From positions 1,488,001-1,552,000 of the forward strand of contig NZ_CP093301.1 in assembly GCF_024362785.1 (NCBI RefSeq): 64,000 bases of DNA, written 5' to 3'. The DNA is from Evansella sp. LMS18. GTDB taxonomy: Bacteria; Bacillota; Bacilli; Bacillales; Salisediminibacteriaceae. This document shows, piece after piece, positions 1 to 64,000 of this stretch. Every line of letters starts with the position of its first letter. The stretch's first letter is position 1. Under the pieces are notes generated by a model that searched no databases, had not been told where the DNA came from, and saw only the letters and a program-made list of their open reading frames with translations. The position numbers were made by a program, and so were the translations under genes.

Positions 1-103
1 AGACAGTTTGCATACCAATCAAAAATTCTGCTTTTTTATGATTAATATATTCCATTACTGTACATACTAGATTCATAGAATAAATTAAATGAGGTGTTAA
101 ACA

Positions 104-487
104 ATGGAAAATCGAATCTCAATGGTGGCGTTTAAAAGTTTAGTGGAATTATACAAAACTCATCCAGAAAACAGTCTTGAATCGGTTAAAAACCTTGATC
201 AGGCATATGACCAGGGAATGTCTGAAGTACTAAGAGAGATTGCTATGACAGAACTGCTGAAATATGAGGCGACTGAAGGAAAGATTGTAATCGACAGCGA
301 GGCAGACAGAGAAGAAACAGAGGCATTCAAAACGGCAATGCGCCTTTGTAGTACGAGAGCTCAGAGGAGCGCATTACTAAAAGTCGACTCCGCCTATAAC
401 CATTGTGCCTCACTCAGAGGAGAACAGCTATTCATCGAAGGATTTATGCGAGGGTATAAATTCCTCAAAGAATTGGGATCCCTGTAG
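104..487 (+). CDS. Small hypothetical protein, 127 aa
   Basis: I do not recognise this family. The ATG follows a GAGGTG ribosome binding site 8 bases upstream, and the frame stops with TAG at 485-487. The product looks cytosolic, with no signal peptide or membrane segment. It is largely helical and charged, with two cysteines in the second half. It is the only plus-strand gene in the first 17 kb. A copy of the GTGAAACA/hairpin repeat, turned to face this gene, starts 2 bases after its stop codon. That is the same gene-end arrangement seen for many minus-strand genes in the window. Confidence 0.7.
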   Translation: MENRISMVAFKSLVELYKTHPENSLESVKNLDQAYDQGMSEVLREIAMTELLKYEATEGKIVIDSEADREETEAFKTAMRLCSTRAQRSALLKVDSAYNHCASLRGEQLFIEGFMRGYKFLKELGSL

Positions 488-489
488 GG

Positions 490-539
490 GGTGCCTGTCA
501 CCACCCGAATTTTCTTGTTTCACAGCAAATGTTTCACGG
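490..539 (-). repeat. REP-like element copy 1, directly after a stop codon
   Basis: Read on the minus strand it has two GTGAAACA boxes 15 bp apart, then an AT-rich joint, then TTCGGGTGGTG, the loop ACAGG and CACC. The distal part of the second hairpin arm is missing, and the stop codon of the upstream gene takes its place. This is the only well-preserved minus-oriented copy, and it follows a plus-strand gene. Orientation therefore tracks the gene, not the chromosome strand. Confidence 0.85.
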
Positions 540-720
540 ATGCAATGCCGTCCATAGTTGTTCGAACTTTTATTTCACCTAATTGAAAAGACCCGCTTTC
601 AGCTGAATGAATACCTGCAAAGTCGCCCGCAGGCTGGGGCAGGCCTTCGTATTTAAATAAAGATGGTTTGCCATACCAAAAAGCCACATCCTGATTGTCA
701 GGAATGTGGCTTTTTTTTGC
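520..720 (-). other. Open frame without a start codon (possible gene remnant)
   Basis: On the minus strand one frame stays open for 67 codons and reads like ordinary protein (it includes WYGKPSLFKYEG). It ends at a TGA supplied by the repeat element at 490-539. There is no in-frame start with a ribosome binding site. The frame also crosses the terminator hairpin at 678-718. It may be the 3' end of a lost gene, or chance. Confidence 0.2.
678..718. terminator. Bidirectional rho-independent terminator after atoE-like gene
   Basis: The stem AAAGCCACAT pairs with ATGTGGCTTT, with CCTGA/TCAGG inside it. T-runs follow on both strands. It lies 16 bp beyond the stop of the minus-strand transporter gene. 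Confidence 0.8.
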
Positions 721-733
721 ATAGTACTTATTT

Positions 734-2059
734 TTAGAAGAACAGCAATCCTACCGCAATCGGGAAGAAGCTGTATATTAATATGATAACGCAGAACCCC
801 ATGATGTCGCGCACTTTGAGACCAGCGATGGCGAGAAGCGGCAGCGCCCAGAATGGCTGGATCATATTTGTCCAGGCGTCACCCCACGCTACAGCCATGG
901 CGGTTTTCGCTGTGTCCACACCTAATTCGATTGAGGCTGGAATCATAAGTGGACCCTGAATTGCCCACTGGCCCCCTCCAGATGGGACGAAAAAGTTAAT
1001 AATCCCTGCACTAATAAAGGTAAACAGCGGAAGTGTGAAATCGGTAGCAATGCTGACGAACCAGAGGGAAATCTGTTCGGAGAGGCCGGATGCCACCATC
1101 ATTCCCATAATTCCTGCATAAAAGGGGAACTGAATAATTATTCCTCCCGCATTTTTAACCGCATCAGTTACACTGTCCAGGAAACGGCGAGGTGTACGGT
1201 GAAAGAGAATTCCAAGGAATAAAAAAATGAAATTTACGATATTGATATTCAGGTCAAAACCGTTTTGGGCGAAGTGAAACACAACAAATAAAAGGCCGAG
1301 AACAGCGATGACGATTGATAAAATCTGGCTGTTTTCCAGGCGCTCCGCAGGTGTGTCAGGTTTTGGGCTTTCTTCTTCTGTGAATGCTTGTTCATCATGC
1401 TGGAGAAGGGTTGGATTGTTTGCCGCCGTACTGCCACTTGAACGAAGTAAATAGAGGTTTAATAAAGGTAATGTAAATAATAGAAAAAGAACAATGAACA
1501 GGTTAGCACTGCTGAAAATCGTTGCTGTTACAGGGACTGTGCCCATTACATCCTCCAGGAAGTGACCTGGTGTAGCAATCAGCAGCGGTCCGGAAGCCGA
1601 TAAACCTCCATGCCATAGCAAAAATCCACTGTAAGCACTGGCCATAAGTATCCGGTAATCCACAGTCGGCACCCTCCTGGCCACATGAATCCCGAGAAGA
1701 GCACCCACCACGAGACCGAACCCATAGCTAATCAGACACGCAACTCCTGCTACAAACGTTACGAGCACCACAGCCTGTCCCGGAGTATTCGCAAGAGTGC
1801 TGATAGTTGTTAAGATCCTGCGGACGATCGGAGTGTTAGCTAAAATATAACCTGTGACTACAATGAGTGACATCTGCATGGCGAATTCCAGCAGATCCCA
1901 AAAACCAGTGCCCCAATGCTCAACCATTTGGACAGGAGAACTATTCGTAAACAGAATGCCCAACAGATAAACAATAATCGTCAGCAAAACAGCAAACAAA
2001 AAAGCGTCCGGCAGATATTTCTGCACCATTCTGTCAAAGAAATTAGTAACCGCTTTCAA
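734..2059 (-). CDS. atoE: Short-chain fatty acid transporter, AtoE family
   Basis: This integral membrane protein of the AtoE short-chain fatty acid transporter family probably imports short-chain fatty acids such as acetoacetate or butyrate. Hydrophobic helices run through the whole length, and the N-terminal region around MVQKYLPDAFLFAVLLT and the SGGGQWAIQGP segment are typical of the family. A longer frame starts upstream, but the start chosen is TTG at 2059. It stands 7 bases after a strong AAAGGAGGA site and gives an N-terminus (LKAVTNFFDRMV) that fits the family, about 441 residues. No acetoacetate or CoA-transferase genes are adjacent, so the substrate is not settled. Confidence 0.8.
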   Translation of the reverse strand: MKAVTNFFDRMVQKYLPDAFLFAVLLTIIVYLLGILFTNSSPVQMVEHWGTGFWDLLEFAMQMSLIVVTGYILANTPIVRRILTTISTLANTPGQAVVLVTFVAGVACLISYGFGLVVGALLGIHVARRVPTVDYRILMASAYSGFLLWHGGLSASGPLLIATPGHFLEDVMGTVPVTATIFSSANLFIVLFLLFTLPLLNLYLLRSSGSTAANNPTLLQHDEQAFTEEESPKPDTPAERLENSQILSIVIAVLGLLFVVFHFAQNGFDLNINIVNFIFLFLGILFHRTPRRFLDSVTDAVKNAGGIIIQFPFYAGIMGMMVASGLSEQISLWFVSIATDFTLPLFTFISAGIINFFVPSGGGQWAIQGPLMIPASIELGVDTAKTAMAVAWGDAWTNMIQPFWALPLLAIAGLKVRDIMGFCVIILIYSFFPIAVGLLFF

Positions 2060-2220
2060 ATACGACTCCTCCTTTACAAAGTTTTCGCAACTTTCTCGCA
2101 CTTTCACTGTAAAATAGTGCTTTACGATTAACAAGGAAGAAGTCTTATTAGCTATTAGTTCTGTAGTTACTATCCCGGAGCAGGACGCCTTTTAAACCAT
2201 GATAAAACGAGATTTATGCG

Positions 2221-2514
2221 CTAAAAACTGTTCCTTTCTTTCAATTTCTTTATCGCAGCCAATACTTTATCCAGATCAGTCAACCCGTTTTCTTCATTTG
2301 CTGTAGTAAGGATATGGGCGACACGCCGGTAATTCAAACCATTTTCATACCCCATAAGCACGTATACGGCCCGTTCGTAAACCCCAGTTCTCTCCCAGTC
2401 CACATCACCATATATCACCCGGTAAAAAGCATGTTCACTGTGCTGTGGAGCGGGAATATCTATGAAATCGATCGGTTCCTGGTGAATCTTTTCCTTCTTC
2501 TTTTCTGCTTGCAT
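2221..2514 (-). CDS. Small hypothetical protein, 97 aa
   Basis: I do not recognise this family. The ATG lies behind a TAGGAGTGG ribosome binding site. The product is soluble, with a lysine- and glutamate-rich N-terminus and a helical C-terminal half. It lies between the AtoE-like gene and the RAYT transposase gene, all on the minus strand, without an obvious terminator between it and the transposase. Confidence 0.6.
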   Translation of the reverse strand: MQAEKKKEKIHQEPIDFIDIPAPQHSEHAFYRVIYGDVDWERTGVYERAVYVLMGYENGLNYRRVAHILTTANEENGLTDLDKVLAAIKKLKERNSF

Positions 2515-2573
2515 TGTAAACCACTCCTAAACTATTTTTTTCACTTAAAAAGCCTCTTCCGGTTTCCCATACA

Positions 2574-3173
2574 TTATTGAATTCCTGCATTATTCATCCT
2601 GCTTAGCGCTTCCAGCTCATGTGTTTCTTCTGATATTTCATGAAACTCCCTGAACCTGTCCCTCTTTTCCCTGAGGTTACCCGAAAAGTAATCGAGGAGT
2701 ACAAAATTCATGAATGGAGATTGTGAAGTCTCTGCACCCTGGTAATATCGATAGCTGCTCCAGCGGTATTCTTCTGGAAAAGCAGTTACGCCCGCTTCCA
2801 CGGGGTTAAGGTGGATATACCTGCCCACATAAAGCATCCCGCTTCTTGTGCTAATTAACCTGTCATAAAATCTTTTCTCGAATACGTGGCCGGTAAAGTC
2901 GTACTTATTATTAAAATAATTAGCATATCGTTTGTTTATCAGGGACATCACTTTTGAAACAGACTGTGCCTGGGAGCGGAGCTGGATATGGATGTGGTTT
3001 GTCATGAGGCAATATGAAGCTAGTTCAAAGGGGTGTTTCTCGTGGACTTTACGAAGAATATAGAGGTAAGTCAAAAAATCAACATCGTGGAAAAACAGGG
3101 GTTCCCGTCTGTTACCACGACAAACAATGTGATAAAAATTGGTAGGCAGCCAGATTCGTTTCCTTCTAGCCAT
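2574..3173 (-). CDS. REP-associated tyrosine transposase (RAYT), Y1/IS200-like
   Basis: This is a single-domain HUH/Y1 transposase of the REP-associated (TnpA_REP) type, 199 residues. Metal-binding histidines are seen in NHIHIQL (H60, H62), and the nucleophile is most likely Y83 in KRYANYFN. The RFYDRLI and HLNPVEAG motifs after it are family hallmarks. The domain appears complete. The ribosome binding site is AAGGAGGTGATC, complementary over its whole length to the 3' end of 16S rRNA, 7 bases before the ATG. No IS200-type end hairpins or cargo gene were found. In characterised systems RAYTs act on short palindromic REP sequences found elsewhere in the genome. The hairpin elements of this window are the natural candidates, but that link is inference. 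Confidence 0.85.
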   Translation of the reverse strand: MARRKRIWLPTNFYHIVCRGNRREPLFFHDVDFLTYLYILRKVHEKHPFELASYCLMTNHIHIQLRSQAQSVSKVMSLINKRYANYFNNKYDFTGHVFEKRFYDRLISTRSGMLYVGRYIHLNPVEAGVTAFPEEYRWSSYRYYQGAETSQSPFMNFVLLDYFSGNLREKRDRFREFHEISEETHELEALSRMNNAGIQ

Positions 3174-3366
3174 AGTTTTAGATCACCTCCTTGCTCATGT
3201 GAATTGGGTGGTGTGCAGAGGACTGAGTTTGTTAGGTTCCAGACAACAGCATCTGACAGAACCTACGTTCCCCTCCAAACCATAATATATCAACCAAGGC
3301 AGGACGTCAACTAATAGTTATAACATTCTGATTTTTCAAGAGAAAAAAATAATTCCAGACTGGCAG

Positions 3367-3422
3367 CGTGAAACATTCCTCGTGAAACAAGATTATTCGG
3401 GTGGTGACAGGCACCACCCGAA
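3367..3422 (+). repeat. REP-like element copy 2 (complete)
   Basis: A full-length copy: GTGAAACA, spacer, GTGAAACAAG, ATTA, then the perfect 11-bp stem TTCGGGTGGTG (3396-3406), loop ACAGG and CACCACCCGAA (3412-3422). It ends 23 bp beyond the stop codon of the minus-strand araR gene and lies about 190 bp upstream of the RAYT start. Confidence 0.9.
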
Positions 3423-3445
3423 ACAGGCATCAAAAGTACCGCCGT

Positions 3446-4567
3446 CTACTTAACTGCTGGAGAGACTTCGATACTCCTCGTAGAGTTCCTCACTTTTAAT
3501 GTTGGTTTGTAAGTGATGGATCGTATTTTGGCCTCTCCAATAGGTGACTCCTTATTTTTAATAATTTGATGGAGAGTGTTAGCCGCCTGAATCCCCATTT
3601 CTTCCTGGGGGTGAACGATCGTGGTCAGCTTCACCTCGGAAGCAATGGACAGGAATGAGTTATCAAAACCAACGATTGAGATGTCTTCCGGAACAGATAA
3701 TTCCTTTTCACGCAATACATCGAGAAGCCCAACAGCAAGCTGATCATTGTAACAAACAATTGCTGTAGGCCGCTCCCCGTTTCCCGACAGTCTATTTCTT
3801 AAAACCTGGCGGGGAACTTCTCTCATCGTTTCTGTTGTATAGTTAATTATATTTTGAGGGCTTAAAGTGAGTCCCGCTTCCCTGTGAGCTTTGATAAAGC
3901 CTTTTGTACGAAGCTTTCCCTGAATATCGTCATTTTTGAAGAAACCGAGAATGTGCCGGTGTCCCTGCTCTATTAAGTGTGCTGTCTGCTGGCGCCCGCC
4001 TTCCTCGTCGTCCATTACAATATGAATGGGTTCAAGTTCTTCATAATAAGCATGAATCATGACGTAAGGAATCCCTAACCGTTCAATGTTTAAATAATAA
4101 TTAATATTCGGGTTGGGCTGGGAACTTTTTGTCGGCTCCACAATCAGGCCATCAAACTGCTGGGCCAATACATCTTCCAGACACCGTCTTTCCTGTTCGT
4201 GATCATTATTTGTACTGAACACCGTAACCTGATAACCGTTTTCGCTCAGGTAACTTTGGGCACCACGAATGATCGCAGGGAAGATATAATCGGAAAAGTA
4301 CGTAGTAATGACTGCAATATTTTTAGTTCGCCTTTCCTGTTGCTGTACAGCTGCCGAACGGTCTGCACAAAAAGTGCCTGCACCTTGCTTTTTATAAATC
4401 CAGCCTTCAACCACGAGATCCCCGATGGCTTTGCGAACGGTGTGGCGGCTCACAGAATACTCTTTCATTAAATCTGTCTCAGAACCAATTTTCTGGTGAG
4501 GCAGAATGTTCCCCTGCAGGATTTTTGATTTTATTTCAGATTTTACATAACTGTATTTTGTATCCAT
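3446..4567 (-). CDS. araR: Arabinose operon repressor AraR (GntR-type DNA-binding, LacI-type sensor)
   Basis: The N-terminal GntR-family winged helix (residues ~1-70, with SRHTVRKAIGDLV and KKQGAGTF) is fused to a LacI/GalR-type sugar-binding domain. This is the AraR architecture of Bacillus, in which L-arabinose releases the repressor. The ATG at 4567 (DTKYSYVKSEI) is preferred over an in-frame TTG two codons upstream, because AAAGGTG is too close to the TTG. An operator-like palindrome sits between the putative -10 and the gene, so autorepression is likely. The gene follows araA with a hairpin between them and appears to have its own promoter. Confidence 0.9.
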   Translation of the reverse strand: MDTKYSYVKSEIKSKILQGNILPHQKIGSETDLMKEYSVSRHTVRKAIGDLVVEGWIYKKQGAGTFCADRSAAVQQQERRTKNIAVITTYFSDYIFPAIIRGAQSYLSENGYQVTVFSTNNDHEQERRCLEDVLAQQFDGLIVEPTKSSQPNPNINYYLNIERLGIPYVMIHAYYEELEPIHIVMDDEEGGRQQTAHLIEQGHRHILGFFKNDDIQGKLRTKGFIKAHREAGLTLSPQNIINYTTETMREVPRQVLRNRLSGNGERPTAIVCYNDQLAVGLLDVLREKELSVPEDISIVGFDNSFLSIASEVKLTTIVHPQEEMGIQAANTLHQIIKNKESPIGEAKIRSITYKPTLKVRNSTRSIEVSPAVK

Positions 4568-4589
4568 TACCAAACCACACCTTTTCCAA

Positions 4590-4610
4590 CTTATACGTAC
4601 AACTAGTATA
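4590..4610 (-). promoter_or_regulatory. araR promoter -10 with overlapping AraR operator
   Basis: On the minus strand a -10-like TATACT (4605-4610) is followed directly by AGTTGTACGTATAAG (4590-4604). This is close to the AraR operator of B. subtilis, which centres on TTGTACGTACAA. The same motif occurs at 12690-12704 before the transport operon. No convincing -35 was found. Confidence 0.6.
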
Positions 4611-4634
4611 GCATGGAACGCTCACAAACTTTCG

Positions 4635-4671
4635 TCAGAGGTGTGGCTTTGTTGAAAAAGCCAGCCTCTGA
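4635..4671. terminator. Hairpin between araA and araR
   Basis: TCAGAGG pairs with CCTCTGA, and TGGCTTT with AAAGCCA, around a short loop 13 bp after the araA stop. The T-run is poor, so it may be a partial terminator or an mRNA 3'-end stabiliser. Confidence 0.5.
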
Positions 4672-4683
4672 ACAACAGTTTGT

Positions 4684-6159
4684 TTACTTACCCCAGACAA
4701 GTTCGTTCCATTTTAATTCATTATTGAAAGAATGAATGCTTGTGTTTTTATCAATGACAACTGCCTCGATACCTGACATTTTCGCCCAGTCCAGCATCTG
4801 TTCGGTAGTTGCTTTAAATGAGAGGACAGTATGATGCGCTCCGCCAGCATAGATCCATGCTTCCGTTGCCGTGCTGAGTGACGGCTGCGGCTTCCATAAT
4901 AATTTTGCGACAGGCAGCTTAGGAGTTTCTTCCGTTGGAACGACTGCATCTACTTCGCTGATTATCAGGCGGAAACGATGGCCAAGGTCAACAAGACTCA
5001 CATTTACTGCTGATCCTCCCATTCCGTTGAATACCATTCTGGCAGGATCGGCTTTTCCGCCTATGGAAAGAGGGTGAACCTGAATTTCTGGCCTGTCTTC
5101 CGCAACTGTCGGACAGATTTCCAGCATGTGGGATCCAAGTACCATTTCTTTACCTGGCTCAAAGTGATAAGTGTAATCTTCCATAAATGTAGTCTGCTCG
5201 TTGTTCGTCATCACTTTCATGAGGCGAAGCAGACCTGCTGTTTTCCAGTCGCCTTCCCCGGCGAAACCATAGCCTTTTTCCATCAGCCTCTGAGCAGCAA
5301 GGCCTGGGAGCTGTTCCATACCATGTAAATCTTCAAAGGTAGTAGTAAAGGCGTTATACCCTTCCTCCTTCAAAAATGCTTCTAGTCCAAGTTCAATTCG
5401 AGCCTGTTCCAGAATACGCTGTGTTTTTTCCGGATCATTCAATACCTCATCTGAGATACGATATTGTTCCTTATATTCATTAATCAGCTCTTGTACTTCC
5501 TTATCCGAAAAACGGTTGATGTATTCTACTAAATCACCAACACCAAACCCGTCTATTGTCCAGCCGAACTTCACCTGAGCTTCCACTTTGTCACCATCGG
5601 TTACAGCGACTCTTCGCATGTTATCACCGAAACGGGCAACACGAATATTTAAGTTTTCATTATGCGCGGCAGCTGTTGTCATCCATTCTGAAACACGGTT
5701 TTGTACAGCCGGGTCACCCCAGTAACCTACAATTACTTTTCTCTCAATATTCATCCGTGATACCATGAATCCAAATTCCCGGTCTCCGTGCGCTGACTGA
5801 TTAAGGTTCATAAAGTCCATATCAATCTCGTTCCACGGTATATCCCGGTTATGCTGTGTATGAAGGTGAAGAAGAGGCTTCTGCAGTAATTTCAATCCGG
5901 TGATCCAGATTTTAGCCGGCGAGAAAGTGTGCATCCACGTGATAACTCCTGCGCACTCATCATCTGCGTTTGCTTCTACCATAATACGGCGGATCTCCTC
6001 AGAAGTAGTAACAACCTGCTTCATCACCACCTGGTAATTATCTGTTCCTTCATTAATACCCTGAGATACCTCACGAGCCTGGGCTTCCACCTGTTCTAAT
6101 GTTTCTTTTCCATATAAATGCTGACTGCCTGTAATGAACCAAAATGTATACTTTTTCAT
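4684..6159 (-). CDS. araA: L-arabinose isomerase
   Basis: Converts L-arabinose to L-ribulose in the cytosol, the first step of bacterial arabinose use. The 491 residues are full length for the family. Expected metal and catalytic residues are seen: the glutamates in FAGEGDWKTAG and FMEDYTYHF, and the histidines in LGSHMLEICP and YAGGAHHTVLS. The ATG has a GGGAGGCAATCAT leader, nearly the same as that of araB. It is the last enzyme gene of the operon, 27 bp after araB. Confidence 0.97.
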   Translation of the reverse strand: MKKYTFWFITGSQHLYGKETLEQVEAQAREVSQGINEGTDNYQVVMKQVVTTSEEIRRIMVEANADDECAGVITWMHTFSPAKIWITGLKLLQKPLLHLHTQHNRDIPWNEIDMDFMNLNQSAHGDREFGFMVSRMNIERKVIVGYWGDPAVQNRVSEWMTTAAAHNENLNIRVARFGDNMRRVAVTDGDKVEAQVKFGWTIDGFGVGDLVEYINRFSDKEVQELINEYKEQYRISDEVLNDPEKTQRILEQARIELGLEAFLKEEGYNAFTTTFEDLHGMEQLPGLAAQRLMEKGYGFAGEGDWKTAGLLRLMKVMTNNEQTTFMEDYTYHFEPGKEMVLGSHMLEICPTVAEDRPEIQVHPLSIGGKADPARMVFNGMGGSAVNVSLVDLGHRFRLIISEVDAVVPTEETPKLPVAKLLWKPQPSLSTATEAWIYAGGAHHTVLSFKATTEQMLDWAKMSGIEAVVIDKNTSIHSFNNELKWNELVWGK

Positions 6160-6186
6160 ATGATTGCCTCCCAGGAAAAATCTAAA

Positions 6187-7842
6187 TTACCGTAATTTCA
6201 TTAACCGCTTCATCACATCATTTTCACCTCTGCCGAAGTACTCATGAAGACGGTCATATTCTTTATAGATCTCATTATATTTTTCTGCGTTCTCAGGAAT
6301 AGGCTGATAGATTTCATCCTTTACTCTACCCATGTTTCTGGCAGCTTCAACAATATCGTCATAGCCTCCGTTTTCCTTCCCTGCGGCAAGGGCTGCAAAC
6401 ATAGCCGCCCCCAGGGCAGGTGTCTGTGTGGAGTCTGCCACCTTAATCGTACGATTCGTAACATCTGCATAAATCTGCATGAGAAGAGGATTCTTCTGTG
6501 GGAGTCCTCCACATGCATAAAGCTCATTTACAGCTACTCCTTTATTATGGAAGGAATCCACTATCTTGCGTGTGCCGAATGCCGTTGCTTCCAATAGTGC
6601 ACGGTAAACTTCCTCAGGCTTGGTCGATAAGTTATACCCAAGCATCATACCCGTCAATTGAGTATCTACCAGAACAGAGCGGTTTCCATTCCACCAGTCC
6701 AGTGCCAGCAGTCCGCTTTCCCCTGGCTTCAGCTTAGATGCCTTCTCTTCAAGGAGAGAGTGGACATTTATTCCTCTTTCTTCTGCTTCGTCAAAAATAT
6801 ATTTAGGGACTGAACGGTCCACATACCATGCAAAAATATCACCAACAGCAGATTGTCCCGCTTCATAGCCGTAAAACCCTGGGATGATGCCATCTTCAAC
6901 AACCCCGCACATACCTTCCACCTGAACTTCTGCTTTTCCAAGAACAAGGTGGCAGATAGAGGTACCCATTGCCATTACCATCTTACCTTCGTCAACTACC
7001 CCTACTGCTGGCATAGAAGCATGAGCATCCACATTTCCTACTGCTACAGTGAGCCCAGCTGGCAGACCTGTAATTTCGGCCATTTCCTTTGTAAGGCCTC
7101 CTGCACTTGTGCCAAGAGGAACAACGTCACCGCGGAGCTTTGTCTCAATGAGATCGGCAAAATCAGGATGAACAGCTTTAAAGAATTCCTGTGATGGATA
7201 GCCCTCCTGCTTGTGCCATTGTGATTTATAACCGGCAGTACAGCTGTTTCGGAGCAGGTTTCCTGTAAGCTGCATGATAACCCAGTCTGTAGCTTCCACA
7301 AATTTGTCTGCCTCTGAGTAAATTTCCGGTGCTTCCTCAAGAATTTGCAGAGACTTTGCAAGCATCCATTCTGAAGAGAGTCTTCCGCCATAACGAGGGA
7401 GAAATTTCTCCCCCTGATTTTCAGCTATTTCATTTATTTTATTTGCATGCGGCTGTGACGCATGATGTTTCCATAGTTTTATCCAGCTGTGAGGGTTGTC
7501 TTTAAATTCATCAAGTGCGCATAAAGGCGTTCCCTCTTCGGTAATTGGCAGCATCGTACATGCTGTGAAGTCTATACCAATACCTACAACATCTTCCGGA
7601 TTAATCGCTGACTTCTCGAGAACTTTCGGAACAGTTTCTGCAACAACTTCCAGATAATCCTGCGGATGCTGAAGAGCCCATTCATGGCCAAGTTTAATTT
7701 CCTTGTTCGGCAGCGTATCATCCATTACTCCATGTGTGTATTCCTTAACATGATCGGCGATTTCCCTGCCATCTTCCAAAGATACGAGTACCGCTCGACC
7801 TGATTGGGTACCATAGTCTATACCAATTGCGTATTTCCCCAT
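6187..7842 (-). CDS. araB: Ribulokinase
   Basis: An FGGY-family kinase that phosphorylates L-ribulose to L-ribulose 5-phosphate. The N-terminal phosphate-binding motif [12 protein letters not shown] and the C-terminal [18 protein letters not shown] signature are present, and the 551 residues match ribulokinases. [11 protein letters not shown], typical of AraB, is also present. The ATG follows GGGAGGCAATCAA. The gene lies between araD and araA in the same direction with short gaps, so the three are co-transcribed. Confidence 0.97.
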
Positions 7843-7858
7843 TTGATTGCCTCCCAGA

Positions 7859-8557
7859 TTATTTTTGCCCGTAGTAAGCGTGCTTTCCGTGCTTTCTCAG
7901 AAAATGTTTATCCAGTAAGTTTTGGTCCATTTTTCCTGCAGCCGGGTTAAGCATATACGTGTGGTAAGCCATCTTAGCCACTTCCTCCAGAACAACTGCA
8001 TTATGGACCGCTTCTCCAGCATCTTTCCCCCAGTTGAACGGAGCGTGGCTGTGAACTAACACCGAAGGGATCATCATTGGATCGATCCCTCTCTTCTTAA
8101 ATGTTTCTACGATAACTTTTCCTGTTTCCTTTTCATAGGCTTCTGTTATTTCTTCCTCCGTCATTTCCCTTGTACACGGGACTTCACCGTAGAAATAATC
8201 CCCGTGGGTGGTACCTAATGCTTCTATCCCCCGGCCTGCCTGGGCCCAGGATGTGGCCCATGGCGAGTGGGTATGCACTACCGCTCCAATGTCGGGGAAA
8301 TGCTTATATAAGTAAACATGCGTAGGCGTATCAGAAGAAGGTTTCAAATCCCCTTCCAGCACATTTCCTTCTAAATCTACTACCACAAGGTCTTCTGCTG
8401 TAAGTTTGTCATACTCAACACCGCTCGGTTTAATTACTACACGGCCTGACTCACGGTCTATACCACTTACATTTCCCCATGTGAAAGTAACAAGATTATA
8501 TTTTGGCAAAGCAAGATTTGCTTCGAGAACAGACTGTTTTAATTTTTGTAAATCCAT
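7859..8557 (-). CDS. araD: L-ribulose-5-phosphate 4-epimerase
   Basis: A class II aldolase-fold, zinc-dependent enzyme that epimerises L-ribulose 5-phosphate to D-xylulose 5-phosphate, feeding the pentose phosphate pathway. Zinc ligands appear in [11 protein letters not shown] and in [21 protein letters not shown] near the N-terminus is family-typical. The ATG at 8557 is chosen over a GTG three codons earlier, because the GGGGTG site is correctly spaced only for the ATG and the resulting start ([15 protein letters not shown]) matches the family. Confidence 0.96.
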
Positions 8558-8586
8558 GTTTTTCACCCCATCAGCTAGTGATTGAA

Positions 8587-9741
8587 TTACTTGTTTTTAC
8601 TGAGCACATCAAAGGCTACAGCACCAAGCAGTACAAGCCCTTTAATAGCCTGCTGCCAGTCAGTGCCTATTCCCATTAAACTCATACCGTTATTTAGTAC
8701 ACCCATTACAAGGGCACCAATGATGGCTCCGAAAATAGTACCAACACCGCCAGTGAAGGAAGCTCCGCCAATAACAGCGGCAGCGATGGCATCCAGCTCA
8801 AACAGCTGCCCTGCCTGTGGTGTTGCAGCGTTCAGCCTGGAGGCAAATACGAGACCTGCAAGTGCCGCTAAAAATCCCATATTTACAAAAGCTAAGAATT
8901 TCATCTTCTTTGTACGAACCCCTGATAACTTGGCAGCATTCGCATTGCCGCCGACTGCATAGATGTGACGGCCAAGCACTGTCTTGTTCATAACAAATGT
9001 ATAGCCAAGGACAAGAGCGATTAAGATTAAAGCTACCACAGGGAGCCCCTGATATTGTGATAAGACGAAAGTAAAGGCATTGATTACCAGTATGATGATG
9101 AGGATCTTACTAACAAACAATGCAAAAGGTGTAGTATTGAAATTATAGTAATTTGCCGCCCTGCGCTGCTGCAGTTCATAAATCACGTAAATTAAGGAAG
9201 CTGCTCCTCCAATTAATAATGTAAGAAGCTTCAGTTCCCCTGCTGAAATATCAGGAAGGAATGCAGAACTCATCGTTCTGAACTCTCCTGGGAATGGGGC
9301 AATCGTGCGTCCACCAAGAACAACTAATGTTAACCCCCTGAACAGGAGCATCCCCGCAAGAGTAACTACAAAGGCCGGAATATTCATGTATGCTACCCAG
9401 AATCCCTGCCATGCACCAATCGCAGCCCCCAGGAGTAAACAAAGAATTATCCCCATGTATACAGGGAGATCAAGTGTTACAAGAAGGACACCGGCAACAG
9501 CACCGACAAAGGCTGCCACCGAACCTACCGACAGGTCAATTTCGCCAGTGATAATCACTATCATCATTCCGATTGCAAGAATAATAATATAGCTGTTTTG
9601 CATAATAATGTTCGTAATGTTTAATGGAGTTAATAAAGCGCCGCCTGTTAAAATTTGAAATAAGAGAGCGATTCCAACCAGGGCGATGATCATTCCAAAC
9701 CGGCGTACGTTATTTGTAATAGCTTCTTTTAAAGTATTCAT
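8587..9741 (-). CDS. gguB: Sugar ABC transporter permease, GguB/AraH type
   Basis: The membrane component of a monosaccharide importer in the ribose/xylose permease family (BPD_transp_2). The 384 residues contain about ten hydrophobic helices. The conserved [17 protein letters not shown] segment and the C-terminal [15 protein letters not shown] segment are diagnostic. The start overlaps the end of the ATPase gene by 4 bp, indicating translational coupling. Its place between the ATPase and araD makes arabinose the likely substrate, although GguAB/ChvE-type systems can take several sugars. Confidence 0.92.
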
Positions 9742-11276
9742 GCTTCTTCCCTCCCGCTTTCGGTCATATAGGTCATTAGTTTTTCCTGATCTGCTTCTTC
9801 TGCTGAAATTTCTCCAGTAATCCGTCCTTCATTTATGGTGTAAATTCTGTCACATATACCGAGAAGTTCTGGCAGTTCAGATGAAATAACAATGATTGAT
9901 TTCCCTGACTCCGCCAGTGAATTGATAATTTTATAGATTTCAAACTTAGCGCCAACATCAATGCCCCGTGTTGGTTCATCAAGAATTAATACTTCAGGTT
10001 CAGCGTTAAGCCATTTTCCCAGAACAACTTTCTGCTGGTTACCACCGCTTAAGTTTCCTGTGCTTTGTTCTATCGTCGGTGTTTTTATATTCATTTTTTG
10101 CCTTAAATCCTCAGCAACCTTTACTTCCTTATGAAGATCCAGCAGATTTTTTGATGTAATGGAACTCAGATTTGCAAGAGTAAGATTCTTACGGACACTG
10201 TCCATAAGGATGAGCCCGTATTCTTTTCTGTTTTCAGAGACGTAGGCAAGCCCGTTATCAATAGCTTTGTCCACTGTTTTTACATTGATTTCCTTGCCTT
10301 CTTTATAAACCGTACCGGTGATTTTTTTACCATAAGAACGGCCGAACACACTCATTGCAAACTCGGTCCGCCCAGCGCCCATCAGGCCGGCCATACCAAC
10401 AACTTCACCTTTTCGGACATTCATATGTATATCTTTTAAAATCTGTCTGCCCGCATCCAGGGGGTGGAACGCATTCCAGTCCTTCACTTCAAAGTAGATA
10501 TCGCCGATTTCCGCACTTCTTTCCGGATAAAGATTTGCCAGATCACGTCCAACCATTCCTTTGATGATCTTTGCCTCGGTCACTTCATCCTTCTCCATGG
10601 ACATAGAGCTTACCGTCTGTCCATCACGGAGAATTGTAATATGGTCTGCAATAGACAGGAGCTCTTTCAGTTTGTGGGAAATAAGAATCGAGGTCATCCC
10701 CTGCCCCTGAAACTCTTTAAGCAGCCTCAGCAAGTTAGCGCTGTCTTCTTCATTTAAAGAAGCAGTAGGTTCGTCGAGAATAAGAAGTTCTACGTCTTTC
10801 GATAAAGCCTTGGCTATCTCTACCAGTTGCTGCTGGCCGACACCAATGTTTTTGATTTTTTCCTGGGGATTTATATTTAAACCAACCTTTTTTAATAGCT
10901 CAGTAGTTTTCAAAATTGTTTCGTTCCAGTTAATAATTCCTCTTTCGGCTCTTTCATTGCCTAAAAATATATTTTCTGCAATTGATAATTCAGGGATTAA
11001 AGCCAGTTCCTGATGAATGATAACTATACCTTTTTCTTCACTTTCATTAATCGACTTAAATTCGCATAGTTCATCTCTGTAAAAAATCTCTCCGTCATAT
11101 GTTCCAAAAGGGTGAACCCCGCTTAACACTTTCATTAATGTGGATTTACCTGCACCATTTTCACCGATAAGCGCATGAATAGACCCTTGTTCAACTTGCA
11201 AATTAACATCGTCTAGTGCTTTTACACCCGGGAATGTCTTTGTTATATGCTTCATCTCCAGAATGAACCCGCTCAC
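9738..11276 (-). CDS. gguA: Sugar ABC transporter ATP-binding protein, GguA/AraG type
   Basis: A duplicated ATPase energising the arabinose importer. The first half has Walker [10 protein letters not shown], signature [14 protein letters not shown] and Walker [12 protein letters not shown]. The second half has a degenerate P-loop (GLMGAGRTE), [15 protein letters not shown] and [15 protein letters not shown], as usual in this family. A TTG opens the frame at 11312, but GTG at 11276 is preferred. It gives [17 protein letters not shown], the normal N-terminus, and is preceded by AAGAAGGG at a somewhat long spacing of 10-11 bases. The final codons overlap the permease start. Confidence 0.92.
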
Positions 11277-11300
11277 ATTCTTCACACCCTTCTTAATTTC

Positions 11301-11341
11301 GTGAAAAGGCAATCCGGCAAGAATACCAGACTGCCTTTCAC
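11301..11341 (-). promoter_or_regulatory. Stem-loop between binding protein and ATPase genes
   Basis: GTGAAAGGCA pairs with TGCCTTTTCAC (one bulge), with further pairing inside, just after the binding-protein stop. There is no T-run. Such intra-operon hairpins commonly keep binding-protein mRNA more abundant than the downstream messages; that role here is inference. Confidence 0.5.
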
Positions 11342-11348
11342 AAGATCC

Positions 11349-12464
11349 TTACTCTAATTCTTCAGCATCATAGTAGCCGGTATCTACTAAAACTTCCTCG
11401 TAGTTATTAACATCTACAGAGATTGGCTCAAGAAGATAAGATGGCACTACCTTAGCGCCGTTGTCATATGTTTCCGTATCATTTACTTCAGGCTCTTCAC
11501 CGTTCAGTACAGCATCTGCCATGTTTACAGCCTGTCGTGCAAGTTCACGAGTATCTTTAAAAATTGTCTGTGTCTGATCACCGGAAATAATGTACTTAAT
11601 AGAACTCAACTCCGCATCCTGCCCTGTAATGATCGGCATTGGCTTGCTGTCAGTTCCGTATCCTACAGAGCTGAGAGACGAAGAAACACCACGGCTGATA
11701 CCATCAAACGGTGAATAAACCACATCGATGTCTTCATCTGAGTAATGAGCACTTAACAGGTTGTCCATACGTTCCTGAGCTAAAGAACCGTCCCAGCGAA
11801 GGGTTGCACCCTGCTCAAATTCTGTCTGTCCGCTTTTTACAACAAGCTGTCCGCCGTCAATATACGGATCAAGCACAGACATTGCACCATCCCAGAAGAA
11901 ATATGCGTTATTGTCATCCGGAGAACCTGCGAAAAGTTCAATATTGAAAGGACCTTCTTCTCCTTCATCAAGCCCAAGGCTTTCAACAATATAACTACCT
12001 TGCTGAACACCTACTTCAAAGTTATCGAATGTAGCATAATAGCTCACATGTTCACTGTTCATAATCAGACGGTCATATGCGATAACCGGAATATCAGAAG
12101 CTTCCGCCATTTCAAGTACGCTTGTTAGTGCTTCCCCATCAATGGAAGCGATTACAAGGAGATCCGCACCTTGAGTGATCATGTTTTCGATCTGGGCAAC
12201 CTGGTTCTCTACAACGTCTTCTCCATACTGCATATCAACTTCGTAACCAAGAGCTTCGAATTCTGCCGCCATATTTTCCCCATCACGAACCCAGCGCTCA
12301 GATGATTGAGTAGGAAGAGCAAGACCTACTTTATAGCCATTAGCCTCGGTATCTCCTCCGCCGTTGTTTGTACCTCCGTTTGCATCAGCATTTTCATCTC
12401 CGCCGCATGCAGCCATAGTGACCAGCATTGATACAGAAAAAAGAGACATCAATAATTTCTTCAT
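11349..12464 (-). CDS. Sugar ABC transporter substrate-binding lipoprotein (ChvE type)
   Basis: An extracytoplasmic sugar-binding protein of the periplasmic-binding-protein 4 fold, anchored as a lipoprotein. The signal peptide [14 protein letters not shown] ends in the lipobox TMAAC, followed by a G/N/D-rich linker and then [20 protein letters not shown]. The ATG at 12464 has an AAGGGGG site. The same frame runs 74 codons further upstream but has no suitable start or signal there. First gene of the gguAB-araDBA operon; AraR-like sites and a cre box lie upstream. Arabinose or a set of monosaccharides is the probable ligand. Confidence 0.92.
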
Positions 12465-12496
12465 TACCTGCTTCCCCCTTGAAATAATAGATTTAC

Positions 12497-12510
12497 AGAA
12501 AACGCTTACA
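12497..12510. promoter_or_regulatory. cre box (CcpA site) in the ara operon leader
   Basis: AGAAAACGCTTACA, or TGTAAGCGTTTTCT on the coding strand, fits the catabolite-responsive element pattern. It is 33 bp upstream of the binding-protein start, consistent with CcpA-dependent glucose repression. Confidence 0.65.
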
Positions 12511-12538
12511 TAATAAAAATTAAAAATACACCCCCTAA

Positions 12539-12553
12539 ACTTGTACGAACGTC
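12539..12553. promoter_or_regulatory. AraR operator-like half-palindrome
   Basis: ACTTGTACGAACGTC shares TTGTACG with the AraR-like sites at 4590 and 12690. It lies 75 bp upstream of the binding-protein start. One arm is degenerate. Confidence 0.45.
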
Positions 12554-12689
12554 CCAATGTATATTCTAGTGACGTTTGCAACTCGTCCGTATAAGATGAT
12601 AGTTCAATTATATTCCTATGTAGTCTAATAAACAATAGTTTTTTTATAAAATTATTAAGAATATTTAATAGTTTTATATATTTCACAAA

Positions 12690-12704
12690 AGTTGTACGTA
12701 TAGG
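12690..12704. promoter_or_regulatory. AraR operator upstream of the arabinose operon
   Basis: AGTTGTACGTATAGG is nearly identical to the site in front of araR. Together with the site at 12539, about 150 bp away, it could allow looping repression as described for B. subtilis AraR. The looping is inference. Confidence 0.6.
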
Positions 12705-12711
12705 TTGGTAC

Positions 12712-12741
12712 TGGTGCCTGTTACCACCTAGATAATCTTGT
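12712..12741 (-). repeat. REP-like element copy 3 (degenerate)
   Basis: GGTGCCTGTTACCACC followed by TAGATAATCTTGT matches the hairpin and joint of the element with a few substitutions. The GTGAAACA boxes are no longer recognisable. It lies next to the upstream AraR-like site and does not follow a gene end. Confidence 0.55.
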
Positions 12742-12854
12742 ATCCGGAAGTTGTTCGTTGTACTTCGGAAGCAATTCCATTAATATTTATTCAACCTTTT
12801 ATACCTCATAGGAAGAAGTCTTAGATACACTTTTCGCATTTTCCCCCTCCTGGT

Positions 12855-12968
12855 TGTGCAATCCACCTTCCAAATCGTGCGATCAAGGTCCAAATTTGTG
12901 CGAACAAACCTCCATCCTGTTCGTTCAAACCCAAATTTGTGCGAACAAACCTCCATCCTGTGCGAATT
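12855..12968 (+). repeat. 21-bp phased GTGCRA array 1
   Basis: Boxes GTGCAA, GTGCGA, GTGCGA, a decayed TCGTTC, GTGCGA and GTGCGA have their GC dinucleotides at 12858, 12879, 12900, (12921), 12941 and 12962, spacing 20-21 bp. Sequence between boxes varies. The array lies between the terminator of the Ycf46 operon and the upstream region of the ara operon. Confidence 0.75.
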
Positions 12969-12987
12969 GCCTCTCTAAGCCGCACAG

Positions 12988-13020
12988 AAAAGCAGGTGCC
13001 CCATGGACACCTGCATAAAA
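12988..13020 (-). terminator. Terminator of the Ycf46 operon
   Basis: GCAGGTG pairs with CACCTGC across a 9-base loop. On the minus strand a TTTTC tail follows, 50 bp after the last stop codon of the operon. Confidence 0.75.
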
Positions 13021-13033
13021 GTTGAACTCCAAA

Positions 13034-13069
13034 CGTGAAACATTCTCTGTCCGAGCGGTGACATACACC
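13034..13069 (+). repeat. REP-like element copy 4 (degenerate, touches a stop codon)
   Basis: CGTGAAACATTC is followed directly by CCGAGCGGTGACATACACC. The second GTGAAACA box is deleted and the hairpin is mutated. Its last base is the first base of the stop codon complement of the AAA+ gene (TAG on the minus strand). Confidence 0.65.
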
Positions 13070-14631
13070 TATACCAAAACATTCCTGGGGCCTTTTCTTC
13101 TCAGGCTGCTCGCCTGGTCCATTTGTGTCTCATCAAAGGCTTTTCCTGCTGGTACAGCTCTTTCCCGTCCCCATGTTCTGATCTGGTCAATCTGTTCCGG
13201 GCTCGTCTGGGAAAGTGGAACGACGTTTTCGAAGTAGTTAATAAAGGTTTCGTCAGTAATGGAATCATCGCCATTAATATATGCCTGTTTGACAACGTCC
13301 CTCACCGCTGCTTCCAGATCCGCTCCGGCAAAGCCGTCAGATATCTGTACAAGTCTCTCCATTAAATCTGCGTCAATTTCACGCTTCAATCCTTTTTTAA
13401 TATAGATACGGATAATTTCTTCACGTTCTTTTTTGTTCGGAAGGTCTACAAAGAACAATTCGTCGAAACGCCCGCGCCTGAGTAATTCCGGCGGAAGCTG
13501 GGAAACGTCGTTTGCAGTGGAAACAACAAATACACGTGCCAGGCTTTCCTGCAGCCAGTACAAAAACTGACCCACAAGCCTGGTGGATGTTCCCCCATCG
13601 CCACCGCCAGTTGCACCTGCAAGCCCCTTCTCGATTTCATCAATCCAGAGCACACAAGGAGCTACATGATCTGCAGTGGAAAGTGCTTCTTTTAATCTTC
13701 CTTCACTCTGCCCTAAGTACTGGCCGTGAATTGTCGAGAGATCTAACCGATACAAAGGCAAGTTCCACTGGGACGCAATCGCTTTTGCTGAGAGGGATTT
13801 ACCGCAGCCTGGAACACCCACCAGCAAAATACCCCGGGGCGGGCGGATTCCCCGGTCCCGCAGATCTGCAGTAAGCAGCTTTTCATTAGCCCCGAGCCAC
13901 TTTTTCAGCCCTTCCAGTCCGCCTACCTGGTAATCCTCTCTTACATGGACTCTTTCAATACCAGATATATCTGCAAAAATACGGTCTTTTGCATGCATCA
14001 GTTCTTTAAGGTCTTCATTTCGGATAGCTCCGTTTGCGAGCAAAGTCGCAATGACGTTTTCCGCCTCTATCTGGGAGATCCCAGCCAGTATCGCAGCAGC
14101 TTTTTTCTCTTCTTCTTCTCCCCACTCAATTGGAAATTCACCACGGTATGGGTGGATCTGATCCTGAATCAGTTCCAGCATTTCGTCTTCATTCGGCGGA
14201 GCAAGAGTGATGGACATTCCCAGCCGTTGCAGCGGCCCCCAGACTGAGTTGTTTGTTATAACAACGATACTGCCCCCTGTCTCTGTTGCAAACATCGCAA
14301 GGTCCTGGAACTGCCTTGCTGTCGGCGTATCATCTTCAAGATCCTGGACTTCGGTAAAAATAAAAGTCAGGTTCTGCTGCTGGGCGATTCTCTGATTGGC
14401 AAAGTCCAATCCTCCCATGATGGAGCGGTCATCATTTACAAGCCTGTTTGAAACAATATCCCTTGTACCTTGGGAAATCGTATGAAAAAACACGGAAATA
14501 TTATGTTTATTAGCAAGCTGTGCAGCAATTTCCAAAGCCCTGGAGCGCTCAGATGTGCGTATAGAAATAAAAGGAATTCTCGCCTTTAAATAGCTTTCCA
14601 GTGTATTTAAACAAGTTTTTAAGTCATTCAT
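13069..14631 (-). CDS. AAA+ ATPase of the Ycf46 type
   Basis: A 520-residue ATPase resembling Ycf46 of plastids and cyanobacteria. An N-terminal degenerate RecA-like region (~1-150) precedes a full AAA+ module: Walker A GVPGCGKS (272-279), Walker B VLWIDEI (327-333), a sensor-1-like VVSTANDVSQLP, an arginine-finger-like LLRRGRFDELFF (~384-394), and a C-terminal helical lid. It is probably a hexameric remodelling ATPase in the cytosol; its target is unknown. The ATG overlaps the preceding stop as ATGA, so translation is coupled. It is the last gene of a five-gene operon whose other members I cannot assign, which suggests they are its substrates or adaptors. Confidence 0.85.
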   Translation of the reverse strand: MNDLKTCLNTLESYLKARIPFISIRTSERSRALEIAAQLANKHNISVFFHTISQGTRDIVSNRLVNDDRSIMGGLDFANQRIAQQQNLTFIFTEVQDLEDDTPTARQFQDLAMFATETGGSIVVITNNSVWGPLQRLGMSITLAPPNEDEMLELIQDQIHPYRGEFPIEWGEEEEKKAAAILAGISQIEAENVIATLLANGAIRNEDLKELMHAKDRIFADISGIERVHVREDYQVGGLEGLKKWLGANEKLLTADLRDRGIRPPRGILLVGVPGCGKSLSAKAIASQWNLPLYRLDLSTIHGQYLGQSEGRLKEALSTADHVAPCVLWIDEIEKGLAGATGGGDGGTSTRLVGQFLYWLQESLARVFVVSTANDVSQLPPELLRRGRFDELFFVDLPNKKEREEIIRIYIKKGLKREIDADLMERLVQISDGFAGADLEAAVRDVVKQAYINGDDSITDETFINYFENVVPLSQTSPEQIDQIRTWGRERAVPAGKAFDETQMDQASSLRRKGPRNVLV

Positions 14632-15182
14632 GTAATAATCACTCGTCTCTTAGATGATCTGAATCCGGTTCCTCTTTGCGGCGAGGAAGATGCATTGTCA
14701 TTATTAGCAGTGTCCAAATACGTGTGCTCAACTTTGTCAAACTGAGTTATTGCGTTGTTTTTTATTAGCATTCGTAATCTGCCTGTACGGTCCGTTTTCG
14801 CACTATCCATCATTGACTGCTCTGTGCTCTTAGCATAATCCTTTAATATGCTGCCCATCGATTCCCTCACATTCTCCGGGAAAGCATCCAGCTGAGCAAC
14901 ACGGTTCATCAGTGCCAGCCGCTTTCTCGCAGATAACAGGGCTTTAACGATTCTGGCTTCATCGCCATTGGAACGATCCAGCTCTTTTTGCATACGGTCC
15001 GCAGATTCATTCAGCCTGTGTTTAATAGTTTCGTAGAGAGCATCCGTCAGTCTTTCAGCCACACCTCTTGTCCACTCGATGGAGCCTTGTTCCATTACAA
15101 GGATGGTCTGCTCATCGTTCGTGCCTTCTTTTAAGCTGTCAAAACAATTTATCCACTCAGCATAGCTTTTTGGTGGTCTCAT
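14628..15182 (-). CDS. Unknown helical protein, 184 aa, in the Ycf46 operon
   Basis: I do not recognise this family. It is soluble and mostly helical. Residues ~35-135 are rich in heptad-like patterns (RLTDALYETIKHRLNE, MQKELDRSN). A polar, serine- and asparagine-rich tail (~155-175) ends in a basic stretch with RSSKRRVIIT. Both ends overlap neighbours by ATGA junctions: the 62-residue gene upstream and the AAA+ gene downstream. That implies tightly coupled synthesis and perhaps a complex with the ATPase. Confidence 0.75.
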   Translation of the reverse strand: MRPPKSYAEWINCFDSLKEGTNDEQTILVMEQGSIEWTRGVAERLTDALYETIKHRLNESADRMQKELDRSNGDEARIVKALLSARKRLALMNRVAQLDAFPENVRESMGSILKDYAKSTEQSMMDSAKTDRTGRLRMLIKNNAITQFDKVEHTYLDTANNDNASSSPQRGTGFRSSKRRVIIT

Positions 15183-15367
15183 AGAAGCTTCGAGCTCCTT
15201 CTTTTCACAAGGGTTGATGGCGGCTTAAGATCCCAGGCAGGAAATTGAGTTGCAAGTGCCTCATTCACTGTTTGCTTTTCAATCTCTTCCATTTTCTTAT
15301 GAAACTTATTATCTTCATTGCTTTTATTCCTGTTTAACAGAGCTCCCTGATTGTCATTCTGGCTCAT
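15179..15367 (-). CDS. Unknown small protein, 62 aa, in the Ycf46 operon
   Basis: A small, charged and probably partly disordered protein (MSQNDNQGALLNRNKSNED) without recognisable motifs. A TTG five codons earlier opens the frame, but ATG at 15367 is chosen, with GGAGGG placed correctly before it. The stop overlaps the start of the 184-residue gene (ATGA). Its position between the membrane protein and the 184-residue protein, with coupled translation, argues that it is a real gene. Confidence 0.65.
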   Translation of the reverse strand: MSQNDNQGALLNRNKSNEDNKFHKKMEEIEKQTVNEALATQFPAWDLKPPSTLVKRRSSKLL

Positions 15368-15386
15368 TTTAATACCCTCCAATTAT

Positions 15387-17084
15387 TTATTTTACTACTG
15401 CACGCGCGGTATCAAAACTGGAAAATGAATATTGTTCCGGCGAAATACTTTCTAAGAATTCTGTTACAATAACAGCATTTTCGTCCTCTTCTTTGTACTC
15501 TTTACGGTAATCAACTACTTCTGCCAGACAGGCTCTTAAAATCTCTCTGCTGTTAGAGAGTAAATTATCAAATTCTGCAATAATACTGTCTTTCCTTGTT
15601 TGCAAGTTTTTCTTGCCTAAATAAAAGTAAATAAAACAGAATGCCGCAAGTACAAATAAAAAGGTTGTGCCAAAACCTAAGAATGTAAAAACTACACCGC
15701 CGGCTAAAGCAGCCCAGTGCTTCAAATCAAGCTTTACTTTAGAGAGGGCCTCATCACAACGGTTAACCATATAAGTTTCCAGAGAGCCAGTTAATTCCCC
15801 TTCATTAGACCCGTCTTCTGTTTTTCCCTGCCACTGATTAATGGATAAATCCACCTGTAAAGGAATTCCTGCACGGTTTTCGGCGGTAATATCATCATGA
15901 GCCGTTTTAATCCAATCTTTTGACAAAGCGATGGAAAATTTCTGTGTAGCTATCGAGGCATTGGACATATCCGGGTGCATCGCGAAGTTTGTAAGCAGTT
16001 GTGTGAAGCTGACTCGCTTCTCCGTTGTCTTTTCATTATCAAACAGCTGCTGTGCCCTGGATTTATCACCATTTTCCTGAATGGTTAACGACAATAATCG
16101 TTCCTCACTTCTAAGCGGCAACTCTTCTTCATCGAATTTCGAAACAAGGGTATCTAGCAATGCATCAACAGCAAATGCTATGTTTTTAGCAGGAGAAACT
16201 TCTTTTTGAAAAATATCATTAAAGTACTCCCCAATGATCTTATGAAGTTTAGCCCCTTCAAGGGAAGATTGAAGTCCGCTCCATGTAGGGCTGTATTTAC
16301 GTAAAAACGGGTATGACTCATCATCCAGCTTAGGCAGCCTGGACTCGAGAGCTGTTTTCCACTGCTCATGCTGCTCTTCCACAAATCCCGTCTTTTGTGA
16401 TAATTCATCGATCCAGGCACTGATTTTTTTACCAGTTTTTGCCCTTGCGTCAGGACCGAAAATTCCGTTAGTAAATCCGTCAATTAATATAACAATCTCT
16501 CTTTCCAGATTGTGTGGATCCTGGAGGCCAAAATAACGGTCAAGCCACTCGCGGCTGGATTTATACCTTGCACCTCTTCGTGTTACAAGCGCAAAAAATA
16601 AAGAAGTTTTCTCATCATTTCTTCTGATTGCTTCTCTCATTGCCTTCTCCGCCAGTTCTTCATTGTCATTCAGCCAGGCAGATAAAGCGATAAGACACGG
16701 AGCCAGCCAGTAACGGGGAGCAGAGAGCATTTGCTCTTCTGATGAATTCGCAATCGTTTCTTTTTTAACCAGACTTACGTCGACCGCCTGAAGAATACCA
16801 GTCACCCGTCTTCTTACATCGCCATAATGACCGAAGTTTGTTTCAAGTTCCTGTCTTACTTTTACAAGTCTTGTTTCAGACAATTGCACGTTTTTCTCTA
16901 ACTGGTCTTTCCTTACAAATTCCTGAAACTCTGCGATTAAGTTTTCAAGAGTTGCACGGGCCTCGTGCACTTCTGCATTTACATGGTTAACCTGGTCGGA
17001 AACAACTCCAATATTGTCATTCAGCGTGTTTATATTGTTTTCAAGTCTGCTAAGGTCTGCTGTATGTATAACACGTTCTGACAT
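15387..17084 (-). CDS. Coiled-coil membrane-anchored protein, 565 aa, in the Ycf46 operon
   Basis: I do not recognise this family. Residues ~8-85 form a long coiled coil (LENNINTLNDNIGVVSDQV). A central region (~115-450) is helical and soluble, with a repeat-like stretch around YWLAPCLIALSAWLNDNEE. Residues ~456-490 are strongly hydrophobic, broken near the middle, so either a membrane hairpin or one long transmembrane helix. About 75 charged helical residues follow. There is no signal peptide. Both long domains may lie in the cytosol with a membrane-inserted hairpin between them. It is the largest product of the operon and a plausible scaffold for the AAA+ ATPase. Confidence 0.8.
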   Translation of the reverse strand: MSERVIHTADLSRLENNINTLNDNIGVVSDQVNHVNAEVHEARATLENLIAEFQEFVRKDQLEKNVQLSETRLVKVRQELETNFGHYGDVRRRVTGILQAVDVSLVKKETIANSSEEQMLSAPRYWLAPCLIALSAWLNDNEELAEKAMREAIRRNDEKTSLFFALVTRRGARYKSSREWLDRYFGLQDPHNLEREIVILIDGFTNGIFGPDARAKTGKKISAWIDELSQKTGFVEEQHEQWKTALESRLPKLDDESYPFLRKYSPTWSGLQSSLEGAKLHKIIGEYFNDIFQKEVSPAKNIAFAVDALLDTLVSKFDEEELPLRSEERLLSLTIQENGDKSRAQQLFDNEKTTEKRVSFTQLLTNFAMHPDMSNASIATQKFSIALSKDWIKTAHDDITAENRAGIPLQVDLSINQWQGKTEDGSNEGELTGSLETYMVNRCDEALSKVKLDLKHWAALAGGVVFTFLGFGTTFLFVLAAFCFIYFYLGKKNLQTRKDSIIAEFDNLLSNSREILRACLAEVVDYRKEYKEEDENAVIVTEFLESISPEQYSFSSFDTARAVVK

Positions 17085-17088
17085 GTAA

Positions 17089-17574
17089 TCACCCCTTAAT
17101 TATTGACACATCTCCCCGCAAGTTAACTGCGCGAAGTGTGTCTGTATAAACTTCGATAAACTCATAGCCTGGATGTAACGCGAGACTCTTCCCCCGCGCC
17201 AGTTCTGTCGGGACACCTTCTCCCTTTTTATAATGCCGGATGATATCTAATTTAGTATCAAGTGTATGAACATCGTATTCGTTCCCAAGATAACATTTTG
17301 CGATAATGCCGATTGGGAACTGATAGGGCTGGAGATCAGGAAATTCATTTTTAATTTCCTGAATTAGCTGGGCCACCTCGCCGTGCTTGCATTGAACCCC
17401 GCCTGCATCGAGCTTCGCCATTGCTTCAACATATGTATGTGATCTTTTCTGGCGTAACCGTTTGTCAAGGGAAAGCCCGGTATACTCCACCATTGTCCTC
17501 GTTTCCACACTGGAATCAACCTTGACATTAACTTTGCTGTTAGTTTGTGTGTTCAGTAACGGCCTTCTCCTCAT
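17089..17574 (-). CDS. Unknown protein, 161 aa, first gene of the Ycf46 operon
   Basis: I do not recognise this family. The first ~30 residues are basic and polar (MRRRPLLNTQTNSKVNV). The rest looks like a compact alpha/beta domain with a single conserved-looking CKHGEVAQLIQEI segment and the C-terminal GYEFIEVYTDTLRAV. The AAGGAGAAGGTGAG leader gives an unambiguous ATG. Its stop is 4 bp from the start of the coiled-coil gene. It may be an adaptor or regulatory subunit; nothing in the sequence decides this. Confidence 0.75.
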   Translation of the reverse strand: MRRRPLLNTQTNSKVNVKVDSSVETRTMVEYTGLSLDKRLRQKRSHTYVEAMAKLDAGGVQCKHGEVAQLIQEIKNEFPDLQPYQFPIGIIAKCYLGNEYDVHTLDTKLDIIRHYKKGEGVPTELARGKSLALHPGYEFIEVYTDTLRAVNLRGDVSIIKG

Positions 17575-17867
17575 CTCACCTTCTCCTTAGGACTCGTATT
17601 TTTTCACAGTCGTTCAAGTTTCCTGAGTGCATCCATCCGGGGGTCTCCAGGAAATGAGAGCTTATTCCTGTGAACTTCCTCCCTATTACACTCTATCTGC
17701 GCTTCCAGTTCGTTACTTCCCTCCTAGTTTTGTGAATTAATTCGTAGTACAAAATAATTATATATGAACCTATAATACCAAATTATTGTTATAATTTGTC
17801 TTAAAAATTGTATATTTTTTCACTTTTTTCTAACTAAATGCTTTGCCGTGTAAAATTAGTTATTTAG

Positions 17868-18095
17868 GAAGGAACGGGAGGACAGAAGGACGCTCTTTCG
17901 TTACTTCTTTCCGGTGTTGATACCTTCATTGGAGTGCAAGAAGACTTTGCTCTACCAGAATCAGAGCTATGCAACACCCTGTACCTAATTCAGCATCAAG
18001 ATTACACAAGATTAATGAAAAGACAGACTGCCTCTAACGATAGTCTGCCTGAAGATCAGCATAATTTCTCTGCATTATTATCGTCCATGTATTAG
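17868..18095 (+). pseudogene. Open frame without start codon ending at a terminator
   Basis: This 648-bp gap between operons holds one plus-strand frame open for 75 codons with a protein-like reading (for example SGVDTFIGVQEDFALPE and QDYTRLMKRQ). It is closed by TAG inside a strong plus-strand terminator stem. No ATG, GTG or TTG stands at its beginning, so it looks like the 3' remnant of a deleted gene. The alternative is a small RNA ending at the terminator. The AT-rich left part, 17740-17850, probably carries the promoter of the Ycf46 operon, but I could not fix its boxes. Confidence 0.35.
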
Positions 18096-18116
18096 TAATT
18101 GGACGATAATTTTTTC
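18077..18116 (+). terminator. Rho-independent terminator (plus strand)
   Basis: ATTATCGTCCA pairs perfectly with TGGACGATAAT across 12 bases and is followed by a T-run. No complete plus-strand gene precedes it, which supports a decayed gene or an RNA here. Confidence 0.75.
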
Positions 18117-18222
18117 CCCTTGAATATGATTAAATATATAGTGAGCCAGCGTTTTCCTCTCCTTTTGCTGGGATTGAGCCTGGAAGTTCTGTAATAGGTA
18201 TTTACTATACCAGGCACCGCTA

Positions 18223-19968
18223 TTAAAACAACTCTATCCATTTTACAGGAGTACCTTCACTACTATCTTCAAAATGGAAATGTAATCTATGGTTGTTAAT
18301 GTTATAGGAAAGCATATGGGTAAGATCTAGTTCATTAAATCCTTCACTTTCAGGCAGTCCTAAAACATCTATGACTAGCTGGTAGGTAATCTGATCTTTT
18401 ATATGGTTTATTGGATACAGGGTCATCCCAATAACTATTTCAGAACCATCCCCATTAAACCCTACCATATAATCCCCATGGTCAAAGATATAGCGATAGC
18501 CTCCCCGGTCCTCCCAGATTTCTACGGGACTCCCAAATGAATGAATCAAGTCATCCGGCGTACTGCCTATTGTGGCAAACTCCTCACCTAATATTCCTTT
18601 TCCAACGTAATTTAACAACTCTCTTAAATATGAATAAGCTCCTTCTCCCTCTTCTTGCTGCGTTTCTTCTTCCGTTTCTTCCTCCCTTTCTTCTTCCTTC
18701 CAATTTTCCTCTTCAGCAACGACAGCATTTCCCTCTAGATCCTGCACATAGTTAATACCAGTCTTATCCCCCGAAAAAGCATTATATATTTCCTCGCCCA
18801 CGTCAAAATCATATTCCACTTCTTCAACTTTTTTCATCGTCCAGTTGTCCACATCCAATTTCATTGTTGTAAATGTCCAAATCCAATCCACATTATTGTA
18901 ATTAACTACTAGAAACTTATTCGGTCCCGTCTGTTTAACCACAGCATCGAAAGAGGAGAACGCTGCAACATTTTTCAACCCATCGTCTGTAAGAGCGTAA
19001 ATGTCAACCACATTGACATTCTGAGCTTCCACCCACCCGAACACCAGAAGATCCGGTGAATTTTCAACAACATAAGGCCTCCCAATGTTCGTATTTATAG
19101 TCATATTTTCCATAATAACTTCCTGCTTATAGTACTCTCCTGTCTGTTCGTTTTGGACCACTGCACGGTAATCCCCTTTTAAAATTAAATCTCCGGCATG
19201 CCCAAAAGGAGACGGCTCATCAAGCATAGACGTTTCCTCGTTATCCGAGTAAAAAAAGACGTTATAGCTGTTTCCATGCTTATCTCTCATCTTTGTTGCA
19301 AAAGAGGCTTTGTTTTTGTCATAACCGTCCAAAAGTTCCCCAGCATTAAAAGTTAATATCTGATCCAGCATATCCTGATAAACTGTATTCCCAGTCATTT
19401 TATACGCCTTTGGGAGAAAATCCATTAGCTTCTCTTCACTTTCCTGATATTCGTACAAGTCAACTAAAGCTTCAATGCCAGATAGGCGGCCTATATCATC
19501 CTCAACCATTTCCTTAAAGATGTTTTCTGCCTCAGAGTACCTTTCTTTCTTCAAATAAAAGTCAGCTAAAAATTCCCTTAATCTAAGTGTCTCTTTCACA
19601 TTCTTAATTCCAGATCTGATTGTTTCCACCACTAAATCGTCTTCTTCTGCAGAAACATAGATTTCTCCGAGTCTCAAATAAAATTGCTCATTTTCCGGCT
19701 CAAGTTTGATCACTTCCTCATATGCCAGCGTTGCTTCCCTATAATTACCTTCAAAAGCAAAAGCCTCTGCTGAAGCGACTATCTCCTCAATCCGTTCTGC
19801 TTCAGTCTGTTCTGCTTCTTCATTTTGTTTCACTTCAGCATTTTGTTCCGCTTTTTCATTTTGTTCCGCTTCAGCTTGCTCAGCGTCAGTCTCCTCAGAG
19901 CAAGCCGCTAACAGTAAAACAGCCAGTAAGTACACGAAAGCACCATTAATCGGAATTCTCAACTGCAT
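18223..19968 (-). CDS. TPR-containing lipoprotein, 581 aa
   Basis: A signal peptide with lipobox LLLAAC is followed by a low-complexity linker (~25-55) of repeated E/Q/A/K motifs such as EQNEKAEQNAE. TPR-like repeats (~60-200: EAFAFEGNYREATLAYEEV and RYSEAENIFKEM) come next, then a beta-rich middle. After a glutamate-rich spacer (~425-445) a C-terminal domain resembles the DUF4309 type found in Bacillus cell-surface proteins. It is probably exposed on the outer face of the membrane. The function is unknown. A short remnant resembling the REP-like hairpin end (CCAGGCACCGC) precedes the stop on the plus strand. Confidence 0.75.
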   Translation of the reverse strand: MQLRIPINGAFVYLLAVLLLAACSEETDAEQAEAEQNEKAEQNAEVKQNEEAEQTEAERIEEIVASAEAFAFEGNYREATLAYEEVIKLEPENEQFYLRLGEIYVSAEEDDLVVETIRSGIKNVKETLRLREFLADFYLKKERYSEAENIFKEMVEDDIGRLSGIEALVDLYEYQESEEKLMDFLPKAYKMTGNTVYQDMLDQILTFNAGELLDGYDKNKASFATKMRDKHGNSYNVFFYSDNEETSMLDEPSPFGHAGDLILKGDYRAVVQNEQTGEYYKQEVIMENMTINTNIGRPYVVENSPDLLVFGWVEAQNVNVVDIYALTDDGLKNVAAFSSFDAVVKQTGPNKFLVVNYNNVDWIWTFTTMKLDVDNWTMKKVEEVEYDFDVGEEIYNAFSGDKTGINYVQDLEGNAVVAEEENWKEEEREEETEEETQQEEGEGAYSYLRELLNYVGKGILGEEFATIGSTPDDLIHSFGSPVEIWEDRGGYRYIFDHGDYMVGFNGDGSEIVIGMTLYPINHIKDQITYQLVIDVLGLPESEGFNELDLTHMLSYNINNHRLHFHFEDSSEGTPVKWIELF

Positions 19969-20213
19969 TACCCCTCTTTTCCTTTAAAAATTGAGCCTTG
20001 TCTTAATGGTTTTGATCTTTGAAAACTCATGGTTAAAACAGCATCATTACATTCTTAAAGTAAGTAGGCAGGGGCAGCAAAATATAGTAAATGGCTTCTG
20101 GGTGGTCCACTTATTAGTTCTGTTCTATATCTTAGTAGTAAACACCTCTAATAATTCCAAATAAAGAACACTTTTGTAAAAGTGTACTAAAATGGAGGTA
20201 ACATTTAGCATAC
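19969..20213. other. Intergenic region, no gene seen
   Basis: It carries the upstream region of the TPR lipoprotein gene. No open frame with a plausible start and no clear promoter were found. Confidence 0.5.
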
Positions 20214-20262
20214 AAAAGGCCAATCCTCCGCTGATAAGTCAGCGGGAGACTGGCCTCTTTAT
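20214..20262. terminator. Terminator after the peptide-binding protein gene
   Basis: AAAGGCCA pairs with TGGCCT, with CCGCTGA/TCAGCGG inside it. T-rich sequence follows on both sides. Confidence 0.75.
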
Positions 20263-20335
20263 TTATATATTTTTTTCCTAACGATACAGCAGGTACCTAT
20301 ACCAAGAGAAAACTGGCACCATCCACGAACCACCA

Positions 20336-21958
20336 CTACTCCACGCTAACATCACGTAAAAACGGGAAGCTGCTTGGGTACTGGAAAAAACCATTTACAT
20401 TTTCTCTTAACCCTGCCAGCAGGACAGAATGATACAGCGGCACAATTGGTGCTTCGTCGACGATTATCTGCTGTGCTTCCGCATATAGTTCAAGACGCTC
20501 ACTTTCACCCGTCGATTGTCTCGCCTGCTCTAATAATGCGTCCACTTCGTCATTTGCATAGAAGGAGCGGTTACCAGGATTGCCGGCGTTGTCCGAATGG
20601 AACATCGGGTACAAACCGTAATCCGCATCAAGTGTTACTGTGCCCCAGCTACCAACATACATATCGGCTTCCCCGTTTCCGGTCGCTTCAAGATAAGTGC
20701 CGATTTCTGTTGTTTCTATGCTTAAATCGATGCCGATTTCCCCCAATTGAGACTGAATAAGCTCAGCAATGTTTGTTGTATTTCGGTCATACGTCAGAAT
20801 AGTAGCACTGAACCCATCACCGAAACCTGATTCTTCCATCAATTCGTTAGCTCTGTCAAGGTCTTGTACAATTTCTTCAATATCTTCATGGTATCCAAAA
20901 ACAGTTGGAGCTAATGGCCCCTTCGCCTGCAGGCCTACACCGTCCAGTGCCCCCTGGATTATGTCGTCTTTATTAATTGCCAGCGCAATCGCCTGGCGCA
21001 CTTCCTTATTATTGAAAGGCTCCCTCTCCACATTCATCCCAACGTAAGCCATACTCGCACTTTCAGTTTCATTAACAAATGTCTCGTCATGAGCATTAAT
21101 TTCGCTCATATCATTGGCATTTACAGGATAAACAATATCCGAGGCACCTGTCTGTAATTCTCCCATTCTCGTTAAATCCTCAGGTACCACTTTAAAAGTT
21201 ACTGACTCCACTTGTGCTTCATTGCCCCAGTAATCTTCATTTTTAACTAGTTTTGTATACTCCCCGTTAACTCTTTCTTCATATTTGAAGTAACCAGTTC
21301 CCACCGGGTTTTCATTCACTACTGTCAACGCCCCATCACCATTTTCCATGGCTTCATAATCTGCCTCAATGGATTCCAGGCTAATCATATGCCCCCCTGG
21401 ATGAGCCAAGTGGGATGGCAATGCCGAAAATGGAAATTCGGTAGTAATATGTACGGTGTACTCATCCACAGCCTCTACCGATTCAATCATATTAAATAAG
21501 AAAGAAAGTGGTGAACCTAGCTCAGGATCCAGAATCCGGTCCAGGTTAGCCTTAACTACCTCTGCATTAAACTCACTGCCGTCGTGAAAAACAACGTCCT
21601 CCCTCAGCTTCGCTTCCCAAACAGTGTCCTCAATTGGCTCCAGACTTTCCGCAAGCGATGGCTGGATCTCTAAATCAGTATTTAATTCAACCAGCGTATC
21701 GTATATCCCGTTCATAACATATAACGAAATACCATCATTAGCTGCATGAGGATCCAGAGACACCGGATCTCCAGCAAGGCCAACAGTTAAATCCTGCTCC
21801 CCTTCCGTCTCTGGCACTGCATTGTTATTTCCATTGTTATTTCCATTGTTATTGCTTTCTGAATTGCTATTTGCATCAATTTCATCAGTACCGCCAGCAC
21901 AAGCTGTAAACAATACACTGACTACCCCAATTAACAAAATAACCAGTTTCTTTTTCAT
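20336..21958 (-). CDS. Peptide/glutathione-type ABC transporter substrate-binding lipoprotein
   Basis: An SBP_bac_5 (DppA/OppA/GsiB-like) solute receptor of 540 residues. The signal peptide ends in a lipobox (LFTACAG), followed by a serine/asparagine/glycine linker. The mature start EQDLTVGLAGDPVSLDPH and the motif VVFHDGSEFNAEVVKANLDRI are typical. The ATG follows GGAGAGGAAAAGT. No permease or ATPase genes lie next to it, so it is either an orphan receptor working with a transporter elsewhere or the remnant of a larger locus. The ligand cannot be told from sequence. Confidence 0.88.
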   Translation of the reverse strand: MKKKLVILLIGVVSVLFTACAGGTDEIDANSNSESNNNGNNNGNNNAVPETEGEQDLTVGLAGDPVSLDPHAANDGISLYVMNGIYDTLVELNTDLEIQPSLAESLEPIEDTVWEAKLREDVVFHDGSEFNAEVVKANLDRILDPELGSPLSFLFNMIESVEAVDEYTVHITTEFPFSALPSHLAHPGGHMISLESIEADYEAMENGDGALTVVNENPVGTGYFKYEERVNGEYTKLVKNEDYWGNEAQVESVTFKVVPEDLTRMGELQTGASDIVYPVNANDMSEINAHDETFVNETESASMAYVGMNVEREPFNNKEVRQAIALAINKDDIIQGALDGVGLQAKGPLAPTVFGYHEDIEEIVQDLDRANELMEESGFGDGFSATILTYDRNTTNIAELIQSQLGEIGIDLSIETTEIGTYLEATGNGEADMYVGSWGTVTLDADYGLYPMFHSDNAGNPGNRSFYANDEVDALLEQARQSTGESERLELYAEAQQIIVDEAPIVPLYHSVLLAGLRENVNGFFQYPSSFPFLRDVSVE

Positions 21959-22132
21959 ACTTTTCCTCTCCCTCTCCCAAATAAGCTTCTCCTATTTATA
22001 TATTACTATTTTAAATATTATACATTAAAAATTAATTCTTATCCGAAAAGTAGTATTTAACTCCAGTACATTGTTCCAGGCTGAGTCCAGTATTAAATAA
22101 ACCGGTAAGAATGCCTGATAGAACTAGGAAAA

Positions 22133-22167
22133 CAGAAAAACAACCCTCTGATAGAGTTGTTTTTCTG
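22133..22167. terminator. Terminator after the RraA-like gene
   Basis: CAGAAAAACAAC pairs with GTTGTTTTTCTG, and CTCT/AGAG closes the loop. The stem itself supplies a T-run on each strand. Confidence 0.8.
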
Positions 22168-22198
22168 CTGCCCTTCTATATTTGTCCGGCGTTACCAA

Positions 22199-22816
22199 TT
22201 ACTTAGACAACTGCTCCTCTATATAAGCCAGGACTTTTTCCCGGTCTCCCAAAATTTCTTTCTCCCTCTTCTCATCTTTTTCAAGCTTCACTTTCGCTTT
22301 TTTCAGGACCTCTTCTTCCTGTTCTTTCGGAACCACAGTGACACCATCTGCATCTCCCACGATAATATCGCCTGGTTTAACTACCGCACCACCGCAGGAA
22401 ATCTCCACATTCGTTTCCCCTGTGCCATGTTTGTCGCTTGCCGCCAACGTCGTTCCTTTGCAAAAAACAGGGTAGTTAAGCTCCCGAATCCCTTCAATAT
22501 CACGTACTGCCCCATCGATTACAACCCCGGCAAGTCCCATCGTTTTCGCAAGCCCAATGACGAAATCACCACAGGAAGCATTATGTACATACCCTCTGCC
22601 ATCAACAACGAGCACATCACCTTCGCCCGCTTCTTTGATAGCCTTCAACACCTGCTTATTATCAGCAGCACGCAGCTTCACCGTGTATGCCCTGCCGGCG
22701 ACCTTTAAGTCATCCGATACAGGTTTAATGGCAGGGTCCATATTCGTCAAACCGTTCAAAGCATCAGAAATACACGTTGCCGGGAGCCCCTGGAAATCTC
22801 TTATAATATCACTCAT
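22199..22816 (-). CDS. RraA-family protein (4-hydroxy-4-methyl-2-oxoglutarate aldolase-like)
   Basis: About 205 residues of the RraA/HMG-aldolase fold. The loop GLAGVVIDGAVRDIEG carries the R-D pair that binds the divalent metal and pyruvate enolate in aldolase members, and GDVLVVDGRG is also conserved. Members act either as class II pyruvate aldolases/oxaloacetate decarboxylases or as RNase E inhibitors. The aldolase or decarboxylase role is more likely in this bacterium. ATG 22816 is chosen, with GAAGGGG in front. A longer frame would start inside the repeat element at 22929 and add 41 unrelated residues. Confidence 0.8.
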   Translation of the reverse strand: MSDIIRDFQGLPATCISDALNGLTNMDPAIKPVSDDLKVAGRAYTVKLRAADNKQVLKAIKEAGEGDVLVVDGRGYVHNASCGDFVIGLAKTMGLAGVVIDGAVRDIEGIRELNYPVFCKGTTLAASDKHGTGETNVEISCGGAVVKPGDIIVGDADGVTVVPKEQEEEVLKKAKVKLEKDEKREKEILGDREKVLAYIEEQLSK

Positions 22817-22928
22817 TTTAACAACCCCTTCTTTTTTCGCAGCAGTATTATCTGGTCGAGCAACCCATTTAAGTTCCATAAACTGTATTCTCTTTAAAAG
22901 ATAAGTTTCCTGCTTTTCGATTTTAGCA

Positions 22929-22985
22929 CCGTGAAACAATTACCGTGAAACAAGATTTTTCGGGTGGTGCCTGTCACCACCCGAA
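22929..22985 (+). repeat. REP-like element copy 5 (complete, loop inverted)
   Basis: Two GTGAAACA boxes and an intact 11-bp stem (22959-22969 with 22975-22985). The loop reads CCTGT instead of ACAGG, that is, the loop alone is reverse-complemented. It lies between two divergent genes and not at a gene end, unlike most copies. Confidence 0.85.
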
Positions 22986-23074
22986 CCCGAAAGCATGGAA
23001 CCGCACTAAACTCCTCGTCCCTTTCTGCCGATATAATACAAGTATGCAGTAAATTTCCAGAAGAGGTGAAAGAA

Positions 23075-24532
23075 TTGATAAGTTACGAGACTTTAAGCAA
23101 GAATTTTATAAATGGTGAATGGATGGACGGGAACAGCTCCCGGACATTAACTGACCTGAATCCATATAACGGGGAGACGCTCACTGAGTTTAAGATGGCC
23201 AGTAAAAGCGATCTGGATCAGGCGTATAAAAGTGCAAAGCTTGGGCAGCGCGAATGGGATAAAGTAAACCCGTACAGAAGACGGGACATCCTTGAAAAAG
23301 CGGCTGTTTATGTAGAGCAAAACAGAGAAGATATTACTTCTATTATTATTGAAGAACTTGGCGGCACACGTTTGAAGGCCAATTTCGAGATTGGCCTTGT
23401 CATCGATATTATTAAAGAAGCTGCAACCTATCCGCTGAGAATGGAAGGAAAAATTCTTCCCTCCCCTGTCGACGGAAAAGAAAACAGACTGTACAGAAAG
23501 CCGGTTGGAGTTGCAGGCGTAATCAGCCCGTTTAACTTCCCGTTTTTCCTGTCAATGAAATCAGTTGCCCCTGCAATTGGCGCCGGCAACAGCGTGGTGT
23601 TAAAGCCTCATGAACAAACACCAATCACCGGCGGAACTTTACTCGCAAAGATTTTTGAAGAGGCTGGGGTTCCAAAAGGTGTTATTAACGTTGTTGTCAC
23701 AGATATTGAGGAAATTGGCGATGACTTTGTAACACACCCTATTCCGGAAATTATCTCTTTCACTGGCTCCACTGCAGTTGGACGCCATATCGGCGTGAAA
23801 GCGATTGAGAATTTTAAAAAGCCGCTCCTTGAGCTTGGCGGAAACAGTGCTCTTATTATCCTTGATGATGCAGATCTTGACTATGCTGTAGAAGCAGCCA
23901 CATTCAGCCGGTTTACACATCAGGGGCAAATCTGTATGTCGGCGAACAGAATTTTAGTTCACCGTTCCCTTTATGAAGAGTTTAACCGCAAATATAAAGA
24001 AAAGGTCTCCTCCCTGAAAGTAGGCGACCCGAAAGATCCGGACACAATTATCGGTCCTGTGATGAATGAACGTCAGGCATCCACGTTAGCCAGACTGATT
24101 GACCAGGGAATTTCCGAAGGAGCAGTTCCTCTGTTAAAAGGTGAAATAACCGGCAACCTCGTCCATCCAACAATACTGACTGATGTAAGTCCAGACATGT
24201 GTGTGGCACAGGAAGAACTATTCGGCCCTGTAGTAAGCGTTATGCCTTTTGATTCAGATGAAGAAGCAATTGAGATGGCGAATAACACGACATTCGGCTT
24301 AAGCGGCGCGGTGCATACGGGAAGCGTTGACCGTGGAGTGCAGCTGGCACAGCAGGTGGAAACCGGCATGATTCACGTAAATGATATTACGATTAATGAT
24401 GAGCCTATTGTTGCTTTTGGCGGTGAGAAAAATTCGGGTATCGGTCGTCTGAATGGCGAATGGAGCCTCGATGAATTCACAACAATGAAATGGATTTCCG
24501 TAAACCACAGCAAGCGGACATTCCCATACTAA
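23075..24532 (+). CDS. yfmT: Aldehyde dehydrogenase, YfmT (vanillin/benzaldehyde dehydrogenase) type
   Basis: An NAD(P)-dependent aldehyde dehydrogenase of about 485 residues. The cofactor motif SFTGSTAVGRHIG, the glutamate region LLELGGNSALIIL and the catalytic cysteine in HQGQICMSANRI are seen, in the order and spacing of the superfamily. The start is TTG at 23075, 6 bases after AGAGGTGA. It yields the normal N-terminus (LSKNFINGEWMDG); the upstream open frame runs back into the REP-like element. The gene directly downstream is yfmS-like, the same pair as in B. subtilis, supporting an aromatic-aldehyde dehydrogenase. Confidence 0.88.
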   Translation: MISYETLSKNFINGEWMDGNSSRTLTDLNPYNGETLTEFKMASKSDLDQAYKSAKLGQREWDKVNPYRRRDILEKAAVYVEQNREDITSIIIEELGGTRLKANFEIGLVIDIIKEAATYPLRMEGKILPSPVDGKENRLYRKPVGVAGVISPFNFPFFLSMKSVAPAIGAGNSVVLKPHEQTPITGGTLLAKIFEEAGVPKGVINVVVTDIEEIGDDFVTHPIPEIISFTGSTAVGRHIGVKAIENFKKPLLELGGNSALIILDDADLDYAVEAATFSRFTHQGQICMSANRILVHRSLYEEFNRKYKEKVSSLKVGDPKDPDTIIGPVMNERQASTLARLIDQGISEGAVPLLKGEITGNLVHPTILTDVSPDMCVAQEELFGPVVSVMPFDSDEEAIEMANNTTFGLSGAVHTGSVDRGVQLAQQVETGMIHVNDITINDEPIVAFGGEKNSGIGRLNGEWSLDEFTTMKWISVNHSKRTFPY

Positions 24533-24550
24533 TAGAAAGGGGAAACAACT

Positions 24551-25414
24551 ATGACAACGATTATTCCAGAATTAGAAACTACTCACCCATTGTTAGCGTC
24601 TTTTGTGCAGATCGCTCCTTATTTAAATGAGCTCGTGCAGGACGACATTACCATCGGGATTTATGATACAGAAAAACTTTTAATAAACATCCCGGCAAAA
24701 ACTTTTTCCCTTAACGTAAAACAAGGTGACCCTCTTCAGGAAGGAGATATTATTACACAAGCGATCAGAGAAGGAAAAGCAAAAACTGATTTCGTACCAA
24801 AAGAATTGTTTGGCTTCCCTCTGGTGGCAAAAGCGACTCCTATTTTTAATGAAGATAATGTTGTTATAGGCGGCGTAGGCATCGGTACAAGCATGGAAAA
24901 GTCCAACCAGCTCTTTGAAGTAGCTGAAAGCCTCTCCGCAGTAGTAGAGCAGACAAGCGCCACAATCGGCGATATCTCTTCTTCTGTTACAGACTTAGCT
25001 GACAGAATGAAAAGCATCGCTGACCAGGTTACTCAGGTTAACGAGGGCACAAAAGAAATCGACAATATCTCTGTATCAGTAAAGCATATTTCTGAGCAGA
25101 GTAACCTTCTCGGGCTTAACGCTTCTATTGAAGCTGCACGCGCGGGCGATGCAGGGCGGGGCTTCTCGGTAGTAGCTGAGGAAGTACGTAAACTTGCCAG
25201 CTCATCGAAAGAAAACGTAGGACAGATCGATGAAATTACGAAAAGAATGCAGCTTATGATCCAGGAACTAAACAATTCGTTCGAGCAGGTGAACGAATTA
25301 ACCGACTCACAGGCAGCAGCTATCCAGCAGATTTCCGCCACGGCACAGGAAATCAGCGCAAACGCTGAGCAGCTGTCCAAAATGGCAGAACAACAGCTCA
25401 AAAAAGAAGACTAA
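24551..25414 (+). CDS. yfmS: Soluble methyl-accepting chemotaxis protein, YfmS type
   Basis: A 287-residue chemoreceptor without transmembrane helices. The N-terminal ~115 residues form a small sensor domain. The C-terminal half is a methyl-accepting coiled coil whose tip is [20 protein letters not shown], which contacts CheA/CheW. Length and the absence of a membrane anchor match YfmS of B. subtilis. It starts 18 bp after yfmT with GAAAGGGG in front, so the two are co-transcribed. This suggests that the cell senses and oxidises the same aldehyde or a related compound. Confidence 0.85.
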
Positions 25415-25453
25415 ACAGAAAACAGACGGTACATTGGCCGTCTGTTTTCTGTT
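25414..25453. terminator. Terminator after yfmS
   Basis: A 16-bp perfect stem (AACAGAAAACAGACGG with its complement) across an 8-base loop, beginning at the yfmS stop codon. Confidence 0.85.
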
Positions 25454-25473
25454 CTGTTACCCGTTTGACCGCT

Positions 25474-25528
25474 GTGAAACAATCGCTGTGAAACAAGATT
25501 ATTCGGGTGGTGACAGGCACCACCCGAA
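25474..25528 (+). repeat. REP-like element copy 6 (complete)
   Basis: Both GTGAAACA boxes, joint GATTA, and the full stem with loop ACAGG (stem arms 25502-25512 and 25518-25528). The hairpin ends 11 bp beyond the stop of the minus-strand symporter gene. Confidence 0.9.
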
Positions 25529-25539
25529 CCACCGGAAAC

Positions 25540-26895
25540 TTACCTGGTAAACTTACTCACTCCAATAACAAGCGCCAGGGACACAATAATAGCCGGAATC
25601 ATCGATGGCACACCGAATGGTTCATTCAGCAAGTACCAGAGTAAAGCTGTCCCCCCGCCCCCGATTACTCCGGAGGTACCGGCGGCAGCTGTCGCACCTT
25701 TCCATAAATAACCCGCATATAACGGCACGAGCAGACTTGCACTGTACATCGTATAGGCAAACACGATTGCAGTAACTATATCAGGCATCAGAACAGCAAG
25801 AGTAAATGCCAGTGCAGCAAAAACAACTACAGATAATTGCCCTGCTCTCATCATCTCTTTACTTGTCAGTTCACGCTTTACAAGCTGCTGATAGAAATCC
25901 CGGGTTAAATTTATACTTGAACTCAATAATATTGAATTCGTGGAGGTAACAATCGCAGCGATAATGACAGCAATTAAAACCCCGCCGATAAACGGAGGCA
26001 TTAAGTTTGTAATGACAGTAGCAAAAACCTCGTCGGGAGTGATATCGCCGCCTAAAAGGGACCTGCCGCTGAAACCTACTAGAGCGACTAATCCGTAACC
26101 TATCAGAGACAGAGGGATCAGCAGCACCAACCCCCGTTTTGCCGTTTTGGAATCTTTCGCGGAAAAAACGCGGGAAAAAATCATCGACTGAGAGACGGCA
26201 GTCGTCCCAAAAGCTGCGATAGCCATACCAATCGCTCCGAGCACCGTCACATCAGTAAGTGGAGTGAAATACCCTTCCGGAAGCCCGCCAAATACTTCTC
26301 CAGGACCGCCTCCCAGATTAAAAACAAAACCTACTCCGGCAATCAATCCTACGAGAATGAGCACTGCCTGCAGCGTATCGGTAAAAGCTACACCTTTCAT
26401 CCCGCCAAAAAGAGAGATCAACGTAAACGAAATAATACTGATTATCATAGCCGGCATTCTGTCAATGTCTGTAAAGGAAACCAATATACCGGTCATAGCA
26501 AGGATCTGCACCGTTACTATTGCAATATCCCCGATAATAATCATGAATGAGCTCACAAAGCGGGTGCTATTGTTGTACCTAAGTGCGAGCATATCCGGCA
26601 CGGTAAACTGCTCGGAATCCCTGAATTTTTCAGCAAGAAAGGTTGCAGCCACTATCCCTAAGAGAGCCCCAACACCACTAAACCACCAATCAATACCGAG
26701 GGAGTAAAAGCTTCCGGTCCAGCCAACAACCGTCGCTCCTCCAATATATGTAGCAAACAACGTCCCTAACAAAACCGGGGTGTTCAGATTCCTTCCCGCT
26801 AACGCAAAGTCTTCCATGTTTTTCACTTTCGTTTTAAAGAAAACACCAATAGCCACTACGATGACTAAATATAAGAGAATCATAATTGAGTACAT
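25540..26895 (-). CDS. Sodium:solute symporter family transporter
   Basis: About 451 residues with some twelve or thirteen hydrophobic helices. The SSS-family landmarks DFALAGRNLNTPVLLGTLFATYIGGA near the N-terminus and FGGMKGVAFTDTLQAV in the middle are present (shown here as separate short stretches). The substrate class (proline, pantothenate, a carboxylate or a sugar) is not decided by sequence. The ATG at 26895 is chosen because AAAGGAG lies 7 bases before it; an in-frame TTG two codons earlier is too close. It lies alone between the yfm pair and the organic-acid genes. Confidence 0.85.
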   Translation of the reverse strand: MYSIMILLYLVIVVAIGVFFKTKVKNMEDFALAGRNLNTPVLLGTLFATYIGGATVVGWTGSFYSLGIDWWFSGVGALLGIVAATFLAEKFRDSEQFTVPDMLALRYNNSTRFVSSFMIIIGDIAIVTVQILAMTGILVSFTDIDRMPAMIISIISFTLISLFGGMKGVAFTDTLQAVLILVGLIAGVGFVFNLGGGPGEVFGGLPEGYFTPLTDVTVLGAIGMAIAAFGTTAVSQSMIFSRVFSAKDSKTAKRGLVLLIPLSLIGYGLVALVGFSGRSLLGGDITPDEVFATVITNLMPPFIGGVLIAVIIAAIVTSTNSILLSSSINLTRDFYQQLVKRELTSKEMMRAGQLSVVVFAALAFTLAVLMPDIVTAIVFAYTMYSASLLVPLYAGYLWKGATAAAGTSGVIGGGGTALLWYLLNEPFGVPSMIPAIIVSLALVIGVSKFTR

Positions 26896-27245
26896 ACTCA
26901 ATCTCCTTTCTTCTGGGATTACTGGATGTTTGTCTGCTGGAAAAAATAAAAGTGCCTGCTTTGTTAACTAATCACCTGTCCCTCGACGGTTTGCCCCTGT
27001 CCCTCAAGCGACAGAAAATAATTAAATGGATACCATCACTTGAACGCTACATGGCATCCTATCTTACAACTCGCAGACCTCCTCTCCCTCCGCCCCCCAA
27101 AAAATAATTCCACCCCGATAGTAACACCAATTTACAATTTTCTCATTATTTTTACAACTATCAGCTGTGGACATACGATTTTCTTTTATTAATTATGAAG
27201 TATATTCTATTACCTGGAGGCTGCTCATCAAGCTCCGTTCCAATA
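26896..27245. other. Intergenic region upstream of the SSS symporter gene, no gene seen
   Basis: 350 bp, pyrimidine-rich in part. It has two copies of CCTGTCCCTC about 22 bp apart (around 26988-27020) and an AT-rich stretch at 27120-27210. No credible open frame; the promoter boxes could not be fixed. Confidence 0.5.
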
Positions 27246-27282
27246 AAAAAAGCAAGAACCCTTTAAAAAGGGCCCTCGCTTA
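27246..27282 (-). terminator. Terminator after the BASS symporter gene
   Basis: An imperfect stem with core CCCTTT/AAAGGG and outer AGC/GCT, and a T-run on the minus strand. It lies beyond the REP-like element that follows the gene. Confidence 0.65.
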
Positions 27283-27311
27283 GAAATATGAAAGTAGGTA
27301 CTCCCAACCAC

Positions 27312-27360
27312 CGTGAAACAATTGCCGTGAAACAAGATTATTCGGGTGGTGACAGGCACC
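27312..27360 (+). repeat. REP-like element copy 7 (second hairpin arm short)
   Basis: Two GTGAAACA boxes, TTCGGGTGGTG, ACAGG and CACC. The remainder of the second arm is replaced by the end of the neighbouring gene, whose stop codon is 2 bp away. Confidence 0.9.
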
Positions 27361-27362
27361 GT

Positions 27363-28325
27363 TCAAACAGCTCTGCGGCCTTTCTCCCCTTCAGCTGGCT
27401 TCACTGGTTTCTTTGCCCAGAATGTTGCTAAAATCGGCCCTGAGATATTGTGCCACACTGCTCCAGCTACGCTTGGCAAGGCGGCAAGTGGTCCGAAATG
27501 GGCAGTTGCCAGAGCAACCCCGAGTCCTGAGTTTTGCATGCCTACTTCCAGGGATATTGCTCTGCGTGCAGGCTCGTCCAGTCTTAAAGCAGCTGCGGTA
27601 AGGTATCCAAGCAAAAGCCCGAATCCATTATGAAGAACTGCTGCAGTGAAGATCAACATCCCTGCGGAAGCGATATTTTCCACATTTCCCGCTACTACTG
27701 TTGCTACAATAATAATGATAGCCATTACAGAAATGAGCGGGACAACCTTGATCCCTTTTTCCACTATTTGTGTAAAAAAGCGGCGGATCATCAAGCCTAA
27801 CAAGATCGGTACAATAATTACCTGCACGATGGACATGAACATTGCTGCTGCATCAACTGGCAGCCACTGTCCGGCTAGCAGAAGCAAGATAAAAGGTGTC
27901 GTAACAGGTGCTAACATAGTGGAAAGCGATGTCATCGCAATGGACAGAGGCAGATTCCCCTTTGCCAGATAAACCATTACGTTTGAAGCTGTACCGCCAG
28001 GGACGGATCCGAGCAGGACAAGCCCTGCCGCAAGCTCTGGCGGTAAATTCATCATATAGGCAATGGCAAATGCTGCTAAAGGCATAATGACAAATTGGGC
28101 TCCAACACCAATTATTACCGGAACAGGATTCTTCAAAATGATTTTAAAATCAACTGCTTTTAATGTTAGCCCCATTCCAAACATTACTATTCCTAATAAA
28201 ATAGTAATATAAGGTCCGAAGACTAAGAAGGGGTCCGGTATCATAAAGGCTACGGCCGCCGTTAAAATAACAAAAATAGCGAAATACTTACCTGCTGCCG
28301 AACTAATTACTTCAAGAAATTTCAT
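27363..28325 (-). CDS. Bile acid:sodium symporter family protein, YocS type
   Basis: A ten-helix BASS-family secondary transporter, 320 residues. Conserved FGMGLTLKAVDF and GSVPGGTASNVMVYLAKG, which form the sodium and substrate sites, are present. Bacterial members carry small organic acids such as pyruvate, pantothenate or related anions. The start has AGGGGTGATGTC and lies 4 bp after the dehydrogenase gene, so the two form one operon. This points to uptake of the dehydrogenase's 2-hydroxyacid substrate or exchange of its keto-acid product. Confidence 0.88.
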   Translation of the reverse strand: MKFLEVISSAAGKYFAIFVILTAAVAFMIPDPFLVFGPYITILLGIVMFGMGLTLKAVDFKIILKNPVPVIIGVGAQFVIMPLAAFAIAYMMNLPPELAAGLVLLGSVPGGTASNVMVYLAKGNLPLSIAMTSLSTMLAPVTTPFILLLLAGQWLPVDAAAMFMSIVQVIIVPILLGLMIRRFFTQIVEKGIKVVPLISVMAIIIIVATVVAGNVENIASAGMLIFTAAVLHNGFGLLLGYLTAAALRLDEPARRAISLEVGMQNSGLGVALATAHFGPLAALPSVAGAVWHNISGPILATFWAKKPVKPAEGEKGRRAV

Positions 28326-28329
28326 GACA

Positions 28330-29721
28330 TCACCCCTCTGTTCTTGTATTCACGATTTTATTCGGGTTCATTATCCCTTTTGGATCTAGTGCCAGCTTCA
28401 GGTTCTTCATAACTGCTAAGGCCGGGCCGTGCTCTTTTTCCTGATACTTTTGTTTTCCAACGCCTACACCATGTTCCCCTGTACATGTCCCTCCTCGCTC
28501 AAGAGCATACATTACAATTCTCTCGTTAAGCTCCTCCGCTCTTTCCAGCTCTTCCTTATTCGCTAAATCAATCATCAGCAGTACATGAAAGTTCCCGTCT
28601 CCAACGTGGCCAACAATACCTCCGATTAACTGCAGCTCATCCAGTTGCTTCCTTGCATGTTCTACTGCTCCCGCCAGTCCGGAGATAGGCAGGCATACGT
28701 CGGTCACCATCAATTTCCTGCCTGGAAAACCATGAACGTAAGCGTAAGCAAGATTGTGTCGGGCTTCCCATAATTGATTTCTGGCTGCATTGTCTAACTC
28801 GAAATCAATTTTTCCACAGTTATTTTCTTCCGCAATCGCCCTCATGAATTCTACGTCTTCCTTCAGACCAGCTTCATTTCCATGAAACTCCAGAAACAAA
28901 GTAGGCTTCTCTATGTACGAAGTCTGCATATGCTTGTTTACTTGTTTCATAGAAGGTTCATCCACCAGCTCCACCCTGGCAATGTCGATGCCGGCCTGTA
29001 AAATATTAACTACCGCCTTAACCGCGTCTGATAGTTCAGGGAACGACACTCTCGCCGCCATGGCCACCTCAGGGATTCCATAGACACGCAAAGTGAGTTC
29101 GGTGAAACAGCCAAGCGTCCCTTCCGACCCGGTAAAAAGTCCGTTGAGGTGATAACCGGAAGATGATTTTTCTGCCAGATTTCCCGTGTTCATGATTGTC
29201 CCGTCAGCTAGAACGACCTCTAAGTCCCGTACCTGATCCCGCATAACACCGTATTTAACTGAAGTTGTCCCGCTGGCATTTGTAGCGGCCATCCCCCCGA
29301 GAGTCGCGTCCGCTCCCGGATCCACGGAAAAAAACAGCCCGTATTTCTTCAGCTCTTTATTTAACTGGGAGCGCGTTACCCCCGGCTGTACCCTTACTAA
29401 AAAATCCTCTTCTCTTACCTCAAGCACTTTATTCATTAACGAAAAATCAATCGAAATTCCGCCACCATAAGGAATAACATGCCCCTCAAGGCTTGTCCCC
29501 CGTCCATATGGAATGACGGGAAGATTATGTTTGTCAGCAATTTTTACAATCTGCTGTACATCCCCGGTCGTCCCGGGAAAAACAACACAATCAGGCAGAC
29601 TTCTGGAATGATATGATTCGTCCCCTCCATGCTGTTCCAGCGTCGACTCATTTGTCTTTACCTGATTTTTTGAAAGCACACACATTAATTCACTTATGAC
29701 TTCTTCATATGTAGCAAGCAT
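28330..29721 (-). CDS. FAD-linked 2-hydroxyacid dehydrogenase (GlcD / D-lactate dehydrogenase type)
   Basis: 463 residues with the PCMH-type FAD domain in the first half (PYGRGTSLEGHVIPYGGG, GADATLGGMAATNASG) and the FAD-oxidase C-terminal domain (IVGHVGDGNFHVLL, ERGGTCTGEHGVGVGKQ). It oxidises glycolate, D-lactate or a similar 2-hydroxyacid with electrons to quinone or another acceptor. The partner subunits of glycolate oxidase (GlcE, GlcF) are absent, which favours a single-subunit D-lactate dehydrogenase. The ATG follows GGGGAGAGTTT. It is the first gene of an operon with the BASS symporter. Confidence 0.88.
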   Translation of the reverse strand: MLATYEEVISELMCVLSKNQVKTNESTLEQHGGDESYHSRSLPDCVVFPGTTGDVQQIVKIADKHNLPVIPYGRGTSLEGHVIPYGGGISIDFSLMNKVLEVREEDFLVRVQPGVTRSQLNKELKKYGLFFSVDPGADATLGGMAATNASGTTSVKYGVMRDQVRDLEVVLADGTIMNTGNLAEKSSSGYHLNGLFTGSEGTLGCFTELTLRVYGIPEVAMAARVSFPELSDAVKAVVNILQAGIDIARVELVDEPSMKQVNKHMQTSYIEKPTLFLEFHGNEAGLKEDVEFMRAIAEENNCGKIDFELDNAARNQLWEARHNLAYAYVHGFPGRKLMVTDVCLPISGLAGAVEHARKQLDELQLIGGIVGHVGDGNFHVLLMIDLANKEELERAEELNERIVMYALERGGTCTGEHGVGVGKQKYQEKEHGPALAVMKNLKLALDPKGIMNPNKIVNTRTEG

Positions 29722-29930
29722 AAACTCTCCCCATTTCTTAGTATCAAATCCTCAGGACGCTGCCCATTCACATTTGTTGCAAATCCGCATCCCTCAAACT
29801 CTGTCCGTCCATTTTACTAAATTATCTGAAAAAATCAACAGTTCTTACTTTTTTCTGATGAATTTTTTGGCTTTTATCTCGGTTGTAATTCTCATCTGCT
29901 CCAGCTTCTCTACGTCACCACAATATCGAT

Positions 29931-29980
29931 AAAAAAAGAGCAGGCACCCTTATAATAGAGTACCTGCTCAGTCATTTTTT
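29931..29980 (-). terminator. Terminator after cstA
   Basis: GAGCAGG pairs with CCTGCTC, T-runs lie on both sides, and CACCCTT occurs in the arm. The same AGCAGGCACCC core recurs in the terminators at 32447, 41692 and 56371, suggesting a family of related terminators. Confidence 0.75.
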
Positions 29981-29993
29981 ACTTACCCAGACT

Positions 29994-30043
29994 CCGTGAA
30001 ACAATTGCCGTGAAACAAGATTATTCGGGTGGTGACAGGCACC
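29994..30043 (+). repeat. REP-like element copy 8, abutting a stop codon
   Basis: Both GTGAAACA boxes, first arm and loop ACAGG, then CACC. The TAG stop of cstA on the other strand lies one base further, so the second arm is cut short. Confidence 0.9.
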
Positions 30044-30044
30044 A

Positions 30045-31664
30045 CTACATTTTTACTGTTCGGTCCTTGGACTCTGAACCGAAGATGGATCTCCACGCTT
30101 CGATCGCTAAGAAAATACATAGAACGAAGAGAAGGAATGCTGCTATCGCAAGGAAGTAGTTCCCTGCCATCGTGTTGTTGTACATCAGGAAGCCGAGTGC
30201 TGAAACCGTTACGATAAACATAAATATCATCGGTATGACCACATAGAAGCGCTTGGCTCCGATTTTTGTCAGCCAGACGGACACTGCCAGGAGTGCTAAA
30301 GCCCCGAGCATTTGGTTAGCTGAACCGAATAGCGGCCAGATTTGCTGCCATGTGCCTGTAAGGGCCAGAGCCGCCGCAAACACAAGACCGGCAACAGTCG
30401 CCACATGGCTGTTCTGGAACATTTCCGGTGCCCGCTTTTCGCTGATTTCCTGTACTGCGTACCTCAGGAGACGAGTTGCTGAGTCCAGAGTTGTTAACAG
30501 GAATGCCGAAGCAACCAGCGCTGTAAATGTAACTGCTGTTGCTTCCGGGAGGCCCCAGAAGCTCATGAAATGACCAATACCAGCTGCGAACGTTCCAATC
30601 GGTCCACCAAGGGCGTCAAGGCGCGCTGCGAATTCTGCTTGTGTTAAATACGCAACAGCACCTACCGTAATAATGGCCATGAACGCTTCTAGCAACATAC
30701 CGCCGTAGGCAATGAATTTACCGCTTTTTTCATTGTCTAACTGTTTTGCAGTTGTACCGGACGACACCAGGGAGTGAAACCCGGAAATGGCGCCACACGC
30801 GATAGTAATAAAAAGTATAGGAAATAAGAATCCGAGTGATTCATTATAAAAACCTGTAAAAGCAGGCATTTGAATTCCAGGAGAAGCGATAATGATACCA
30901 ACTGCCGCTCCGGCAATCATTGCATAAAGTAAGAAGGAATTTAAATAATCCCGCGGCTGCAGCAGCACCCAGACCGGAAGAACGGACGCAATATAAGCGT
31001 ATCCCAGTAAAAAGAACGTCCAGAACGTTGCACTTAAAGAGAGCGGGAATGTAAGCCCTCCCCAAACCGCGAGCAGCATCGCTCCAAACCCTAGTATACT
31101 TGCTGCCACTAAGTTCATACGGAGCTGATTGACAATGACACCGAACACAAGAGCAATACCAATAAATAATAGTGAGGCAGTTGCTGCCTGCGGGAATGCC
31201 ACGAATGTGTTCGCAACGAGAATCATAAACACACCGACAATGAGAATGAGCGTGGCAATGGTAAAAGTTAAGAACAAGACTTGGCCACGGCCGCCCATAT
31301 ATTCTTTAATCACAGTTCCAATCGATTGTGCCTTATGGCGAATGGACGCTTGTAAAGATGTATAGTCGTGAACGCCTCCGATAAAAATACTTCCAATGAT
31401 AATCCATAAAACGGCTGGCAGCCAGCCAAACACTACTGCAGCGATTGGCCCTGTAATCGGTCCGCCTCCTGCGATGGTCGCAAAATGGTGCCCGAGCAGA
31501 ACCGGTTTTTTTGCCGCCACGAACTCCTTCCCATCCGCATATGTGTGCGCAGGAGTTTCCCGGCCCGGATCAATCTTCAACTGCCTTTCCAGCCAGCGCC
31601 CGTATGTAAAATAGGCAACCAGCAAAACAACCCCGCTGATGATTAATACTGTAAGAAAATTCAT
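30045..31664 (-). CDS. cstA: Carbon starvation protein CstA family transporter (probable pyruvate/peptide transporter)
   Basis: 539 residues, strongly hydrophobic with 14 or more helices. VLLGHHFATIAGGGPITGPI and the segment containing GGVHDYTSL, both CstA hallmarks, are present. Family members are pyruvate:proton symporters or peptide transporters. The ATG overlaps the preceding gene's stop by one base (TAATG) with GGAGGTGG in front, so the two genes are translationally coupled. The BASS/2-hydroxyacid dehydrogenase genes next door suggest pyruvate or lactate economy. The gene ends at a REP-like element. Confidence 0.9.
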   Translation of the reverse strand: MNFLTVLIISGVVLLVAYFTYGRWLERQLKIDPGRETPAHTYADGKEFVAAKKPVLLGHHFATIAGGGPITGPIAAVVFGWLPAVLWIIIGSIFIGGVHDYTSLQASIRHKAQSIGTVIKEYMGGRGQVLFLTFTIATLILIVGVFMILVANTFVAFPQAATASLLFIGIALVFGVIVNQLRMNLVAASILGFGAMLLAVWGGLTFPLSLSATFWTFFLLGYAYIASVLPVWVLLQPRDYLNSFLLYAMIAGAAVGIIIASPGIQMPAFTGFYNESLGFLFPILFITIACGAISGFHSLVSSGTTAKQLDNEKSGKFIAYGGMLLEAFMAIITVGAVAYLTQAEFAARLDALGGPIGTFAAGIGHFMSFWGLPEATAVTFTALVASAFLLTTLDSATRLLRYAVQEISEKRAPEMFQNSHVATVAGLVFAAALALTGTWQQIWPLFGSANQMLGALALLAVSVWLTKIGAKRFYVVIPMIFMFIVTVSALGFLMYNNTMAGNYFLAIAAFLLFVLCIFLAIEAWRSIFGSESKDRTVKM

Positions 31665-32185
31665 TACTCCACCTCCATATTCAGGGTGTCCTCTATCCCT
31701 TTTACGAACACCCTCCCCTTTTTGTTTACAAGTACCTGTTTTTCTCTCAAGTCAACGATTACAAGATACCGTTCCGCCCAGCCATGCCAGCCATACTTCA
31801 GGAAGAGAAGCTTCCGTCCACGCTTCACCTCCTTTCGAATAGCCGGATCCACAGGCTGATCAGTTACAATCACCCCTAAAAACACGGAAGACATATGATC
31901 TTTTTTATCAGGGGTGTAGGAGGTAATTTGCCGGTCAACCTCTCCTTTTAAGTGCTTCAGATCCTGTACTGTAACCGCTTTCTCTTGTTTCTTCAAAAAT
32001 ACAAATTGCTGATTTTCTACTCCCCAGACTTTGATTGCTTTTGTCATAAGGTATTTCTCATCTTTTCGATAATGCTCAGCAGTAAATGCGAACGTGGTCG
32101 ATCCAATTGTTTTATCCCGATAAACATTAAATTGACTCGTATATAAATTTGCCAGGTGATTTACAAAGGTGTCCATAGTGTCCAT
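31664..32185 (-). CDS. Unknown protein, 173 aa, coupled to cstA
   Basis: I do not recognise this family with certainty. It is a soluble alpha/beta protein, with FLKYGWHGWAERYLVIVDL towards the C-terminus and an N-terminal helical part. A TAATG junction couples it to cstA, so it may regulate or assist the transporter. The first codons (MDTMDT) allow two ATG starts two residues apart; the ribosome binding site (GAAGGGGC) does not separate them clearly. Confidence 0.7.
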   Translation of the reverse strand: MDTMDTFVNHLANLYTSQFNVYRDKTIGSTTFAFTAEHYRKDEKYLMTKAIKVWGVENQQFVFLKKQEKAVTVQDLKHLKGEVDRQITSYTPDKKDHMSSVFLGVIVTDQPVDPAIRKEVKRGRKLLFLKYGWHGWAERYLVIVDLREKQVLVNKKGRVFVKGIEDTLNMEVE

Positions 32186-32343
32186 CTGGTAGCCCCTTCT
32201 CCCTTATATAAAATTGAATATTTTATTATTTTTAAATTTTCTGTCTTTATTACCCATCATTATATAAGACCTTTGGAGGAAATACAATATTATTTGACGG
32301 TGTGATGAATTTCCTCTTAAGTTTCAGATAATAATGAGTCTAA

Positions 32344-32438
32344 GTTGTGCATAGGAGTGGCGGAGTTGTGCGAATAACCTATGGAATTGTGCGAACAACA
32401 GCAGAAGCCGCTCGAATTAAATGGAAAGTCGTGCAATC
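32344..32438 (+). repeat. 21-bp phased GTGCRA array 2
   Basis: GC positions of the boxes are 32349, 32370, 32391, 32412 (mutated to TCGAAT) and 32433: four intervals of exactly 21 bp. The array lies between the start of the 173-residue gene and the terminator of the EamA gene. Confidence 0.8.
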
Positions 32439-32446
32439 ACACCTTC

Positions 32447-32490
32447 ATAAAAAAAGCAGGCACCCTTATGCAGAGTACCCACTCAATATC
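32447..32490 (-). terminator. Probable terminator after the EamA gene
   Basis: Imperfect hairpin with AGCAGGCACCC and GAGTACCC arms and a T-run on the minus strand. It is related in sequence to the terminators at 29931 and 41692. Confidence 0.5.
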
Positions 32491-32515
32491 TAGCTATCTT
32501 TATGCTGCCACTCCA

Positions 32516-32566
32516 CCGTGAAACATTTGCTGTGAAACAAGATTATTCGGGTGGTGACAGGCACCA
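32516..32566 (+). repeat. REP-like element copy 9
   Basis: CCGTGAAACATTTGCTGTGAAACA (given as a 24-bp span containing both boxes at 32518 and 32533), then the first arm, ACAGG and CACC. It ends 19 bp before the stop complement of the EamA gene. Confidence 0.9.
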
Positions 32567-32585
32567 GCACAAGCAGGCACCCCAT

Positions 32586-33515
32586 CTACGCCTCTTTCAC
32601 CTTACGCCGTATCGCACCCAAAGCCAGTTTTCCAGCTGAAAAATCTTTCCCTTTAAAATATGTAAACAAGTAACAACCAGAAATTACAATTATACTGCCG
32701 GTAATCTGAATCCATGTCATTCTTTCTCCCAATACAAGAAAAGCTAATATAACTGTGAAAACAGGATTGAAATTAAGAAAAATTCCTGCTGTGGTCGCAC
32801 CTAATTTTTTCACGCCTATATTCCATAATACAATGCACACTACCGTAGAAACGGCACCAGTATATAATATAGAAGAAATAAATGTTCCATTTATATTTGT
32901 CACAGTAAAGTCAGGCAGGCTGAACGGCAATAGTATCAGCAATCCGAAGATTCCCGAGTACAATGTAGCCATGAGCGGCGACTCGTAATTCATTGCCCAC
33001 TTACTGAGCACCACATAAATTCCCCATATACATACAGCAGCGAACATGAATAGGTCCCCGCGGTTAAATTGAAGCGACAATAACATATCGCTGTTGCCGT
33101 TTGTCAAAACCAGTATTACACCGAACAGGGAAACCACCATTGCTCCCATTTGTAAAAAAGATAGTTTTTCTTTAAGAAATATAAAGGAAAATAACGCAAT
33201 CGAAAGGGTAATTAAAGTGGAGATTAACCCTACGTTAGTCGCGGATGTATGCTCCAGCGCCATAAACTGCAAAATATTGAATAGCAAAACACCTGTCAGT
33301 CCCATTAACACCAGCGGTATAACAGCTTTTCTTGAAGGTAAAAGCTTCTTTTCCACTTTCCAGACAACCGGAAGCAAAAACAGCACAGCAATAAACCATC
33401 TCAATGTTGTTAATGTCAACGGAGAAGCGTGATCAACAAGCACTTTTCCTACTATAAAATTCCCAGCCCATAAAAGGCTCGTCAAAAGTAATAACCCAAA
33501 ATAAAAATATCGCAT
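32586..33515 (-). CDS. EamA/DMT-family transporter
   Basis: About 309 residues with ten predicted helices in two EamA repeats. LLWAGNFIVGKVLV near the N-terminus and LGERMTWIQITGSIIVISG in the second repeat are typical. Such proteins usually export amino acids or metabolites. Start ATG 33515 (MRYFYFGLLLL) has GGTGGGGAG before it; the frame extends 18 codons upstream without support. It is divergent from an Lrp-type regulator across about 200 bp, a common arrangement in which the regulator controls the exporter. Confidence 0.88.
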   Translation of the reverse strand: MRYFYFGLLLLTSLLWAGNFIVGKVLVDHASPLTLTTLRWFIAVLFLLPVVWKVEKKLLPSRKAVIPLVLMGLTGVLLFNILQFMALEHTSATNVGLISTLITLSIALFSFIFLKEKLSFLQMGAMVVSLFGVILVLTNGNSDMLLSLQFNRGDLFMFAAVCIWGIYVVLSKWAMNYESPLMATLYSGIFGLLILLPFSLPDFTVTNINGTFISSILYTGAVSTVVCIVLWNIGVKKLGATTAGIFLNFNPVFTVILAFLVLGERMTWIQITGSIIVISGCYLFTYFKGKDFSAGKLALGAIRRKVKEA

Positions 33516-33575
33516 CTTTAACTCCCCACCAGCAGTTTTTAACCTCTCATCTATTAATAACCTTAACATTTTCGA

Positions 33576-33604
33576 TTAACTTGCAAAATAATATTTTGTA
33601 TAAT
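33576..33604 (+). promoter_or_regulatory. Probable sigma-A promoter of the Lrp-type gene
   Basis: TTAACT and TATAAT are separated by exactly 17 bp in an AT-rich region. The predicted leader is about 100 nt. Confidence 0.45.
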
Positions 33605-33711
33605 AGAAATAAGTTAAAACATTTTAAAGTTAAGTGGAGATATTATTTAATTTCTTCCGTTCAGGTCTAATATAGAGACTGATTTCAGAATAATTTAAAG
33701 GGGCGATATTA

Positions 33712-34215
33712 ATGAATTCAATCATTAGTAAAACACTCGATAAAGTAGACATTCAAATACTGGACATTCTGCAAAAACAGGCACATGTGAGCAATGCAGA
33801 AATCGCGAGACAAGTAAATTTGTCTTCTCCAGCTGTCCACACAAGAATTAAGCGGTTAGAAAACGAAGGGTATATCAATCAGCAGGTGGCCGTATTAAAC
33901 CCTGAAAAACTAGGCTTTGATTTACTTTGCTTTGTTTTTATCAGCTCGAACATTCATCATTCGGAGAAACTGGATATTATCGAAGAGGCATTTTACCAAA
34001 TGCCGGAGGTTTTAGAGTGCCACTGCTTGACCGGGGAATATGATTACTTACTTAAAGTTGCAAATAAAGACCGCAGAGACTTACAGGCGTTTATTCGGAA
34101 ATTAAATAAGCTGGGGATTACAAAAATCCAGACCAGCTTAGGGCTGAGAGAAATCAAGTATTCCAATGTCCTGCCAATACTAGACGACCAGAATGAAGAG
34201 TTTGTAGAAAAATAG
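33712..34215 (+). CDS. Lrp/AsnC-family transcriptional regulator
   Basis: 167 residues: an N-terminal helix-turn-helix (residues ~12-60, VSNAEIARQVNLSSPAVHTR) followed by the RAM/AsnC ligand-binding domain (CHCLTGEYDYLLKVA). It binds an amino acid or similar small molecule as a higher oligomer. The ATG follows AAAGGGGCG. It is divergent from the EamA gene, which it probably controls. Confidence 0.9.
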   Translation: MNSIISKTLDKVDIQILDILQKQAHVSNAEIARQVNLSSPAVHTRIKRLENEGYINQQVAVLNPEKLGFDLLCFVFISSNIHHSEKLDIIEEAFYQMPEVLECHCLTGEYDYLLKVANKDRRDLQAFIRKLNKLGITKIQTSLGLREIKYSNVLPILDDQNEEFVEK

Positions 34216-34259
34216 TCAGAGTATAAGAAAAGCATCTCCGCCAGACCCTCTCATTAATG

Positions 34260-34289
34260 AAGCAGGCGCCCTCCCCTGGACGCCTGCTT
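34260..34289. terminator. Bidirectional terminator between lrp-like and MFS genes
   Basis: AAGCAGGCG pairs perfectly with CGCCTGCTT across a 12-base loop. It lies between convergent genes. Confidence 0.75.
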
Positions 34290-34310
34290 ATTAATTGGGT
34301 AACCCGCCCC

Positions 34311-34360
34311 CCGTGAAACAATTTCCGTGAAACAAGATTATTCGGGTGGTGACAGGCACC
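34311..34360 (+). repeat. REP-like element copy 10
   Basis: Both GTGAAACA boxes, first arm, ACAGG and CACC. Decayed CGGCACC repeats follow for 20 bp up to the stop complement of the MFS gene at 34384. Confidence 0.9.
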
Positions 34361-34383
34361 AGCGCCGGCACCCCGGCACCGCC

Positions 34384-35610
34384 TCAAACCGTCCGGTCCC
34401 TGGCCGCACCTAGCCCTGCAAATAATTTAAGAACGGCTACTCCGATAAAGACGTAGACCGCTATCGTGCCCGAAGCAGTGATATCCAGGATTGACCCTAT
34501 GATTATTGGTCCCACTGCGGCCAGCCCGTATCCTACCGATTGTGCCATCCCTGATAGTTCCGCAGCCTGTTTACCGTTGGCAGCCCTGATTCCAAGCATT
34601 GTTAAGGCTAGGCTGATCGATGAGCCTTGCGCGAGGCCGATTAAAATTGCGCTCACGACAAATAACCATGTTGCCTCGGAAACAAGCAAACCTATGAAAC
34701 CAATAACATATAACCCAGCAATCATCGTTACGATGCCCTGCTGGTTTTTAAGCCGCGTTGCTAAAATCGGGGTAAGAAATGTCATTGGGAGCCCTGCGAT
34801 TTGCATGATTGACACCACCCATGCGGAAAAAGAAAGGGGTAATCCACCGCTGTTATGTAAGATTACCGGCAGCCAGGTAATTAATCCATAAAACAGAAAG
34901 GATTGGAGCCCCATAAACAAAGTCACCTGCCATGCAAGAGAGGAGCGCCAAATAGTAGTACCTGGCACAGGGAGCTTACTTTTATTTTTCCCAGCAGCAT
35001 CTGCTTTCTCCTTCGCAGACCGCGCCTCCCTTACTTGCGGAAACCACAGAACTAGACCGATAACCGCCAGTCCAGACCAAAATAGAAGTGCTCCTTCCCA
35101 GCCGAGATTTAATCCCGTTGCCAGCGGAATACTCACCCCTGTGCCAATAGCTGCAAAAGCGGACATAGTGGTTGTGTAAGCTCCGGTAATCAACCCGATT
35201 TTTCCCGGATATTTCGTTTTCACAATACTGGGCAAGAGGACATTAGCTATCGCTATACCAATTCCTACGAATGCTGTGCCTAAAAATAAAGTCGCCGTGA
35301 ACCCAGTGGAACGTACGATAATGCCAAAAAGCAACGTGAAGAGCCCTGCGAATATCATCATTTCATTACCAAAACGATAACCAAGTCTTGGAGCTGCAAG
35401 AGAGAAAACTCCAAATGCAAGAAGCGGCAATGTTGTAATGATTCCCGCCACGCCATTAGTGATCCCCATGTCTGTTCTAATATCACTTATCAAGGGGCCT
35501 ACTGCAGTGATTGCCGGGCGAAGATTAACCGCAACGATAAGAATGCCGATAATTAACAGCACCTTGTTCGTCTCTATTGATCTATCTTTTGTCAGAGGCT
35601 GGGTTTCCAT
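34384..35610 (-). CDS. MFS transporter, CynX/NimT type
   Basis: 408 residues with twelve helices. VNLRPAITAVGPLISDI at the first helix and the A-like motif region GYRFGNEMM are characteristic of the CynX/NimT (cyanate/2-nitroimidazole) branch. The substrate in this branch is usually unknown. The ATG follows AAAGGATG. It stands as a single-gene unit between the 21-bp array on its upstream side and a REP-like element after its stop. Confidence 0.85.
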   Translation of the reverse strand: METQPLTKDRSIETNKVLLIIGILIVAVNLRPAITAVGPLISDIRTDMGITNGVAGIITTLPLLAFGVFSLAAPRLGYRFGNEMMIFAGLFTLLFGIIVRSTGFTATLFLGTAFVGIGIAIANVLLPSIVKTKYPGKIGLITGAYTTTMSAFAAIGTGVSIPLATGLNLGWEGALLFWSGLAVIGLVLWFPQVREARSAKEKADAAGKNKSKLPVPGTTIWRSSLAWQVTLFMGLQSFLFYGLITWLPVILHNSGGLPLSFSAWVVSIMQIAGLPMTFLTPILATRLKNQQGIVTMIAGLYVIGFIGLLVSEATWLFVVSAILIGLAQGSSISLALTMLGIRAANGKQAAELSGMAQSVGYGLAAVGPIIIGSILDITASGTIAVYVFIGVAVLKLFAGLGAARDRTV

Positions 35611-35723
35611 TTTACTATTACATCCTTTTCTATTTATCTCGACGAACTTTCTTATATTACTGTAACAGTTAAATGAGGACTTGCCTATTGAATAAAGCCC
35701 TTATCAAATAATAATAAGTTTAA

Positions 35724-35818
35724 TGTGTGCATATAATTAGGGGACTTGTGCGAATGACCTTGTGAAATGAGCAAATCACAGTTGAAGTCGTGCGATTGAT
35801 GGCCAAACTCGTGCGAAT
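35724..35818 (+). repeat. 21-bp phased GTGCRA array 3
   Basis: GC positions at 35729, 35750, 35771, 35792 and 35813: four intervals of exactly 21 bp, although the sequence between the boxes is not conserved. It lies about 115 bp upstream of the MFS start. Confidence 0.8.
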
Positions 35819-35876
35819 CCCTTCTAAAAAGGAAATTAATTAAATGCTCTATCTATTAATCCATCAAAAAGAAGAA

Positions 35877-35903
35877 CGGGTACCCAAAATATCGGAGTAC
35901 CCG
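35877..35903 (-). terminator. Terminator after the 180-aa hypothetical gene
   Basis: CGGGTAC pairs with GTACCCG across 13 bases. On the minus strand a TTCTTTTTG tail follows. Confidence 0.7.
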
Positions 35904-35950
35904 GTAATTAATTACATAATATAATCGAAAACTTTACGCCCCTGTGCTCC

Positions 35951-36493
35951 TCACATTAAATCATAAAAGGAATCCTTCCCCAAATGCTGGACATATTCCT
36001 GAACGAGTGTCTCCAAATCATTGGATCCATCAAGATAAATCCAGTCATCCACACTGCCACTATAGTTGAATCGTTCCACTTCAAATACACGCTCTTCTTT
36101 ATCCACCAGCACAAAACGCAATTCCGTGGCATAATTTTTAGTTTGCTGCAGGAGTTGTAACGGAATAGAACTATTCAAATATGAGTTTTCAACAGTATAA
36201 ATAAAAACAACATTCTTTTTAATATCCAGCTTAAAATCTTCTATTTCCGAATACTTTTTCATTCCGTCATTAATTACGCTGATTTCTTCCTTATGTATAA
36301 CAGGCTTCTGAACCTTCCTCAAAAATACTCTTCCATTAGGATTCTCATAAATCTCATAACCATCTGGAACCTCTTTTAAATCGGCAGCACCTTTCGCCTT
36401 CTTCGAAAAATTGTATGTTGTGGTTCCTTTCTTTGTTAATTTACTATGCAAGTAATACGTATCGTTTCTGAAGTTTTTATAAGTCACTGGCAT
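35951..36493 (-). CDS. Hypothetical protein, 180 aa
   Basis: I do not recognise this family. Soluble, rich in lysine and aromatic residues, with an N-terminal KKGTTTYNFSKKAKG segment and a beta-rich remainder. The ATG follows GGGAGGTAGG. It lies downstream of the cyclase gene, but a REP-like element separates them, so common transcription is uncertain. Confidence 0.65.
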   Translation of the reverse strand: MPVTYKNFRNDTYYLHSKLTKKGTTTYNFSKKAKGAADLKEVPDGYEIYENPNGRVFLRKVQKPVIHKEEISVINDGMKKYSEIEDFKLDIKKNVVFIYTVENSYLNSSIPLQLLQQTKNYATELRFVLVDKEERVFEVERFNYSGSVDDWIYLDGSNDLETLVQEYVQHLGKDSFYDLM

Positions 36494-36591
36494 TTTTTCC
36501 CTACCTCCCCGAACTTAAATAAAATAACTCCATCCATAATACCAAAGATTTATGTAGAATTTCAGGGACAGCTGGTATCACCAGAACCGCC

Positions 36592-36641
36592 CCGTGAAAC
36601 ATTCACCGTGAAACAAGATTATTCGGGTGGTGACAGGCACC
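36592..36641 (+). repeat. REP-like element copy 11, inside the 3' end of the cyclase gene
   Basis: Both GTGAAACA boxes, first arm, ACAGG and CACC. On the minus strand the cyclase reading frame runs through the hairpin and joint and stops at the TGA formed by the second GTGAAACA box. Confidence 0.92.
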
Positions 36642-38504
36642 CCTATATTTCCCCAGCACGATCAGTGTCCAGGCGTCATTCATCATTTCATAGAAAAAGT
36701 AAATGCTTCCTGGAATTCCGCCGCCCATAGGGTAATTCACCCGCCAGTCCTCCTTCTTAAATGACTGTGTCAGAAATTCAATTCCCCGCCTGACAGACTC
36801 TGTCTCTTCCCCATAGTACTCCAGCAGCATTTCTACAGCCCAGGCTGTCTGGATTGGAGTACTTGCGCCTAACGGAATATATTTTCTGTGTATATCCGAG
36901 CTGCAGGATTCTCCCCAGCCGCCGTCGGGATTCTGTTTGCTCTCGACCCAGGCAACCCCAGACCGAATCGCGGGATGATTACGATTCACACCGGCGGCAA
37001 GCAGCCCGATGACTGCCGCACTTGTCCCATGGATATAAGAGATTCCCCAGCGCCCGAACCAGGACCCATCTGCCTCCTGCTGCTTCAGAAGCCAGTTTAC
37101 CCCTTTTTGAACCACATTGCTTTCCCCTGAAAAATCTGCGTCTTCGCATAAAAAACTGAGCACCCTGCCAGTGAGATCAGGAGTGGATAAATCAATAACA
37201 TAGCTTTCCGCCGCTTCCACAGGAAACTTTGCCAACAACTTTTTATTTGTTTTTCTTTCAAAAGCCGGCCAGCCTCCATCAGGGTTTTGCATTTTTAACA
37301 CCCAGTCTAGGCCTCGCTTCCAGGACTGGCCCAAATTGCCCGGATCCTTCCCGTCAGACTGCTTTATCACCCGCAATGCTGCGACGGCAGTATCCACATC
37401 CGGATATATAGTGTTTATATCGGAGAATCCCCAGCCGCCTGGTGCTGCTTTCGGGCTTTTCATTTTCCAGTCCCCGGACTTTGTATGCTGCCGTGACAGC
37501 AAATAGCTGGCGGCCCTTTGCACTGCCTGGCTCTCATGAACCTTTCCTGCCTGTTGTACCGCATAACTTATTATCGCTGTGTCCCATACGGTGGAGGTAG
37601 TGAGCTGAATATGCGTTCCTTCTCTCATTTTCCAGGCGAACGACTTCAGGCCATTGACAGCATTTTTGACCACCGAGGAATCCTTTGGCCAGCCAAGGGC
37701 AATCAGTGCGTATATCATCATCATAGTAGCAGTTCCATAGCTCTGCAGCGTCCCGTCTTCCTCAATTCTGTCCAGCATATACTTTTCAGCTCGTTTTTCG
37801 GACTTCTTAGTTAAATACGCGGGAAGAACTGGGACGAATTTGGAACCTGATCTCAGAGCTGCCGTCAAAAAGTTGAAAGCCGCCAGTTTACTGGAATTAT
37901 CCTTTCCTTTTATATAGAGCTCGCTAATATCAGGAGTTCCTTCATGTTTAACGGTGAATTTCCGGCTGGATAAAACCATAAGAGGAACGAAATGGACCCT
38001 GGAATGACCTGCAATATCGAATAAATTTATCGGAAACCAGTTTGGAAGAAGGATAAATTCCGGCGGAAGAGTGACTGTTTTTTTCCACGGAAGCTGCCCT
38101 GTTACCGCCAGAAAGAACTGCGTCAGGAACGAATTGACTCTTCCCAATCCACCCCTGGATAAAATAAATTCCCTTGCTTTTCTCATATGCTGATCACTTT
38201 TGCGGCTGTTCCCGGCATAAAGCAGCGCAAAATAGGCCTCCGCAGTCGCCTCCAGGTTCCCCTCTTCATCCTGGTATAGTTTCCATGCCCCGTTTTCTGC
38301 CTGCTTGCTCCGGATTCTCCGGCACAGTTCATCCACCAGCCAGTCTTCCCCGAGCTTTAATGATTTCAAAAAAATAATCATGTACGCATCCATCGAGGTG
38401 CCCGTGCCCAAATAATAGCGCCATGCGCCATCCTCATCCTGCCTGTTTTGAAAACCCCGAACCAGTTGTTCCATCTTCAAATCCACTTTCTCAGTCAGCC
38501 CCAT
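36603..38504 (-). CDS. sqhC: Squalene-hopene / tetraprenyl-curcumene cyclase family protein
   Basis: A 633-residue terpenoid cyclase of the squalene-hopene type. Multiple QW repeats are visible (QNPDGGWPAF, QEADGSWFGRWG, QNPDGGWGES). The enzyme would protonate a polyprenyl substrate to make a hopanoid or sporulenol-type sesquarterpene at the membrane. The acid motif normally read as DXDD is here DVDT (369-372), so one aspartate is missing. The native C-terminus reaches IVLGKYR; the last dozen residues (GACHHPNNLVSR) and the stop come from the REP-like element. No squalene or polyprenyl synthase genes are nearby. It is either active with an altered motif or decaying. Confidence 0.85.
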   Translation of the reverse strand: MGLTEKVDLKMEQLVRGFQNRQDEDGAWRYYLGTGTSMDAYMIIFLKSLKLGEDWLVDELCRRIRSKQAENGAWKLYQDEEGNLEATAEAYFALLYAGNSRKSDQHMRKAREFILSRGGLGRVNSFLTQFFLAVTGQLPWKKTVTLPPEFILLPNWFPINLFDIAGHSRVHFVPLMVLSSRKFTVKHEGTPDISELYIKGKDNSSKLAAFNFLTAALRSGSKFVPVLPAYLTKKSEKRAEKYMLDRIEEDGTLQSYGTATMMMIYALIALGWPKDSSVVKNAVNGLKSFAWKMREGTHIQLTTSTVWDTAIISYAVQQAGKVHESQAVQRAASYLLSRQHTKSGDWKMKSPKAAPGGWGFSDINTIYPDVDTAVAALRVIKQSDGKDPGNLGQSWKRGLDWVLKMQNPDGGWPAFERKTNKKLLAKFPVEAAESYVIDLSTPDLTGRVLSFLCEDADFSGESNVVQKGVNWLLKQQEADGSWFGRWGISYIHGTSAAVIGLLAAGVNRNHPAIRSGVAWVESKQNPDGGWGESCSSDIHRKYIPLGASTPIQTAWAVEMLLEYYGEETESVRRGIEFLTQSFKKEDWRVNYPMGGGIPGSIYFFYEMMNDAWTLIVLGKYRGACHHPNNLVSR

Positions 38505-38642
38505 ATTCCCTCCCCTTTACACTCAAGCTCGATACACCAGACGTTTTACCCCGTTGTATAGCCTATGAATATAAAAAGAAAGTGTTAAATGTGAGGAGGA
38601 AGGAATGTTCCGTTACACTGGATTTTGATGGAAATTATGAAA

Positions 38643-38816
38643 AGTGCAAACGAGATGTAAATTGTGCAAATGACCACGCGGATCGGGCGAACCACATGTT
38701 AAGTTGTGCAAATGACCACGCTCGGGCGAACCACATGCTAAGTTGTGCAAATGACCACGTGGCTCGTGCGAACCATAGGCAAAGTTGGGCATATGCCCCT
38801 ACGAATCGTACAAACC
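38643..38816 (+). repeat. 21-bp phased GTGCRA array 4 (nine units)
   Basis: GC positions at 38647, 38667, 38688, 38709, 38727, 38748, 38769, 38790 and 38811; seven of eight intervals are 20-21 bp and one is 18. Within it a higher-order unit carrying AAATGACCACG has been duplicated. It lies between the cyclase start and the terminator of the YflT-type gene. Confidence 0.8.
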
Positions 38817-38850
38817 GCCCTGGTTCATTTAAATTAAATATATATGTAAA

Positions 38851-38884
38851 AGAAGGTATATCTCTTTATGCAGATATACCTTCT
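38851..38884. terminator. Terminator after the YflT-type gene
   Basis: A 13-bp perfect stem, AGAAGGTATATCT with AGATATACCTTCT, across 8 bases, 8 bp from the stop codon. Confidence 0.8.
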
Positions 38885-38892
38885 ACTAATAA

Positions 38893-39237
38893 TTAAAACT
38901 CTACTTTATCCTGGTTTGTGACAACAAGAAGCGACTTTCCTTTATCAAGCTCTTCTTCTAACTCTCCCGCTTTATCGGAGTCAAATCCGATTTCCATCAT
39001 TTTGGAGCGGAGCTTGTCTCCTTTGCTGCGGAAGACATTTTTCACTGCAGTTCCAACACCGGTTTCACTTACTCCAATCTTATTGGCATCTGTTTCTTTC
39101 CGGGTTCTTCTTTCATGGTCATTATCATGGGAAAGGACATAAATGTCATCATCCCGGACACCATCTTTTCTAAGCTTGCTAATTGATTCGCTTAACGTTT
39201 CATCATTATGAAATACCTTAAATTTTGGACTGCTCAT
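38893..39237 (-). CDS. General stress protein, YflT-type domain
   Basis: 114 residues, highly charged. The N-terminal segment (FKVFHNDETLSESISKLRKDG, split by position) and the DDIYVLSHDNDHERRTRKE stretch match the heat-induced YflT family of Bacillus, which belongs to the general stress response. Function is unknown. The ATG follows AAAGGAGGAAAAGATC. I looked for a sigma-B promoter upstream and did not find boxes with correct spacing. Confidence 0.75.
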   Translation of the reverse strand: MSSPKFKVFHNDETLSESISKLRKDGVRDDDIYVLSHDNDHERRTRKETDANKIGVSETGVGTAVKNVFRSKGDKLRSKMMEIGFDSDKAGELEEELDKGKSLLVVTNQDKVEF

Positions 39238-39420
39238 GATCTTTTCCTCCTTTAAAGGTAAAAAGCCTTGTCAGTATGAAACATTTGATTAGAATGCATG
39301 GTTTTAACATGCTAATGTACGCTTACCCTTAAACAACCAGTATAAATCTTAAAGTCTGTTTTTTTAATAAAGTGGGAGTTTATTCTCATTACCTGACAAC
39401 TACTCTATTTTTATAGTAAT
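39238..39420. other. Intergenic region, no gene seen
   Basis: The AT-rich upstream region of the YflT-type gene. No open frame and no confident promoter. Confidence 0.5.
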
Positions 39421-39450
39421 AAAAAAGGCACAGCGTCAGCTGCACCTTAT
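39421..39450 (-). terminator. Probable terminator of the aminotransferase-ridA operon
   Basis: AAGG..CAGC pairs with GCTG..CCTT with a 2-base internal mismatch and ends in a long T-run on the minus strand. A second hairpin without T-run (AGGGCTG/CAGCCCT, 39597-39623) lies closer to the ridA stop. Confidence 0.55.
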
Positions 39451-39640
39451 CTTTATATCTTCACTCTGGGGCAAATTTCCATATGCCGGCCGGGACGATT
39501 AAGCCACCTGTCACAGACACTTGTAATTTCGTGTCTTTAACCCGGTCTCCATTTTTTTACTCCTCCTTTTCCAATCTAAAGATTTATAGCAGGAAGAGGG
39601 CTGTCCCATTAAGGTTCAGCCCTTTATAATATATCTGTAA

Positions 39641-40078
39641 CTACGAAATGACTGCCGCAATTATTTGAACCTCAACGGGCGCGTTGCCTGGTAAGGAGGC
39701 AACACCTATCGCTGCCCGGCTTCCTATACCAGCATCTCCTAAATTTTCGTACAGATATTCAGAAGCAAAGTCCGCTATTCCTGCATGGCCGCTGAATGTC
39801 TCTTCGGCGTTAATATAGACGGTAAGTGAGAGGATTTGCTTTAAACTTTCTTGGTCTGTAAGTGTGTTCCTGGCAGCAGTCAATGCATTGACAGCGGCTT
39901 GCCTGACCGCTTCTTTATAAGTGGAAATAGGTTCTTCAGAAAGAACTTTTCCAACTTGAATCAGTTCGCCATTTTTCCTTGGTGTCATGCCGGCGGTATA
40001 GATAATGTCGCCAAACCGTGATGCCGGGACATATTTCCCCTGTGGAACAGGATTATCATTCCCTCTTAATTTACTCAC
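39641..40078 (-). CDS. RidA-family protein
   Basis: A 145-residue RidA/YjgF trimer-forming protein; family members hydrolyse reactive enamine/imine intermediates. TAGMTPRKNGEL, IGSRAAIGVASLPGNAPVEVQI and related positions, including the arginine in GSRAAIG, are family-like. Start is GTG, overlapping the aminotransferase stop as GTGA. The coupling to a PLP enzyme fits the known role of quenching 2-aminoacrylate-type intermediates. Confidence 0.88.
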   Translation of the reverse strand: MSKLRGNDNPVPQGKYVPASRFGDIIYTAGMTPRKNGELIQVGKVLSEEPISTYKEAVRQAAVNALTAARNTLTDQESLKQILSLTVYINAEETFSGHAGIADFASEYLYENLGDAGIGSRAAIGVASLPGNAPVEVQIIAAVIS

Positions 40079-41289
40079 AGGCGATACAGCTCCACTATCT
40101 TAACCAGACGTTCCATAGCTGCCACGGCTGCTTTATGATCTTGTGAAAAGTTGATACGGAAGCTGTCTGTGAATTGGGAACCAAACTCTGTACCAGGCGT
40201 TACGATGACACCGGCCTGAAGGCGAAGAACCTTCACGAATTCCTCTATTGTAATATCTAATTCTGGGATTCTCGGAAAGAGATAACTGCCTGCCTCTGTG
40301 GCTCTCACTTTGAATCCATCCGCAGTACGCAGCGTTGTAAGCAGATCGTCACGAATTGCCTGATGCTGCGCAATCCTTTCAGCCATCCAGCCTTCTGGTT
40401 CTGAAAACCAGGATTTCATAACCGCCTGGCTGTACCCCCCTGCACGAAGGGACACAATGGCCTGCAGCTTTTCCATCCGGTCAATAATTTCAGAAGAGCC
40501 GAATGCTACACCTAATCGATACCCGCTCAGCGACTCTGTTTTCGATGGCCCCATAATCGTAAGTACCTTTTCAGGGTCTATTGTATTCTGGGCGCATAGG
40601 TGGGTATAAGTCTTACCCTCAAAAATCTGGCGGGAGTATAATTCATCGGCTATGACTGTTACTCCATATTGCTGTGCAAGCTTTCCAATTCCGTTAATTT
40701 CATCTTCTGAATAGATTACGCCTGTAGGATTGTTAGGGTTTGAAAACAAAAACAGCCTGACTCCCGCTTTAAAAGCGTCTTCCAGCTGAGTTAAGTCCAG
40801 ACCTGCCCCTGTGGTGGTATCAAAATAGTCCATTTTGACAGGAACAACTTCCCCATCAAAGAACTCAACTAATTTTCTGTTGGCAAAATAGTCTGGTGCT
40901 ACAATAGCTACCTTGTCTCCTCTTGCGACAGTGGATCCCATTGCCAGGAAAAGCGCTCCTTGCGTTCCCGGAGTGATGATAAGATTTTGATCGGCATCAA
41001 TATTTGCACCTGTAAACTGAGCAAGCTTTTGAGCAGTATCTTCACGGATTGTTTTACTGCCCCGATATTCTGTATAAGCCTGCTTTCCACCAATGTGAAC
41101 ACCTTCAATAAAGTCATCTAAAGAGCCGGGAATTGGCTCAAAGGCATCAACATCACCGTGTGAAAAGTCCACCGGAGTACCGGTAAGTTTCTCCCCGCGC
41201 ATTTCGATTTCCTTTATTTTCTGGCGGCCTTCCTGCCCAGGCGCATTTTCAGCCCCAAGCTTTGCAAACTTTTTCTCTAAAAAATCCAT
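40075..41289 (-). CDS. PLP-dependent class I/II aminotransferase
   Basis: A fold-type I aminotransferase, 404 residues. LFSNPNNPTGVIYSEDE, VIADELYSRQIF and the PLP lysine in GPSKTESLSGYRLG are clear. The C-terminal arginine that binds the substrate carboxylate lies in SFRINFSQ. Substrate cannot be assigned; a PLP lyase activity is also possible in this subgroup. The ATG follows AGAGGGA. The last codons overlap the RidA gene. Confidence 0.88.
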   Translation of the reverse strand: MDFLEKKFAKLGAENAPGQEGRQKIKEIEMRGEKLTGTPVDFSHGDVDAFEPIPGSLDDFIEGVHIGGKQAYTEYRGSKTIREDTAQKLAQFTGANIDADQNLIITPGTQGALFLAMGSTVARGDKVAIVAPDYFANRKLVEFFDGEVVPVKMDYFDTTTGAGLDLTQLEDAFKAGVRLFLFSNPNNPTGVIYSEDEINGIGKLAQQYGVTVIADELYSRQIFEGKTYTHLCAQNTIDPEKVLTIMGPSKTESLSGYRLGVAFGSSEIIDRMEKLQAIVSLRAGGYSQAVMKSWFSEPEGWMAERIAQHQAIRDDLLTTLRTADGFKVRATEAGSYLFPRIPELDITIEEFVKVLRLQAGVIVTPGTEFGSQFTDSFRINFSQDHKAAVAAMERLVKIVELYRL

Positions 41290-41495
41290 GTTCAGTCCCT
41301 CTCTCTCGTCTAGAAATTATTTTTTTATCTATGTAAAACTATTTCCATCATGAGTTCAAATATTATGAATATTCTACCATCCATATTTATTTTAACATAT
41401 TAATCGAAATATTTAACTAATTCGAACCATTGTTCAGGTGAAATTGGAAAACCAACCCAAACAAAATAACATTCAAACAACAAGACAAAACCGAA

Positions 41496-41672
41496 ATTGT
41501 GCAATCCTCCTCCGCTTCGTGCAAAGAACCTTGTGAATGAGCGAACCATACGTAAAGTTATGCAATCGCCCCTTCATACCGTGTTTAAACCCCGGAATTT
41601 TGCGACTGGACTCCTGAATCGTGCATACTAACCTCTCAATTTCATGCATATAACCCCCTGTTTCGTGCAATC
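41496..41672 (+). repeat. 21-bp phased GTGCRA array 5 (nine units)
   Basis: GC positions at 41501, 41521, 41541, 41562, (41582 decayed), 41602, 41623, 41646 and 41667. All intervals are 20-23 bp. It lies about 210 bp upstream of the aminotransferase start. Confidence 0.8.
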
Positions 41673-41691
41673 AATTCACCACCACATACAA

Positions 41692-41735
41692 AAAAAGAGC
41701 AGGCACCCTTGATAAGAGTCCCACTCCACTCAATA
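41692..41735 (-). terminator. Terminator-like hairpin in the left flanking repeat
   Basis: AAAAAAAGAGCAGGCACCC followed by a partly complementary GAGTCCCACTC arm, identical to 56371-56414. Pairing is imperfect. Confidence 0.45.
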
Positions 41736-41763
41736 ATATAGAAATATATTCTCTCTTAACCCT

Positions 41764-41816
41764 CGTGAAACATTTACCGTGAAACAAGATTATTCGGGTG
41801 GGTGGTGACAGGCACC
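41764..41816 (+). repeat. REP-like element copy 12 (GGGT insertion)
   Basis: Both GTGAAACA boxes. The first hairpin arm reads TTCGGGTGGGTGGTG, with a 4-bp GGGT duplication, then ACAGG and CACC. Unlike most copies it is not next to a minus-strand stop codon. Confidence 0.88.
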
Positions 41817-41938
41817 GGCACAGCCTCCCTGAAACCTAGTATTGATGATTTTTCCAAATTAATATAAAATTCATAATAAGGAACAGATTCCATATTACGG
41901 ACCACGCATTTATATTAATACCTTTAAGGAGTGATTTG

Positions 41939-42811
41939 ATGAACGTAAGGGAACGATTGGTAAAACAGTTATCTGACGGAGAGTTTATTACCGCTCCTGG
42001 TGCTTATGATGCACTCGGTGCAAAAATGATTGAAGAAACTGGTTTTCCTGCTGTTTACATGACCGGTGCAGGAGTCTCCTATTCTTCTTTAGGAAAGCCT
42101 GACCTTGGCCTATTAACCTTAACTGAAATGGCGCAACGGGCAGCTTATATGTCTGAGGCCATAAACATTCCAATTATTGCTGATGCTGATACAGGCTTTG
42201 GTAATCCTCTCAACGTGATTCGAACAGTTAGAGAATATGAAAGAGCAGGTGTCAGTGTCATCCAAATAGAGGATCAAGATTTCCCTAAAAAGTGTGGCCA
42301 TATGAAAAATAAAAAGCTGGTCCCCACAGAGGACATGGTTCAAAAAATTTACGCTGCTGTTGATGCCCGTACCGATGCTGACTTTCTCATTATGGCCAGA
42401 ACAGATGCCAGAGGCGTAGAAGGACTCGAAGAAGCACTTGAGCGTGGTGAAAGGTACAAAGAAGCTGGGGCTGATATCGTATTTATTGAGGCTCCACAAT
42501 CAGTGGAAGAATTAAGAGAGATCCCTGCACGTTTAAAAGATGTCTATCTCATTGCCAATATGGTTGAAGGTGGTAAGACTCCAATCATTGATGCTCATAC
42601 ATTACACGAGTTTGGCTTTTCTCTTTCAATCTACCCTAATGCGCTGACACGCTTTATCGTGCCTCAAGTTATGAAACTATTAAAAAATTTAAAAGAAAAA
42701 GGAACCACTTCTGATTTTCATTCTGAAATGTACATGTTTAACGAGCTAAATGAATTAGTTGGTTTATCATATTTTGAAAGCATACAAGAAAAATATAAAA
42801 CCACTTTATAA
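41939..42811 (+). CDS. Isocitrate lyase/PEP mutase family lyase
   Basis: About 290 residues of the PEP mutase/isocitrate lyase superfamily. The catalytic-loop motif is KKCGHM, the isocitrate-lyase-type KKCGH containing the cysteine. IIADADTGFGNPLNV and IQIEDQDFPKKCG bind magnesium. Members of this size cleave methylisocitrate, 2,3-dimethylmalate or similar hydroxy-acids to pyruvate (or glyoxylate) plus a second acid. Because a LeuC/LeuD-type hydro-lyase is encoded in the same island, a dimethylmalate- or methylisocitrate-like substrate is plausible. ATG 41939 has AAGGAG 7 bases upstream. First gene after the left border. Confidence 0.85.
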   Translation: MNVRERLVKQLSDGEFITAPGAYDALGAKMIEETGFPAVYMTGAGVSYSSLGKPDLGLLTLTEMAQRAAYMSEAINIPIIADADTGFGNPLNVIRTVREYERAGVSVIQIEDQDFPKKCGHMKNKKLVPTEDMVQKIYAAVDARTDADFLIMARTDARGVEGLEEALERGERYKEAGADIVFIEAPQSVEELREIPARLKDVYLIANMVEGGKTPIIDAHTLHEFGFSLSIYPNALTRFIVPQVMKLLKNLKEKGTTSDFHSEMYMFNELNELVGLSYFESIQEKYKTTL

Positions 42812-42832
42812 ATCCCTGTTCCAGGGATTTTT
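42812..42832 (+). terminator. Terminator after the lyase gene
   Basis: ATCCCTG pairs with CAGGGAT across TTC, followed by a T-rich tract starting at the stop codon. Confidence 0.75.
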
Positions 42833-42907
42833 CTTTTTCTGGCGAATGTAGAAAAAAGTCGCATTTTGACTAAATAGAACTAATTTAAAGAATATTCTAT
42901 CAAATTA

Positions 42908-42936
42908 TTGCTTCTGTCTGTAAAATGATTTAAAAT
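42908..42936 (+). promoter_or_regulatory. Probable sigma-A promoter of tctCBA
   Basis: TTGCTT and TAAAAT with a spacer of exactly 17 bp. The related operator half-sites start 16 bp downstream of the -10. Confidence 0.55.
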
Positions 42937-42952
42937 CAAACCATAAAACAGA

Positions 42953-42978
42953 ATGCGTTCCACGATGCGAAACGTATT
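42953..42978. promoter_or_regulatory. IclR-type half-sites before tctC
   Basis: GCGTTCC and GCGAAACG half-sites occur here in everted order about 8 bp apart, resembling the halves of the palindromes at 47011 and 55410. They stand at the same distance behind the -10 as the leuC-like operator. Confidence 0.4.
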
Positions 42979-43020
42979 TTGTGTTATCACTATTGACACT
43001 GTACTAATAGGAGGAGTTTT

Positions 43021-44037
43021 ATGAAAAATTATTTTAGAGGAAGCTTATTAACATTTAGCATGGTCGCGATTCTAACTGCCTGTGGCAGCGAAGAAAGTAA
43101 CAAAGATGCTGCAGCTAGTGATGAGGGGCATGATGAATTCCCAACAGAGAACATTACACTAACAGTTCCCTATGATACTGGCGGAACATCAGACCGTATC
43201 GCCCGCGGAATTACGAAAACGCTTTCAGACGAAATCGGTTCAGCTGTGACAGTTGAAAATGTTTTAGGTGGAAGTGGAATTGTTGGAACGACTGGTTACC
43301 TAAATCAAAAAGATTCAGATGGCCATCATTTATTATTCCTGTCACACCCTCATTTCGAAGGCAGCGTCATTAGGAGTGGTGAGTTTAGTTATGACGACTT
43401 CGACATGGTTGGAATTGTACATGATTCACCAATCGCATTATGGGTCAACGCAGATGCTGGCTTCGAAACTGCAGAAGAATTCATTACAGAATTGCAAAAT
43501 AATCCAGGGAAATATCGCTACGGAGGGCTTGCTGGCTCTTATTCTGATGTGACAGCAAAAATATTTAATGATCGTTTTGCTATTGATGCTGCTGGAGTAC
43601 CATATGATGGCGGCGGTGAGTTGCGAACTTCTGTCCTGTCAGGTGAAACGGATTACATCATGACGGATATTGAGGGAACAATTGCTGGTGCTGGAGAAGA
43701 TTTAATTCCGCTTCTTACTTTCTCAGGGGAACGCTATCACCTTACAGAAGATGTCCCTACAATGAATGAAGTATTAGAAGAAATGGGGCAAGAACCAGAC
43801 TTCCCTGCTCAATCAAATATGAAATCGATCATGATTCATAAAGACGTCAAAGAAAATCATCCAGAACGTTATGATTCTATCATTAATGCCTTTGATAAAG
43901 CCATGACAGATGAAGACCTCCTCTCAGAATTTGAAACACAAGGCATTTTTCTTGGCTGGATACCAGGTGATGAGGGGCTTGAGATTGCACAAGAAGCCGC
44001 TTCTTCCATAGAAGAGAACCGAGAATTATTCGAATAA
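43021..44037 (+). CDS. tctC: Tripartite tricarboxylate transporter receptor lipoprotein
   Basis: A Bug/TctC-family solute receptor, 338 residues, with lipobox LTACG after a short signal peptide. ITLTVPYDTGGTSDRIARG and the later GYLNQKDSDGHHLLFLSHP carry the family ligand loop. It presents a carboxylate to TctAB. The ATG has GGAGGAG in front. It is the first gene of tctCBA, with its own promoter and IclR-type half-sites. The ligand is probably an intermediate or substrate of the island's lyase/hydro-lyase pathway. Confidence 0.92.
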   Translation: MKNYFRGSLLTFSMVAILTACGSEESNKDAAASDEGHDEFPTENITLTVPYDTGGTSDRIARGITKTLSDEIGSAVTVENVLGGSGIVGTTGYLNQKDSDGHHLLFLSHPHFEGSVIRSGEFSYDDFDMVGIVHDSPIALWVNADAGFETAEEFITELQNNPGKYRYGGLAGSYSDVTAKIFNDRFAIDAAGVPYDGGGELRTSVLSGETDYIMTDIEGTIAGAGEDLIPLLTFSGERYHLTEDVPTMNEVLEEMGQEPDFPAQSNMKSIMIHKDVKENHPERYDSIINAFDKAMTDEDLLSEFETQGIFLGWIPGDEGLEIAQEAASSIEENRELFE

Positions 44038-44062
44038 ACCTTTAATTTATGGAGGTTAAAAC

Positions 44063-44530
44063 ATGTTAAAAGAAACAGGGAACCTTCTATTATTAGTAGT
44101 GATATTAGGGCTGGGTACGGCCTATTACTTTGATGTGTTGACTCTTCCCAACCGGGAAGAGCAGCTCATCGTCAAAATCTTGTTTTACCTCTTAATCATT
44201 CTCGTATTATTTGAGTTTTCAAAAAGTCTGTTTAAATTCGCAGCAGGACGAAAGAAACAAGATAGATCGAAGAAGCAATTACAAGACTTACGGACTTTGC
44301 TAACAAATAAACCAATGATTCTTTCTCTCATGATGATCGGGTATCTCGTGCTGATTCCCTTAATCGGTTTCTTTGTTTCATCCTTTGTCTTCTTACTCTT
44401 CCTTAACTTTCACCTTGGAAACAGAAAGGTAAAGGAACTATTTGTTATCCCTGGTGCAGTTCTAATTTTCACATACTTCCTATTCGTTCAATTACTGAAT
44501 ATTCGCTTGCCAGCTGGGATTCTGGTCTAG
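44063..44530 (+). CDS. tctB: Tripartite tricarboxylate transporter small subunit
   Basis: 155 residues with four hydrophobic helices, the size and topology of TctB. It has little sequence conservation beyond this, so the assignment rests mainly on its place between tctC and tctA and on the helix pattern. The ATG follows GGAGG. Confidence 0.85.
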   Translation: MLKETGNLLLLVVILGLGTAYYFDVLTLPNREEQLIVKILFYLLIILVLFEFSKSLFKFAAGRKKQDRSKKQLQDLRTLLTNKPMILSLMMIGYLVLIPLIGFFVSSFVFLLFLNFHLGNRKVKELFVIPGAVLIFTYFLFVQLLNIRLPAGILV

Positions 44531-44547
44531 TAGAGAGGAGGGTTCTC

Positions 44548-46056
44548 ATGATTGACTTTACTGCATTGTCTGATGGCCTTAACTTATTGTTCACCCCTCA
44601 TGCCTTCTTCTTCATGGTGCTTGGTTTAATCATTGGTGTTATCTTGGGTTCTATTCCAGGACTATCAGGAAGTTTAGGAATTGCTGTTCTTCTTCCAACA
44701 ACTTATTATATGGATCCCGTTACTGCCGTTCTGTTTTTATCAGCACTATTAACCGGTTCAATCTATGCTGGCGGGGTGACAGCAGTTACGTTAAATATCC
44801 CTGGCTCTCCTGGAGCTGTTGCTACCACACTTGATGGTTATCAAATGACAAAGAAAGGTCAGCAAAACCGGGCACTTGGGATTGGGCTTGGTTCTTCTGT
44901 GATCGGTTGTTTATTTGGATATCTAATGGTTCTGTTCTTTCTTGAACCCATTGGAAAACTTGTTCTTTCATTTGGTTCTGTGGAAATTTTAGCACTTACC
45001 TTTTTTGCATTAAGCGTCATCAGTGTCATCGATGGAAGTGTGGTGAAAACACTTATTGCTGGTACTGTAGGATTATTGATTGGCACTATTGGGGCTACTG
45101 CATTTGGACGTCCACGAGGAACGTTTGGTGTACCTGAATTATATGAAGGCGTTCAATTGATTACGGTCTTAATTGGATTACTCGCGCTCTCCGAAATGTT
45201 CTTTTTGATCCAGCGAAAATTTGTTGTTGAGGAAAATAATAATCAAACAGACAAGAGCATGAAAGATATCTTACTTGGCTTAAAAGAGTCATTAAAGTAC
45301 AAGATAAATATGATCAGATCCGGTGCAATTGGTCTTATTATTGGCTTAATGCCTGCAGCTGGTTCAACCGTCGCTTCCCTTGTCAGTTATGGGCAAGCGC
45401 GTTCATGGACCAAAAGTGATAAGGTTAGAAAACATTTCGGTAAAGGCGAACCAAACGGAATTGTTGCAGCAGAATCAGCGAACAATGCTTCTGAAGGTGG
45501 AAGTATGGCGACTATGCTTACCTTTGGAATTCCAGGCAGCGGGGCAACGGCGATTTTAATGGTTGCCTTAATGATCCACGGACTCAGTCCGGGACCTTAT
45601 CTTATTCGTGATCACCTCGATATTACATATGCTATTATCTTTGGAAATATCATCCAAAGCATACTCTTACTCGGCTTAGGGCTGCTCTTTATCTATTATT
45701 TCAGTAAAGTTGTCTTAGTTCCTACGAAGATTCTTACTCCTATCATTGTCGTTCTCTGTTTCTTAGGCGCCCTTTCTGTTAGAGGACTTATGATCGATGT
45801 TGTTCTAGCTGCTCTATTTGGCTTGATTGGCTACATTTTCAGAAGATTAGAGTATCCAGTTGTCGCATTAATTCTTGGGATTATACTCGGACCAACTCTA
45901 GATGCTGAGTTTACGCGTACACTATTAATCTATGAGAATAATCCACTTGCTGTCTTTGAACGTCCAGCCTTCTTAGTGATCTTCTTCATGACCATCTTGA
46001 TGATTGTGATCACATTTATCAAAAATATCAAACAAAGGCAAGAAGAACGGGTTTAG
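44548..46056 (+). CDS. tctA: Tripartite tricarboxylate transporter large permease
   Basis: 502 residues with about eleven or twelve helices. GLIIGVILGSIPGLSGSLG near the N-terminus and the later AAESANNASEGGSMATMLTF and GIPGSGATAILMVALMIHG motifs are the signature of TctA. It drives sodium- or proton-coupled uptake with TctB and TctC. Start follows GAGAGGAGGG, 17 bp after tctB. Confidence 0.93.
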   Translation: MIDFTALSDGLNLLFTPHAFFFMVLGLIIGVILGSIPGLSGSLGIAVLLPTTYYMDPVTAVLFLSALLTGSIYAGGVTAVTLNIPGSPGAVATTLDGYQMTKKGQQNRALGIGLGSSVIGCLFGYLMVLFFLEPIGKLVLSFGSVEILALTFFALSVISVIDGSVVKTLIAGTVGLLIGTIGATAFGRPRGTFGVPELYEGVQLITVLIGLLALSEMFFLIQRKFVVEENNNQTDKSMKDILLGLKESLKYKINMIRSGAIGLIIGLMPAAGSTVASLVSYGQARSWTKSDKVRKHFGKGEPNGIVAAESANNASEGGSMATMLTFGIPGSGATAILMVALMIHGLSPGPYLIRDHLDITYAIIFGNIIQSILLLGLGLLFIYYFSKVVLVPTKILTPIIVVLCFLGALSVRGLMIDVVLAALFGLIGYIFRRLEYPVVALILGIILGPTLDAEFTRTLLIYENNPLAVFERPAFLVIFFMTILMIVITFIKNIKQRQEERV

Positions 46057-46073
46057 TTTCTTCATAGTGATGA

Positions 46074-46115
46074 CGAAAAAGAGCTATTGGATCATAAGAC
46101 CCTAAGCTCTCTTTG
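46074..46115. terminator. Bidirectional terminator between tctA and iclR
   Basis: AGAGCT/AGCTCT arms with an inner GGATC/GACCC pairing region between convergent genes. T-rich on both sides, with imperfect pairing. Confidence 0.55.
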
Positions 46116-46117
46116 TA

Positions 46118-46861
46118 TTATGGACGATAACCTAGTTGTTCTGATATGTCATTCGCCGACTCCCGCAAGAATTTAACAAGATCCTTTTGGTAGTCTGGCG
46201 TCAACCTTTGTGTAGGGCCTGCAATCGATAGTCCTGCTATAACTTGATTGGAATAATCGTATAAAGGCGCACTTATTGAGAAACTCCCTTGAATACGTTC
46301 TTCCTTTGTTAGTGAATAGCCATTTTGATGAATCTGCTCAATCTCTTGCTCCAGGGAATCCCGTTCTTCGGGAGACCCAGCTAGCTGATCAAGTGCTTCT
46401 TTCTGTCTTTCAAGAGGCAAAAATGCAAGAAGCAGCTTTCCCGACGCTCCTTTTGTCAAGGGGTTCGATGAGCCAAGTCTCACATAGTTACGAACCTTAT
46501 GAGGACTATCTATTTTTTCAATGCAAATGCGTCCAAGGCCTTCTACAATATTTAACCCAATCGTTTCATGTGTCTTTTGGGCTAAATTCTGCATTTCTGG
46601 CAGAGCAATCTTCCGAACCTCAAGCGAATTTTGAACTCTGCTTCCTAAATGAAAAAACTTAAAACCGAGTGAATACCGATGGGTCGCAGAATCTTTTTTG
46701 ATATAGTTTCGATCTTCAAGTGTAGCAAGTAAACGAAAGATAGTACTTTTTGGAAATGATGTCTTCTGCCGGATCTCTGTTATCGTTAATTCATCTTGCC
46801 CATCAAGAAAACATTCGAGAATATCAAATAATTTATCAATCGATTTAACTGTTTGGCTCAT
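46118..46861 (-). CDS. IclR-family transcriptional regulator
   Basis: About 247 residues: an N-terminal winged helix (LTITEIRQKTSFPKSTIFRL) followed by the IclR effector domain (GRICIEKIDSPHKVRNYV, LTKGASGKLLLAF). ATG 46861 is chosen because CAGGAGG stands just before it; the frame opens five codons earlier at a GTG. It is the only regulator in the island and is divergent from the LeuC/LeuD operon. The 14-bp perfect palindrome TGAAACGCGTTTCA lies between them. It probably controls all three operons of the island, as inferred from the shared palindromes. Confidence 0.9.
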   Translation of the reverse strand: MSQTVKSIDKLFDILECFLDGQDELTITEIRQKTSFPKSTIFRLLATLEDRNYIKKDSATHRYSLGFKFFHLGSRVQNSLEVRKIALPEMQNLAQKTHETIGLNIVEGLGRICIEKIDSPHKVRNYVRLGSSNPLTKGASGKLLLAFLPLERQKEALDQLAGSPEERDSLEQEIEQIHQNGYSLTKEERIQGSFSISAPLYDYSNQVIAGLSIAGPTQRLTPDYQKDLVKFLRESANDISEQLGYRP

Positions 46862-46965
46862 GACAACCTCCTGCACTTAGTATGTACTTGTATTATTCAT
46901 AACATGTTTATCGTGTCCATGCTAGTTATTTTATACAGGAGACAAAGAAGTCAGAAGATTTATAA

Positions 46966-46994
46966 TTGATAACACATTAAACTTGAGTTAAAAT
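46966..46994 (+). promoter_or_regulatory. Probable sigma-A promoter of the leuC-like operon
   Basis: TTGATA and TAAAAT with a 17-bp spacer. The palindrome begins 16 bp after the -10. Confidence 0.6.
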
Positions 46995-47010
46995 AGTTAT
47001 AACCACAAAA

Positions 47011-47024
47011 TGAAACGCGTTTCA
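47011..47024. promoter_or_regulatory. IclR-type operator, perfect palindrome
   Basis: TGAAACGCGTTTCA is fully symmetrical. With its right flank CATTATGGA it matches the region upstream of the TAXI gene (55402-55423) when that is read on the other strand. Confidence 0.7.
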
Positions 47025-47050
47025 CATTATGGATTAAGGAGAGGATAAAC

Positions 47051-48304
47051 ATGGGAATGACATTGGCGCAAAAAATCATCGCCTCATCAAGTGACAGACC
47101 TTCAGTAGAGGTTGGCGAGATTGTTGAAGTCAATATTGACCTTGCCATGATGCACGACTCTTCAGGCCCCAGGCGCGTAAATCCAATGCTTGAAGAGCTT
47201 GGTGTTTCTGTTTGGGACCCAGAGAAAATAACGGTAGTATCCGATCACTTTGTTGCATCAAGTGATACTGTGGAAGCTGGCATTTTAAAATTCACGCGGG
47301 ATTGGGTTAAAGAACACGGTATCAGGAAATTCCATGAACGCGAAGGTATCTGTCACATTGTTCCAATTGAGCGAGGATATGTTCGCCCGGGGATGATGTA
47401 TGTTGGAGCAGATTCTCACTCCACAACGGCAGGGGCCATGGGAGCGTTCGCTATTGCACTCGGTTCAACCGATATGCTTGGAGTCCTTGTTAGAGGAAAA
47501 ACTTGGGTGAAAGTTCCTGAGACAATCAAAGTAAAATGGAATGGCACACTGAAACCCGGAGTCATGGCAAAAGATATGATGCTCCAGACAATTAAACATA
47601 CAAAGATCGATGGTGCAACATACAAAGCGGTTGAATTCAGCGGTCAAGGGGTGGTGAATCTCTCCATTGATGAGAGGATTGTTCTTTCAAATATGGCGAT
47701 TGAGATGGGTGCAAAAGCTGGGATGATTGAACCTGATGAGGTGACAGCAAATTATGTTAGAGCTAGAACACAAGAGCCTTTTCAAATGGTTGAGGCCGAT
47801 GATGATGCCGAGTATCAAGAGTTTTTCGAGTTTGATGCTAGCAGCCTCACTCCCATGATTGCTCTCCCCCATTCACCCGACAATGTCACAACAGTTGCAG
47901 AAGTGGAAGGGAAAAAGCTAGATCAAGCCTACATTGGTGCATGCACTGGTGCAAAATACGAGGACCTTGAAGCAGCGGCATCTATTTTAAAAAGCAGGCA
48001 AATCGCCTCAGGGACTCGCCTTCTCGTCGCTCCATCATCTGCTGAAGTAATCAAACGCTCAAGCCAGACAGGCGTCTTAGAAACATTGATTGAAGCAGGA
48101 GCGACACTATTGCCAACAGGCTGCGGTGCATGTGCCGGCCTTGGAAATGGTGTTCTGGCAGAAGGGGAAACATGTATATCTTCAACAAATCGAAATTTCC
48201 CTGGAAGGATGGGAAAAGGAGCTGATGTCTTTTTGGCATCTCCCCTGACCGTGGCTGCCTCAGCTATTACTGGAAAAATAACTGATCCAAGGGAGTTTTT
48301 ATAA
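47051..48304 (+). CDS. Aconitase-family hydro-lyase large subunit (LeuC / dimethylmalate dehydratase type)
   Basis: 417 residues of the 3-isopropylmalate/homoaconitate/2,3-dimethylmalate dehydratase large-subunit family. The cluster-binding cysteines are C298 (IGACTGAK), C358 and C361 (TGCGACAG), for a [4Fe-4S] centre. GADSHSTTAGAMGAFAIALGS is typical. It hydrates or isomerises an unsaturated or hydroxylated di/tricarboxylate together with the small subunit, whose start directly follows its stop codon. No other leucine biosynthesis gene is present and the setting is catabolic, so a LeuC role in leucine synthesis is unlikely. Confidence 0.88.
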   Translation: MGMTLAQKIIASSSDRPSVEVGEIVEVNIDLAMMHDSSGPRRVNPMLEELGVSVWDPEKITVVSDHFVASSDTVEAGILKFTRDWVKEHGIRKFHEREGICHIVPIERGYVRPGMMYVGADSHSTTAGAMGAFAIALGSTDMLGVLVRGKTWVKVPETIKVKWNGTLKPGVMAKDMMLQTIKHTKIDGATYKAVEFSGQGVVNLSIDERIVLSNMAIEMGAKAGMIEPDEVTANYVRARTQEPFQMVEADDDAEYQEFFEFDASSLTPMIALPHSPDNVTTVAEVEGKKLDQAYIGACTGAKYEDLEAAASILKSRQIASGTRLLVAPSSAEVIKRSSQTGVLETLIEAGATLLPTGCGACAGLGNGVLAEGETCISSTNRNFPGRMGKGADVFLASPLTVAASAITGKITDPREFL

Positions 48305-48808
48305 ATGAGTAAATTCAGTGGAAGATCATGGACCTTTGGTGACAACATCGATACAGATGTCATAGTACCAGGTCAGTATTTAAAATTAACAGCCGAAGAA
48401 GTGGCGAATCATGTGATGGAAGGTGTTGATGAGTCATTTAGCACAAAGGTCAAACAAGGAGATATTGTTGTTGGCGGTAAAAATTTTGGTTGTGGTTCAA
48501 GCAGGGAAACAGCACCAGCTGCTTTGAAGCACGCGGGTGTAAGCGCTATAATTAGTGTCTTCTTTGCCCGTATTTTTTATAGAAATGCCATAAATATTGG
48601 ACTGCCTGTCATTGAGATCAAGGAAGCAAAAGAAATCAACGAAGGCGATGAGCTCGTGGTTAATTTAAAAGAAGGAAGAGTATGTAACCTGACTCAAAAT
48701 AAAGTTTATTATGCAAATCCATATCCAGATATGATTATTGACATCCTGGAACACGGTGGGCTATTACCTCTTTTAAAAAAATCATTTGGAAAAACAAAAA
48801 ACAATTAG
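48305..48808 (+). CDS. Aconitase-family hydro-lyase small subunit (LeuD type)
   Basis: 167 residues of the swivelling domain. GDNIDTDVIVPGQYL, NFGCGSSRETAP (the substrate-binding serine/arginine loop) and FFARIFYRNAINIGLPVI are the family landmarks. It starts immediately after the TAA of the large subunit, with GGGAG inside the latter's last codons. Pairs with the large subunit as a heterodimer. Confidence 0.9.
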   Translation: MSKFSGRSWTFGDNIDTDVIVPGQYLKLTAEEVANHVMEGVDESFSTKVKQGDIVVGGKNFGCGSSRETAPAALKHAGVSAIISVFFARIFYRNAINIGLPVIEIKEAKEINEGDELVVNLKEGRVCNLTQNKVYYANPYPDMIIDILEHGGLLPLLKKSFGKTKNN

Positions 48809-48819
48809 GAGTGATTTAG

Positions 48820-49920
48820 ATGGCAGTAGTTGAAGAAGTGGGAAATAAGATTGGTCTGAAGTATATTGATTGTGATGTTCACCCAATGATTAATAACTTG
48901 CAACAATTATACCCCTACATCCCTGAGAATTGGAAAAGGCGTTTTGAATTTCAAAATATTGATATTACAAGCTTAAAGCTACCTAGCCGATATGTTCATC
49001 CTGCTGGCGGTACAAGTCGACCAGATGCGAAACCAGAAAAAGGAATTCCAGGTTCAGATCCAGCCTTTGCTAAGAAACAATATCTCGATCCATTTAAGCC
49101 TCACAAAGTTATTTTAAATCCACTACAACCTTCTGCAATGGTATCTTGGACCAATGTAGAAGCAATTGTTACACTTACTTCTGCGTTTAATGATTATTAT
49201 CTTGAAGAATGGACGGAGTTCGATCAACGTTTTACCCTTGCTATGACGGTCGCACCACATGACCCATTGCAAGCAGCTGCTGAGATCCGGCGTATTGGCG
49301 ATCACCCTGGTGTGTCTGCTGTATTCCTTCCTCTTTTAAATACGTTAATGGGGAATCCTTACTACTATCCTATTTACGAAGCAGCCATCGAAAAGGACCT
49401 TCCAATCATTACACATGTAACCGGTCAAGAAGGGTCATTTGTTGGCGTTCCTGCACTATCCGGAGGGATTCCAAGGTCTTACACTGAACGCTATGTCAAT
49501 CTTATTCAAATTGCACAGTCTAACTTAAGCAGCATCGTATTTGAGGGTTTATTTGAGAAGTTCCCTTCCCTTCGAGTCGCTTTCGTTGAATATGGATTTT
49601 CCTGGGTTCTTCCTCTTATGTGGAGAATGGATAAAACCTGGAAGGAACTTCGCATTGATACGCCTTGGGTAAAGGAATTTCCCAGCGAAATTATTAAGAA
49701 GAACATCCGATTCACAACACAACCACTCGATGAACCTGAAAACTTATCCCACCTTAAGCACATGATTGAAATGATGGACGGAAAGGAATTTTTGATGTTT
49801 AGCAGTGATTACCCGCACTGGGATAATGACATGCCAACACGTGTATTAAATAATCTTGATAAAGAAACAAAACAAAAGATCTTCTATGATAATGCCGCTG
49901 ATTTCTATAGACTTTCTTAA
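48820..49920 (+). CDS. Amidohydrolase-2 family metal-dependent hydrolase/decarboxylase
   Basis: A TIM-barrel amidohydrolase of the ACMSD/gamma-resorcylate decarboxylase branch, 366 residues. Putative metal residues are the D-x-H of IDCDVHP (D19, H21), the histidine in PIITHVTGQ and the aspartate in MFSSDYPHWD. Family members decarboxylate or hydrolyse ring-derived carboxylates, for example aminocarboxymuconate semialdehyde or pyrone dicarboxylate. The Rieske gene next to it supports aromatic- or lactone-type chemistry. The exact reaction is not known. Confidence 0.8.
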   Translation: MAVVEEVGNKIGLKYIDCDVHPMINNLQQLYPYIPENWKRRFEFQNIDITSLKLPSRYVHPAGGTSRPDAKPEKGIPGSDPAFAKKQYLDPFKPHKVILNPLQPSAMVSWTNVEAIVTLTSAFNDYYLEEWTEFDQRFTLAMTVAPHDPLQAAAEIRRIGDHPGVSAVFLPLLNTLMGNPYYYPIYEAAIEKDLPIITHVTGQEGSFVGVPALSGGIPRSYTERYVNLIQIAQSNLSSIVFEGLFEKFPSLRVAFVEYGFSWVLPLMWRMDKTWKELRIDTPWVKEFPSEIIKKNIRFTTQPLDEPENLSHLKHMIEMMDGKEFLMFSSDYPHWDNDMPTRVLNNLDKETKQKIFYDNAADFYRLS

Positions 49921-49986
49921 ACTTTCTGCCCACAGAGTATCTTTTACCTAACCAAACTTCTGAAGCCAAAAAGGAGGAAAAAACGA

Positions 49987-50340
49987 ATGAAAGAATACAT
50001 CGGAAATACGGAACAATTTGCGGAGAACGAATGTAGAAAAATCAGGATCGGTAAGAAGAAACTATTAGTATGGAGAACAAAAGAAGGATTTTACGCAACA
50101 CGTGAAGAATGTCCACATCAAGGTGTATCTTTTGAATGTACTAAATTAACAGGTACAATGATGCCGTCTAATCCAAACGAATTTGAGTACGGTATGGATG
50201 GTCTCGTCCTTCGCTGCCCATGGCATAAATGGGAATTTGATGTTCGCACAGGTGAACCTCTCTTTGGAACTGAAACAAAAACAATTAAAACTTTTCCAGT
50301 TAGCGTCGAGGACAACAAAGTCTTTGTTGAGGTGACTTAA
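49987..50340 (+). CDS. Rieske [2Fe-2S] ferredoxin-like protein
   Basis: 117 residues holding a single Rieske domain. The ligand motifs are ECPHQG (C-x-H) and RCPWHKWEFD (C-x-x-H). There is no catalytic non-haem iron domain, so it is an electron carrier, not an oxygenase. No reductase or oxygenase gene is in the island; the partners must be elsewhere, or the protein serves a maturation or sensing role for the neighbouring amidohydrolase. The ATG follows AAAGGAGG. Confidence 0.88.
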   Translation: MKEYIGNTEQFAENECRKIRIGKKKLLVWRTKEGFYATREECPHQGVSFECTKLTGTMMPSNPNEFEYGMDGLVLRCPWHKWEFDVRTGEPLFGTETKTIKTFPVSVEDNKVFVEVT

Positions 50341-50387
50341 TTAAAGTATGGATTCTGGCCTAATACTTTCAAGAAAGGCACAGAATG

Positions 50388-50416
50388 GGCCGGCTCAATC
50401 GTGAGCCGGCTCTTTA
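50388..50416 (+). terminator. Terminator after the Rieske gene
   Basis: GCCGGCTCA pairs with TGAGCCGGC across ATCG, followed by TCTTT. It ends the leuC-leuD-amidohydrolase-Rieske operon. Confidence 0.85.
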
Positions 50417-50461
50417 TAATTAGAGATGAAATACGTTTATAGAAAGTAGGCGTCATGGTGT

Positions 50462-51628
50462 ATGCGTATTGGTTGGTTACTTGTTATATTAGCTATGTTC
50501 ACAATTTCCTTGAATGGTACAAAACCGATTGTCTCTCTACATGCTAATGGAATCGGGGCTTCCCCAACGGAAATTGGCTTTTTAGTGTCCGCTTATGCAT
50601 TCTTCCCAATGCTACTGGCAATCCAGACTGGCAAATTATTGGATAAAATCGGCGCGAAAAAATTAACATTATTTGGCACGTGTGCTATGGTAATTGCTCT
50701 TACAACACCCATTCTATCCCCTACCTATTTATCCCTGCTGTTCTCGCAATCGATCATAGGCTGTGCGACAATTTGTGTCATCATTTCACTACAAAAGTCA
50801 GTTGGTAATAATGGTGGAAATCGGGATAAGGCGATTGCACTGTTCAGTTTAGTTGTCTCTTCCGCTGAGTTTATTGGACCGCTTTATTCAAGCTTTATCT
50901 ACGAACATTTTGGGTTTCGTTCGACCTTCGCCCTAAATGCATGCATTACTCTGCTAACGGTTATACTCATCCTAACCTTACCAAAGAAAAGGTGGGGAAA
51001 ACTATCGAAAATACATGATGCAAAACATGAAAAAACATGGCTCTTGTTAAAACATCCAAACTTACGAAAAGCATTAATTATTTCAGGCCTTGTCTTAAGT
51101 TCAAAAGACTTATTTGTCGCCTATTTTCCTGTTTACGGTACTCATATTGGTCTACGACCAAGTGAAATTGGTATGGTACTATCAGCGACAGCTCTTATGG
51201 CGATTGTTATTCGTTTGTTTCAATTCTGCCTGGTTAATCGAATTGGCCGCGGATTACTTCTCTCAGTGACCTTAATCATGAGTGCGCTCTCATTCGTTTT
51301 AATCTCGTTCTTAGACTCTTTCTACCTCCTGCTTGTGATGGCGGGTTGTCTCGGATTAGGCCTTGGTCTCGGACAGCCAATTAGCCTCGTCTATGCAATG
51401 AATATGAGCTCTGTTGACCGGCATGGTGAAGTTCTGGGCTTGCGCTTAACCTTCAATCGAGTCTCACAATTCACAGCTCCCTTGCTATTTGGCGGAATTG
51501 GCAGCATGATCGGAGTAGGTTCGCTCTTTCTCTTAATGGGATCAACGATATTCGTAACAGCTCTATTCACACGAATACATGACACCTCCCAGGAAAATGA
51601 AAATAACCACAGCTCAAAACAAGTATAA
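50462..51628 (+). CDS. MFS transporter
   Basis: 388 residues, twelve hydrophobic helices. The cytoplasmic loop after helix 2 contains GKLLDKIGAKKLTLFG, an MFS motif A variant. Substrate unknown, perhaps an efflux or uptake carrier for the island's substrate. The ribosome binding site before ATG 50462 is weak (AAGTAGG at long spacing). A terminator separates it from the operon upstream, so it may depend on read-through or its own promoter. Confidence 0.8.
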   Translation: MRIGWLLVILAMFTISLNGTKPIVSLHANGIGASPTEIGFLVSAYAFFPMLLAIQTGKLLDKIGAKKLTLFGTCAMVIALTTPILSPTYLSLLFSQSIIGCATICVIISLQKSVGNNGGNRDKAIALFSLVVSSAEFIGPLYSSFIYEHFGFRSTFALNACITLLTVILILTLPKKRWGKLSKIHDAKHEKTWLLLKHPNLRKALIISGLVLSSKDLFVAYFPVYGTHIGLRPSEIGMVLSATALMAIVIRLFQFCLVNRIGRGLLLSVTLIMSALSFVLISFLDSFYLLLVMAGCLGLGLGLGQPISLVYAMNMSSVDRHGEVLGLRLTFNRVSQFTAPLLFGGIGSMIGVGSLFLLMGSTIFVTALFTRIHDTSQENENNHSSKQV

Positions 51629-51636
51629 AAAAAGAA

Positions 51637-51689
51637 TGGTGCCTGTCCCCCAATACGTATACGCAATACAGTGCGGGGGGCAAGCACCA
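51637..51689. terminator. Large hairpin between convergent genes
   Basis: TGGTGC pairs with GCACCA and CCCCC with GGGGG around a loop that itself contains the palindrome CGTATACG. It shares GGTGCCTGTC with the REP-like hairpin but is otherwise different. A probable bidirectional terminator. Confidence 0.6.
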
Positions 51690-51700
51690 ATCCTAGTATC

Positions 51701-52381
51701 TTACCTTCTATAATCCTCTAACTTCTCTAATACATTCTCAAGTCTGCTTACATCTCCAAACTTCATGTCCATATCAAACAGATTAAACGTATGGGCCTTT
51801 TCCGAACGGTCGCCGCAGCATTCCTCAGGGATGATTACACGGTAGTTAGCATAGAATGCATCTACAACCGATGCACGTAAGCAGCCACTTGTTGAGATCC
51901 CTGTGATAATTAACGTATCAATCTTCAGATACGTTAACATACTGCGAAAATGGGTCTCGAAGAAGGAACTAGGCCTTGTCTTTTCAAAAATACTATCCCC
52001 TTCCCGAGGTGCAATGTTATCCGGCCACTCATACCCAGCTGGATCTTCAGTTTTTGAGTCAGCCAGGAAACCCCATTTATCTTGAGCGATTCCCATTTCA
52101 ATCTTCGTTCTTTGCTTTGGTCTTACAAAAAACAATGGAATTCCGACACTTCTTGCTTTTTCTAATAACGTTTCATTCCCTGCCACACAGCGTTTCACTA
52201 ATTCACCATGAGCCTGCGGGTATTCGGGATCTACAAAGTTACGAGTCACATCCACAACGAGTATGGCTGGTTTTTCTCCCCAGCCTACACGTTGACCCAT
52301 CCCTGCTTTTTCATAGCCTTCTAATTCCTTCTCTCCCATAATCGGCTCCCACTTTTTCTTTACATCAATCGGCATTGCCAT
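51701..52381 (-). CDS. Isochorismatase-family amidohydrolase (N-carbamoylsarcosine/maleamate amidase-like)
   Basis: 226 residues of the cysteine-hydrolase/isochorismatase fold. The catalytic triad is visible as D in ILVVDVTRNF, K in FEKTRPSSF and C in GISTSGCLRAS. Members hydrolyse amides such as maleamate, N-carbamoylsarcosine or nicotinamide, releasing ammonia. It lies 5 bp after the TRAP permease gene in the same direction, so the imported compound may be an amide that this enzyme opens to a carboxylate. The start is the second ATG after AAAGGAGAG, since the first is followed by a stop. Confidence 0.85.
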   Translation of the reverse strand: MAMPIDVKKKWEPIMGEKELEGYEKAGMGQRVGWGEKPAILVVDVTRNFVDPEYPQAHGELVKRCVAGNETLLEKARSVGIPLFFVRPKQRTKIEMGIAQDKWGFLADSKTEDPAGYEWPDNIAPREGDSIFEKTRPSSFFETHFRSMLTYLKIDTLIITGISTSGCLRASVVDAFYANYRVIIPEECCGDRSEKAHTFNLFDMDMKFGDVSRLENVLEKLEDYRR

Positions 52382-52386
52382 TACAT

Positions 52387-54300
52387 CTACACTCTCCTTT
52401 TAATAAATACTCCTTGATTCGTTGCCGTCGTTCCGCTTTGTTTTGAGACATATTGCTGGACGATTAAAAACAATGTCACTAAAACTGCGATCGTACTCAC
52501 AGCGATATGAGGTGTTAGAGCCATAATCCCTAATCCAATACATGCTATTCGAATAGGCAGCTTAAGTTCTCTTAACAAATAGCCCTCAAATCCAGCCGCC
52601 AGAATTGTAACCCCAATGATCCCTGTTACAACAGCATACCCAATCTCAACAAAGCTTCCCTGTAAAAAGAGAGCATTTGAGAAGACAAAGATATATGGGA
52701 CAATGAAAGCAACAATTCCTATTCGGCATGAGAGAAAAGCTGTCTTTAGCGCACTGGCTCCATTAATACCGGCAGCTGCATATGATGCAATTGCAACCGG
52801 GGGTGTAATCGAAGATAAACAAGCAAAATAAAGGACAAACATGTGAGCAGAAAACACATCGATACCTAACATCACTAATGGCGGCACAGTAATTGCTGTC
52901 GATGTAATATAAGCAGCCGTCGTCGGAATCCCCATCCCGAGAATAATCGTTGCAATCATTGTTAAAAGAAGTGATAAGATAATTGATGTTGCTGATAAGC
53001 TTGTAATAACTCCCGTAACTTTCACAGCCAGCCCGCTCATATTAACTGAACCAATAATTAATCCTGCAGCAGCAGTAGCAATCGCCACAAGAATTGCTGC
53101 TTTAGTCCCTTCCTCCATTGCTTTGATTAAATGCTTAATGGTCATCCTTGTATGCTTTCGTACCCAGCTTATTACTGGAATTGAAAAAATTGAAAATGCC
53201 GCCGCATAATAAGCTGTATAGCCAGCCATTAAGAAGTAGACTAACACTGCAATTGGCACAAGCTGATGCCAATTTAACTTGAATGTTTGAACTACATTCG
53301 GTAAAAGTGATTTTTCAATGCCCCCAATGTTTTTCTTTTGCGCCTGAAGGTGAACCATAATTAATATTGCCAGGAAATAGAGAAAGGCTGGTAATAACGC
53401 CGCTTTCACCACTTCAAGGTAAGGAATCCCTACAAACTCAGCTAACACAAAGGCGACTGAACCCATGACTGGGGGCATAATTTGTCCTCCTGTAGAGGCA
53501 GATGCTTCCACAGCGGCAGAATAATTCTTCCCGTAGCCATTTTTTTGCATCATTGGAATGGTTAACGTACCAGTGGTCGCAACATTTGCGGTAGGGCTTC
53601 CAGACAAAGTTCCCATGGAAGCACTTGAAAGTACCGCTATTTTTGCTGGTCCTCCCTTTTTATGACCAACTAATCCTTTGACGAGGTCAATTAAGGTTTG
53701 CCCTGTACCCGATTGCTGCAGCAGAGCTCCAAATAAAATAAAGAGAAAGATAAAACTAGCACTCGCACTAAGTGCAATCCCAAATACTCCATTTGAAGTC
53801 ATATACATTTGTTCAACAATTCTCTCAACAGAAAAAGATTGTGTTTGTAAATTCCCTGGTAACAGGTGGCCTACAAACAAATAACCTACCGCTAGCGCAC
53901 TTAAAATTGTTAGAGGCCAGCCGAGAACCCTTCTAGTAGCTTCAATTAATAAAAAAATAAACAACAAACCCATCACAACGTCCATCGTATACACTGGATC
54001 CATCCGTACGTAACGATCTAGAATTCTTGCATATTCATACCCCCATAAATAATAGAGGGATAAGAATGAAAGAAGAAATAAGATCACATCAACAAAGAAC
54101 CATTTACTGTTTCTTGATGGGTAAATTAAAAAAGCAATCGGCAATAAAAAGGAAAGGTGGGTTGCGCGGTACCATAATGGTTCCGCAGTACCCGCAATCG
54201 CAAAATAAAGGTGAAAAATTGTGGCAAATACACCAATTACAACGGTGATTTTTTCAACCAGACTCCTCCCTTTCCAAATTACATCCATTCTCTTTTCCAT
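52387..54300 (-). CDS. TRAP transporter fused permease (4TM/12TM)
   Basis: 637 residues with the small and large TRAP membrane subunits fused, as in TAXI-type TRAP systems. Conserved AVEASASTGGQIMPPVMGSVAF and the C-terminal GMGIPTTAAYITSTA with LYFACLSSITPPVAIASYAAAG are typical. Its start overlaps the receptor stop by one base (TAATG), so the genes are coupled. Sodium-coupled uptake of a dicarboxylate, amino acid or amide; substrate unknown. Confidence 0.92.
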   Translation of the reverse strand: MEKRMDVIWKGRSLVEKITVVIGVFATIFHLYFAIAGTAEPLWYRATHLSFLLPIAFLIYPSRNSKWFFVDVILFLLSFLSLYYLWGYEYARILDRYVRMDPVYTMDVVMGLLFIFLLIEATRRVLGWPLTILSALAVGYLFVGHLLPGNLQTQSFSVERIVEQMYMTSNGVFGIALSASASFIFLFILFGALLQQSGTGQTLIDLVKGLVGHKKGGPAKIAVLSSASMGTLSGSPTANVATTGTLTIPMMQKNGYGKNYSAAVEASASTGGQIMPPVMGSVAFVLAEFVGIPYLEVVKAALLPAFLYFLAILIMVHLQAQKKNIGGIEKSLLPNVVQTFKLNWHQLVPIAVLVYFLMAGYTAYYAAAFSIFSIPVISWVRKHTRMTIKHLIKAMEEGTKAAILVAIATAAAGLIIGSVNMSGLAVKVTGVITSLSATSIILSLLLTMIATIILGMGIPTTAAYITSTAITVPPLVMLGIDVFSAHMFVLYFACLSSITPPVAIASYAAAGINGASALKTAFLSCRIGIVAFIVPYIFVFSNALFLQGSFVEIGYAVVTGIIGVTILAAGFEGYLLRELKLPIRIACIGLGIMALTPHIAVSTIAVLVTLFLIVQQYVSKQSGTTATNQGVFIKRRV

Positions 54301-55340
54301 TAGTCAATAACTCCATGTTCCTGATAAAACTTTTCAGCACCTGGATGTAAAGGTCCTACTAACCCTGTTCCGCTATACTCCGGCGTAATTTGGCCTAACC
54401 CCTCACTCACAGCTCCCAGATTTTGCAGGCTTTCTTCTGTAAACATCTCTTGTAACATCTCATAAACGACTTCCTCCGGGATATCTTTATGAACGATTAA
54501 TTGCATTGGAGAAGTGATTGTTTGGACTGCATTGTCCTGAGCATTATAAGACTCTGCCGGAATTTCTCCTTGAACATAACCATACTGTTCAGCCATTGTT
54601 TCTGCTACTTCATCTGAAATTGGAAGGAATGTCAAGTCCCTTCCCAACTGAATTTCCTGAAACACTGGTGTTGGAGCGGCGGATGATAAGGACATCGCAT
54701 CAGCATGTCGATTTTGAATTTGCTGTGCTCCTTCAGCATAAGGCAAAAACTGTACAGACCCACCCCAAGATTCAATATCATCATAGGAAATACCATAGGC
54801 TTCCAGCACACGTTGGGTAGCAATTTCCCCGGAAGTCCCTCGTTCCCCGGCAATTAAGCGAATCGGGACTTCATTTTCTGCAATTTCTTCTATCGCTGTA
54901 ACACCTAAACTACTATCAACCGCAATTTGAAAATGAAAGTCTAATACACGTCCGAACGTCATTACATCTGTTAATTCTTCGTTAAACGGTTCAACACCAT
55001 TGATCCCTGCAAACATTACATCACTTTGAGTATGAGCCATTTGTGCTTCATTATCGTTCACATTCAGTGCATTTGATGTTGCAGCTCCTTCACCTACATT
55101 TGTAGAAATACCGGGAACTGCTTTTTCTAACATCTGCGTTGCGGCTACAGCAAATGGGTATGTAATCCCGCCTTGTGGACCAGACGCCCAGTTAATTGTT
55201 AAATCACTGCCTATAACCTCTTCAGCCTCGACCGTTTCTGTCTGTGCCTGTGAATTATCAGTTTCTGTCGACCCACAAGCTGCTAAAACTAACACCATAA
55301 ACAAAGTGATTAAACCTATAACAAGCTGTTCCTTCTTCAA
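54300..55340 (-). CDS. TAXI-family TRAP transporter solute receptor
   Basis: 346 residues; signal peptide with lipobox VLAACGS, then an acidic linker. INWASGPQGGITYPFAVAA and RLIAGERGTSGEIATQRVLEAYG belong to the TAXI receptor family. It captures the substrate outside the membrane for the fused permease. First gene of a three-gene minus-strand operon. The palindrome GGAACGCGTTCC lies 70 bp upstream, so the IclR protein probably controls it. Confidence 0.92.
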   Translation of the reverse strand: MKKEQLVIGLITLFMVLVLAACGSTETDNSQAQTETVEAEEVIGSDLTINWASGPQGGITYPFAVAATQMLEKAVPGISTNVGEGAATSNALNVNDNEAQMAHTQSDVMFAGINGVEPFNEELTDVMTFGRVLDFHFQIAVDSSLGVTAIEEIAENEVPIRLIAGERGTSGEIATQRVLEAYGISYDDIESWGGSVQFLPYAEGAQQIQNRHADAMSLSSAAPTPVFQEIQLGRDLTFLPISDEVAETMAEQYGYVQGEIPAESYNAQDNAVQTITSPMQLIVHKDIPEEVVYEMLQEMFTEESLQNLGAVSEGLGQITPEYSGTGLVGPLHPGAEKFYQEHGVID

Positions 55341-55409
55341 TGTTGAACCCCCCTATTTTGATATACTGGTTTAATTTCCATTAGTTTCTGAACTGCTCAA
55401 TCCATAATG

Positions 55410-55423
55410 TGGAACGCGTTCCG
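55410..55423. promoter_or_regulatory. IclR-type operator before the TAXI/TRAP operon
   Basis: TGGAACGCGTTCCG contains the perfect palindrome GGAACGCGTTCC. Together with TCCATAATG on its left it matches the leuC-like operator region read on the opposite strand. Confidence 0.7.
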
Positions 55424-56224
55424 TTTAAAGGATGTAGCTTATTTAAAAGAAATCCATCCAACATTAATGTTGTTAGATTTCTTTATAGACTTTATTAAAA
55501 CAACTCTTTTCAGGTAAAAAAAATCTCATTCAAAAGTTTTGAATTCTCTTTTTACATGTTGGGATTAGTTATTTAGTTATTTTAGATATGTTTTAAAAGT
55601 GAGAAACAAAACTGTTTGTGTAAACTTTGTTGACTGGTTACGCAAAGGTAAAGTTTTAATACAGTAGAGTTTTGCAGCAGGAAAATTCAGTAGATTGACT
55701 TAAAACATGAGCACCTCCTGTTATATTTATCAAAATTAGACAACAAATGAGATACCACCGCCTATTTTAATTTAGTGAGTAAACTATAACTTAATCAAGC
55801 ATTCTGTGCAAGCGTTTTCAGCAATTTTTTTTATATTATTTTGAATATTTTAATAACAGCAGCTGATTTATCTTTTCTATTTTCCATAAAAAATAGTAAT
55901 ATAATTTGTTTTGGTAGCAGATGACGATTGGTGAAATGATAAATTAAAAGAATCTGTTTTTATAGAAAAAAAGGATTATGAAAAGCACCAATTTGTCTGC
56001 GAGACCAATCAAAATTTCCTAGCAATTCAAAACAATCGGCAAAAGGTAATTATTTATAATCAGGATTTTTATACCTCTCTACCATTTTAGATACTCTAAT
56101 TTCGTTTAATTATTTAGTAAAGGTGGTTCGATTTGTCATTCTTTCTTACCAAGATAATATTAAGCTCTAATCTATTCAGTGGTAATAAAATGAGCAATAT
56201 GAGTAGTATGTCTAATTATGTGGT
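55424..56224. other. AT-rich gene-free stretch at the right end of the island
   Basis: About 800 bp without a credible open frame on either strand. It carries the upstream region of the TAXI gene on its left. Otherwise I see only AT-rich sequence, possibly decayed DNA near the island border. Confidence 0.5.
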
Positions 56225-56233
56225 CAAACCGAA

Positions 56234-56350
56234 GTTGTGCAATCGACCCTTCATACCGTGCTTAAACCCCAGAATTTTGCGACTGGACTCCTGAATCGTG
56301 CATACTAACCTCTCAATTTCATGCATATAACCCCCTGTTTCGTGCAATCA
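56234..56350 (+). repeat. 21-bp phased GTGCRA array 6
   Basis: GC positions at 56239, (56259 decayed), 56279, 56300, 56323 and 56344. It corresponds to units 4-9 of array 5, with its first unit fused to unit 4. Confidence 0.78.
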
Positions 56351-56370
56351 ATTCACCACCACATACAAAA

Positions 56371-56414
56371 AAAGAGCAGGCACCCTTGATAAGAGTCCCA
56401 CTCCACTCAATAAT
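56371..56414 (-). terminator. Terminator-like hairpin in the right flanking repeat
   Basis: Identical to 41692-41735. Here it would serve the acetamidase gene on the minus strand. Pairing is imperfect. Confidence 0.45.
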
Positions 56415-56440
56415 ATAGAAATATATTCTCTCTTAACCCT

Positions 56441-56489
56441 CGTGAAACATTTACCGTGAAACAAGATTATTCGGGTGGTGACAGGCACC
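56441..56489 (+). repeat. REP-like element copy 13
   Basis: Both GTGAAACA boxes, first arm, loop ACAGG and CACC. The stop complement of the acetamidase gene begins 5 bp further. Confidence 0.9.
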
Positions 56490-56493
56490 GCTA

Positions 56494-57789
56494 CTACGCA
56501 TACTGCTCAGCTACATACTTTTCAAGCTTTAATTTCTTTATACGTTCCACTGGCACAAGGAAGGTTACCGTCACGACGCCTGGATGGCGGCCGATTTCAA
56601 TGGATCCGGTTATAGTTGCCCGGTTCATCACTTCCGGCACACTCATCTCAAGTAATTTAGCTGCTCTTTCCATTCCATTATCTGTAGCAGCATTTAAGTT
56701 TTCACCCGTACCGATAAATGACAGCGGCAGAGACTCTTCTAATTGCTTTTCCATCCCCCACTCTGCTGCAAGCTGTTCCGCCTGTTTTCTCTCAGAAGCA
56801 GTGATTGGTTTTGCCAAGTATGGCAAATCTTCCTCCACCGGCAGCAGAATTGGCCCGTCAATTGTGAGACCCTTCAAAACCTCCACCTTCAGGGTTACGA
56901 TGCCGGAAACATCCGTCGTATGGCCGGCAATTTCCCCATCCCCTTGCATGGCATGCATATCACCTAAATAAATACCGCCGCCTGGAACTTTCACCGGGCA
57001 AATGTGGACCGCCCCTTCACGGACCCGGTTAATGTCCATATGCCCGTCCGTCCGGTCTTCCAGCTCTTCCTTCGTTAACGTGTAATCATGGGGGGCACCG
57101 ACGAGAAACGAACCGAAGTCCCCGGCATTATGAGAATCAGGCATAGGTCTTGCCGGTGTCGTCCCCAGCTGACCAAGGAATGGCCGAAGCCTCGCAATAG
57201 CCCCGACAATATCATGGGGAGCAAACGTCACAATCGGGTTTTGAACGGAGTTTTCCGGAGTCGACATATAGTGTTTCCCATCATGGACGATTTTCTCAGC
57301 ACCCTGCTGGTTTAATGTAATCCCAACCTGCTTTCCATCATTGAATGTCATCGTATAAGCATTCGTAAATCTGAAAGGAGTAATGTCCTCTCCGCATTCC
57401 GCACATCTGATTGCTTCCTGGCCGATTCCTTCTATTTTCGTATCCGGGTTCACCGTACCGCAATTCGGGCATTTCGGCGCAACGAAAGGATCTCCATTAA
57501 AACGTCCCTCCACCGGCTGGTCATGACCAGAAGCAGTAGCAATGGAAGTAACACGGATCGACTCGATTTTCACCGCTATCGCGTCCCCAACTTCAGCACC
57601 CTCCACATGCACAGGCTTCGTAACTTCATGTCCGCCCCGAAGACATGGAGTGATCATCGGCCCCCAGCAGCCTGGTGTAGTGTTGGCAACGATATGTCCC
57701 CCGTCTTTCACTGGCCCAAGCATTACATCTTCAGGATCCAGCACCCCATTGATGAACTCATTAACCAAAATCGTCTCTTTCCCTTTCAT
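56494..57789 (-). CDS. Acetamidase/formamidase family protein
   Basis: About 431 residues of the FmdA/AmdA family, which hydrolyse formamide, acetamide or related short amides to ammonia and the acid. VLDPEDVMLGPVKDGGHIV, the HVEGAEVGDAIAV core and GDMHAMQGDGEIAGHTTDVS are conserved. A four-cysteine zinc-ribbon-like insert (CPNCGT...CAECG, ~105-135) is present. ATG 57789 is preferred, with GGGAGGCGGGG before it. A cre-like box lies just upstream, so glucose may repress it. Confidence 0.88.
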   Translation of the reverse strand: MKGKETILVNEFINGVLDPEDVMLGPVKDGGHIVANTTPGCWGPMITPCLRGGHEVTKPVHVEGAEVGDAIAVKIESIRVTSIATASGHDQPVEGRFNGDPFVAPKCPNCGTVNPDTKIEGIGQEAIRCAECGEDITPFRFTNAYTMTFNDGKQVGITLNQQGAEKIVHDGKHYMSTPENSVQNPIVTFAPHDIVGAIARLRPFLGQLGTTPARPMPDSHNAGDFGSFLVGAPHDYTLTKEELEDRTDGHMDINRVREGAVHICPVKVPGGGIYLGDMHAMQGDGEIAGHTTDVSGIVTLKVEVLKGLTIDGPILLPVEEDLPYLAKPITASERKQAEQLAAEWGMEKQLEESLPLSFIGTGENLNAATDNGMERAAKLLEMSVPEVMNRATITGSIEIGRHPGVVTVTFLVPVERIKKLKLEKYVAEQYA

Positions 57790-57811
57790 TTTCCCCGCCT
57801 CCCTCATTTTT

Positions 57812-57825
57812 TGTTAACGCTTACA
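57812..57825. promoter_or_regulatory. cre-like box before the acetamidase gene
   Basis: TGTTAACGCTTACA (TGTAAGCGTTAACA on the coding strand) fits the CcpA site pattern and resembles the ara operon box at 12497. Confidence 0.6.
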
Positions 57826-57925
57826 ACTTGAATATACACCAACTATTTTCCTATTAAAAATAATAAGACTTGCCTATGGTAAATGCTCCCGTAAAATAAC
57901 TATTGAAATTTTCAGTATTTTATAA

Positions 57926-57947
57926 TAAGTTAGTTACAACTAACTTA
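57926..57947. promoter_or_regulatory. Operator palindrome before the TetR-type gene
   Basis: A perfect inverted repeat of the half-site TAAGTTAGTT separated by 2 bp, 39 bp upstream of the start codon. Likely the autoregulatory site of the TetR protein. Confidence 0.65.
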
Positions 57948-57986
57948 CAAAAATACAACAACAAGCTTAATAGAAAGGATACTTCC

Positions 57987-58577
57987 ATGGCTACAAAACG
58001 TCTACCAGCTGAGCAACGAAAAAAAATGATAATGCGTGCCGCTGTTTCTGAGTTTTCCAAATCAAACTACCGGCTGGCGAAGGTGCCTGAGATTGCCAGA
58101 AATGCAGGTGTTACTGAGCCAATTGTCTACAGGTACTTTAATTCGAAGAAAAATCTTTTTCTGGAAACATTAACAGTTATCGGGGAGAAGACAATTGAGC
58201 GTCTGGAGAACAGTGTAGAAGGCTTTGCCGGCTCTACCTCTGAAAAAATCCAGCTGCTTATGACCAATTATCTTGCTTCTATGGAAACTTACCGAAAGGA
58301 GTTGAAAATATATTACCAGGCTATTTCCGAGTTTGACGACCCTGAGACAAAGGAGGTTTTAGATACTACATACCGGCAGTATGCCTGCTTTATTGCAACA
58401 ATAGTAGAAGGAGGGAAACAGAAGGGAGAGATTAATCCGCTGGTGGATTCCCAGGAGTTCGCCTGGAATCTTGTAGGAGTCCTGATTCACTTGAGCACTT
58501 TTTACCTGCTTGGATTTTACAAAAAGGCTTCTTCAGAACGGCTGATCCAGCAGCATCTACAGGAACTTATACAATAA
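57987..58577 (+). CDS. TetR/AcrR-family transcriptional regulator
   Basis: About 196 residues: an N-terminal TetR helix-turn-helix (KVPEIARNAGVTEPIVYRYF) followed by a helical ligand-binding domain. The start ATG 57987 (MATKRLPAEQRKK) has GAAAGGAT before it; the frame opens 28 codons earlier inside the operator region without a ribosome binding site. It lies just upstream of the MaoC-like and CoA-ligase genes, which it probably controls in response to an acyl-CoA. Confidence 0.88.
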   Translation: MATKRLPAEQRKKMIMRAAVSEFSKSNYRLAKVPEIARNAGVTEPIVYRYFNSKKNLFLETLTVIGEKTIERLENSVEGFAGSTSEKIQLLMTNYLASMETYRKELKIYYQAISEFDDPETKEVLDTTYRQYACFIATIVEGGKQKGEINPLVDSQEFAWNLVGVLIHLSTFYLLGFYKKASSERLIQQHLQELIQ

Positions 58578-58639
58578 ATTTTTCGACAGACACTTATTTG
58601 AAAGCGCATTCAAAAACTAGTAACTATTGGAGGAAAGCT

Positions 58640-59533
58640 ATGAAAATTGGATCAGAGATTACAGGTTTAAAATTTAAAACCGCTGCAAAGAGAGTTACTT
58701 GGAGAGATACATCTAATTATGCGGCCTCAATTGAAGACTCAAACGAAATTTATCTGAATGATTTACTTCCGGAGGAAAACAAAGCTCATCCTATGTTCGC
58801 GCCAGTACTTTCCTGGCCGCTCATCTCAAACATCTATGAGTATACCGACATGCCCTACCCTCAGGAGATTTTCCGGAGGATGGTCCATGCTTTTGAATAT
58901 ATTGAGTATACAAGGCTCATTACACCTGGAGAGGAGGTAACGATAGACGGTGAGATTATAGCTGTAGTACAGCAAAAATCAGGGACACTTCTTGCTTGTA
59001 AATTCACTGTGAAGGACAGCGCAGGAGACCATATACATTCGGAGTGGATTGGGGGCATGCTGAGAGGAGTCCAGTGCGAGGACGGAGGAAGTGGATTTGA
59101 AACTCTTCCTCACTTGGAGAAGTTTAATGGGGACAAGGTTCTCAAGCAGCATGAAATTTACATTCGCCCGGAGCTTCCTTATATATATGATGGCTGCAAC
59201 AACATTGTTTTCGGAATCCATACATCACCAAGGTTTGCCCAGCAGGCAGGACTCCCAAATATCCTTCTGCAGGGGACAGCCGCTTTAGGGATGGCAGTTT
59301 CACATATTATTAACGGACAAGCTGAGGCTGACCCTGGAAAAATAAAAAGCCTCTCCGCCAAGTTCACCAACATGATTTTTCCAGACAGCAAGATCACTGT
59401 TCAGATAAAGGAGATGGCCTCAGAGCAGGAGGTATCAACAGTTTTTTTCCAGGTATTAAATGAAGCTGGTAAACCAGCGATTTCTGACGGTGTAGTCGTA
59501 CTAAAAATTGAGAGAGAGGTTGATTTGATATGA
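58640..59533 (+). CDS. MaoC-like double hot-dog dehydratase
   Basis: About 297 residues in two hot-dog halves: an N-terminal FAS1/MaoC-like half (HPMFAPVLSWPLISNIYEY) and a C-terminal MaoC half (LPNILLQGTAALGMAVSHII). Such proteins hydrate trans-2-enoyl-CoA or dehydrate 3-hydroxyacyl-CoA. The canonical D-x4-H dyad is not evident, so its activity is uncertain. ATG 58640 has GGAGGAAAGCT in front. Its stop overlaps the ligase start as ATGA, so the two are translationally coupled. Confidence 0.78.
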   Translation: MKIGSEITGLKFKTAAKRVTWRDTSNYAASIEDSNEIYLNDLLPEENKAHPMFAPVLSWPLISNIYEYTDMPYPQEIFRRMVHAFEYIEYTRLITPGEEVTIDGEIIAVVQQKSGTLLACKFTVKDSAGDHIHSEWIGGMLRGVQCEDGGSGFETLPHLEKFNGDKVLKQHEIYIRPELPYIYDGCNNIVFGIHTSPRFAQQAGLPNILLQGTAALGMAVSHIINGQAEADPGKIKSLSAKFTNMIFPDSKITVQIKEMASEQEVSTVFFQVLNEAGKPAISDGVVVLKIEREVDLI

Positions 59534-61239
59534 GTTCAAACGAATGGAAGCTGCCTTTACTGAATTCCTATATTGATAAATGGGCAGAGGAGAAGCCCGA
59601 TACGGCCGCGATGGTTCAAGTGGAGGACGGGAAGACAGTCTCCTATAAAAAGTTTTCCACTTTAATAGATTTTTTCGCCCTGCGCCTTCTCGATATGGGC
59701 ATTAAAAAAGGAGACAGAGTGGCAACGATGCTGGTGACGTTCCCGGAACATTTTGCATTAATGTATGCTTGCTTTAAGATTGGGGCGATCATTGCTCCTT
59801 TAGACCCTCGGCTGCAAAACCAGGAAGTTGTACGTGATCTGGAGAAAATTAAGCCGAAAGCCTTCTTCTTTTTAGGAGATACTCCGAACAGGGATTTCCG
59901 GGAAACGGGAGCTGCTGTCCAGAAAGGGTGCCCGTATGTTGAACATTTTGTTCAGTTTACACCCGATCCAAAGCCTGGGGACATACTTTCCGGAGCTGTT
60001 TCTATCACTGAGCTCATGGATAAAAAGAAGCTGATTTCTCTCAAACTGAAAGATATTTTTTCTAAAAATCTGAAGAAAGCATATGAAAAGATAGACCCGC
60101 AAACCCCAACTATGATTATTTACACCACCGGGACCACAGGCCCGCCTAAACCCGCACTGCTCACCCATGAAAACATTATCATCCAGAATGAAATACTTGT
60201 AAGAGGAATGAATGTCAGAGACAGTAACAGTGAATTTAAATTAGTAATCAATCTTCCGCCTAGCCACGTTGGCGGAACTACAGAAGCTCCGATGACCACT
60301 TTTTTTCTTGGAGGGACAGCACTCATGCTGCGTATATTCAATCCGAAGCTGACGGCCGAGGCTATAGATAAATACAAAGCGACTGCTGTAGGGATGATTC
60401 CTACCCAATACCGCATGATTTGGGACCTGCCAGATTATGAAAAATATAATATGGACAGCCTCGAGTTTGCTATATATGCCGGATCCGCAGTTGATGAGAA
60501 ATTTCTCTCCCGCCTCTCTGAAATGGCACCAAAGTTCGGGTGCGGGCTCGGTATGACAGAAAATGCAGGATTCGCAACCTTTACTCCGGAGGGTATCTCA
60601 TTTGAAGAGATGGCTGGTCAGGTAGGGAGGAGTTTCCCTGACCTGGCTGAGGTATCAGTTAGAGCTCCGATGAAGGAAGATGGAAGCGCCGGAGAGGAAT
60701 TGGAAGACGGCGAAGTGGGAGAAATATGCTACCATCCTCCAATCGTATTTGCAGGCTACTATGACCAGCCCGAAGAAACCGCAAAAACTGTTTCGAATGA
60801 AGGGATCCTTTATACAGGAGACTTAGGCCACTTCAAAGACATGGGAACTTACCGGGCACTCTATTTAAAAGGGAGACGGAAGTTTGTTATTAAACAGAAG
60901 GGATACAATGTTTTCCCTGACGAAGTGCAGAATTTTATAAGCAGCCATCCGAAGGTTGCTGTGACGGAAGTTGTGGGGATAAAACACGACCTGTATGATG
61001 AAGGGATTTTTGCTTTCATAAAACCACAGCCAGGTGAAACCGTTACAGTGAAGGAGATTGAAGAGCACTGTAAAAACATTGCTTCCTATAAGCGCCCTCA
61101 ATATATTGAGGTATGGCCTCATGACAAAGAGTTTCCTCTTACCCGTGTAGCAAAAGTAGATAAGATCGAATTAAAAACTATTGCCGGGGAAATAGTCGAA
61201 AAGCTGAGAAAAGAAGGCAAATGGGACCGCACTGGCTAA
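59530..61239 (+). CDS. AMP-dependent acyl-CoA synthetase/ligase
   Basis: An ANL-superfamily adenylating enzyme, 569 residues. The AMP-binding loop IIYTTGTTGPPKPAL, the GMTENAGF segment, the hinge YTGDLGHFKD and the C-terminal catalytic lysine region (PLTRVAKVDK) are present, so it should be active. It activates a fatty or other carboxylic acid to its CoA thioester, coupled to the MaoC-like gene. The chain length cannot be told. The TetR gene upstream probably responds to the product. Confidence 0.9.
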   Translation: MSSNEWKLPLLNSYIDKWAEEKPDTAAMVQVEDGKTVSYKKFSTLIDFFALRLLDMGIKKGDRVATMLVTFPEHFALMYACFKIGAIIAPLDPRLQNQEVVRDLEKIKPKAFFFLGDTPNRDFRETGAAVQKGCPYVEHFVQFTPDPKPGDILSGAVSITELMDKKKLISLKLKDIFSKNLKKAYEKIDPQTPTMIIYTTGTTGPPKPALLTHENIIIQNEILVRGMNVRDSNSEFKLVINLPPSHVGGTTEAPMTTFFLGGTALMLRIFNPKLTAEAIDKYKATAVGMIPTQYRMIWDLPDYEKYNMDSLEFAIYAGSAVDEKFLSRLSEMAPKFGCGLGMTENAGFATFTPEGISFEEMAGQVGRSFPDLAEVSVRAPMKEDGSAGEELEDGEVGEICYHPPIVFAGYYDQPEETAKTVSNEGILYTGDLGHFKDMGTYRALYLKGRRKFVIKQKGYNVFPDEVQNFISSHPKVAVTEVVGIKHDLYDEGIFAFIKPQPGETVTVKEIEEHCKNIASYKRPQYIEVWPHDKEFPLTRVAKVDKIELKTIAGEIVEKLRKEGKWDRTG

Positions 61240-61297
61240 GAAAAATCGTTACACCTGTTTTGATTATAGAGGAATACCATAAGGGACCTCCCCAGAA

Positions 61298-61340
61298 CAA
61301 GAGAAAAAAGCAGATGAATCAATCTTCTGCTTTTTTCTTG
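61298..61340. terminator. Terminator after the acyl-CoA ligase gene
   Basis: AAAAAAGCAGA pairs with TCTGCTTTTTT, the outer CAAG/CTTG extends it, and a T-run lies in the second arm. Confidence 0.85.
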
Positions 61341-61416
61341 GTTCACAAACATTATATATTAATAATAATTCTTCATTTAATAAGCCTTCGCTGGTCTTTT
61401 TCCACAGAACTCTAAT

Positions 61417-61473
61417 CCGTGAAACATTTACCGTGAAACAAGATTATTCGGGTGGTGCCAGGCACCGCCCGAA
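61417..61473 (+). repeat. REP-like element copy 14 (complete, loop CCAGG)
   Basis: Both GTGAAACA boxes. Stem TTCGGGTGGTG (61447-61457) with CACCGCCCGAA (61463-61473), keeping pairing through one G-T. Loop CCAGG. It ends 5 bp before the stop complement of the large secreted-protein gene. Confidence 0.9.
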
Positions 61474-61478
61474 CTAAC

Positions 61479-64000
61479 TTACTCCCTTACAAAGCCGTGG
61501 TTAAAGTCGATTCCTGCTCCGTGGTATTCAAGGCACCCATGTCCCGCTAACTGGAGCGCATCGCCGTTTTTTTCTAAGATGAACCAGCAGCCTGTCTCAT
61601 CTGATTCTGAATATGCTATGTTTCCGTCTTTATACATTTGCGCGCCATCATAGCTGGCGACATGGGTGTAAGCTATTTCTGTATCGAACTGGAAACTGGT
61701 TTCTGTTTCGTTATATATGTGAAGTTCTCCCCGTAACTCTGGATTGTCTATCACATATCTTCCGGACCAGTCACCCGACCCTGGCGACTCACCGCCCGTA
61801 GTTGAGGAATCATCATCCGAAGCTGACGATGATTCCCCGCCCAAAGCTGACTGCATCGTTAAATCATCCAGCTTCCAGCCTCCATTGGTATAGTTGATTG
61901 TGTACTTAAACTTTTCCCTTTGCTCCCATATAATCGGTTCAATATATACCTCAATCACTTCATCACCGTGGTTAATATCAGTGACTGAACCCGTACCATT
62001 GCCATAAACCATAGGAAAATAATAACTAACCGCATTATACGATTCAGGATCCTCATAATATGCTGTTAACAGCCCTTGCTGATAATTAGTTGTAAAATAA
62101 GCCGCGAGCGGAGGTAGAATTTCTTCAACACTTGAGCCATATTCAACAGGTGCCACCTCATTTATCGTGTGTTTCTGAAACTCTTCCAAAGCGGCTTCTT
62201 CAGCTGTCACGATAAGATTGATAACTTCTTGATCTGAAAGTGCGATATCTTCCTCAACTACCATCGATACCGGAATCTCTTTCGTAAACGTGTTATTTTC
62301 CCCTTCATACGTTAAGTAAAGAACGGTTTCCCAGCTCGAATCAGCATTCACTGCTTCAATATATCCCTCCTCAGAAATAGATATCAGTCCACTGTCCCTC
62401 ACTTCAAAATACTCATCAGAATCAAAGACGATATCATCCCCGCCATCTGGTTCTCCACCGGTAAGGCTCTCTTTCAGCAGATTTCCTGACAACTGAATTT
62501 TTCCATCTCCCGGTTCAAGCTCCAGTCTATCCAGACCCAAATCAATACCTGACACGATGTTACAGCTGCTGCTTGAAAACAATGGTACCTGATTAAGCAT
62601 GACATCATAGGTAAATAACGTATGTTCCAGCCTTGTATTCCGTGCCAGGGTTAAATCGAAGAACACTTTATTTTCCCGGCCTGCTTCCAGGTCAAAACAA
62701 TAATCACCAGAAGCACCGTCATTTTCTGAAGAACTAATTTCTGCGGCAGCCCAGGCCGCTGCAGAGCCATCTCCATAAACACCAAAGTTTTTATTGGCAG
62801 CCATTCCGGCTACCCGGTACGCTTCAAGTCCAAAGCTTCCGCCAATTCCTCCATTAGCTCCTACAGAAGCCTCTCCCCGGAGACTGCCAGTCAGCCCAGA
62901 ATCTCCATCGCTGTATAACTCATAACCTGAAGATGTTTTTACAACTCCAAACCGGTCCACACGGTCAAACTCTATGGTCAGCTGAGGCTTCCCGTCTACA
63001 TCTGCATTAAAATATAAAAACGCTGCAAATCTTATAAACAACCCGGTGGAAGCGACAGGAATGTTGATCTCCCCAATCGCCCTTGCATTTTTCCATGTCG
63101 GGTCCGGAATCGCACCGTCAGAGATTTCCTTATTGCCGTTGCTGTCCGTCATCCTCATCGTGAATTCGTTCACTGTTCTCTGGCTCATTTCAAAATTAAA
63201 ACGGTTAACCCCTCTGAAACTTAAATCTATGTCCAGCTCAACCTCAGAATCATAAAAGGTAAAAGCTCCGTCTATCATTGCGGTTTGTCCGCCTGCCTCA
63301 AACATCGCCATATTTTTCACATTAAACTCAAATCCATGTGCTGTATTCTCCATACTCATACTTGGAAACTGCACATTGTTTTTATTCACCCTTGCTAATA
63401 CTTCAGCCTTTATTCCCCCGGACTGCCCTGCGTCAGCCATAAGTGAGCCGCTGTTCAAATAGGCAAACGAATCAAACTCCACTTCGTCTGCATAGGGAAT
63501 AAATATTGCCTCCTCATCCGCAAAGGAATAAGTATAGTTAATATCCAGTTTTTCAAAAAGCTCAATAAAGTCCGGCTCTTCCACCTTCACCACGATATTT
63601 TGATCCGTATGTATTTCTGTTATTTTTACCGCAGCATGGTCAAAGATCTCGTCCTCCACCGGCACAAGCAAAATCGTCTCCTCCTGCAGTCTTCTGTTCC
63701 TTCTGTTATTCTCTAATACTAGTTCCTCTTCTTCATCAAAGGAGATAACTTCATCTTCGTCAATTTCCACTAGATCTTTACGGAAAACGACTTCCTCTTT
63801 TTCCTCCCGCTCAATGACAAGCCCCAGATGAATATCCTCTTCCCGCTCTTCAAAGACACTTTCTGAAATAAACAGTTCATACTGCCCGCCAGGCGTATAC
63901 CCATCTTCCGGGGCAGTAATTGTTATAACATTCTCTTCTGTGTTCAATGTAAATTGGGGAGCATATTTCTCACCGGAATTATCGATAATAAACAGCTCTT
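61479..64000 (-). CDS. Large acidic secreted/surface protein, 5' end outside the window
   Basis: The frame is still open at base 64000, so these 840 codons are only the C-terminal part; a TTG at 63947 is an internal leucine, not the start. The N-terminal side of the visible part looks like an Ig-like fold (ITAPEDGYTPGGQYELFIS). A region rich in E and D follows, then long beta-rich stretches with GLTGSLRGEASVGANGG. Near the end there is a small domain resembling NTF2-like folds, a serine/aspartate linker (SSSASDDDSSTTGGES) and a C-terminal beta domain with paired cysteines. Function unknown; probably extracellular. Confidence 0.7.
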   Translation of the reverse strand, partial: ELFIIDNSGEKYAPQFTLNTEENVITITAPEDGYTPGGQYELFISESVFEEREEDIHLGLVIEREEKEEVVFRKDLVEIDEDEVISFDEEEELVLENNRRNRRLQEETILLVPVEDEIFDHAAVKITEIHTDQNIVVKVEEPDFIELFEKLDINYTYSFADEEAIFIPYADEVEFDSFAYLNSGSLMADAGQSGGIKAEVLARVNKNNVQFPSMSMENTAHGFEFNVKNMAMFEAGGQTAMIDGAFTFYDSEVELDIDLSFRGVNRFNFEMSQRTVNEFTMRMTDSNGNKEISDGAIPDPTWKNARAIGEINIPVASTGLFIRFAAFLYFNADVDGKPQLTIEFDRVDRFGVVKTSSGYELYSDGDSGLTGSLRGEASVGANGGIGGSFGLEAYRVAGMAANKNFGVYGDGSAAAWAAAEISSSENDGASGDYCFDLEAGRENKVFFDLTLARNTRLEHTLFTYDVMLNQVPLFSSSSCNIVSGIDLGLDRLELEPGDGKIQLSGNLLKESLTGGEPDGGDDIVFDSDEYFEVRDSGLISISEEGYIEAVNADSSWETVLYLTYEGENNTFTKEIPVSMVVEEDIALSDQEVINLIVTAEEAALEEFQKHTINEVAPVEYGSSVEEILPPLAAYFTTNYQQGLLTAYYEDPESYNAVSYYFPMVYGNGTGSVTDINHGDEVIEVYIEPIIWEQREKFKYTINYTNGGWKLDDLTMQSALGGESSSASDDDSSTTGGESPGSGDWSGRYVIDNPELRGELHIYNETETSFQFDTEIAYTHVASYDGAQMYKDGNIAYSESDETGCWFILEKNGDALQLAGHGCLEYHGAGIDFNHGFVRE

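What the first reader, a model, noticed from the sequence alone, without database searches (positions are those of the whole stretch)
13069..17574. Five-gene operon around a Ycf46-type AAA+ ATPase with no known function
An adaptor-sized protein, a coiled-coil protein with an internal membrane hairpin, a 62-residue protein, a 184-residue helical protein and a full AAA+ ATPase are packed with 4-19 bp gaps and two ATGA overlaps. Only the ATPase is recognisable. The strict coupling suggests a complex assembled on the membrane. This is my best candidate for an undescribed multi-protein system in the window.
Basis: partly seen in the sequence, partly recalled or inferred. Interest (0 to 1): 0.7.

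Follow-up and report, generated by a model that had tools for sequence, protein, structure and literature searches.

The report
Five-gene mobile AAA+ membrane cassette
Five neighbouring genes, only one of which (an ATP-driven protein-remodelling motor) resembles anything known, turn out to be an inseparable set that moves between distantly related bacteria, plasmids and a phage satellite, so they very probably build one undescribed molecular machine at the cell membrane whose job is still unknown.

Summary
In detail: five minus-strand genes (13069-17574), gaps of 4 and 19 bp, two ATGA overlaps, a terminator just after the last gene. The set travels as a unit. Of 27 loci found through the 565-aa or ATPase protein (Bacilli, other Bacillota, Fusobacterium, two proteobacterial plasmids, a Streptococcus satellite phage, two IMG/VR contigs), 27 carry all five, in two main orders. 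77 more distant Ycf46-like ATPase loci carry none of the four partners. The cassette ATPases form one clade (100/100). In the window the cassette lies in a 7.6-kb stretch missing from a relative about 95% identical on both sides. New: the proteins share a terminal [RK]xPhiPhi peptide (N-terminus of the 161-aa protein 27/27; C-terminus of the ATPase 26/26; C-termini of the 184- and 565-aa proteins about 60%) against 6-10% of other proteins, suggesting a common docking code. Zinc-ribbon proteins lie near 8 of 27 cassettes and 0 of 18 control stretches. Function stays open: a membrane-anchored AAA+ remodelling machine is best supported; anti-phage defence is possible (phage satellite, one Drt2 neighbour) but defence genes were not enriched. 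The four partners match no known family.

The parts
17089..17574 (-). gene A, 161-aa protein, no known family; invariant C94, H103, H114, D56, E141 across 27 homologues
17233..17295 (-). C94...H103...H114 of A: candidate metal or catalytic Cys-His-His site (H103 and H114 on facing strands of a predicted hairpin)
   Evidence: inference
17554..17571 (-). N-terminal RRRPLL of A, the shared [RK]xPhiPhi terminal peptide
15387..17084 (-). gene B, 565-aa protein: N-terminal coiled coil, helical middle, C-terminal helical bundle with membrane hairpin
15609..15728 (-). membrane hairpin of B (residues about 453-492)
15390..15404 (-). C-terminal RAVVK of B (shared terminal peptide, 17 of 27 homologues)
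15179..15367 (-). gene C, 62-aa protein; in four other loci C carries a zinc ribbon
15197..15244 (-). conserved tail of C, FPAWDLKPPSTLVKRR (consensus [LF]PxWD[LI]xPPxx[LV][VI][RK]R), absent from 2.06 Mb of non-cassette DNA
14628..15182 (-). gene D, 184-aa helical protein; invariant Y7, W10, G33
14631..14651 (-). C-terminal KRRVIIT of D (shared terminal peptide; 16 of 27, missing where D ends early)
13069..14631 (-). gene E, 520-aa Ycf46-like AAA+ ATPase with intact Walker A (GVPGCGKS), Walker B (LWIDEIEK), sensor 1 and arginine finger
13072..13086 (-). C-terminal RNVLV of E (shared terminal peptide, 26 of 26 homologues with an intact C-terminus)
12992..13014 (-). intrinsic-terminator-like stem-loop after E
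12665..20309 (.). 7.6-kb stretch (cassette plus a TPR/DUF4309 lipoprotein gene) absent from the closest relative compared, whose flanks are 94-95% identical

Best explanation
A horizontally mobile, obligately five-subunit AAA+ remodelling machine anchored at the cytoplasmic membrane. E is a working Ycf46/Cdc48-like ATPase (shown: intact catalytic motifs; inferred: hexamer and unfolding activity). B is the membrane anchor and scaffold, with cytoplasmic coiled coil and helical domains on either side of a hairpin (shown: conserved hydrophobic hairpin; inferred: topology). A, E and often B and D end in the same [RK]xPhiPhi peptide at a flexible terminus, and C ends in a fixed PxWDLxPP..VRR peptide; I infer that these tails dock the subunits on one shared receptor surface or mark the complex for (dis)assembly by E. 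A, with an invariant Cys-His-His set, is the likeliest carrier of an enzymatic or zinc-dependent activity. C and neighbouring genes bring in zinc-ribbon proteins. The machine most likely senses or handles an envelope or infection-type stress and remodels a membrane-bound client on ATP hydrolysis. It is accessory cargo, gained and lost as a block, not a housekeeping system.
For: All five genes in 27 of 27 loci across Bacillota, Fusobacteriota, Pseudomonadota and a phage satellite; pairwise distances of A, B, D and E correlate (Mantel r 0.64-0.87, 0 of 2000 permutations); cassette ATPases one clade 100/100; 138 invariant residues in E; terminal peptide far above shuffles (A 27/27 against 1.1; E 26/26 against 1.1; D 16/27 against 1.3; B 17/27 against 1.5); hydrophobic hairpin in all 27 B; present in the window but not in a relative 94-95% identical on both flanks; absent from the 198 other relatives searched; Zn-ribbon genes near 8/27 cassettes against 0/18 controls, including 2-3 of the 4-5 TcaA-type genes of f49 genomes.
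Against: No interaction, structure or phenotype was available. Structure models of A and B are of low to middling confidence (pLDDT 65). Distance correlation is also expected from linked inheritance alone. The D and B tails are missing in about 40% of homologues, so a universal docking role is not established. The Zn-ribbon link is concentrated in a few related families.
Confidence: 0.55

Rival explanations
1. An anti-phage defence system: A or B is a lethal or blocking effector held inactive by the complex, and E releases or assembles it on infection.
For: Cassette is the terminal cargo block of Streptococcus satellite phage Javan368; directly beside a Drt2 reverse transcriptase in L130 (PADLOC E 6.6e-127); in L038 near HerA-like, Prok-E2_E and JAB-ThiF genes; large ATPase or TPR proteins and a tyrosine recombinase next to it at one site in L126, L151 and L152; patchy, mobile distribution.
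Against: PADLOC hits are not enriched among 108 flanking proteins (one clear system, Drt2) compared with 108 control proteins; no PADLOC hit for A-D; stable chromosomal sites beside ordinary genes in several genera; no recognised effector domain.
Confidence: 0.3
2. An envelope-stress or cell-wall quality-control module working with zinc-ribbon TcaA/YvbJ-type membrane proteins.
For: Zn-ribbon genes in 8/27 cassette neighbourhoods against 0/18 controls; TcaA/YvbJ Pfam domains lying on different sides of the cassette in related genomes, 2-3 of 4-5 genomic copies; C itself has a zinc ribbon in four loci; B is a predicted membrane protein.
Against: Most cassettes, the window's included, have no Zn-ribbon neighbour; the association is mainly in one family (f49); does not explain carriage on a phage satellite.
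Confidence: 0.3
3. An intracellular alpha-pore system: B resembles ClyA/AhlB/SmhB-type alpha-pore-forming proteins and is inserted or extracted by E.
For: The best rows for the model of B include many alpha-pore proteins (AhlB, SmhB, MakA, XaxB, ClyA); Foldseek probability up to 0.87, VIA-align Z up to 7.4 over 228 residues at 8.7 A rmsd; conserved hairpin inside a helical bundle.
Against: Foldseek E 0.12 and TM 0.2; Z under the level expected by chance for helical bundles; model confidence middling; F-BAR and chemoreceptor coiled coils score nearly as well.
Confidence: 0.1
4. Five unrelated accessory genes kept together only by chance or recent common transfer.
For: All but E are of unknown function, and the cassette is mobile.
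Against: 27/27 co-occurrence over three phyla, with gene order rearranged at least twice yet no partner lost.
Confidence: 0.02

Closest known systems
Ycf46-like AAA+ ATPases (some with DUF1257/Ycf35 and DUF2997 neighbours)
   Same: E aligns end to end at 30-37% with such plasmid and phage ATPases (N-terminal non-AAA domain plus one AAA module), and to PHROG 8638 over residues 8-508
   Different: separate 100/100 clade; the DUF1257/DUF2997 partners seen beside some relatives are absent, and A-D are present instead
Cdc48/VCP, Rix7/NVL and Afg2 AAA modules
   Same: nearest solved AAA domains
   Different: E has one recognisable AAA module and a different N-terminal domain
IetAS and other AAA-containing defence systems (PADLOC)
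   Same: generic AAA similarity of E to IetA
   Different: similarity limited to the AAA domain; no partner matches
TcaA/YvbJ zinc-ribbon membrane proteins
   Same: zinc ribbon in some C proteins; frequent neighbours in one family
   Different: no sequence match to any of the five
Bub/Bil ubiquitin-like immune operons
   Same: one locus (L038) has Prok-E2_E and JAB-ThiF genes close by
   Different: single case; the cassette itself has no recognised E1, E2, JAB or ubiquitin-like gene

Membership tests
Ycf46-like AAA+ ATPase | single AAA module with intact Walker A/B, sensor 1, arginine finger | tested here: met
Ycf46-like AAA+ ATPase | full-length similarity including the N-terminal domain to Ycf46-like proteins | tested here: met
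Ycf46-like AAA+ ATPase | genomic neighbourhood with DUF1257 (Ycf35)/DUF2997 (an association of part of the family, not a strict criterion) | tested here: not met
   A-D have no Pfam hit to these; some relatives do have them
known anti-phage defence system (PADLOC 2.0) | hit of partners to a system-specific model | tested here: not met
   no hit for A-D; E only generic IetA
known anti-phage defence system (PADLOC 2.0) | enrichment in defence neighbourhoods | tested here: inconclusive
   Drt2 beside L130 only; flanks and controls similar
known anti-phage defence system (PADLOC 2.0) | protection against phage | not testable with these tools
   needs experiment
alpha-pore-forming proteins (ClyA/AhlB type) | fold of B | tested here: inconclusive
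phage-satellite cargo | located in the accessory end of a satellite | tested here: met
   one case, Javan368 9674-14254 of 14257 bp with integrase at the other end; not general

The most novel reading that the evidence does not exclude
A new class of mobile immune or stress machine: an AAA+ ring that drives a membrane effector, its subunits being wired together by one shared terminal [RK]xPhiPhi peptide code, read by a common receptor site, with interchangeable zinc-ribbon sensors.
Probability: 0.2. Interest if true: 0.85.

Novelty: new variant of a known kind. Interest (0 to 1): 0.62.

Why it matters
Four protein families with no annotation in Pfam, NCBIfam, PHROGs or PADLOC are tied to one another and to a defined clade of AAA+ motors across three phyla, which turns five 'hypothetical' genes into one testable machine. 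A shared terminal peptide on several subunits of one complex would be an unusual assembly or recycling code and is open to direct test. If the function is defence, this is a system that the catalogue searched here misses; if envelope stress, it gives a route to the unexplained zinc-ribbon TcaA/YvbJ proteins.

Tried and rejected
Chance clustering: rejected (27/27). Known defence system: no match for A-D in PADLOC. Defence-island enrichment: tested with 108 flanking and 108 control proteins and not seen; proteins over 900 aa, such as the HerA-like one of L038, were left out of that count. Solved-structure sequence searches for A, B and D gave nothing (weak annexin and coiled-coil rows look like composition). 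Fold searches: A no credible match, B only the weak alpha-pore resemblance and nothing in viral models; both models are of middling confidence, so absence of a match says little. IMG/VR scans with the single protein found nothing and with alignments only two contigs with the cassette. E. coli genomes: no DNA match to the Comamonas cassette. Neighbouring genes do not carry the terminal peptide above background (14/299), so it does not mark neighbours as clients. The window's own lipoprotein (18223-19968) has no homologue in the other cassette loci, so it is not counted as a sixth part. Clean target-site duplications of the 7.6-kb stretch were not found; the relative seems to have an IS remnant there (by eye only). 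No paper describing the set was found in full-text searches, which hold only open-licence papers.

Full report
OBSERVATION. The gaps are 4 and 19 bp and the last two junctions are ATGA overlaps. A stem-loop terminator with a T-run lies about 55 bp past the stop of E. Pfam recognises only the AAA+ module of E above its cut-off, NCBIfam gives E only sub-cut-off AAA matches; PHROGs place the whole of E in family 8638 of unknown function and find nothing credible for A-D; PADLOC gives only generic AAA similarity to IetA.

THE SET TRAVELS TOGETHER. B or E was used to find relatives in plasmids, phages, IMG/VR, genome contigs and about 1,900 genomes. Full cassettes were found in 'Oceanobacillus manasiensis' (L023), a Comamonas antarctica megaplasmid (L020), a Komagataeibacter plasmid (L021), a Fusobacterium vincentii record (L022), a Streptococcus satellite phage (L036), a further Bacillota contig (L024), two IMG/VR contigs (L037, L038) and 18 Bacilli genomes (L125-L134, L149-L156). 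With the window that makes 27 loci, and all 27 have all five genes on one strand, mostly with short gaps or overlaps. One more hit, G1110, is a contig-end fragment and was not examined. Three orders occur: ABCDE, BCDEA and once B-A-C-D-E with an 850-bp gap. The BCDEA loci form one clade of the ATPase tree. The cassette is rare: 1 of 199 relatives, the window's own genome; 11 of 399 genomes of the class (three further rows there at E about 1e-4 are short coiled-coil matches and not counted); 4 of 301, 4 of 345 and 5 of 200 in three focused, overlapping scans.

NOT EVERY YCF46-LIKE ATPASE HAS IT. 77 loci with E relatives at about 30-45% identity, from Bacillota genomes and IMG/VR contigs, have none of A-D. 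Some such relatives lie beside DUF1257 and DUF2997 genes. In a maximum-likelihood tree of 70 ATPases the 25 intact cassette ATPases are one side of a branch with support 100/100 and a stem of 1.63 changes per site. So the partners belong to one clade of the family. Distances among A, B, D and E correlate across loci (r 0.64-0.87), as expected for genes inherited together.

MOBILITY. In the satellite phage the cassette is the last block, at the end opposite the integrase. In L037 two large serine-recombinase-like genes follow it (by eye; not run through Pfam). The Fusobacterium, Streptococcus and L037 cassettes group together in the tree, which points to transfer between phyla. In the window, DNA on both sides is 94-95% identical to a congeneric genome (window 12664 and 20310 against L177 15264 and 13933), while the 7.6 kb between them, cassette plus a TPR/DUF4309 lipoprotein gene, is replaced there by 1.3 kb of unrelated DNA. 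Gain in one or loss in the other cannot be told apart from two genomes, but absence from the other congeners favours gain.

ANATOMY. E keeps Walker A, Walker B and sensor 1 in 27/27 and the arginine-finger motif in 26/27 (the E genes of L024 and L154 are interrupted in the assemblies). Its nearest solved AAA domains are of Cdc48/VCP type. B has a hydrophobic hairpin near its C-terminal end in every homologue; a moderate-confidence model shows a long N-terminal helix, a helical middle and a better-predicted C-terminal bundle with the hairpin. A has 13 invariant residues in 27 homologues, including C94, H103 and H114; in the low-confidence model H103 and H114 fall on the two strands of one hairpin, so a metal or catalytic site is a reasonable guess. 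C is variable except for the tail [LF]PxWD[LI]xPPxx[LV][VI][RK]R, which was found nowhere else in 2.06 Mb of non-cassette DNA; C carries a zinc ribbon in L038, L126, L151 and L152. D has Y7, W10 and G33 invariant.

A SHARED TERMINAL PEPTIDE. Lining up the ends of the proteins showed the same short pattern, [RK]-x-hydrophobic-hydrophobic, at the N-terminus of A (27/27; typical MPRPIL) and at the C-termini of E (26/26; typical RxVLV), D (16/27; RRVIL) and B (17/27; RAVV). Shuffling the terminal 30 residues gives means of 1.1 to 1.5. In 299 other proteins of these bacteria it occurs in 6% of C-termini and 10% of N-termini, and 14 of 299 neighbours of the cassettes have it at the C-terminus. 8 of 77 distant ATPases have it, several of them one phage group. 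The pattern was chosen after looking at the sequences, and related sequences are not independent, so this is not a formal test; but the margin is large and the residues just before it in E are variable. I read it as a docking or recycling signal common to the subunits; this is inference.

NEIGHBOURS. N-terminal zinc-ribbon proteins occur within 8 kb of 8 of 27 cassettes and in none of 18 control stretches (0 of 387 ORFs). In family f49 these are TcaA/YvbJ-type proteins: four of the genomes have 4-5 TcaA_5th copies, of which 2-3 lie at the cassette, on different sides in different genomes. The window's genome has two such copies, neither near the cassette. Controls came from only some of the same genomes, and the loci are related, so this is a lead rather than proof. 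Defence genes were looked for in the same way: a Drt2 reverse transcriptase stands next to the cassette in L130, and HerA-like, Prok-E2_E and JAB-ThiF genes lie in L038, but 108 flanking proteins gave no more PADLOC hits of substance than 108 control proteins. Bub-type operons, ubiquitination-like, are described as putative immune pathways without shown phage protection (PMC13373217).

EXPLANATION. The evidence supports a conserved, mobile, five-gene system with an ATPase whose catalytic motifs are intact and a predicted membrane-embedded subunit. That the five form one complex, that the tails hold it together and that E remodels a membrane client are inferences. Anti-phage defence and envelope-stress handling fit about equally well; the satellite-phage and Drt2 contexts speak for the first, the zinc-ribbon link for the second.

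NOVELTY. The motor is of a known kind; the partners and the assembly are not in the libraries searched. I therefore call it a new variant of a known kind rather than categorically new.

Noticed in passing
window 490, 3399, 22966, 25505, 27344, 30027, 32549, 34344, 36625, 41800, 56473, 61450 and degenerate at 12713: A dispersed repeat of about 60 bp (two GTGAAACA units, then a GGTGnnnnnCACC hairpin) is present in 12-13 copies in 64 kb against none expected. A degenerate copy lies at the left edge of the 7.6-kb stretch with the cassette and another copy at the other edge in the relative, so it may mark a recombination-prone site.
   Followed up: partly
window 12890-12964: Two 34-bp direct repeats, 97% identical and starting 41 bp apart, just downstream of the terminator of gene E.
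   Followed up: no
L038 2916-5957, 14752-15381, 15388-16845: HerA-like ATPase, prokaryotic E2 (family E) and JAB-ThiF fusion genes around the cassette, which look like a ubiquitin-like conjugation locus.
   Followed up: partly
L151 2060-4567; L126 8901-11198; L152 13688-15997: At one chromosomal site (next to tpx-like and valS-like genes, by eye) the cassette is followed by different large ATPase or TPR proteins and a tyrosine recombinase in related genomes.
   Followed up: partly
L030, L031, L040, L047 and other distant ATPase loci; L179: Distant Ycf46-like ATPases recur beside small proteins, some of them DUF1257 or DUF2997, and radical-SAM-like genes, as if a second AAA+ system of unknown function were common in phages and plasmids.
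   Followed up: partly
L024 and L154: The ATPase gene is interrupted by an apparent frameshift or stop in two cassettes; assembly error or decay was not decided.
   Followed up: no
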